This document shows, piece after piece, positions 1 to 26,440 of a DNA stretch of 26,440 nucleotides; within the stretch, counting starts at the first letter, position 1; each line of letters opens with the position of its first letter. The notes under the pieces were generated by a model. The model made no database searches. It was not told the origin of the DNA and saw only the letters and a program-made list of their open reading frames with translations. The translations under genes were made by a program, and so were the position numbers. The stretch covers positions 1 to 26,440 of the IMG/VR virus record IMGVR_UViG_3300031576_000255, one strand, 5' to 3'. The stretch is from a virus.

Positions 1-358
1 CATCCGCCCAACGTCCATCTTCTAGGGCCGCTAGCGTCTGCCGGAATAACAAGACGCCTCCAACCCCCAACTGAAACGCCATGGACACGAGCACCGTTTG
101 CGCAAGCTCTGACATCTCGTCAACTCCCGGCCATGACTGCGCGAGCCTGTTCTGTTTCTCGACAATGTCCGTAACCAGCAGATGATCGGCTTCGTCTTGC
201 AAGATGGGGAACGCCTTGATCCAGTCCGGGAGCTTGCCGCCCTTGCGACGGTCAATCAGGTGTCCGTAGCCGATGGTCCAGTAGCCTAGCGAATCGAGGT
301 ACGGAACTAATTTACACCCTTCATCACGCTGGAGCAGGCGCCGGAGAAGATCGCCCAT
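1..358 (-). CDS. Phage lysozyme/endolysin, GH24 (T4 lysozyme type), 3' end cut by window edge
   Basis: This is a muramidase that cleaves the MurNAc-GlcNAc bond of peptidoglycan for host lysis. The 119 visible residues open with RRLLQRDEGCKLVPYLD and then YWTIGYGH. Glu13, Asp22 and Thr28 are spaced exactly like the catalytic triad of T4 lysozyme (11, 20, 26). The ATG at 358 follows an AGGTGA ribosome site. There is no signal peptide or N-terminal anchor, so release should depend on a holin, and the gene 19 bp upstream encodes one. The frame is open to base 1, so the C-terminal lobe lies outside the window. The family is clear from the catalytic motif and the lysis-gene context. Confidence 0.93.
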   Translation of the reverse strand, partial: MGDLLRRLLQRDEGCKLVPYLDSLGYWTIGYGHLIDRRKGGKLPDWIKAFPILQDEADHLLVTDIVEKQNRLAQSWPGVDEMSELAQTVLVSMAFQLGVGGVLLFRQTLAALEDGRWAD

Positions 359-377
359 TGGCTCACCTAGAGTGTCG

Positions 378-644
378 TCACGCGTTCAAGCCGTGCGCCT
401 CGACCGTCGTCACCAGCTCACGCAACACCAGCGCAAAGGCCCCGAGCCCAATTCCATGCCAAGCGTCAGCGCCGGCCGGGAGAACGGCCAGGTAATTCCC
501 GATGGATATGAGGATTCCGCCGAACGTCAGCGGCAAAGCCCACACCACCACGCGGGGAATCCTCGGAAGAAGGACCTTGAAGCCTTCGACAAGCACCGGG
601 ATCACGGCCACGACTACGCCATTGACGAATGCCGCCAAGTCCAT
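378..644 (-). CDS. Putative holin, 88 aa
   Basis: This small hydrophobic protein sits directly upstream of the endolysin and probably forms the membrane lesion that releases it. Two good membrane segments are visible, at about residues 7-26 and 31-54. A weaker third lies at about 62-78, and the tail is short and polar. That resembles class I/II holins in size and hydropathy. The ATG at 644 has an AGGAGG site seven bases upstream. The identification rests on size, hydropathy and position, not on a recognised family motif. It could be another small phage membrane protein, but the holin-endolysin order is the usual one. Confidence 0.78.
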   Translation of the reverse strand: MDLAAFVNGVVVAVIPVLVEGFKVLLPRIPRVVVWALPLTFGGILISIGNYLAVLPAGADAWHGIGLGAFALVLRELVTTVEAHGLNA

Positions 645-653
645 GTTCGCCTC

Positions 654-1424
654 CTACTTCCAGTCTACCAAAACAAATGGAGCACACGTCGCGTCGTCGC
701 CCAGCCTCCCAGGAAGGCATGCACGGATCAGCGTCCCGAAGCCAGGACCACTCGTCTGCGGCAACATGAACCAGCCCGCATAGGGACCGTACTCGTCGCG
801 TTGGGCCGAGAGCCATGCCGGGCGGCCCTCAAACTCAGGGGTCTTGGGATCGTCTCGCCAGCCGCTCGCCGCGCTCCCAAAGTGGTCGCAGCTAGTGTTA
901 TCGAAGCCGTCCTCACGCTGGCGGCATTGGCGTTGCTGGCCACCAGCCCTGTACTCCCAAACAGGGCCGAGACGCGCGGCAGGCAACGTCAGGCCTGCAC
1001 GTGCTCCAGCAAGCACCCAGCCCTCGTAGTCGGCGCGCTGCTCCGGATACTGCCATAGCCCACGGTCATTATCGAAATGGCAGTCTGAAACACGGACGCC
1101 GTGGATCGCTTCGCAGAGTTCTGGGTCACCCGACACCCGTGGCGTCGAGTCGATCCCATTCCCATACCTGTGATTACGCATGTAGATCGTCACGCCCGGA
1201 AGAGGAAACCGAACCGGGAATGCCACAATCGGCGGCGTGGGCGTGGGCGTGGGTGTCGGCGTCGGGGTCGGAGTTGGCGTCGGGGTCGGGGTCGGAGTTG
1301 GCGTCGGGGTCGGGGTCGGAGTTGGCGTCGGGGTCGGGGTCGGTGTGGGTATCGGGAGAGGCGGAAGCTGAACAATTCCACAGGCGGTGCAGGCTAGGAA
1401 GACCACGATGAGCAGCTTCTTCAT
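654..1424 (-). CDS. Putative lipoprotein with long Pro-Thr repeat linker, 256 aa
   Basis: The N-terminus [16 protein letters not shown] is a lipoprotein-type signal, with Cys15 the likely lipidated residue (the lipobox is imperfect). A stretch of about 20 Pro-Thr repeats (about residues 25-65) then acts as an extended tether. A globular, Cys- and Trp-rich domain of about 185 residues follows, with 8 Cys that suggest disulfides in the periplasm or at the outer membrane. I do not recognise the domain. An in-frame ATG at 1433 overlaps the -10 box; I chose the ATG at 1424 because the predicted transcript starts there. The gene is first in the lysis operon, ahead of the holin and endolysin. It could be a spanin-like lysis accessory or a lysogenic-conversion surface protein; nothing decides between them. 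Confidence 0.8.
1267..1338. repeat. Three perfect tandem copies of a 24-bp unit
   Basis: Copies begin at 1267, 1291 and 1315, each reading gtcggagttggcgtc followed by ggggtcggg. Less regular GTCGG/GTGGG repeats flank them (about 1228-1350). On the minus strand they encode the Pro-Thr linker of the lipoprotein. The unit is a multiple of three, so gain or loss of copies would change linker length without shifting frame. Confidence 0.95.
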
Positions 1425-1431
1425 GAACAAC

Positions 1432-1460
1432 ATGATAGTACTCTATGGCGATTCTGTCAA
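1432..1460 (-). promoter_or_regulatory. Sigma70-type promoter for lipoprotein/holin/endolysin genes
   Basis: On the minus strand, TTGACA (1455-1460), a 17-bp spacer and TATCAT (1432-1437) are close to consensus. The predicted +1 is at 1425 or 1424, so the transcript would begin at or one base before the ATG at 1424. It is divergent from the promoter at 1495, and an operator overlaps its -35 box. Confidence 0.72.
1446..1459. promoter_or_regulatory. Putative repressor operator, imperfect copy
   Basis: Read on the minus strand this is TGACA-GAAT-CGCCA. It matches the TGAC(A/G)-N4-(T/C)GTCA consensus of the other three sites except for one base in the right arm. It overlaps the -35 box of the leftward promoter. 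Confidence 0.5.
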
Positions 1461-1494
1461 CACCTTCCGTCCGTGATCTGGCTCACTCCGAGTG

Positions 1495-1523
1495 TTGACA
1501 AAACTGTCATCATGGCCTATTGT
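1495..1523 (+). promoter_or_regulatory. Sigma70-type promoter for the rightward cargo cassette
   Basis: TTGACA (1495-1500), 17 bp, then TATTGT (1518-1523). The predicted +1 near 1530 leaves a leader of about 12 bases containing a GAGGT ribosome site before the ATG at 1542. No other good promoter was seen before 5235, so the whole cassette is probably read from here. Confidence 0.72.
1496..1509. promoter_or_regulatory. Putative repressor operator (perfect 5-bp arms)
   Basis: TGACA-AAAC-TGTCA is an inverted repeat that covers the -35 box and the start of the spacer of the cassette promoter. Its layout is the same as the sites at 13247 and 13272 beside the XRE-type repressor gene. Binding here should block RNA polymerase. 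Confidence 0.62.
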
Positions 1524-1541
1524 CTGCCCGTGAGGTTTGAT

Positions 1542-1766
1542 ATGATTCTCCCCTTCTACCCATCCAGGCCGCACACCTGCCCTGAAGCCACGCGCCTCGC
1601 TGCCAAGCTGTACGATCTTGCAGACTCAGCACACGGCTGGGCTGCCGACCTCATCGGGGAGCTGGCTCGCGAGGTGCAGCGCCGTGCCACCAAAGGCGTC
1701 ACATTCACGCGCAGCGAGGCCGATGATTGGCTGCGCCGGGCCACCGCGCTCAAGGACATGGACTGA
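1542..1766 (+). CDS. Hypothetical protein, 74 aa, first gene of cargo cassette
   Basis: This is a small soluble, mostly helical protein with no recognised family. The N-terminus MILPFYPSRPHTCPEATRLA is followed by two amphipathic helices (about residues 14-45) and a helical C-terminus with SEADDWLRRA. The frame can be extended back to a GTG at 1473. The ATG at 1542 is chosen because it has GAGGT at the right spacing and the promoter -10 box ends at 1523, so the GTG would not be transcribed. The next gene starts inside its stop codon (TGATG), so the two are translationally coupled. No signal peptide or membrane segment is seen, unlike the later cassette genes. Confidence 0.72.
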   Translation: MILPFYPSRPHTCPEATRLAAKLYDLADSAHGWAADLIGELAREVQRRATKGVTFTRSEADDWLRRATALKDMD

Positions 1767-1948
1767 TGTGCGACTCCACCACTACGTCCCCATCCATGCG
1801 CCAGCACTTGTCCTCGATTGCCGAAGCCATGCGTGTCGAACGACTCACTATTCTCGGCATCCTCACCCGTTATCCAGCCGTCACGCGGGACGTAGCCATC
1901 GCTCTGAATGATCTCAAGTCCTTGATTCTCGAAAGGAACGAGAAATGA
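1766..1948 (+). CDS. Hypothetical protein, 60 aa
   Basis: The ATG at 1766 shares a base with the previous stop, and the gene's own stop overlaps the next start (ATGA), so it is locked into the operon. After a Ser/Thr-rich start the protein is predicted helical: RQHLSSIAEAMRVERLTIL, then a second helix ending in LNDLKSLILERNEK. I recognise no domain. A longer reading of the frame from 1727 is unlikely because it would overlap the upstream gene heavily. Confidence 0.68.
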   Translation: MCDSTTTSPSMRQHLSSIAEAMRVERLTILGILTRYPAVTRDVAIALNDLKSLILERNEK

Positions 1949-2211
1949 ATGACCCGAACCTGACGATCCCGCCCGGCTTCGGAGAGCCGCGCTTCAAACG
2001 CTTCATCTCGTCAAGGCTTGACGACCATTTCGCTCCGCAGGCCGCTCAGCGCATGCATGCTTGTCTCGAGGGGTGCCGCTTCGTCATGGAGTATGGAAGC
2101 AACAGCGAGGCCTCTGGAGAGTTAGCCTTCAACCTGGCCAAAGCTGCCGCCCACTGGCGCGGACTGGATGAGGATGCCCAGCGCGGCGCCGTATTGATCG
2201 AGGAGGACTGA
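1945..2211 (+). CDS. Hypothetical protein, 88 aa
   Basis: This soluble acidic protein is coupled to the previous gene by an ATGA overlap and followed by a 5-base gap. The visible pattern is an N-terminal PPGFGEPRFKRFISSRLDD segment and then two helices, QAAQRMHACLEGCRFVMEYG and GELAFNLAKAAAHWRGLDED. No family is recognised. The gene contains a perfect 15-bp palindrome (2009-2023) related to one upstream of the replication operon, which may be regulatory DNA inside the coding sequence. Confidence 0.7.
   Translation: MNDPNLTIPPGFGEPRFKRFISSRLDDHFAPQAAQRMHACLEGCRFVMEYGSNSEASGELAFNLAKAAAHWRGLDEDAQRGAVLIEED
2009..2023. promoter_or_regulatory. Perfect palindrome CGTCAAG-G-CTTGACG
   Basis: Seven-base arms surround a central G inside a coding sequence. 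It agrees at 12 of 15 positions with the palindrome at 7542-7556. It may be a protein-binding site or a chance product of the codons there. Confidence 0.35.
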
Positions 2212-2216
2212 ATACC

Positions 2217-2438
2217 ATGCCAGCCAAACCGACGTATCTCGTCCGCCACCAGCGCGACGAGGGTCCGATCTATGTCGAGTATTCGGAGCTCGCAGGCGCC
2301 GAAGAGGCTGCCCAGTTCCTCATTCAGACCCAGGCCGGCGCGGCTACCGTGTTCGCGGTGCGGGAGCTGATGACGTTCTGGCGCGGCTCCGACCTTCGCC
2401 TGCCACCAGTCGTAAACCCCACAGGAGGTGTCGAATGA
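2217..2438 (+). CDS. Hypothetical protein, 73 aa
   Basis: This small soluble protein starts MPAKPTYLVRHQRDEGPIYV. It shows a beta-beta-alpha-like pattern (YLVRHQRDEGPIYVEYSE, then an Ala-rich helix, EEAAQFLIQTQAG) and a second beta/alpha unit. No family is recognised. The start lies 5 bases after the previous stop, and the end overlaps the next start by 4 bases (ATGA). It has no export signal, so the switch from cytoplasmic to exported products in this cassette comes right after it. Confidence 0.7.
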   Translation: MPAKPTYLVRHQRDEGPIYVEYSELAGAEEAAQFLIQTQAGAATVFAVRELMTFWRGSDLRLPPVVNPTGGVE

Positions 2439-2785
2439 TCCGCGTCCTTCTCGGCTTTGCAGCCTTCGTTTTCATCACGCCTATCGCCAGCCCCGCAGAG
2501 GATGTATTCACCGCAACCGATATGCGGGGATGGTGTGACAACAAAAACTCGTCCGAACGAATCTTCTGCATGGGCTACCTTCAGGGCATAGCGGGCGCGC
2601 TCCACGCCGCAACCGAGTTATGGTCCTGTACGCCCGCCACGGGAGAGACGCTACGCTTGGGGTTCCTTCACGCCACACGCGAGCGCCCTAGGCTCTTAAC
2701 ACTCGACCTGTCAATCGCAGCTATTAGCGCTCTGCAGCTCGAGGGTCTTTGCAAAATCTCGGCTCCACCAAAAACCGAGGGATGA
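2435..2785 (+). CDS. Exported Rap1a/Tai-like four-cysteine protein, 116 aa
   Basis: A cleavable Sec signal (MIRVLLGFAAFVFITPIASP, cut near Ala21) precedes a small helical domain with four Cys at 34, 45, 65 and 106. The pattern W-C, then C-M-G-Y-L-Q-G about ten residues on, then C-T-P, then a P about 20 residues on and a final C is what I know of the Rap1a/Tai family (periplasmic immunity proteins of type VI amidase effectors, and relatives of unknown function). The family call is by eye. If it holds, the product would sit in the periplasm and could protect the lysogen from a peptidoglycan-attacking toxin, or act as a superinfection or lysis control. Both roles are inference. Confidence 0.68.
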   Translation: MIRVLLGFAAFVFITPIASPAEDVFTATDMRGWCDNKNSSERIFCMGYLQGIAGALHAATELWSCTPATGETLRLGFLHATRERPRLLTLDLSIAAISALQLEGLCKISAPPKTEG

Positions 2786-2810
2786 CTGCCATGATCGAGA
2801 CACTTTCCCC

Positions 2811-3356
2811 TTGGTAAACCCGGCCCTCGACGCGCTCTTCCGCCTACTTCTCGCCATCGGGGCGCTCGTGCTCATCTTGCCAATGCTGGCCCTCGCCTTC
2901 GGCTCGGTGGTGCTCGTCTCTAGGTTCCGTAAGGTGCTCGCCATGTCTCTCGGAGCAGTGCTACTCGCTGGATGCGGCGCAGCCAACCCAACGAGCTCCG
3001 ATGCAGTCACCGAGAAAGAGGCATTCGCCCTGAGCGAAGTGGCGCGGTTCAGCGCTTTGCTGCATAAAAACATCGGCGCCAAGCTCAGCGACGATGGGCT
3101 GCGCATCCCGGCCGGCACCGGAGCCTGTCCCAAGGACGCACCCTTGGGATATTGCAGCGCAGCGGCCTGGTACTTGCCGCCCGTGGTCTTCTGGCGAGAG
3201 TTCGTCAACCGCGAGAGCACGACCTTCGGCAACCTGACCGATACGGCCGCTCACGAGTGCTGCCATTCACTGACGCGCGGCCATAACCTGCTTCTGTGGA
3301 ACTGTATCCGCTCGCTCGGCGCGGAGCCACAGTTCGTGCCTGTGGAGGAATCATGA
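2811..3356 (+). CDS. Putative lipoprotein with HEXXH metal-site motif, 181 aa or shorter
   Basis: The C-terminal part carries HECCHSLTRGH (H148, E149, H152, H158 counting from the TTG at 2811). This is an HEXXH zinc motif with a third His at the spacing seen in metzincins, although the usual Gly at position 8 of that motif is Thr. Upstream, RFRKVLAMSLGAVLLAGCGA is a convincing lipoprotein signal with LAGC. The start is unclear. The TTG at 2811 would add a hydrophobic segment and has no ribosome site. A GTG near 2910 gives a normal signal peptide. The ATG at 2943 has AAGGTG ahead but leaves a very short signal. The mature domain is only about 125 residues with 6 further Cys, small for a protease. 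Confidence 0.68.
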   Translation: MVNPALDALFRLLLAIGALVLILPMLALAFGSVVLVSRFRKVLAMSLGAVLLAGCGAANPTSSDAVTEKEAFALSEVARFSALLHKNIGAKLSDDGLRIPAGTGACPKDAPLGYCSAAAWYLPPVVFWREFVNRESTTFGNLTDTAAHECCHSLTRGHNLLLWNCIRSLGAEPQFVPVEES

Positions 3357-3463
3357 TCCGACGTGCCGTGTGGTGGGTCATGGTGTGCGTCGTGCTGCTG
3401 CTCGCGTGGGCGATCGGGCTCGTAGGGCTGGAAGGATTTTATCCTTGGGAGGAGACCGAATGA
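3353..3463 (+). CDS. Small single-pass membrane peptide, 36 aa
   Basis: The ATG overlaps the previous stop (ATGA) and the stop overlaps the next start (ATGATGA region), so it is coupled on both sides. MIRRAVWWVMVCVVLLLAWA opens a positively charged N-terminus and one membrane helix, and a short acidic tail ends in YPWEETE. Size and position suggest a real micro-protein. No function can be assigned; it may be an accessory to the flanking lipoproteins. Confidence 0.62.
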   Translation: MIRRAVWWVMVCVVLLLAWAIGLVGLEGFYPWEETE

Positions 3464-4173
3464 TGAAAACGGTGATGCTGTGCGCGGTGGCCGTATCGCT
3501 CGCTTCGTGCGGTGGGGGTAGCGTGAGCGGGCCCGTCCCGGTAGAGAGGGCGGCTGCTCCGGTGGCCGCCACCGTGGCGCCGGTCGCGGTTTCGCCCGCG
3601 GGCCCTGGCTGGGAAGGGAGTGTCCTGCCGTTCGCGGGATGGACAGTGACGAACCTTTCCGGCATTCGGCAGGGCTACACGGCATATTACACGAGCTTCG
3701 ACGATCAGGAGACGGCGCTCGGCTCGCGGTACGGCGAGGCACAGCCGGGCGACACGTTCGAGGGCAGCTTCCACCTGACGTGCGTACAGGTGGACGTGAG
3801 TCAGTTTGGTGCTGGCGGACTGCCGTTGTTCTACGGGTTTATCAACACGGACGGTGCAGTGGTCAAGGCCGGGCAGATCGATTTTGCGAAGTGCCGGCCG
3901 ACCCCGAGCCCCGAGCCGAGCCCGAGCCCTACGCCTACACCGGGGTGCTTCTACAACGTTCCGCACAACCAGGACAATGACGGCAAGGACACGTGCCTGG
4001 CCGCGCCCGGCTACATCTCGTGGCAGGCTACAAATCATCTGTGCGAGATCGAGGACCCTGGGGTTTGCAGCGCAGACTTCAATCTGAACCCAGGGCAGAG
4101 CTCGGCCGCCTGCCTGAAGTACACGGGCGGCGACAAGAACTGCAACGGCGAGCCGGATTCGCAGGAGGGGTGA
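3460..4173 (+). CDS. Putative lipoprotein, two-domain with Pro-rich linker, 237 aa
   Basis: MMKTVMLCAVAVSLASCGGG is a lipoprotein signal with the lipobox LASC (Cys17). The ATG at 3460 has GGAGGAG at ideal spacing; the frame runs further upstream but that part overlaps the 36-residue gene. After a low-complexity Ala/Pro/Val segment comes a beta-rich domain of about 115 residues (WEGSVLPFAGWTVTN to DFAKCRP). Then a PSPEPSPSPTPTP linker leads to a Cys-rich C-terminal domain with six Cys and a closing KNCNGEPDS. The NxDxDGxD-like stretch (HNQDNDGKDTC) could bind calcium. The family is not recognised. The layout suggests a surface or periplasmic tethered binding protein. Confidence 0.75.
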   Translation: MMKTVMLCAVAVSLASCGGGSVSGPVPVERAAAPVAATVAPVAVSPAGPGWEGSVLPFAGWTVTNLSGIRQGYTAYYTSFDDQETALGSRYGEAQPGDTFEGSFHLTCVQVDVSQFGAGGLPLFYGFINTDGAVVKAGQIDFAKCRPTPSPEPSPSPTPTPGCFYNVPHNQDNDGKDTCLAAPGYISWQATNHLCEIEDPGVCSADFNLNPGQSSAACLKYTGGDKNCNGEPDSQEG

Positions 4174-4174
4174 G

Positions 4175-4993
4175 ATGAGCTATCGGGCAGACGGCCGTGT
4201 GCTCGGGGCTCTAGCCACCGTGTTCACGGTAGCCGCCGTGTTAGCGCTGGCCGCCATATTCTTGGTGGGGTGCGGCAAGAACGGTGGCCTGGACGTGACT
4301 GGACCTAGTGGTGATACCCCTGCAACGCAGCAGGCTCCCGTCCTGGCCCCGCTGGCGGCCCCGGCAAGGCTTAGGCTCGTCTGGGGGACGGCGGACACGG
4401 CTGCCGGCCCTGTGGCGCGTTTCGGGGCCAACGCGGTCGCCCTCCAGATCGGCTCGTGGGGCGAGGATGTCACGCAGTTCGCGCGATGGGCTCGCGATCG
4501 TGGGATAGTCGTGCTGCCTTTCGTGGAGCAGGTGTTCTCGGCTCCGCGCGGTAGCTGGGACGCTGGCTGGTCGCGTGTCGAGACCTGGGCCAAGCCACTC
4601 GCGACCGCGGGCGTGCTCGTCGGGTGGCACGTGAGCGACGAGTGGGCTCACAGGGGACAGGCACAGGCCGTGCGGGACGAGGCTGTGGCCTACGTGCGGG
4701 CACGATCGAGGCTCGAAGTGCTGAACACTGAGTGGGTTGATGCCGCGCTGCATCGCGACTACCGACAGCCGCAGGGCCGATGGTTTGGGGTCAACTGCTA
4801 CGCCTACGCGAGCCGGACTCCATGGACCACACGGGGATGTGTCGAGACGTTCGAGCGTCACCCGGAGTGGAATCTCGTTGTAGTACCTGCGTTTGCGGGC
4901 GGGAATATGGCCGGCCCATACGATCAGGCGGCGTGGGAGGGTCTTGCAAATCGGACGGGAAAGAGCATCGCGTTTTGGAGTTGGGAGGAGTGA
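4175..4993 (+). CDS. Putative lipoprotein with TIM-barrel glycosidase-like domain, 272 aa
   Basis: A lipoprotein signal ends at LVGC (Cys33) after a long hydrophobic core, and AGGAGGGG precedes the ATG. The mature part alternates short beta strands and helices like a (beta/alpha)8 barrel: GANAVALQIGSWG, GIVVLPFVEQVF, VLVGWHVSDEW, LEVLNTEWVD, WFGVNCYAY, NLVVVPAFAG and finally KSIAFWSWEE. Acidic residues sit at strand ends (SDE, TEW, WEE), as in glycoside hydrolases. I infer a carbohydrate-active or carbohydrate-binding lipoprotein and cannot name a GH family. It follows the preceding gene by one base and overlaps the next by one. Confidence 0.68.
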   Translation: MSYRADGRVLGALATVFTVAAVLALAAIFLVGCGKNGGLDVTGPSGDTPATQQAPVLAPLAAPARLRLVWGTADTAAGPVARFGANAVALQIGSWGEDVTQFARWARDRGIVVLPFVEQVFSAPRGSWDAGWSRVETWAKPLATAGVLVGWHVSDEWAHRGQAQAVRDEAVAYVRARSRLEVLNTEWVDAALHRDYRQPQGRWFGVNCYAYASRTPWTTRGCVETFERHPEWNLVVVPAFAGGNMAGPYDQAAWEGLANRTGKSIAFWSWEE

Positions 4994-5235
4994 TGAAAAT
5001 CTCGCTTGCCAGAATCCAGCTCGAAGAGCGAGTGTTACGCCGCGAGGCGCTCGAGCGCGACCTCTCCGGGAAAGACGCACAGGAATGCCTCGCTCGGGTG
5101 CGGCGCCGGATGATCGTCGGAAACAGGGTTTGGATCCCGCCGATCTACAATCCCTATCAGTCGTACTTGGCTTGGCGAAAGAAGCATCGCAACGCCCCCC
5201 AGAACATCTGCCAGATCAAGAGCCAGGGTGCCTAG
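4993..5235 (+). CDS. Small basic hypothetical protein, 80 aa, last gene of cassette
   Basis: The ATG at 4993 overlaps the stop of the lipoprotein (TGATG), with GGGAGGAG just upstream. The protein is Arg/Lys-rich and helical at first (ARIQLEERVLRREALERDLS). It then has RVRRRMIVGNRVWIPPIYNP and an aromatic stretch, YQSYLAWRKKHR. No family is recognised; a nucleic-acid-binding role is possible but unproven. Its stop overlaps the stop of the convergent leftward operon by three bases, so no room remains for a terminator between the two. Confidence 0.7.
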   Translation: MKISLARIQLEERVLRREALERDLSGKDAQECLARVRRRMIVGNRVWIPPIYNPYQSYLAWRKKHRNAPQNICQIKSQGA

Positions 5236-5585
5236 CCCTCCTCCCCTCGCACGGCGGCGAGCGCGGCGTCTAGCACGGAGCACGCCGTGCAATCCGGCAG
5301 GCTGTCGGCTCCTTGCCACTGAGCAACCGCACCTGCCACCTTCGCCAGCCGCGCTTGGGCCTTCTCGGCACGCACTGAGTTTTCAAGCGCCAAGTCTCCA
5401 TGCTTCCGCAGCGTGTCCCGCTCCCGCGTCAGCTCCTCAACCTTAGCCTCGGACTTGAGCCTCCACGCCTCCCAGCCGTCCGGAACATCGCACAGCATCA
5501 GACGCTCGCTCAGCGCGGCGTTCTCATCGCGTAGATGATCCGCCTCGGCCATCTGGTCCATCGCTCGGCTCAACGGTGTGCTCAC
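5232..5585 (-). CDS. Coiled-coil hypothetical protein, 117 aa, last gene of replication operon
   Basis: This helical, charged protein has a likely coiled coil (about residues 12-30 and 40-85, with EAKVEELTRERDTLRKHGDL). It ends in a small segment holding two Cys (DCTACSVLDAALAAVRG). It overlaps the preceding gene by 4 bases (ATGA). Proteins of this shape are common as the last small genes of phage early operons and usually have no assigned role. No catalytic motif is visible. Confidence 0.72.
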   Translation of the reverse strand: MSTPLSRAMDQMAEADHLRDENAALSERLMLCDVPDGWEAWRLKSEAKVEELTRERDTLRKHGDLALENSVRAEKAQARLAKVAGAVAQWQGADSLPDCTACSVLDAALAAVRGEEG

Positions 5586-6046
5586 AGCAGCCCTCGCTTC
5601 CTTGCCTCGGCTTCCAGCTCCAAAATCGCCATGTCCACGTCCATCTTCGCCCGCCCCATCGCCATGAGCCGCAACCGCTCATACTCAACCGGCCCGACAT
5701 GGCCGATGAAGAACTCACGCTTGGCGTGATGATCGCTGTCCAGCCTGCGATGACATGGCCTGCAACCCGGGCACCCATTGCTCAATTCCAAGCTCAGAGC
5801 TCGGTACGGTCCCTTGGGCCAGCAGTGCATGGCATCAGACCACCTCCGCTTCAGGCACACCTGGCAGACACCACCCGGCTCTTGCGCCTTCACCAGCTTT
5901 GCCCAGAGCCCCAGCGCGTACTTCCACCGCTGCCGCCGATCTCCTTCACGAAGCGGAACACGAGCCCGAGGTAGCGTGCCGCGCGGAATCGGTCGCAGAG
6001 GCTTCGGACCGCGCCGTGCTGGCTTCGGAAAGCGCGCGGTTCTCAT
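5582..6046 (-). CDS. NinG-like/HNH-type nuclease or recombination protein, 154 aa
   Basis: A basic Pro/Arg-rich N-terminus (residues 1-40) precedes a zinc-binding HNH-like core. The core has CQVC at 61-64, His74 in DAMHCWPKG, CPGCRPCHRRL at 92-101 and DSDHHAKREFF after it. This arrangement resembles lambda NinG (Rap), which acts on branched recombination intermediates, and other HNH nucleases. The helical C-terminus contains repeated Met/Leu heptads. An in-frame stop just upstream fixes the ATG at 6046. Place in the operon (replication and recombination genes) fits. Whether it cuts DNA is not shown by the sequence. Confidence 0.7.
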   Translation of the reverse strand: MRTARFPKPARRGPKPLRPIPRGTLPRARVPLREGDRRQRWKYALGLWAKLVKAQEPGGVCQVCLKRRWSDAMHCWPKGPYRALSLELSNGCPGCRPCHRRLDSDHHAKREFFIGHVGPVEYERLRLMAMGRAKMDVDMAILELEAEARKRGLL

Positions 6047-6083
6047 GGCTTCGGGGCGCGAGCCTCACGCATAGGCTTCGGGA

Positions 6084-6236
6084 TCATCGAACCACCGCAC
6101 GACGGTAGTAGTACAGACATCGACCGCAACGCCAAAAATCCGAGCCCATGCGCGGATAGGTATACATCGCCAACGAATCACAGTTTGGGCAACGCCGATG
6201 CTGCAGCTTCTTCGGCTTGCGCTTCAGCTTTTTCAT
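6084..6236 (-). CDS. Zinc-ribbon micro-protein, 50 aa
   Basis: After a very basic start (MKKLKRKPKKLQHRR), CPNC and CGRC lie 18 residues apart around an aromatic core (YTYPRMGSDFWR). This is a plain four-Cys zinc ribbon that may bind nucleic acid. It starts with an ATGA overlap to the 58-residue gene upstream. A 14-codon reading frame (6044-6088) links its stop to the start of the NinG-like gene and may serve only to couple translation. Confidence 0.7.
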   Translation of the reverse strand: MKKLKRKPKKLQHRRCPNCDSLAMYTYPRMGSDFWRCGRCLYYYRRAVVR

Positions 6237-6409
6237 CGCTCACCTTCCCAGACGACGCCATGACGAGACGACACCAGACACCAGCGTGTTCGAGGTGCAG
6301 CCACGCGGAGCCAGAGATAAACGGCCTCCTCGAAACCTACGCCCAGGCCAACGACGCGATCTCGGTAGCGACGCCCGGCCCACTCCCACCACCATGTCTC
6401 ACGCTTCAT
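6233..6409 (-). CDS. Small Trp-rich hypothetical protein, 58 aa
   Basis: The frame opens MKRETWWWEWAGRRYRDRVV and ends HGVVWEGER, overlapping both neighbours by 4 bases (ATGA at each side). A GGAAGGTGGGG site precedes the ATG at 6409. The tight coupling supports a real gene. The family is not recognised; the many Trp and Arg residues suggest a small fold that binds a partner or nucleic acid. Confidence 0.6.
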   Translation of the reverse strand: MKRETWWWEWAGRRYRDRVVGLGVGFEEAVYLWLRVAAPRTRWCLVSSRHGVVWEGER

Positions 6410-6465
6410 CGCCCCACCTTCCCGAGCCGCGCAAGCTCCTCCAACCCGAGCACCTCAAGCCTCAT
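6406..6465 (-). CDS. Possible 19-residue coupled peptide
   Basis: ATG at 6465 has AGGGG five bases ahead, and the frame (MRLEVLGLEELARLGKVGR) ends in an ATGA overlap with the 58-residue gene. It may be a leader that couples translation rather than a functional peptide. It otherwise fills a 60-base interval. Confidence 0.35.
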   Translation of the reverse strand: MRLEVLGLEELARLGKVGR

Positions 6466-6524
6466 GGCATCCCCTTGACCAACTCACCGCTCGGACGCAT
6501 ACCCGTCGCCAGCCGGCATACGCT

Positions 6525-6740
6525 TCAGTCCTTCTCGATGAGTATCGACTTTACCAACGTTGCCGAGAGGAACATCAAGCACCACGCCTGACCCCACGTA
6601 ATCGGCGGCGCATGGAAGACCGCTGTGACGGCATAGTTCCAAGCCCACTCGACCGGGAAGGCAAGAACCAAGTTGAATACCGCAGCCCCTACCAGCACAG
6701 CCGTCAGCTTTCCTAGTCCAACAAAGAACTTCTCCGTCAT
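6525..6740 (-). CDS. Small membrane protein, 71 aa
   Basis: Two or three hydrophobic helices are visible: GLGKLTAVLVGAAVFNLVLA, then WAWNYAVTAVF, then GQAWCLMFLSATLVKSIL. The tail is polar. The ATG at 6740 overlaps the preceding stop by 4 bases. Similar small two-helix proteins with a P-x-I-T/S-x-x-Q-A segment between helices are common in phage early regions. Their function is not known to me. A holin is less likely because the lysis genes lie elsewhere. Confidence 0.72.
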   Translation of the reverse strand: MTEKFFVGLGKLTAVLVGAAVFNLVLAFPVEWAWNYAVTAVFHAPPITWGQAWCLMFLSATLVKSILIEKD

Positions 6741-6991
6741 GGCACACCCCCGATAGCCTGCCGCCAGTACTCATACGCTGCGTCAACCTTGCTCGCCACG
6801 GCCTCGAGCCGGCGCGGCACACCGTCAAACTCGTGGATCGCTCGCAGCACCAGCGGCAACGGAACACCTCGATCCATCCAGCGGCCTACGTTGTAGAACT
6901 CGGCGGATGACATGTCACGGTGCGTCTTCGCCTTGTACTGAAAGGCGGCCCAGACGGCTCGACTATACGAGATGCGCTGCTCGGGAGTCAC
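6737..6991 (-). CDS. Hypothetical helical protein of replication operon, 84 aa
   Basis: This soluble, mostly helical protein contains SAEFYNVGRWMDRGVPLPLV and LRAIHEF, the pattern of small phage proteins that follow a DnaT/DnaD-like gene. It overlaps its neighbours by 4 bases on each side, so it probably works with the replication initiator-like protein upstream. A helicase-loader helper role is possible, but no ATPase motif is present. The family is not named with confidence. Confidence 0.7.
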   Translation of the reverse strand: MTPEQRISYSRAVWAAFQYKAKTHRDMSSAEFYNVGRWMDRGVPLPLVLRAIHEFDGVPRRLEAVASKVDAAYEYWRQAIGGVP

Positions 6992-7479
6992 CCTTCGGCC
7001 CCGGGCTCACGAACGGCCGCATCGAAGGAGTGCACTGAGCACGTCGAGCGGCCGCCAGAAGCCACGATGGCCTCGGCTCCACACCCTGGCTCGTCGCAAA
7101 TCGCGGGCGGTTTACTCGCGGCGGCCTTCTTGTTCTTCATATACTTCAACTGGCGCTCAACTGCCATTTCCTTCGATGCGAGACGGCGATATTTCGCATG
7201 CGACACGACGCGCCACGTTCCTTCCTCGGTGTGCTCAATTCTTCGCCCGTCAGCTTCTTTGTTCCTTGACCACGGATCAGGATTTGATAGAATCTCAAAA
7301 GCCTTCGCGGCGCGTTCATTGCTGATTCGCATGACGCTCGCAACGTAGGGCACGGTCAGCTTGCTTTCACCGCAGCGGTCTGCGCTTGCTATCAACAGCG
7401 CAAGGACCGCAACGACATCCGGGCCCTCTGAGAGCACGCTGCTACTCAGCAGGTTGTCATCCAAAGGATTCCAAGCCAA
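6988..7479 (-). CDS. Phage DnaT/DnaD-like winged-helix replication protein, 163 aa, TTG start
   Basis: The N-terminus (L)AWNPLDDNLLSSSVLSEG and the later PDPWSRNKEADGRRIEHTEEG and WRVVSHAKYR match a frequent phage replication-module family. Members open MA.W..LFDSI..SSVW and carry a winged-helix-like domain with an EPDPYSRSPE.GRRI signature. A zinc-finger-like tail (CDEPGC to C-S-V-H) follows. The frame also has an ATG at 7527, but the TTG at 7479 is preceded by GGAGGAGAGG and matches the family's usual beginning. I therefore infer a TTG start and 163 residues. The likely role is loading or positioning replication proteins at the phage origin. It is first in its operon. Confidence 0.75.
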   Translation of the reverse strand: MAWNPLDDNLLSSSVLSEGPDVVAVLALLIASADRCGESKLTVPYVASVMRISNERAAKAFEILSNPDPWSRNKEADGRRIEHTEEGTWRVVSHAKYRRLASKEMAVERQLKYMKNKKAAASKPPAICDEPGCGAEAIVASGGRSTCSVHSFDAAVREPGAEG

Positions 7480-7541
7480 ACGTCCTCTCCTCCACAGCAA
7501 AGAAGAAGAAAGCAAAGAGCGCGTCATCGAGCATCAACCCA

Positions 7542-7556
7542 CGTCAAGTTGTGACG
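7542..7556. promoter_or_regulatory. Palindrome CGTCA-AGTTG-TGACG
   Basis: Perfect 5-base arms lie about 10 bp downstream of the -10 box of the candidate replication promoter. This is a good place for a repressor or roadblock. It is similar to the palindrome at 2009-2023. Confidence 0.45.
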
Positions 7557-7565
7557 CCTAGCCAT

Positions 7566-7595
7566 AGTTTAGCGTCAACGAGTGATGCCTGTCAA
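7566..7595 (-). promoter_or_regulatory. Candidate promoter for the replication operon
   Basis: TTGACA (7590-7595) and TAAACT (7566-7571) on the minus strand, with an 18-bp spacer. The -10 box matches consensus at four of six bases. The position, upstream of the TTG at 7479 and downstream of the methyltransferase stop, fits. It is weaker than the other four promoters and may need an activator. Confidence 0.42.
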
Positions 7596-7645
7596 GTGTT
7601 TGTCACTGCCTGTCAGCGGATGACGGCTGCTGACGCTCGGCTGAC
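7591..7645. promoter_or_regulatory. Symmetric phased array of six GTCA/TGAC half-sites
   Basis: GTCA begins at 7591, 7602 and 7612; TGAC begins at 7621, 7631 and 7642. The three pairs share one exact centre at 7618, with neighbouring starts 9-11 bp apart, about one helical turn. The first GTCA is inside the -35 box of the candidate promoter at 7566-7595. It looks like a binding platform for an oligomeric regulator; no protein can be assigned. Confidence 0.5.
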
Positions 7646-7652
7646 GGCCGGC

Positions 7653-8717
7653 TCACGGTTCCGCCTCTGCGAACAGCGGGCCAGCGATCCGGCGCCGAGC
7701 CATCGCTACGTACTCGGAATTCAGCTCGCAGCCGATGAACCAGAAGCCCTCTGCGAGCGCCGCGATGCCGGTTGAGCCACTGCCGCAGAAGGGGTCAAGC
7801 ACGATGCCTCCTGGCGGTGTCACGAGCCGGCAGAGCCACCGCATGAGGTCCACTGGCTTCACGGTCGGGTGCGCGTTCTTGCCCGCGTAGTGGCGCTCGC
7901 CGCTTGCTGCCTTCGCGGTGTAGAAAAAGCGCGAGGCGCCACCAAGCATCACGGCGGCATCCTCGTCTAGCACCACGTTCGCGGGCCAGCGGCCGAGGTC
8001 GTCCTTCGCCTCGGTGCGCTTGCCGTTCAGGCCGTCTCCAAAAGCCGAGACCGTTGAGTGGTCAGCACCATCGCGCAAGCCGGCAAAAACGTGGCCGCCG
8101 CCGGTCCCGATCCGGCATCCGTCCACGTTGAGCACCCCCGTCCTGTGCGCGAGCACGTTCGCCGCGACGGGTCCGGCGAGCGGCTTGCGGGCGAGGATGA
8201 TCGGCTCCCACGCGGGCTTGAGGGCTGTGCCCATTCCTTGCAAGGCGGCGGCGGCGGCGGCGGTTACAGGTTCGCTGGAGTAGGTCGGCACCGAAGTCAA
8301 ACCCTTGCCGCTACGCGAGGCGTAGTCACCGCCGCGCATGTCGTTCATGCGCCGATGGCCGACGGGCTTGGTACGCTGTCCTGCCGCTCGATCTACGGCC
8401 TTGCTCACGTCAAGCGACTTCGGGAAACCTGAGCCGTAGAGCCAGCACAGACAGTCGCGGATCTCCCAGCCTGCATCCTCCATAGCGCAAGTAAGCCGGT
8501 GATAAGTGCGCGTCCCGCCAAAGGCGAGTAGATGCGCGCCGGGCTTCGCAACGCGCAACGCCTCGACCCAGAACGGCTCTCCCGGCACGCCGTGATCCCA
8601 TTCCTTGCCCATGAACGCGAGGCCATAGGGCGGGTCAGTCACGATGGCGTCCACGCTCGCCGGCTCCATGGCAGCCATCAACTCCCGGCAATCGCCCTGC
8701 CGGATGTCAGGCTTCAC
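7653..8717 (-). CDS. Orphan DNA methyltransferase (beta-class amino-methylase), 354 aa
   Basis: DPPY (motif IV) is at about residues 28-31 and the SAM-binding DPFCGSGST (motif I) at about 309-317, so the order is that of beta-class N4-cytosine or N6-adenine methyltransferases. The 270 residues between hold the target-recognition region, including a run of six Ala coded by a (GCG)n repeat. Family-typical GLAFMGKEWD and NAHPTVKPVDLM segments are present. The start is taken as the GTG at 8717 (MKPDIRQGDC), as the frame has no start codon between there and the previous gene's stop at 8767. No restriction enzyme is adjacent, so it probably protects phage DNA from host restriction or marks it. The target base is not predictable here. 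Confidence 0.9.
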   Translation of the reverse strand: MKPDIRQGDCRELMAAMEPASVDAIVTDPPYGLAFMGKEWDHGVPGEPFWVEALRVAKPGAHLLAFGGTRTYHRLTCAMEDAGWEIRDCLCWLYGSGFPKSLDVSKAVDRAAGQRTKPVGHRRMNDMRGGDYASRSGKGLTSVPTYSSEPVTAAAAAALQGMGTALKPAWEPIILARKPLAGPVAANVLAHRTGVLNVDGCRIGTGGGHVFAGLRDGADHSTVSAFGDGLNGKRTEAKDDLGRWPANVVLDEDAAVMLGGASRFFYTAKAASGERHYAGKNAHPTVKPVDLMRWLCRLVTPPGGIVLDPFCGSGSTGIAALAEGFWFIGCELNSEYVAMARRRIAGPLFAEAEP

Positions 8718-8766
8718 GGCCGGCCTGCCTGGACTTGGCGCTGCTGCCGCGCACGCGGACGGGAGA

Positions 8767-9141
8767 TCATGCGGGCGGCTCCCCCAAGACGTACATGGCA
8801 TGATGCTCGATACGCTTTGCCACGATACGGTGCCCCTCCCGCCGGAGCTCGGCTAGGCGACTGCTGAAACCGGACCCACCAATCATCATCAGCTCAAACG
8901 TCGGAGTCGGTCCCATTTTCAGACGGGCCAGGATCGCCGCACGCTGCCCCTGACGATAGTTCTCCTGTGCCGAGGCGGTCGGCGTCCACTCCAGCCTGGG
9001 CGTCAGTGTGGCCTCGTACAATCGATCAGAAGGCCCCTGCACGCCCGCCTCTGCCCACGGACTCTCCTGCGACGGCTCACGGGCCGCCAAGGCGTCCTGC
9101 GGCTCTCTAGGAGCGGAAGTCCGGATTCTGGACTGGTTCAC
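8767..9141 (-). CDS. Phage HTH-domain protein, 124 aa, GTG start
   Basis: The C-terminal half, AAILARLKMGPTPTFELMMI plus GGSGFSSRLAELRREGHRIV, is the compact winged-HTH of small phage proteins with a T..EL..IGG..F..RI.ELR..GH.I pattern. The N-terminal half is polar and likely disordered. GGAGGAG lies five bases before the GTG at 9141, which overlaps the previous stop (GTGA). It probably binds DNA or a replication partner. A regulatory role is possible, but proteins of this family usually sit in early operons without known function. Confidence 0.72.
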   Translation of the reverse strand: MNQSRIRTSAPREPQDALAAREPSQESPWAEAGVQGPSDRLYEATLTPRLEWTPTASAQENYRQGQRAAILARLKMGPTPTFELMMIGGSGFSSRLAELRREGHRIVAKRIEHHAMYVLGEPPA

Positions 9142-9341
9142 TTCAACTCCTCCTGGGCGATCCGTACCGTTGGGCAGGGCCACTTCCAACCAGTCACACA
9201 TTCGGCGCAATGCCCATTCGCCTCACGGTGAACCTCCAGCACACGCTGGGCGAAGCGCAGGATGGCATCAAGATCCTCCGTGCTCTCTGTGCCAGCCTCA
9301 ACATCCGACCTGATCGCGTCCAGCCGCTCCATCGGCGTCAT
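9138..9341 (-). CDS. Small CxxC phage protein, 67 aa
   Basis: ATG at 9341 overlaps the previous stop (ATGA). A helical N-terminus (MTPMERLDAIRSDVEAG) leads to HCAECVTGWKWPCPTVRIA, a short Cys-x-x-Cys plus WPC-x-T cluster seen in many phage early proteins. It could hold a metal ion with the nearby His. The function is unknown. Confidence 0.7.
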   Translation of the reverse strand: MTPMERLDAIRSDVEAGTESTEDLDAILRFAQRVLEVHREANGHCAECVTGWKWPCPTVRIAQEELK

Positions 9342-9514
9342 CGCGTAACTCCGTAGAACAACTCGCACTTCTTGTGTTCCAAAGCCTGTCGGATTGCCTG
9401 TTGTGCATCATAGATCGCCCTACCAGGCAGACCACGCTTCAGAACCTCGACCCGATCCTTATAAGGCAGTTCGTTCCAAACCAACAGAAGCAAGACAGCA
9501 TCCATCTGCGTCAT
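9338..9514 (-). CDS. Hypothetical protein, 58 aa
   Basis: MTQMDAVLLLLVWNELPYKD opens the protein, and a helical remainder ends HKKCELFYGVTR. The ATG at 9514 overlaps the preceding stop, and the stop overlaps the next start, so it is part of a coupled chain. A strong GGAGGAGAGGCG site lies upstream. The family is not recognised. The N-terminal hydrophobic stretch is interrupted by Asn and Pro, so a membrane helix is unlikely. Confidence 0.65.
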   Translation of the reverse strand: MTQMDAVLLLLVWNELPYKDRVEVLKRGLPGRAIYDAQQAIRQALEHKKCELFYGVTR

Positions 9515-9606
9515 CGTCGCCTCTCCTCCCACAGCAGCAGCACCGTGGCCCCTACCCCAAGCACCAAGGCGACAAGCTTCAACGCCAGCAGCGTCACCTC
9601 AGTCAT
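9511..9606 (-). CDS. Single-pass membrane micro-protein, 31 aa
   Basis: The frame begins MTEVTLLALKLVALVLGVGA, followed by TVLLLWEERRR: one long hydrophobic helix with a basic cytoplasmic end. ATGA overlaps on both sides couple it to the NinB-like gene and the 58-residue gene. Its RBS-containing 3' end (GGAGGAGAGG) also serves the next gene. It has no known family. Confidence 0.55.
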   Translation of the reverse strand: MTEVTLLALKLVALVLGVGATVLLLWEERRR

Positions 9607-10016
9607 GCCGGCTCCGGCAGCACAACCACCATACCTAGCAGCTTGCCCGTCGCGCAGCCCTCCTTGATCCAGTCCATGTACTTGCTAAACTGCTCCTGCT
9701 CCACCACCGTCGAAGGCTCGTCCTCGAACAGCTTGTCCCCCATCAGCACGTACTGTGGCTCGAGCACCCCGACCCTGACAGCCTCGCGCTTCAAGGCCAG
9801 GTGAATCGTCTCGGGATCGTTCCCCGTCTCCGCTGCGATGGCCCCGTAGATCCCGGACCAGAGGAACCGGTTGCTGTTCGAGCTCCGAATCCTCGGGGCC
9901 GGGTCACGGTGGATCTCTACCCACGCTTCCTTGCCGCGCCAGCGACGTAGCCGCTCCCCGGCATACACCGGGATCAGGAGCAGATCGTCCGTGACTCGGC
10001 AGAGGAAGCGGGCCAT
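9603..10016 (-). CDS. NinB-like recombination protein (tentative), 137 aa
   Basis: The RSSNSNRFLWSGIYGAIAAE segment resembles the RSxxQNRxxW motif of NinB/ORF-type phage recombination proteins. The later ETIHLALKREAV, STVVEQEQFSKYMDWIKEG and a Pro-rich end follow the same order as in that family. Lambda NinB (Orf) binds ssDNA and SSB and helps RecA-like loading. The neighbouring ssDNA-binding-like gene (10417-10887) fits a recombination or replication-fork role. Similarity is read by eye and moderate. Confidence 0.6.
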   Translation of the reverse strand: MARFLCRVTDDLLLIPVYAGERLRRWRGKEAWVEIHRDPAPRIRSSNSNRFLWSGIYGAIAAETGNDPETIHLALKREAVRVGVLEPQYVLMGDKLFEDEPSTVVEQEQFSKYMDWIKEGCATGKLLGMVVVLPEPA

Positions 10017-10018
10017 GA

Positions 10019-10420
10019 CTAGAAGGCCTTTCTGTGATGTTCACGGTGATGCTTCACGCAGAGCCATCGAACATCCAGCGGCCTTGAGTAGTCATGATGG
10101 TGAGCCTGGGTCTCTACCATTCCGCAAACTTCACAGGACTGTCGCGCTAGTCTGCCGTCCCTGATTGCCGACCAGGTAATGTTGTGCGCTCTGCGCTTCT
10201 CTGGGTTTCTCTTGTGCCACGGAACATCATAGATGGGCCGCGTTCGTGGTCGCCGCTTTCGATCGTAAGCACGGTAAGCTTCGATGCTCTCTGATCGATT
10301 CCTTCGCACGTCCAGTTTCGTACAGGCCTTGCACTTCCCGAGATGGCCATCCTTCATCTCGGGATGACGGTAGAACTCCTCCAGCTGGAGGGTCCTACCG
10401 CACTTGAAACACGCCTTCAT
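10019..10420 (-). CDS. HNH endonuclease-like zinc protein, 133 aa
   Basis: Two Cys pairs near the start (CFKCGRTLQLEEFYRHPEMK, then CKACTK) form a zinc ribbon common in phage HNH proteins. The C-terminal core has CEVCG, AHHHDYSRPLDVRWLCVKHH and a final HH. These are HNH-type histidines and Cys ligands with the typical R-W-L-C-K-H-H ending. It may be a freestanding HNH endonuclease or a DNA-packaging or recombination helper. It follows the ssDNA-binding-like gene with a 4-base overlap. A basic, poorly conserved stretch (about residues 38-90) links the two zinc parts. Confidence 0.75.
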   Translation of the reverse strand: MKACFKCGRTLQLEEFYRHPEMKDGHLGKCKACTKLDVRRNRSESIEAYRAYDRKRRPRTRPIYDVPWHKRNPEKRRAHNITWSAIRDGRLARQSCEVCGMVETQAHHHDYSRPLDVRWLCVKHHREHHRKAF

Positions 10421-10887
10421 GCGAGCAGTCCGAGTCCGGACAACACCAGTCCAGTCAGAGGAGCCAGGTACGCGACAAACGGCACGCCATCGTCATCCTC
10501 GCTCGGCTCCTGCTCCCGCTCCACAGGCCGCTCCGCTGGCCGCTGCGGCTCTGGCCTCGGCTTCGCCTTGAAGATCGAGGTCTTGTCTGGCGGATCGACC
10601 CGGATGCAGTCCACCCGCTTGCCCTGGAAGTCCGTCCTGCTCGGGAACAGGGTGATGCTCACGCCTTTCCAGTCGTCCGTCTCGTCGCTTCCGGTCAGGC
10701 CCCAGATCGCGTTCGAATTCGTCTTGTTGAGCACGAGTCCGCGATCCTTGCCTCGGAAATGGACAACGGGCTTCGTGTCGCCTCCGATGTCCTCCATCTC
10801 CACCTTCTCGATCACCACCTGGACGCGCCGGCCTTGAAGGTCAGCAGCCTTCAGATAGTTTCCGGGGAACGCCGTCCCGATCTTCAT
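10417..10887 (-). CDS. Phage early protein, likely ssDNA-binding-like, 156 aa
   Basis: The segment YLKAADLQGRRVQVVIEKVE, then KPVVHFRGKDRGLVLNKTN, ETDDWKG and FQGKRVDCIRV are the signature blocks of a widespread phage early family. It is predicted to be all-beta and OB-like, and often neighbours exonuclease or recombination genes. I do not know a proven function; ssDNA binding is inference from fold pattern and context. An acidic Pro-rich linker (about residues 112-138) leads to a hydrophobic tail (PFVAYLAPLTGLVLSGLGLL). The tail could touch the membrane, which is unusual for this family. Confidence 0.68.
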   Translation of the reverse strand: MKIGTAFPGNYLKAADLQGRRVQVVIEKVEMEDIGGDTKPVVHFRGKDRGLVLNKTNSNAIWGLTGSDETDDWKGVSITLFPSRTDFQGKRVDCIRVDPPDKTSIFKAKPRPEPQRPAERPVEREQEPSEDDDGVPFVAYLAPLTGLVLSGLGLLA

Positions 10888-11129
10888 TTCTCACCCCTCA
10901 TTCCCTTGAAAATGTCCTCGCCCATCTTGACCGGCCCGAATCCACGTTTCCTCCGCGCCAGCAGCCGCCGCCCCTCACGCATCCACGTCAGACGATGCTG
11001 AGCCTCACGCCCAGCCTTGCATGTCGGGCAGAAACCCGCATAGACCGGCTGCACCGAGTCGTCCCACTTCCAGACGAGCCCAACACGCACCCGACCGCAA
11101 TCGGAGCACTGCGGAATCCGTTCAGGCAT
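10884..11129 (-). CDS. Zinc-ribbon protein, 81 aa
   Basis: CSDC and CPTC lie 27 residues apart, followed by a very basic tail (RREGRR-like and LLARRKRGFGP). It is a likely nucleic-acid-binding ribbon. The ATG at 11129 lies in the string AATGCCTGA, so it overlaps the previous stop by eight bases; AGGTG precedes it. The same overlap arrangement occurs at 12895-12902. An upstream GTG/ATG (11162) would overlap more of the preceding gene and is less likely. Confidence 0.7.
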   Translation of the reverse strand: MPERIPQCSDCGRVRVGLVWKWDDSVQPVYAGFCPTCKAGREAQHRLTWMREGRRLLARRKRGFGPVKMGEDIFKGMRGEK

Positions 11130-11436
11130 TTGAGCACCTAGCGCACCAGCCGCCCAACTCACTCACCTCGGGCCGGCTGCTACCGCAGTTCATGCAGGCC
11201 TTGCCACTGGATACCGAGAAGCTCACGTCCTCGGAGTGGCCGTCCGTCTGAAGCCGCTCCCTGATCGCTGCCGCAATGAGCCCGCCAGCCCCAGGCTCCG
11301 GAAGCTCCGAGTACGGCACCAGCCTCGGCTTCCAGTCCAACGATTCGAGCGGACGCCCGCGCTGCGCGGACCACTGCGAAGCGAGCATATCCAGTTCCGT
11401 AGGGTCGAGTACGCTGCCCGTAGATCGGTGCCTCAT
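11122..11436 (-). CDS. Hypothetical protein with C-terminal zinc ribbon, 104 aa
   Basis: [20 protein letters not shown] opens the protein. A Pro/Glu-rich middle and a C-terminal CMNC...CARC zinc ribbon follow. The alternative ATG at 11454 would add MPRGES. I chose 11436 because it has GGGGAGAA upstream and a duplicated copy of the gene's start (11929-11955) begins at this ATG. A role in DNA or RNA binding is suggested only by the ribbon. The gene lies in the chain of small early genes. Confidence 0.66.
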   Translation of the reverse strand: MRHRSTGSVLDPTELDMLASQWSAQRGRPLESLDWKPRLVPYSELPEPGAGGLIAAAIRERLQTDGHSEDVSFSVSSGKACMNCGSSRPEVSELGGWCARCSNA

Positions 11437-11438
11437 GG
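11412..11438. repeat. 27-bp direct repeat, copy A (start of 104-aa gene)
   Basis: This copy covers the start codon and first codons (MRHRSTGS) of the gene at 11122-11436 and is identical base for base to 11929-11955, 517 bp away. Confidence 0.95.
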
Positions 11439-11453
11439 ATTCTCCCCTCGGCA

Positions 11454-11918
11454 TCACTTGCTCCCCTCGCTCGCCTTCACCAACGCCTCTAACATCGGCT
11501 TTAGGGCAGCCTCGACATCCGGTCGCTTCCCTGCCTTCAAAGCCTCTATGGCTTTGAGCCACTCCTCATCCGGATTGCGCTTTTGCTGAAGACCCTCAAT
11601 TAGAGGCTTGGCTTCGTCCGGTACGCAGAAAAAAACCGTGGCGTAGGTGCAATCGAAGTCGCCATCTTCATCCGAGAGATACAACGGATGAGCAGGAAGC
11701 TTCTTCCTAATGACACAGCCTGGACACGAACAATCGGGCGAGCCCTCGTTCCAGCACTCACGGTTTCCGCCGCCATTGCGGGTGTAGATGGCGATCTTCC
11801 CGTCCTCCGTTACCCAGGCGTCACGGAAGCGGCCGACATCATCGCGGGTCAGGTTAAGGATGCCCAGAAGGAAATCTGCTGCGGCGTTCTCGCCATAGAC
11901 GATGTTGTAGAGACTCAT
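11454..11918 (-). CDS. Hypothetical early protein, 154 aa
   Basis: The protein begins MSLYNIVYGENAAADFLLGI, has an N-R-E-C-W ... D-C-S-C-P-G-C cysteine cluster and then EDGDFDCTYATVFF. A helical tail contains two AALKP/AIEALKAGK stretches. This matches a conserved phage/plasmid hypothetical family that I know only as uncharacterised. GGAGGG lies upstream of the ATG at 11918. Its stop shares a base with the alternative start of the next gene. It may bind metal through the Cys cluster. Function unknown. Confidence 0.72.
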   Translation of the reverse strand: MSLYNIVYGENAAADFLLGILNLTRDDVGRFRDAWVTEDGKIAIYTRNGGGNRECWNEGSPDCSCPGCVIRKKLPAHPLYLSDEDGDFDCTYATVFFCVPDEAKPLIEGLQQKRNPDEEWLKAIEALKAGKRPDVEAALKPMLEALVKASEGSK

Positions 11919-11928
11919 CCTTGCCCTC

Positions 11929-11955
11929 CGCTGCCCGTAGATCGGTGCCTCATGG
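11929..11955. repeat. 27-bp direct repeat, copy B
   Basis: This copy lies at the junction of the pentapeptide gene and the 154-residue gene. It makes a 12-codon reading frame (11915-11953) that begins MRHRSTGS, like the 104-residue protein, and ends in an ATGA overlap with the next start. It looks like a relic of a duplication or a copied translation-start module. Confidence 0.9.
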
Positions 11956-12687
11956 GTGGTTCTCGGCCTCAATTCGCTGCAAATAAAAGTGAATGCCGTC
12001 GCCACACTCCTTCGTCCAGTCATCATCCCACTTGTCTGGCCGCACCGTCTCGCCCTTGACGTAGTAAAAGCCCTTGGCGTAAAGGCTCTCGGCCTTCGTG
12101 TCTGGTGGAAACGTCGCCATGACAATCGCCGCTTCCGCGCGACACTTCCGACCGAACGCATGTGATCGCCGCGCCTTTTGTGGGATGAGAAGCTGGACAA
12201 TCACGCCATCTCTGCACTTCTTCCACCCGATCAGGTCGCCCTCAGGCAAGATGCGCGTCCGCGCGATGGCGAGAGCGGTGCCTTTGGCGCCGTGCAGGTC
12301 GGTGTTGTTCAGGTCGGCGTTGTTCAGGTTGGCGTTGTTCAGGTCGGCGTTGCTCAGGTTGGCGTTGTTCAGGTTGGCGTTGCTCAGGTTGGCGCGGCGC
12401 AGGTTGGCGCTGCTCAGGTTAGCGTTGTTCAGGTCGGCGTTGTTCAGGTCGGCGTTGCTCAGGTTGGCGCCGTTCAGGTTGGCGCTGCTCAGGTTAGCGT
12501 TGCTCAGGTTAGTGCTGCTCAGGTCAGCGCTGCTCAGGTTGGCGTTGTTCAGGTTGGCGCGGCGCAGGTTGGCGCCGCGCAGGTTGGCGCGCCCGCCGCA
12601 GTTATTGTTTCGCAGCCACCACACATGCTGCTCCAGAATCTCGCTCCACTCGTCAGCGGTCGGCGTCTTGTCTACCCAGTTGCTCAT
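11950..12687 (-). CDS. Pentapeptide-repeat protein with C-terminal conserved domain, 245 aa
   Basis: About 20 A(N/D)LxxA-type pentapeptide units (about residues 33-134) should form a right-handed quadrilateral beta helix. A C-terminal domain follows with [19 protein letters not shown] and [19 protein letters not shown], resembling the DUF5758-type domain found after pentapeptides. Pentapeptide proteins can mimic DNA (for example gyrase-protecting Qnr/MfpA), and in phages an anti-restriction or gyrase-related role would be possible; neither is shown here. The repeat DNA has a 15-bp period (about 12290-12590). The gene overlaps the one upstream by 4 bases. Confidence 0.82.
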
Positions 12688-12902
12688 GACTTCTCACCAT
12701 GCTTGTGAAGCTGCCGGATCTCGTCGTCCAGGATGGTATAGCCACGCTGGATCTCGTAGGCGATCTGCTCGCACACCTCGTTCGTTCGCCCCGGCTGGTC
12801 GTACTTCCGCAGCATGATCTCGGCCTGGACGCCGGCCTTCTGGAGTGCGGTCTTCAGCGTCTCGAGATTGGGGTCTTCCATCAGATCACTCCGCTCAGGC
12901 AT
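12684..12902 (-). CDS. Hypothetical helical protein, 72 aa
   Basis: The protein is helical and charged: [20 protein letters not shown], then [18 protein letters not shown] and [14 protein letters not shown]. The ATG at 12902 sits in AATGCCTGA and overlaps the previous stop, as at 11129. An in-frame ATG at 12881 with GGAG upstream would give 65 residues and cannot be excluded. No family is recognised. Its stop overlaps the pentapeptide gene start by 4 bases. Confidence 0.7.
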
Positions 12903-13101
12903 TGGCCAACACCTGAGATTTCTTCTCGGCTCGCTTGGTGCCATAGACGCGCTCCTCCCCACACCGCTCGCACTGGAACATGAGCTTGTAGTGATCGAGA
13001 AAACGGCCCCGCCGGCAGGCCAAGTTGACCGGTACTTTCCGCGTACTGCGATGCCGCGTGACTCCACAGTTCGAACAGATCAGGAACGGCTGATAGGGCA
13101 T
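12895..13101 (-). CDS. Zinc-ribbon protein, 68 aa
   Basis: MPYQPFLICSNCGVTRHRST begins the protein, and CERCGEERVYGTKRAEKKSQ provides the second Cys pair. The two CxxC pairs lie about 40 residues apart around a basic central part. This is a nucleic-acid-binding-type ribbon typical of early phage genes. GAGGAGG precedes the ATG at 13101, which I chose over a GTG 18 bases upstream. The gene overlaps the end of the 48-residue gene. Confidence 0.72.
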   Translation of the reverse strand: MPYQPFLICSNCGVTRHRSTRKVPVNLACRRGRFLDHYKLMFQCERCGEERVYGTKRAEKKSQVLANA

Positions 13102-13226
13102 CTTGCCTCCTCGCGGCACGGGGAGTCGTCAGGACACCTCATGTCCTCACCTGCTGCTAGCCCGTACCAGCGCCTGTCCTCCTCGCGAGGGTCGGGCCTG
13201 AGAGCTTTGGGCTTTTGGACTTCCAT
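13080..13226 (-). CDS. Leaderless first gene of the early operon, 48 aa
   Basis: The protein is polar and charged (MEVQKPKALRPDPREEDRRW), with three Cys in its second half (MRCPDDSPCREEARCP). No family is recognised. The ATG at 13226 coincides with the predicted +1 of the leftward promoter, and no ribosome site precedes it, so translation would need to be leaderless. If the transcript instead passes over it, the next gene has a strong ribosome site of its own. Confidence 0.55.
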   Translation of the reverse strand: MEVQKPKALRPDPREEDRRWYGLAAGEDMRCPDDSPCREEARCPISRS

Positions 13227-13232
13227 GCCCAC

Positions 13233-13261
13233 AATCTAGCGCCATATGACGGATTTGTCAA
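13233..13261 (-). promoter_or_regulatory. Leftward early promoter
   Basis: Minus strand TTGACA (13256-13261), 17 bp, TAGATT (13233-13238). The -10 box equals the lambda PRM -10 hexamer TAGATT. The predicted +1 is 13226, the A of an ATG. It should drive the early operon down to 7653, and an operator overlaps the -35 box. Confidence 0.65.
13247..13260. promoter_or_regulatory. Putative repressor operator
   Basis: TGACG-GATT-TGTCA on the plus strand covers the -35 box and upper spacer of the leftward promoter. Its centre is 25 bp from the centre of the operator at 13272. That spacing would let two repressor dimers contact each other, as in lambda OR. Confidence 0.65.
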
Positions 13262-13270
13262 CAGGAGATG

Positions 13271-13299
13271 TTGACGTATCCGTCACGGCAGCGTATCAT
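13271..13299 (+). promoter_or_regulatory. Rightward repressor promoter, leaderless
   Basis: TTGACG (13271-13276), 17 bp, TATCAT (13294-13299). The predicted +1 is 13306 or 13307, at the ATG of the XRE-type gene. This is the layout of lambda PRM, whose cI message is leaderless. The operator at 13272-13285 overlaps its -35 box, which would give autorepression. Confidence 0.68.
13272..13285. promoter_or_regulatory. Putative repressor operator (perfect arms)
   Basis: TGACG-TATC-CGTCA: 5-base arms on a 4-base centre. Minus-strand reading of the 13247 site gives TTGACAAATCCGTCA, and this site with its leading T reads TTGACGTATCCGTCA, identical at 13 of 15 bases. Confidence 0.68.
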
Positions 13300-13306
13300 G
13301 TATTCG

Positions 13307-13504
13307 ATGGCACAGAATTTCCTCGGATTGGTCCACTCGGCAGGTTACACCCTGACTTCCTTGGGGAAAACCCTGGACCTGGACCGCTCCTATCTGTCGA
13401 ATGTGGGGGCCGGCCGTAGGCCGCTCAAGCTGGCTAGGGCCATCAAGATCGCCAAGGCACTCAAGACTAGTCCGGAGGCGCTTCTGCGGGCCGTGACGCG
13501 ATGA
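13307..13504 (+). CDS. XRE/Cro-type HTH repressor, 65 aa
   Basis: A single five-helix HTH domain fills the protein. TLTSLGKTLDLDRSYLSNVG is the helix-turn-helix, with GRRPLKLARAIKIAKALKTS after it. The length matches lambda Cro (66 aa). It is a DNA-binding homodimer by family, and the two flanking palindromes are the likely operators. The ATG at 13307 coincides with the predicted +1 of the promoter, so the mRNA is leaderless; the upstream ATG at 13298 is inside the -10 box and 13268 is before the promoter. It has no CI-type cleavage domain, so SOS-type induction cannot be read from this gene. Its 3' end overlaps the converging virion operon by 38 bp. Confidence 0.85.
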   Translation: MAQNFLGLVHSAGYTLTSLGKTLDLDRSYLSNVGAGRRPLKLARAIKIAKALKTSPEALLRAVTR

Positions 13505-13724
13505 GCGAGGCGCGTATGCTGTGGATCTCGTCCCGTAGTTCCTGGTAGTCATTTCGGAGTTCGGCGAGGCTATGGGGGATGTCGTTCGTCAGGCTGGTTT
13601 CGACGCGGATCAGCCGCCCATCCATCTCACCGAGCCTGTCGTGAATCTTGTCCACCTTGGAGAGAAGCCGCTGGCCGGCCCAACCAAGCACGCCGACCGC
13701 GACTGAAGCGAGCACTTCGATCAT
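13467..13724 (-). CDS. Membrane-anchored coiled-coil protein, 85 aa, end of virion operon
   Basis: An N-terminal hydrophobic helix (EVLASVAVGVLGWAGQRLL) precedes a coiled coil: KVDKIHDRLGEMDGRLIRVE, then LAELRNDYQELRDEIHSIRA. This is the build of small phage proteins seen near lysis or tail-end genes (inner-membrane spanin-like or XhlA-like), but no motif proves either. It overlaps the preceding gene by 4 bases (ATGA) and converges with the XRE gene. Confidence 0.7.
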   Translation of the reverse strand: MIEVLASVAVGVLGWAGQRLLSKVDKIHDRLGEMDGRLIRVETSLTNDIPHSLAELRNDYQELRDEIHSIRASLIASRPAEAPPD

Positions 13725-14494
13725 GCGGCCCCCAAGAAGATTCGCTTCGGCCAGGTGTAGGCTCGCAACTCACACCACGCCACCCGCGCCTCGTCGGGCG
13801 TGAGCAACGTATGCCGTCTGTGACATGCCCGCCTCCACGTGAGGTAGTGTGTGAACTGCGCGAAATCCACGAGACGGCCCACGAATGGAAGCGCGCCCAG
13901 GCCGGCGAGGTTGAGCAAGAAGATCATGCCGCCTGACATCGGGTTAAACGAGATTTCGCCCCAAATGGACGTAAATCGGCTGATCGTATTCCCCGTAGGG
14001 GCGGTGCTGTGAGCCACGCCCGCAAAGATACTTTGCTCGTCATCGAAATCCGTGATTCCCCAAGTTCCTCCGCCTGGTCGATACAAAGCGGCGTTGGAAA
14101 CATCGTTAGGACCACCATCCTCGTAGGATGTATTAGAATTAGTCACACTGACAAAGTTTGTGGGCCTCGTCCCCGCTGAATTGGTAAAATATGCTTCGCG
14201 GAGGATTGCTACGGGACCGGACACATAGCGATGCCGTGCCCCGGCGGTAAACACGCCGCTGTATGCCTGCATTGGTCCCGGCCAACTGACGTTGAGGGCC
14301 TGCTCGATTAACGTCTCGTTAGTGGAACCGGATATGTAAGTCGTATTGTTGTCATGCGTGGCAGGACCCACTCTCCCCCCGCCAATCTGCATCGAAGCAT
14401 TCTTATTGGCGCCGCCAACATTGGAGAAATCGTCATACCCCGCCGGTAGATCGTGCGGCGCGCCGGAAATGGTGTACCAGAATTCCTGAGCCAT
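13721..14494 (-). CDS. Hypothetical virion or tail protein, 257 aa
   Basis: MAQEFWYTISGAPHDLPAGY opens a beta-rich, Gly/Asn/Ser/Thr-rich protein (about residues 1-180) that looks like a phage fibre or sheath-associated structural domain. A hydrophobic stretch (GGMIFLLNLAGLGALPFVG) and a basic C-terminal helix region (HYLTWRRACHRRHTLL) follow. The late position after the tail-fibre-like gene suggests a virion or assembly component. No family is recognised. Confidence 0.66.
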   Translation of the reverse strand: MAQEFWYTISGAPHDLPAGYDDFSNVGGANKNASMQIGGGRVGPATHDNNTTYISGSTNETLIEQALNVSWPGPMQAYSGVFTAGARHRYVSGPVAILREAYFTNSAGTRPTNFVSVTNSNTSYEDGGPNDVSNAALYRPGGGTWGITDFDDEQSIFAGVAHSTAPTGNTISRFTSIWGEISFNPMSGGMIFLLNLAGLGALPFVGRLVDFAQFTHYLTWRRACHRRHTLLTPDEARVAWCELRAYTWPKRIFLGAA

Positions 14495-14506
14495 GCCGGG
14501 ACTGCC

Positions 14507-15685
14507 CTAGACCGAGACCAGCACGATTTCGCCACCCTCGACCGTGATGTCGTTGTCCGCCGTACCGGTACCCGTCAGCCGCACCTCCACCGCGTTCGCC
14601 CATGTCACCGTACTCGAAGACGTGACGTTGTTGTAAGCGGCGGTAAGTTGGGCATTCGTCGGACCCACAACGCCCTGGGCTCCGGCACGGAACGTCGTCG
14701 CAGCCGTACGCACGATGAGCGCGCCGACCAGCCAATGCCCGGCCTGACTCACGGTCGGCGTGAATGCGATCAGAACGGTGTCGTTTGCTCCCTCGATGAG
14801 CCTGATCCGTATGGTCTTGACTGTCGCGTTGTTCGCCGTCAGGCCCCAGAAGACGCACCGGACAGCCTCGCCGTTCGTGGCCAGCTTGGCGGCGGTCAGG
14901 CTGTAGGTGGCGAGGATGTCTTCGCCACCTCCAACGTTTCCGGTGGTGGAAGTCACGCTCGAGAGGTACTTGTCCACCCCGGTTAGACTGGTCCCGGAAA
15001 TTGCCGGCAGCGGGCCCACGGTCTGATTGGCTCCCGATACCGGGATGATCGCTAGCGTCGTCGTCGAGTCGGCCGTGCCTACCGCGCGGCTGAGCGTGGG
15101 AGCCGTTGCCGTTATGGACCCGGCGGTGGCGCTGACGTAGTACACGGACCCGGCAGAGAGACCAGCAAGGCCCGTCACCTGGCCGCCGACGCGGATACTC
15201 ACGGTAGCACCGGATGCGACGCCTGTCACCACGAACCCAACAGCGGTAGCCGTTGTGGACGAGTAGTTGTTGTCAGCGTCTGCCCTATACCAGCGGCCCG
15301 TCGTCAGGCCCCCAGTGCCATCCGAGAGGTACACGCAATCATTGGCCGATAGCGCTGCGCCAGCCGTGCCACTGATGTCGAGGTTGACATTGAAGCTCGG
15401 GGTGGCCGCTACGCTGTCGATCGTCCATATCGCTGACGTGGGCGGGTCTGAATCCGTGCTAGGCGCAAGCGTGAACTTGTAGCTCGCTGCCGAGAGGAAG
15501 ATCCTGGCTCGGCCAGCACTGTCCAACACGATGGGGTTAGCGTTAGCGCTCGCCCCGGCCTCGTCACTGTACGTCGTGAGCTTCGTGGTCGTCCCGGCCG
15601 TATACGTGAAGAGCAGGGCGCCATTCGCAACGGTGCCGCTGTTGTTGAAGAACTGGTGGTATGGAAACGGCGCAACAGTAGGCAT
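14507..15685 (-). CDS. Tail-fibre-like structural protein, 392 aa
   Basis: The N-terminus (FPYHQFFNNSGTVANGALLF, TYTAGTTTKLTTYSDEAGAS, then NPIVLDSAGRARIFL) is the standard phage module that attaches a fibre or spike to the virion. The rest is a Gly/Ser/Thr/Ala-rich beta-sheet region (for example GQVTGLAGLSAGSVYYVSAT) ending in a compact domain with TWANAVEVRLTGTGTADNDI. A role in host attachment is likely. No catalytic pair or chaperone domain is seen, so it may be a fibre rather than an enzymatic spike. Confidence 0.75.
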   Translation of the reverse strand: MPTVAPFPYHQFFNNSGTVANGALLFTYTAGTTTKLTTYSDEAGASANANPIVLDSAGRARIFLSAASYKFTLAPSTDSDPPTSAIWTIDSVAATPSFNVNLDISGTAGAALSANDCVYLSDGTGGLTTGRWYRADADNNYSSTTATAVGFVVTGVASGATVSIRVGGQVTGLAGLSAGSVYYVSATAGSITATAPTLSRAVGTADSTTTLAIIPVSGANQTVGPLPAISGTSLTGVDKYLSSVTSTTGNVGGGEDILATYSLTAAKLATNGEAVRCVFWGLTANNATVKTIRIRLIEGANDTVLIAFTPTVSQAGHWLVGALIVRTAATTFRAGAQGVVGPTNAQLTAAYNNVTSSSTVTWANAVEVRLTGTGTADNDITVEGGEIVLVSV

Positions 15686-16417
15686 CTAAGACCCCAAGAG
15701 TTTGAGGATTTCCTTCGCCTGTGGCTTGGCGATGCCGTACACCTGCCGAAGCGCATCCGTGATCTGTCCGTCCGAGAGCTTGTGCTCCGTGCGCCAACGT
15801 AGGATGTTCTGGGCCATGTTCTGGCCTTCGCTGGCAACCGCGCCGCCAGCTTTGGCGGCAGACGCTCGTGCGGCCTGAGCTGCCGCAAATTCCCGAACCG
15901 GAGTCATGCCGAGCCCACGGATAGTCTTCTCGGCAGCAGCAACGCCCTTGGCCCGAGCAGCAGCAAGCGCTTCCTTGGCGGCAGCGCCTTGAGCGCCCTT
16001 GAGCCGCGCCATGAATTTCAGCATGCCGTGGCGGGCAAGCGGTCCTCCAATGGCACCTGTCGCAGCGCCCGTGAGCGCCTCTACCGGGCCGCGCCTCGCA
16101 CCCTCTACGGCCCCAATAGCGGCCCCGCCACCCGGTGTGGCGGCAAACCTCAGCGCAGCGCCACCAGCACGCCCCAGCGCGCCGACCGCAGGGCCAGCCA
16201 ATGGAAGCGTGGCCGCAGTCGCAATTGCTGTGCCAATTCCGGGACGAGCACCCCTCAGCGCTTCCGGGCCGCCAGCAGCGACCTTGCTCCCTGCCATGTA
16301 CTCCTGCTTCGCCTGCTCAGCCAAGGCATTCCGCGCCTCAGCGTCGGCTTGTGCGGGTCGGACGATAGCCACACGCTGTACGTCGCGTTGCTGCCGGTAC
16401 TTCTCCCAGGGAGGCAT
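15686..16417 (-). CDS. Putative virion/DNA-ejection-associated protein, 243 aa
   Basis: MPPWEKYRQQRDVQRVAIVR, then an Ala/Gly-rich hydrophobic region (about residues 55-130: PGIGTAIATAATLPLAGPAV) that could insert in the membrane, then helical C-terminus with KLSDGQITDALRQVYGIAKP. This matches small internal virion proteins of P22-like phages in composition and place. The start TGATG overlaps the upstream stop. Function is inferred from context only. Confidence 0.62.
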   Translation of the reverse strand: MPPWEKYRQQRDVQRVAIVRPAQADAEARNALAEQAKQEYMAGSKVAAGGPEALRGARPGIGTAIATAATLPLAGPAVGALGRAGGAALRFAATPGGGAAIGAVEGARRGPVEALTGAATGAIGGPLARHGMLKFMARLKGAQGAAAKEALAAARAKGVAAAEKTIRGLGMTPVREFAAAQAARASAAKAGGAVASEGQNMAQNILRWRTEHKLSDGQITDALRQVYGIAKPQAKEILKLLGS

Positions 16418-17766
16418 CAGATCTTCTCCCAACTGGTCGGATCTGCCGGATCGCCGCCCTTGAAACGGTAGCCATCCTCTACCACGCCGACCTCCGGAGT
16501 GTTGAGAGTCTCGATCGACTTGCCGGCATCTTCCTCGTTTCCAAAGATTACGTCTTCGGGGATCTTGTAGCGCTTCGCAGTGCTGCTAATCCGGCCCCTA
16601 ATCGACCGGGCATGTTCGTCATTCCCAGTCATGAACTCGTCCGCGAGCCGTGCGTACTTCTCCAACTCCGTCACCGGCACACCGGCACCACCCAGCATGA
16701 TCTTTTCGGCCGCGCCCTCGATTCTGGCCAGTAGCGACTGCCCCGACGCGCTGCGTGCGTATTCCGATTCACGCACAACCGACGTGGGATCGAGGATCTT
16801 CTGGAACGTCACGAGGACAGCCTGTGAACCGGCCGCCAAGTCGCCGCGCTTGGCAGCCGCAAGCCCGGTCTTCATCAGACCGCCTTGCCGACGCAGTTCG
16901 CGTGCCGTTGCGTTTGCCTTGTCCCATTGCGTAGTCAGACGGTTGATGACGTTGGATTCGGCCGCCGGAGAGAGCCCGGCCTCACCTTCGGGCTTCCTGG
17001 TCGCGGCAGCCTCCCGGCCCTTCAGCGCTAGGATCTCGCCGACTTTCGCCGGATCGCCGGCCGTGTATGCCTGGGCAAGCTGCTGATCGAGAGTCAACGC
17101 CTTCTCCGGCTCCTCCATGCCCTCGGCTACCGTCTGCCAGTCGCCCTCCGGAGCACGCTCCACCACCTTCTGACCCTTCCCGAGGGTCAGGCGCTCAGGC
17201 CTCGGCGCTTGGTAGCCGACCATGGACCGAATCGCCTGCTGTGCCTCGGCCGGGTCGTCCGGGAGTTCGGCGCCCATGCTCGCCGCTAGCGGCTTGAGCT
17301 TCGCACCAGCCATCGGATACATGCGCGCAAAGCCCTCCGGAGACAGCCCGGCCAGGAACGTCCCCACCCTCGAGGCGTGCTGCATGTTCACTTCGTCGGC
17401 GCGATCGGTCATGGATTGGAACGAGCCAACCGCATCCATCCACTTCTTAGCTTCCGCTGGCCCACCAATTTGGATCATGCGGCGACCGAGCATCGCAGGG
17501 TCTTGACCGTCATACGTCTCGAGCGCCCCCATCATCGCCGAGTCGCGCTTCGAGACGGCTTCCTCCTGGGCCTTCACCTTGCGCTCAACATCACGCTTCT
17601 GGAAATGCTCCGTCAGGCCGGCTCCGACGTTTTGAGCAGTACCAGCGAGGATCTCCCCCATCCGAGCCGCGCCCTCGGCGCGCTGCCGGCCGCCCTCCAT
17701 CAACAGCTCGGAGATGGCGCTCGGGTTAGAGTAGCCACCGTAACCACCATAACCTCTCCTGGGCAT
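16417..17766 (-). CDS. Putative DNA-ejection/internal virion protein, 449 aa
   Basis: A long helical protein with Gly/Tyr-rich start (MPRRGYGGYGGYSNPSAIS). The central part has low homology. The C-terminal half has QAVLVTFQKILDPTSVVRES plus EYARSASGQSLL and ends EDGYRFKGGDPADPTSWEKI. These are recurring blocks in tailed-phage internal proteins encoded between stabilisation and tail genes. P22 gp16/gp20 are functional analogues that enter the host with DNA. AGGAG precedes the ATG at 17766. Confidence 0.65.
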   Translation of the reverse strand: MPRRGYGGYGGYSNPSAISELLMEGGRQRAEGAARMGEILAGTAQNVGAGLTEHFQKRDVERKVKAQEEAVSKRDSAMMGALETYDGQDPAMLGRRMIQIGGPAEAKKWMDAVGSFQSMTDRADEVNMQHASRVGTFLAGLSPEGFARMYPMAGAKLKPLAASMGAELPDDPAEAQQAIRSMVGYQAPRPERLTLGKGQKVVERAPEGDWQTVAEGMEEPEKALTLDQQLAQAYTAGDPAKVGEILALKGREAAATRKPEGEAGLSPAAESNVINRLTTQWDKANATARELRRQGGLMKTGLAAAKRGDLAAGSQAVLVTFQKILDPTSVVRESEYARSASGQSLLARIEGAAEKIMLGGAGVPVTELEKYARLADEFMTGNDEHARSIRGRISSTAKRYKIPEDVIFGNEEDAGKSIETLNTPEVGVVEDGYRFKGGDPADPTSWEKI

Positions 17767-17775
17767 CACGCGCTC

Positions 17776-18435
17776 CTAGTAGCCGCCTTCGTCACCAGTA
17801 TAAAGACCCGGCGGCGGCGGGATGTCCTCACCACCTCCTCCACCACCACGACCGCCGAAGTGACGGCCGTACTCGAGCTGGCCCTTGGTCAGGTCGGCGC
17901 CGGTCTGAGCCTGCCACTGCGCGAACAGCGGATCATACTCGGACTTGGCCCCCTGGAATTCTCGCTCGTGAGCTTGAAGCGCGCGATTGTAGGCGCCCTC
18001 GTACTCCTGGCTGCCGAACTTTTGACCGTACTCTAGCAGGTCCCTGAGCGTCCCTCCCGTGCGTAGCACGCCACGAGCCGCAGCGCCCCTTTCCATCGCA
18101 TCCCGGCCAGCGCCGAGACGGAACTGGAACCCCGGGTCGCTCTGGAGGCTCTCCGCGGTAGGGGCCTGGAAGCGTGGAGCCTTGAAGCCAGGCGCACCGC
18201 GGACCTGGAAGAATGACGACGGATCCATCTGTGGACCACCGCCCCCGCCGCCGCCTCCCCCGCTTTCCTCCGGCTGTCCCATGAGCTGGTCGAACCAGGA
18301 CGGCCCCTGCTCAACCTGTGGCTCGGCAGGGGCCCCCGACGGATAGTAATTGCCCCAACTAGACCCCGGCCGAGCGGTGTCACTCCCACTAGCCATGTCC
18401 GACATGTACGGATCTTCGGCATATCTCGACAGCAT
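17776..18435 (-). CDS. Putative DNA-transfer/ejection protein, 219 aa
   Basis: The core DPGFQFRLGAGRDAMERGAA, then RGVLRTGGTLRDLLEYGQKF and GSQEYEGAYNRAL, is a pattern I associate with DNA-transfer proteins of podoviruses. Gly runs (nine in a row, coded near 18240-18262, and again near the C-terminus) make flexible linkers. AGGAGAAGG precedes the ATG at 18435. Confidence 0.66.
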   Translation of the reverse strand: MLSRYAEDPYMSDMASGSDTARPGSSWGNYYPSGAPAEPQVEQGPSWFDQLMGQPEESGGGGGGGGGPQMDPSSFFQVRGAPGFKAPRFQAPTAESLQSDPGFQFRLGAGRDAMERGAAARGVLRTGGTLRDLLEYGQKFGSQEYEGAYNRALQAHEREFQGAKSEYDPLFAQWQAQTGADLTKGQLEYGRHFGGRGGGGGGEDIPPPPGLYTGDEGGY

Positions 18436-18444
18436 TGCCTTCTC

Positions 18445-18969
18445 CTAGAATGGATTCCTTGCCACTCCGCCAGGTGTACTGTACTGAAGGGCTTCCCGCC
18501 CGGGCCTCCTCGTAGCCCTTCGCGTCATCATTGCTGTCTCAGCGGCTGGGGCCGCCTGCTGGAGCATGCCGCCGAGGGTGTTCCCCATCTGCTGAGCGGC
18601 CGCCGCCTTCTGGGCCCCTGCCTCGCGTATCATCCGACCAATACCAAAAGGTCCGGGTCTTGGCGCTGGACCGGCTGCTGGTGCAGCGCCCGGTGCCTGC
18701 GGACTACCAGGCGCCCGAAGTTTCGTCACGTCGATGCCGGAGGGCATTCCGTAGCGGTCAATGCCTTTCTTCCCATAGCGCTGGAACCAGGACTGCCAGT
18801 TGTTGCGGTAGATGTCGAGCGCTTCCTTGCGTCTGGCTTCGCCAGCCATCTCCCGGCGCCGTTCCTCGGCAATTGCGGCTTGGTTCGAGCGCTCCTGAGC
18901 CTTGTTGGCCGAGCGCTGAGACAGCGCCGACACACCTCCCCCAACGAGACCGGCAACAGCAGGGATCAC
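18445..18969 (-). CDS. Putative virion/ejection protein, 174 aa, GTG start
   Basis: A hydrophobic N-terminal helix (MIPAVAGLVGGGVSALSQRS) is followed by a charged coiled region (KAQERSNQAAIAEERRREMA). Then comes WQSWFQRYGKKGIDRYGMPS and a Pro/Ala-rich tail with RRATRRPGREALQY. It sits with the ejection genes and probably assembles in the capsid vertex. The GTG at 18969 lies 20 bases beyond the nearest ribosome site, and the frame stays open upstream, so the exact start is not certain. Confidence 0.62.
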   Translation of the reverse strand: MIPAVAGLVGGGVSALSQRSANKAQERSNQAAIAEERRREMAGEARRKEALDIYRNNWQSWFQRYGKKGIDRYGMPSGIDVTKLRAPGSPQAPGAAPAAGPAPRPGPFGIGRMIREAGAQKAAAAQQMGNTLGGMLQQAAPAAETAMMTRRATRRPGREALQYSTPGGVARNPF

Positions 18970-18988
18970 AGCAGCGGCTGGCGTATAG

Positions 18989-19348
18989 CTACCCTCCCAG
19001 CGGCATCACGAACGTATCCATCTTCACCGGGACCGCCCCTAGCCGCTCGAGGAGCCGTCCCGTCATCGCCTCATCAGAACCCACGAACGCCCAAGCACTA
19101 CCTAGATTGTGCGCCGCTTCCTTGGCCCCGCGCAACAGTGCCCGCGTCACGCCAGCCGTGCGATGTTTGGGAGAAATCCACGTCCCCTCCCAATGCGTGG
19201 CCCGGTAGAGCGTCACGCACCCGGCGAGTTCCCCGTCCACCTCGACGCCTACCACCTGGACATCTCCCGGCGGTAGGAGCGGGGCCACCTGCGGCATACA
19301 AGTAGCCTCGAGCTTGGACCACTCCTCCGGCGGCAGCATGCGCGTCAT
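18989..19348 (-). CDS. GNAT-family acetyltransferase-like protein, 119 aa
   Basis: VEVDGELAGCVTLYRATHWE, then GTWISPKHRTAGVTRALLRG, then AFVGSDEAMTGRLLERLGA and a closing beta strand follow the GNAT fold order. The R-T-A-G-V-T loop is the acetyl-CoA phosphate-binding motif (R/Q-x-x-G-x-G/A) with Thr in the last position. It is short but nearly complete. The substrate is unknown. It is placed within the virion operon between the tail-factor genes, an arrangement found in many tailed phages, perhaps to modify a host or virion protein. TGATG overlap fixes the ATG at 19348. Confidence 0.75.
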   Translation of the reverse strand: MTRMLPPEEWSKLEATCMPQVAPLLPPGDVQVVGVEVDGELAGCVTLYRATHWEGTWISPKHRTAGVTRALLRGAKEAAHNLGSAWAFVGSDEAMTGRLLERLGAVPVKMDTFVMPLGG

Positions 19349-19854
19349 CACGTCGGCACCTTCTCCAAAAACACGTCCAGGCGATACTGCATAGACGTGG
19401 CGCCCACCGAGGTGTAGGCCGTGGCGTATGTGATTGGGCTGTTCACGTCAGAGTATATCGTAAGCGTCCCACTCTGAATCGTCGTCGCGGTGTTTCCCGT
19501 GATAGCCGCGCCACTCTGGGACGGGGAATTCGACAGGTCCGTCCAAGAGAACGTCACTGTCAGGCTGCTCGAGGTCGTCGCGGCCCGCGTGATCCTGGTG
19601 TAATAGGTGATCTTGTAGTACCCACCCGTAGCAGTGCCATCGGTCAGATCGGTTGCACCGATCGCCGCTCCCTGCACCGTTTTGTGAACGCTGTTGACCC
19701 TCGTCGTCGCCTCGTCCACGTCGTCCACCAGCCTCGTGAACCACTCCAGCCAGACATCGCCCACGCGCCCAGCCAACGGGTCACCCCCCCCGCGGAATTC
19801 CGGGCGTGCTGGCTTGGCGATCTGATCCGAAACGGGAGGCGGGGCGAAGGCCAT
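19348..19854 (-). CDS. Virion structural protein, 168 aa
   Basis: A helical N-terminus (DVWLEWFTRLVDDVDEATTR) is followed by a beta-sandwich-like C-terminal domain (YYKITYYTRITRAATTSSSL, then SVGATSMQYRLDVFLEKV). This resembles small phage virion proteins encoded after the P22 gp10-like gene. A tail- or neck-associated role is inferred from order. It overlaps the GNAT gene by one base. Confidence 0.65.
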   Translation of the reverse strand: MAFAPPPVSDQIAKPARPEFRGGGDPLAGRVGDVWLEWFTRLVDDVDEATTRVNSVHKTVQGAAIGATDLTDGTATGGYYKITYYTRITRAATTSSSLTVTFSWTDLSNSPSQSGAAITGNTATTIQSGTLTIYSDVNSPITYATAYTSVGATSMQYRLDVFLEKVPT

Positions 19855-21321
19855 CTACCGACCCCCGCCACCCTGTCCGAGCGTCGCCGGCCGCTGCCCA
19901 AGCTCGACATAGGCGCCAGTTAGCCGCCACGGAGCCGGGTCGGTCATCACCACTTCGAATACCCGACGCCTCGCGCGCCCGAGCCGATCCCAGCGGACTC
20001 GCGTCAGATATTCGCCGATCTTACCGGCCGTTCGCAATCGCTCGATCCCCCAGGTCTTCCCGCCGTCGTCGCTCATGCGCATCATGACCTGGGGATTAGA
20101 CCCCTGACCGGTTCCTGAAATCCCCTGCCCAGGATCCAAGTCCAGCTCGAAGGAGGAATAGTAAATGTCCTCGTTCTCGGTTTCGATCGCGGGCGCCCTC
20201 CGTAGCCTCCGTATCGCTAGACTGTCCACGTCGTTCAATAGATCCGAGCGCATGCGATAGACGGCACCTCCCGATGCATCCAGCACCCGATGCTCGTTGA
20301 ACGCTCGCACGTGCCAACGCGGCCGCCAAGCCAGATACCTGTTCTGGGCCGGCTGCCACGTGCCGCGCTCTGTCCATTGCCGTGTCTGCAAGTCGTAGTT
20401 CCAGGTAGCGTTTTCGGTCGGGAAGCTCAGCACGTAGTGCGTGTGCCCAAGGTCGCTGTAAGCAAAGGCCTGGGCATTAGAGACAGTGTCGTACTCATCG
20501 AATACCTTCTGAGTCGCGAAGTTCGAGACGACCTCGGGTTGAAACCCGGCCGCCTTGAGTACGTATCCGCCCCCGAACCGCGTATTCCCCAGCCACATGA
20601 GCTGCGCGTCCGCGATGGCCGCCGAGAACGGAGCAGCAATCCCGTACTGGATGAGCCCTGACGGATATGGCGTGAAGGGGAACGTGGACCCGACGTTGTA
20701 CCATACCTCACTCGTGACTTCCCCGAGAAGCCAGATGTAGCGCCCAACCACCTTCATTGCGATCCATGGATCGGACGCGATGCTGCGCTGGGCGAAGTCC
20801 GTTCCGGTGGTCCATGTCAGCCCGGCCAGCAGATTCGAAATGTAGAGAGTGGAATTGGCCGCATTCAGGGCCAGGAAGTAGCCGTCGAGATGATCGCCCA
20901 TCGTAGCAATGCCGTTGAGCGCCGCTACTTGGGTCAGCACGTTCGTCGTCAGGTTGAAAATGTAGCCGTTCGTCCCCGACGTGATGAACAACTGCCCGCC
21001 ACCGTCACCGTTACTCGATATGGTCGCCGGATTTGAATCAATCGCCACGGTACCGCGGCTGGTTTGTAACCCGAAGGAGTCAATCTCGAAAAGCGACGTG
21101 CCGATTACGGCGAACTCCCGATCGTTTTCGAAAAAGTGCGCCCGGCCGGGCGTCGCGTTCGCAGTGCTGAGCGTCTCAACTCCCGGTGTGGGATAAAGCG
21201 CTGCACTCTTCGATGGCCCGGAGGATTCGATGTTTTCGAAGTAAAAATTGACGGTCCGTTCCTGATCCGCCGTAAACGCCTGCGACTGATAGCTGCCGTA
21301 GATGAAGCCGGGGACCTTCAT
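19855..21321 (-). CDS. Packaged-DNA stabilisation protein, P22 gp10-like, 488 aa
   Basis: The start MKVPGFIYGSYQSQAFTADQ with ERTVNFYFENIES and YPTPGVETLSTANATPGR is the recognisable opening of P22 gp10-type tail hub proteins (P22 gp10 has 472 residues). Repeated beta-propeller-like blades (FAVIGTSLFEIDSFG, QLFITSGTNGYIFNL, HYVLSFPTENATWNYDLQTR) follow. The C-terminus is basic (RWDRLGRARRRVFEVV). It should plug the portal and hold packaged DNA below the gp4-like ring. Position right after the gp4-like gene supports the call. Confidence 0.82.
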   Translation of the reverse strand: MKVPGFIYGSYQSQAFTADQERTVNFYFENIESSGPSKSAALYPTPGVETLSTANATPGRAHFFENDREFAVIGTSLFEIDSFGLQTSRGTVAIDSNPATISSNGDGGGQLFITSGTNGYIFNLTTNVLTQVAALNGIATMGDHLDGYFLALNAANSTLYISNLLAGLTWTTGTDFAQRSIASDPWIAMKVVGRYIWLLGEVTSEVWYNVGSTFPFTPYPSGLIQYGIAAPFSAAIADAQLMWLGNTRFGGGYVLKAAGFQPEVVSNFATQKVFDEYDTVSNAQAFAYSDLGHTHYVLSFPTENATWNYDLQTRQWTERGTWQPAQNRYLAWRPRWHVRAFNEHRVLDASGGAVYRMRSDLLNDVDSLAIRRLRRAPAIETENEDIYYSSFELDLDPGQGISGTGQGSNPQVMMRMSDDGGKTWGIERLRTAGKIGEYLTRVRWDRLGRARRRVFEVVMTDPAPWRLTGAYVELGQRPATLGQGGGGR

Positions 21322-21327
21322 GGCATC

Positions 21328-22050
21328 TCAGTTCTGGTTGATGTCATAACTGCCACCGTGCCCGCCATGGCCGATGAGTGCTGCAGCGTCCAGGTGCGCA
21401 TCCGACAGTCGCTTGTTGACCCGCTTCACGATCCCGATGGCCAACTTGGCTTGCTCCACGAGGATCGGATTCGGCTGCCGCTCGTACGACGGCAGGAGCT
21501 TGAGTGCCAGATTTTTTACAATCGCTTCCTCGTACCCAGGCGGCACGCTGACTGTCGTCGTCTGTGCGGCGAGCGAGGCCACCCGGGCGGGAGCATAGAG
21601 CACTCCCGTCAATGTCGTCCCGGTCGGCACCGGCCACAACCACAGCGTCGCGTTCGCGAACGTAGGGTTGTAGTAGTACGAAGTCGGCTTGGTCGCCGTC
21701 AGGGCCTTGAGTGCTACCGCAGCCCAAGAGGCCTCCGTGTGGCGCTGGAGGGTGTACTCGGTATCCGGATCCGTGGCCGTGTCGATGATGTTGACCTGGC
21801 TCACGAAGGCCGGGCGCGTCACGGCCACGTTTGCGCCCGTGCCCACGGTGTATGAAGTCTGACTCGCGGTGATAGTCCATGTGGTTCGCGTCGTGGTGTA
21901 GATCATGAGCCGCTCGGCGGCCCACTGATCGAGCATCCGGTTGAGCGTGTCCAGTCCGTCCGCTATGTCGTCGTTCGAGCCGACCTCGCCGGACGCGAGT
22001 ACGCCTATCTCACGTAGCGACGCCCGAATCAGGTCCGCAGCAGTCGCCAT
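21328..22050 (-). CDS. Tail accessory/head completion factor, P22 gp4-like, 240 aa
   Basis: TAADLIRASLREIGVLASGE, then LDTLNRMLDQWAAERLMIYT and the PPGYEEAIVKNLALKLLPSY block are typical of P22 gp4-type adaptor proteins, which extend the portal ring and seal packaged DNA. A beta domain (about 70-170) sits between two helical parts, as in the family. The C-terminus carries a Gly/His-rich end. P22 gp4 has 166 residues and lysozyme activity; this longer protein shows no obvious catalytic motif. Confidence 0.75.
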   Translation of the reverse strand: MATAADLIRASLREIGVLASGEVGSNDDIADGLDTLNRMLDQWAAERLMIYTTTRTTWTITASQTSYTVGTGANVAVTRPAFVSQVNIIDTATDPDTEYTLQRHTEASWAAVALKALTATKPTSYYYNPTFANATLWLWPVPTGTTLTGVLYAPARVASLAAQTTTVSVPPGYEEAIVKNLALKLLPSYERQPNPILVEQAKLAIGIVKRVNKRLSDAHLDAAALIGHGGHGGSYDINQN

Positions 22051-22060
22051 GACTCATCCC

Positions 22061-22651
22061 CTACTCCGGGCGCGGAGACTTGGGTGGACGGCCAGGACGC
22101 CGCTTCACCGGCTGCGCCTGGATTTCCGGCTGATGCTCCCCGCCAACCTCAGCCACCCTGGCCGCAATCTCCCGCTTGGCGAGCTCACCCATGTTGCGGT
22201 CGTCGTGGTTCCGCTCAGCGGCGGCGGTCGCAAGCGAGCGCTGGCGCTCGAGCCCGGCCTCCACTGCCGCTTGCGGGTCGTCACGCCAGCCGTCCGTCCT
22301 GGCCCTGATGTACTCCGTCTCGTCCTGGACGATGCGGCAGCAGCGCTCCGTGAACTTACGCGCCAGCTCGTCCATGCGCGCGTACTCGCCCGGATTCGCA
22401 AACTCAGCCGAATCGGGCGGCGCCGCAAGACAGCAGATCTTACCCTTCCACTCCTCGGCCTTGTAGACCATCTTCGGGAAGGGCCGGTATACGTACGGGT
22501 TCCCCGGGTTGTTCCCGTATTTCGACGGAAACTGCTCGAACTTCTGCATCTCGTTCGCGTAGTTCGACCCAGGAATCACCACGATCCCGGGCTCACGGTT
22601 AAAGAGCGAGTCGGTCTCCTGGTTACGCGGCTTGTACTCGATCTCAGCCAT
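22061..22651 (-). CDS. Hypothetical virion-operon protein with AT-hook-like tail, 196 aa
   Basis: MAEIEYKPRNQETDSLFNRE starts an N-terminal globular part with aromatic and Pro-rich segments (PSKYGNNPGNPYVYRPF). A helical middle part carries two Cys pairs of unclear meaning, and the end is VKRRPGRPPKSPRPE. The core PGRPPK is an AT-hook, which binds the minor groove of AT-rich DNA. No phage family is recognised. A packaging or DNA-organising role would be speculative. The start overlaps the upstream stop by eight bases (AATGGCTGA). Confidence 0.65.
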   Translation of the reverse strand: MAEIEYKPRNQETDSLFNREPGIVVIPGSNYANEMQKFEQFPSKYGNNPGNPYVYRPFPKMVYKAEEWKGKICCLAAPPDSAEFANPGEYARMDELARKFTERCCRIVQDETEYIRARTDGWRDDPQAAVEAGLERQRSLATAAAERNHDDRNMGELAKREIAARVAEVGGEHQPEIQAQPVKRRPGRPPKSPRPE

Positions 22652-23456
22652 TTGTCACTCCTTCGATAACCTTGCCGTTTGAACGGCTGTAGAAATTCCT
22701 GGCCCAATCCGGCCGGGCCAGTTCCTCTTCCGCGATCTTCCCCAGCAGCTCGGATGGAGGATTGGCTGACCTGGTATCCGGCTGGGCCGGCCCGCCTGTC
22801 AGATAGAACCGCTGCTTCTCTTTGTACTCCGTCGTCAGCAGCCCCGTTTCATCGTCGTGACTCTCGTAACCGTAGAGCCTTGACGGCTCCCGCAGAAGCG
22901 TGCATTGCTCGGGAAGGATGATCCTGATACCAGCCGCAGCAGCGCGGCCGAGCCAGTGCTCACAGCAGCCGCGCTGCATCGCATACTCCGACCTGGCCGA
23001 GTAGCTGATACCCCACAGCCCGAGCGTCGAAACCCCCTCCGTCATCGCCAAGGCGATCATCCACGCTGCGTGATTGGTGAAGTACGGACGGGGGTCGCCG
23101 TACTCCGCGAGAATCCGTCGCCGCGGGAATTCGATACTCGCTGGCACGTCCGGATGCCGCTTCTGCATGTAGATCGGGACGGTATTCCTGGAGAGCCAGT
23201 CCAGGTATGCCGGCCCGTCCTTCCCCCTCCGTGTCCATGTAGCCCGCGGGTGCAAGTCGAAGTAGCGATCCATGCTCCTCGCATAGCACGCCCTCGAGCT
23301 CGCATGGCCCCACTTCTCCCAGCTCGGATCGTCCCACGGAGCATCCGTGAGCGTCCCCCCATGGGAGCCGAAGAGCGCAATCTTGCGAACAATGCGACCA
23401 ACAGCGGATGGCGGTTTGGCTGCAACCGCCACCCGCTGGTACATCTTGACGGCCAT
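22644..23456 (-). CDS. Conserved phage protein, Rossmann-like, 270 aa
   Basis: The pattern KIALFGSHGGTLTDAPWDDP, then SWEKWGHASS and DRYFDLHPRA resembles a phage family whose members begin (A)IVGxAPSxxxAPFxDPSWxxWG and continue DRWFELHP. EYGDPRPYFTNHAAWMIALA and GVSTLGLWGISYSARSEYAM follow, with CCEHWLGRA and LYGYESHD later. The strand-loop-Gly start suggests a nucleotide- or sugar-binding Rossmann fold, but no enzyme activity is known to me. The gene is in the virion operon between the tail accessory and structural genes. Confidence 0.68.
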   Translation of the reverse strand: MAVKMYQRVAVAAKPPSAVGRIVRKIALFGSHGGTLTDAPWDDPSWEKWGHASSRACYARSMDRYFDLHPRATWTRRGKDGPAYLDWLSRNTVPIYMQKRHPDVPASIEFPRRRILAEYGDPRPYFTNHAAWMIALAMTEGVSTLGLWGISYSARSEYAMQRGCCEHWLGRAAAAGIRIILPEQCTLLREPSRLYGYESHDDETGLLTTEYKEKQRFYLTGGPAQPDTRSANPPSELLGKIAEEELARPDWARNFYSRSNGKVIEGVTNG

Positions 23457-24281
23457 TTACACGTCCGCAGAAGTGACGTTCGTCATGGACCGCTTCGTCA
23501 GCCGCTGGATGTACGGATGACTCAGGAACACCGGAACCGCAACCCCGGTGGCCGAAGCCGCCGAAGTGGTCGCGGTCGTCGCCGAGCCGACAACAAACAT
23601 CCCTTCAATGATGTACTGGTGCTGGATCGCAACCGAGGTGAACGTGGTCGATGCGAGGACCACGAGTCCCACGTCCGGAGTGCTGTTCGAAGACGCCGCG
23701 CATGCGAGCGCCAACGAGCTTGCCGCCGAATCGACGCCAGAGTCTTGCGCAAACGAGTTGTAGCCGTAGATCTGGACCCAGGCGTACTGATCCGAGGTGA
23801 CACCCTCGACCAGGATCCCGACCGGACCCTGCTCGCCAGACGACAACACGGCCGCCGTGTAGTTACCGTCCGTCGAGATGAGCACCGTTGTCCCGCTGTA
23901 AGCCACTGCTGAGAACTCGCACAAGATGTACTCGTTTCCTGCGCCGTCCAAGGCCTTCTGGCCAGGGAACAGGAAGTCTGGATACGTCCCAGACGCCCCG
24001 ACGATGGCCAGCTGCCCCTTGGTGTTAAATTGGGTGTCGTAGTTGTTCGCGATGATGAAGAACCGCTGCGTGCTCGCGTGCTCGCGAGCCTCAGAGCCGT
24101 TCACGCCGCGCATGACCTTCACGCGACCCGAGACGGGGATCTGCTGGACCTTCACCACCTCATCACGGATCACGAGCAGGTCGCCTACCGTGATGTTGGT
24201 AGTCGAGCCTACGGTGAAGTCGTTGGTGGCCTTCGTGAGCGCAACGCTAAGCGTCGATGTGTTGAAGACTGTAGCTGCCAT
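23457..24281 (-). CDS. Virion structural/decoration-like protein, 274 aa
   Basis: All-beta, Thr/Ser/Ala-rich protein with a regular early pattern (TFNTSTLSV-like start, GDLLVIRDEVVKVQQIPVSG, RVKVMRGVNGSEA). It resembles phage head or head-associated proteins that carry a receptor-like Ig/beta-tandem fold. It comes right after the coat gene, where decoration proteins are often encoded. GGAGGGCACC precedes the ATG at 24281. The family is not named with confidence. Confidence 0.66.
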   Translation of the reverse strand: MAATVFNTSTLSVALTKATNDFTVGSTTNITVGDLLVIRDEVVKVQQIPVSGRVKVMRGVNGSEAREHASTQRFFIIANNYDTQFNTKGQLAIVGASGTYPDFLFPGQKALDGAGNEYILCEFSAVAYSGTTVLISTDGNYTAAVLSSGEQGPVGILVEGVTSDQYAWVQIYGYNSFAQDSGVDSAASSLALACAASSNSTPDVGLVVLASTTFTSVAIQHQYIIEGMFVVGSATTATTSAASATGVAVPVFLSHPYIQRLTKRSMTNVTSADV

Positions 24282-24291
24282 GGTGCCCTCC

Positions 24292-25518
24292 TTACCCTAC
24301 AATCCGGCAAGCTAGACGTTCCTGAATCGCTGCCGATCCGAACAGGATATCCAGACGGTTCAGGTTCTGGTCCGTGGTGATCTGGAACTGTTCCACGTAC
24401 CTCATGGAGATGTTGATCTGCTTCGAGTTGACCCGCGTGCCACGCGCCCCACCGTTCGGCATCACCAGGTCGGCCATGACCGAAGCGAACGCCTTGGGGT
24501 GGAACATCAGGTTCTGCGGGCTGACCGTGGCGGTCTGTGTGCCACCCGCGGCCATCGACCAATACGTCACAGTCGCATTGTCGGCGGGGGACGCGGTGAC
24601 GGTCTGTAGCGCACCCGACGTGATGATCGAGGGTGAGATTGTGAGCGTAAGGTCGGTTCCGGCAGTCGGAGTCGCCGTCAGCACGAACTGTTGCAGCCGG
24701 CCGGTGCTCTCCTTGCTCAGGGGGTTGACCGAGTAGACGCTGCCGATCGTGATGATGTCGCCAGTCACGGGGGCCGAGGCCGCGCCCCAACCGTCCGTGA
24801 TGAAGCTCGAACCGGTCTGTGCGGCACCGTTCGCGAGCGGAGTAGACGCTGCCGTGCACGCGCCAGACGTGTAGCGCGGAATGTTCTGGTCTACGAACCA
24901 CTTGCTGACGCCGAGCTGCTCGTCCGCAAACTGGCCCTTGGTCCAGTTGGAGCTCACCTTCGCTGGCGGCTGGAACAGCGCCGCCGTAGCGTTGGCGAGG
25001 GTTGCGTTCGCCAGAGGATCGAGTACCGCCACCAGCCCCTCGTCAGGGCCAGCCAGGTCCAGAATCTTGACGCGCGCCTGGAGGTACGTCAGTGCGGCAG
25101 TCGGAGTCGTGCCGAGCGTGCCAATCGCACTGTAAATGCTCTTGTACACGTCCGCCAGACTCACGCGGTCGTACGAGTTAGCGAGCGTTTCGGCCGCCGG
25201 CTGCACGTACCGGGACCGAATTTCGTCGAGATCGGTGGTTGCCTGTGCGCTGGACCAACCAAACCCGGTATGCCGCCTACGGTTTAGGATCAGATTCACA
25301 GTGCGGTCAACGAGGTTCTGGGTCACCAGAGCTTCGCCTTCCTCGGCCGTGAATTGCTGCGGCAGGCGTACCTTGACGGTATCGCCCACTTTTGCGCCAT
25401 CCACCCTGAATTCGTCGTTGTACTCGCGATTGAACTGTGCCACGCCACGCAAGCTGTTCACGAAATACAGCGCCGTTTCGAAGGTCACCCATTCGGGCGT
25501 TGCGAGTGTGTTTGCCAT
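24292..25518 (-). CDS. Major coat protein, P22 gp5-like, 408 aa
   Basis: MANTLATPEWVTFETALYFV and GAKVGDTVKVRLPQQFTAEE, then LVDRTVNLILNRRRHTGFGW and ALTYLQARVKIL carry the HK97-fold coat pattern of the P22-type family. An inserted beta domain (about 215-330) lies where P22 gp5 has its I-domain, and P22 gp5 is 430 residues long. Placement directly after the scaffold gene supports it. AGGAG lies 8 bases before the ATG at 25518; a GTG 30 bases upstream has no good ribosome site. Confidence 0.88.
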   Translation of the reverse strand: MANTLATPEWVTFETALYFVNSLRGVAQFNREYNDEFRVDGAKVGDTVKVRLPQQFTAEEGEALVTQNLVDRTVNLILNRRRHTGFGWSSAQATTDLDEIRSRYVQPAAETLANSYDRVSLADVYKSIYSAIGTLGTTPTAALTYLQARVKILDLAGPDEGLVAVLDPLANATLANATAALFQPPAKVSSNWTKGQFADEQLGVSKWFVDQNIPRYTSGACTAASTPLANGAAQTGSSFITDGWGAASAPVTGDIITIGSVYSVNPLSKESTGRLQQFVLTATPTAGTDLTLTISPSIITSGALQTVTASPADNATVTYWSMAAGGTQTATVSPQNLMFHPKAFASVMADLVMPNGGARGTRVNSKQINISMRYVEQFQITTDQNLNRLDILFGSAAIQERLACRIVG

Positions 25519-25612
25519 GGGAGCTACTCCTAGAGTCGCCTTCGTCACGCTGGCGCTTCGGCGGGGTTGATGCCAGCGATGACAACCCGCGCGCGACCCT
25601 AGAATCCAGCTA

Positions 25613-25635
25613 CCGCAGTCAGGGCGGCCCTGCGG
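25613..25635 (-). promoter_or_regulatory. Hairpin in the leader between scaffold and coat genes
   Basis: CCGCAG and CTGCGG arms (6 bp) enclose an 11-base loop; a CAGGG/CCCTG pairing is an alternative. No T-run follows, so it is not a simple terminator. It may tune the level of coat relative to scaffold mRNA by processing or attenuation. Confidence 0.4.
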
Positions 25636-25657
25636 GCTGAGGCACTACGTTTACGAG

Positions 25658-25686
25658 ATTACCATAACCCGACTAAGCTCTGTCAA
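25658..25686 (-). promoter_or_regulatory. Weak candidate promoter for the coat gene
   Basis: TTGACA (25681-25686, overlapping the scaffold stop) and GGTAAT (25658-25663) on the minus strand with a 17-bp spacer. The -10 box matches consensus at only four of six. It lies in the 164-bp scaffold-coat gap and could boost coat expression. Confidence 0.32.
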
Positions 25687-26440
25687 CTCTTGGCCCGCAT
25701 CTGCTTCAGCCTGGCTGAGGCGTAGGTGTCGAAGTGCATCCCTGGCTTGTACTCGGCCCCATCGTCGAGGACGTGGGAGCCGCCCGGCACCGACTTCACG
25801 GGTGGCGGTGCCTTCGAAACCTCTCGCCCTGGCTCCTTCGGGGGCGAAGCCGAGCCTTCAAGCTTGACCTCGATTCCGCCTACCTCGCGGAGTACGGCAT
25901 GAACACTGGTCAAGGCCGATATGCGCTCGAGGACTTCGGGATGCTCGGAGAGGTACACAAGCACGCCCGGAGCGCTATCGACATTCGCGAGAATAGCCGA
26001 AGCCAGGTAGTTGGCGCCGGTCGGGCGCTCGCTCGCGTCGAGTTCGAACACGGGCTTTAGATCCAAGACCTCGGCGGACAGTCGCTCACCGACCCCAGCC
26101 TCTTCCACCTTCGCGGCGTAACGACTCACCGCATCGGCTATCGCGCGCTCCCGGCTAAGATGCTGCCCCCGCTCGCGATCCCTCACCGAGCGCTTCAGAT
26201 CAAGCCACTCCTCACGGGCATCGAGGTATTCCTCGTAGTCTTCGAAGTCCTCGGGCCGTGGCTTCGATGGATCGAAGAGCTTCGGCTTGTCCTCTTTCGG
26301 CGTCTCGCCACGCTTCAAGGCCTCGAACTCGGCCCGTAGGCGCTGCATCTCCTGCCGGTCTAGTTCCTTCTCGGCCCGCTCGGCAGCAAGGGCACGCTTG
26401 ACCTCCGCGGCTTCGCGGGTGGCCTCGAGCATCCGCGCCC
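25683..26440 (-). CDS. Scaffold-like protein, P22 gp8-type, 5' end cut by window edge
   Basis: A highly charged helical protein (VKRALAAERAEKELDRQEMQ, then LRAEFEALKRGETPKEDKPK) with Pro/acidic linkers and a basic C-terminal end (DTYASARLKQMRAKS). This fits phage capsid scaffolds, whose basic C-terminus binds coat subunits. The coat gene lies directly downstream. The frame stays open to the window edge, so the start is outside; at least 249 residues are visible, and P22 gp8 has 303. Confidence 0.8.
   Translation of the reverse strand, partial: ARMLEATREAAEVKRALAAERAEKELDRQEMQRLRAEFEALKRGETPKEDKPKLFDPSKPRPEDFEDYEEYLDAREEWLDLKRSVRDRERGQHLSRERAIADAVSRYAAKVEEAGVGERLSAEVLDLKPVFELDASERPTGANYLASAILANVDSAPGVLVYLSEHPEVLERISALTSVHAVLREVGGIEVKLEGSASPPKEPGREVSKAPPPVKSVPGGSHVLDDGAEYKPGMHFDTYASARLKQMRAKS

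Follow-up and report, generated by a model that had tools for sequence, protein, structure and literature searches.

Helically phased GTCA/TGAC half-sites upstream of a putative winged-helix gene form a candidate protein-binding array in a phage with a P22-type coat protein

Introduction

Apl of coliphage 186 binds cooperatively to direct repeats, which are spaced at 10-11 bp and located between pR and pL (PMC7498355). We here analyzed an array of six GTCA/TGAC tetramers in a 26,440-bp stretch of viral DNA (positions 1-26,440 of IMG/VR record IMGVR_UViG_3300031576_000255; this whole stretch is termed the window), which had been noticed from the letters and open reading frames of the stretch (hereafter the sequence-only reading). 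The start-to-start steps of the array, 11-10-9-10-11 bp, are like the one-helix-turn site spacing in the arrays of Apl and of the excisionase type (lambda Xis and P2 Cox), in which a small phage protein cooperatively occupies repeats that lie between promoters or across them.

Results

Phasing and repeat structure of the array

The array occupies positions 7591-7645 without strand assignment and is non-coding. All of the six tetramers were verified, GTCA at 7591, 7602, and 7612 and TGAC at 7621, 7631, and 7642, being 9-11 bp apart with three copies in one orientation followed by three in the other. As the sequence-only reading had it, the order and spacing of the tetramers are mirror-symmetric about 7618, which was the best mirror centre within 7581-7656 (19/37 pairs). 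The window contains 143 GTCA and 90 TGAC (233 in 26,440 bp), giving an expectation of approximately 0.46 per 55 bp, in agreement with the earlier estimate of approximately 0.4. Four further copies lie close by at 7523, 7543, 7552, and 7574, which the sequence-only reading had missed.

Six copies of this word within 55 bp were found in 1 of 300 shuffled windows. On the other hand, some tetramer attained six in 242 of the 300, and thus the density by itself is weak evidence once the choice of tetramer is left free. CGAC, CCGA, and CAAC reach seven per 55 bp elsewhere in the real window, inside repeats. The phasing is a rarer feature than the density. Arrays of six sites of any tetramer in any orientation with steps of 9-11 bp appeared in 5 of 1,500 simulated windows, those with the ordered orientation (or its reverse) in a single window, and those with the exact mirror spacing in none (0/1,500); as the latter two figures were obtained after the fact, the fair figure is approximately 0.3% per window.

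The symmetry claimed for the array holds for the tetramers but not for the bases between them. Only 6 of 23 mirror pairs matched outside the tetramers, and 3,048 of 5,000 shuffles were equally good, whereas at a lag of 21 bp the spacer bases matched at 17 of 26 positions, as good a match being found in 1 of 5,000 shuffles. TGCCTGTCA occurs at both 7586 and 7607, and CGGATGACGGC at 7617 is followed 21 bp on by CGGCTGACGGC at 7638. By self-comparison, positions 7586-7648 (plus strand) comprise three diverged 21-bp units starting at 7586, 7607, and 7628, each bearing two half-sites. The left half of the second unit is common with the first (TGCCTGTCA) and the right half with the third (CGGMTGACGGC), and both of the outer half-sites are near-copies of the inner ones 21 bp away. 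Self-matches of comparable length at lags of 17-25 number approximately ten in the whole window, so that two together in 63 bp are noteworthy, albeit neither is singly. As the spacers repeat at 21 bp without mirror symmetry, a direct, helically phased array is favored.

The genes and the promoter-like site flanking the array

The array fills the intergenic gap between two genes that both read leftwards. The upstream gene (7653-8717, minus strand) encodes a DNA N6/N4 methyltransferase according to family matches; its start is likely a GTG near 8717, and it ends with the stop at 7653, 7 bp from the array. The downstream gene (minus strand) was first listed as 6988-7527. A strong ribosome-binding site, GGAGGAGAGGA, lies ahead of a TTG at 7479, and this site and the homologue alignment suggest that 7479 is the true start (6988-7479). 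With this start, the gap measures approximately 170 bp. The G+C content is somewhat lower over 7400-7650 (0.535-0.54), and no GC-skew switch was found at the array site.

A single promoter-like site was detected in the gap, TTGACA-18-TAAACT at 7566-7595 (minus strand; by consensus match only), reading towards the downstream gene. The sequence-only reading placed the array as abutting a promoter. Such a site is indeed present, but the two overlap, as the half-site at 7591 sits within the -35 hexamer TTGACA (7595-7590, minus strand). A terminator of the methyltransferase gene was considered and rejected, as no intrinsic terminator (a G+C stem with a T run) was found at 7591-7645.

The designation of the downstream gene as part of a "replication operon" was not borne out. 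No confident match was found for this gene in the family libraries, and its homologue in the best relative (G002; see below) hit a DnaD-like family only at an E-value of 0.19. The predicted structure comprises a winged-helix domain and a long helix (mean pLDDT of 73), for which Foldseek gave no match at an E-value of 0.001 or better. The best VIA match was to a CO-sensor DNA-binding domain (Z of 8.0, rmsd of 2.4 A, 69 residues), the VIA rows being generic winged helices. Altogether, the prediction for the product is that of a generic winged-helix protein.

A conserved core in a single relative

No near-identical or close sequenced phage was found in the collection searched, and P22-type coat proteins from various phages share 30-36% identity with the coat protein. 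The best relative, found via the coat protein (87% identity), is G002 (IMG/VR 3300031576_000188; 36,985 bp), which is collinear with most of the window. A 40-bp core of the array (7601-7640, minus strand) is 95% identical to positions C1:33369-33408 of G002, where it reads CGAGCGTCAGCAGCCATCATCCGCTGACGGGCAGTGACA (aligned to 7640-7601 of the window with an E-value of 4e-11). The DNA flanking the core in G002 gave no confident alignment to the window. There, the core lies between a different methyltransferase and the homologue of the downstream gene, the protein of which shares approximately 30-33% identity with that of the window.

The core spans four half-site positions. In G002, the half-sites at 7602, 7612, and 7631 are intact, that at 7621 carries a change from GTCA to ATCA (minus strand), and both outer half-sites are absent. 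Of the two core substitutions, one alters a half-site, and thus the half-sites are not preferentially conserved. The 40-bp core is therefore conserved but the six-site symmetric array is not; we regard the core as the older element and, within the genomes examined, the two outer half-sites as particular to this phage. The identical promoter scan gave no match in G002. The sequence-only reading expected relatives that keep the flanking genes to keep the half-site spacing as well; this expectation failed in part, as G002 keeps the downstream gene beside a different methyltransferase together with three of the six half-sites. Directly after the core, G002 has a 10-bp inverted repeat (GGATGCTTGG / CCGAGCATCC; L098:14910-14936), the place of which is taken in the window by the outer half-site and the promoter-like site.

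A second conserved island (8713-8769, 89% identity to G002) flanks the methyltransferase cassette on its opposite side. Both phages have a conserved short reading frame before the methyltransferase region (MISRPRARQQRQVQAGRP at 8713-8770 of the window, minus strand; MTRPRARQQRQVQVSRP at L098:14054-14106), the stop codon of which overlaps a GTG start (GTGA) and couples it to the start of the next gene in the window as well as in G002. This frame is likely a translationally coupled leader peptide. Separately, the NinB-like protein of the window (9603-10016) is 96% identical to that of G002 amid neighboring genes that are much more diverged, which suggests a recent exchange or a strong constraint.

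Neither a coding nor an RNA explanation of the core is likely. G002 has a small open reading frame of approximately 39 amino acids, whose GTG overlaps the methyltransferase stop and whose end falls inside the core. The matching frame in the window lacks a start codon, so that conservation by way of a shared protein is improbable, and the small frame was rejected because no frame with a start is shared by the two phages. Folding was weakly better than in shuffles (z of -0.9 to -1.9), and these weak scores and the lack of a T run count against an RNA structure.

In IMG/VR excluding the record itself, a search for the exact six sites, with the outer gaps left variable, gave zero matches, and the only viral contig matched by a scan with the core pattern was G002; no core was found in the GTDB genomes. 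A single-sequence query retrieved no relatives of the downstream gene, while a two-sequence alignment query retrieved 13 loci including G002. No similar array was found upstream of the homologues at these 13 loci outside G002. Thus, the search for the same array in related phages yielded the 40-bp core in G002 but the full array in none of those examined; all six copies together are seen in this phage only. Among other relatives, G009 (L082) is partly collinear and has neither neighbor of the array, and G016 (L002) has the methyltransferase followed by overlapping genes with zero gap. A distant homologue of gene 6988 is preceded by a promoter region rich in GTCA/TGAC but of another layout (L105:2900-2990), including TGACTGGGTTGTCA, which resembles the operators of this phage described below.

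The phage repressor and its operators

The window encodes an HTH_3 protein (13298-13504, plus strand; family match), which is 85% identical in G002 and for which no relative was confirmed in the GTDB genomes. This protein is the candidate repressor for TGAC-N6-GTCA operators, which bear A/T-rich flanks and lie outside the array: TGACGGATTTGTCA (13247-13260), TGACGTATCCGTCA (13272-13285), and TGACAAAACTGTCA (1496-1509), none with an assigned strand. The HTH_3 gene adjoins the operators at 13247 and 13272, and operators of the same kind are found in G002 at 388, 28500, 28525, and 28664. Each operator overlaps, as judged by eye, the -35 element of a promoter-like sequence. From position and sequence, we infer the HTH_3 protein as the binder of these operators. 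At two distant loci of the window, 13247-13285 and 1450-1520, the operators sit in the -35 elements of divergent promoter-like sites, and the one at 1496 is faced by a degenerate copy at approximately 1456 (TGACAGAATCGCCA, minus strand). A third operator of G002 (TGACAGAACCGTCA; L098:10164-10177, record position 28664) stands in front of a small gene.

No 14-bp TGAC-N6-GTCA palindrome was found within 7591-7645. When half-site flanks were scored by a position matrix against all genomic TGACs, the array fell at percentiles of 0.25-0.79 and the operators at 0.88-1.0, the latter being in-sample as the matrix was built from those operators. The operator arrangement is absent and the flanks of the array score like those of random genomic TGACs; therefore, the phage repressor is an unlikely binder of the array. 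The suspicion of a binder other than the repressor is thus supported. The contrast drawn with the 14-bp repressor sites stands for orientation but not for spacing, as start-to-start steps of 10 bp are present in both.

Discussion

The array is probably a genuine protein-docking site, as approximately 40 bases are nearly unchanged in one relative with diverged flanking DNA. We tentatively propose, at somewhat less than an even chance, that it is a candidate site for cooperative and helically phased protein binding that controls the promoter of the downstream gene. Half-sites with the core TGAC-R, approximately 10.5 bp apart and in a repeating unit of 21 bp, would constitute a non-coding cis-element, and a DNA-binding protein other than the HTH_3 repressor would bind them cooperatively along one helix face. 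As the gap holds a single promoter-like site and the last half-site forms its -35 box, the occupied array would be expected to repress the winged-helix gene (6988-7479), or to activate it from the upstream sites. The most natural candidate for the binder would be the winged-helix product itself (autoregulation). Protein binding, cooperativity, and regulation of this promoter are all what we infer here. We count in favor of such a binding array the rarity of the phasing, the spacer match at lag 21, the core kept between diverged neighbors, the absence of a shared frame, the overlap with the -35 hexamer, and the winged-helix neighbor. Against it, we count that only one relative has the core, with three half-sites kept and no preference for half-site bases, that G002 has no promoter-like match, that no array was found at the distant homologues and none of the same spacing elsewhere in IMG/VR, and that approximately ten self-matches of the 21-bp type exist in the window.

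Some of these points can be read otherwise. The core may be a remnant at a module boundary, namely a short homology that recombination, and not protein binding, has preserved where an exchangeable methyltransferase cassette ends, with the extra half-sites added by chance or local duplication. The cassette of G002 differs, with the two islands at 7601-7640 (95%) and 8713-8769 (89%) on its two sides, and both of the outer half-sites look like copies shifted by 21 bp. Nevertheless, we regard this origin as unlikely, as it leaves the phasing of 10-11 bp and the ordered orientation unexplained and the island at 8713-8769 has an explanation of its own in the GTGA-coupled frame of both phages. Chance would take the phased TGAC words as noticed post hoc, coinciding with a -35 box and with a conserved 40-bp stretch unrelated to them. 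The commonness of six copies of any tetramer in 55 bp, the lack of the full layout in G002, and the tetramer-free bases devoid of mirror symmetry are in line with this, but phased six-site arrays are rare for any word and the 21-bp periodicity of the spacers is independent of the tetramers, which makes pure coincidence a rather unlikely account.

The remaining readings assign the array another function. It is improbable that the units are iteron-like repeats of a replication origin bound by the adjacent winged-helix product as an initiator. Units of approximately 21 bp directly upstream of the predicted winged-helix gene and the lowered G+C content would fit an origin, but the gene has no confident replication family, the skew does not switch at the site, and G002 has a reduced array while the other homologues have none upstream. 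We give a similarly small probability to the dyad order, three half-sites facing three, marking a nucleation site from which a cooperatively binding phage protein, other than the lysogeny repressor, would spread bidirectionally to silence or activate the adjacent gene. An auxiliary operator of the HTH_3 repressor, with the same half-site rearranged, would account for the core tetramer shared with 13247, 13272, 1496, and the G002 counterparts, the purine after all six copies, and the 10-bp steps in both; without TGAC-N6-GTCA and with flanks within the genomic background, it seems very improbable. Least credible is that the element acts not as a DNA site but as an RNA hairpin (GTCAGC-N11-GCTGAC) or a very short reading frame. 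The 6-bp stem is kept in G002 and a 17-codon frame is open in the window from a GTG overlapping the methyltransferase stop, but the folding is weak, no T run follows, and the two phages share no frame with a start.

If bound, the array would give this little-studied group of phages, which have a coat protein of the P22 type, a second layer of control apart from the repressor circuit. If not bound, it would illustrate how an operator array can be mimicked by a shared core together with local duplication. The core pinpoints 40 bp worth footprinting.

As for known systems, the sites of Apl are all direct repeats, whereas the present array has three sites one way and three the other and is not head-to-tail; we do not claim its membership in the Apl-type arrays. 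An excisionase role is not indicated, because neither a tyrosine integrase nor a serine recombinase (PF00589 or PF07508) was matched in the window (G000), the record of which is a fragment, or in G002. Half-sites overlapping the -35 elements of promoter-like sites are shared with the operators of the cI/Cro type, but the array differs from the latter in having no TGAC-N6-GTCA palindrome and no A/T-rich flanks. The units of approximately 21 bp beside a putative winged-helix gene are akin to plasmid and phage iterons, which have repeats of approximately 17-22 bp next to the gene of the initiator, although those of the array are strongly diverged and not conserved with the gene. Altogether, the array is not categorically new; should a protein bind it, operators with one-turn spacing would gain a mirror-ordered variant.
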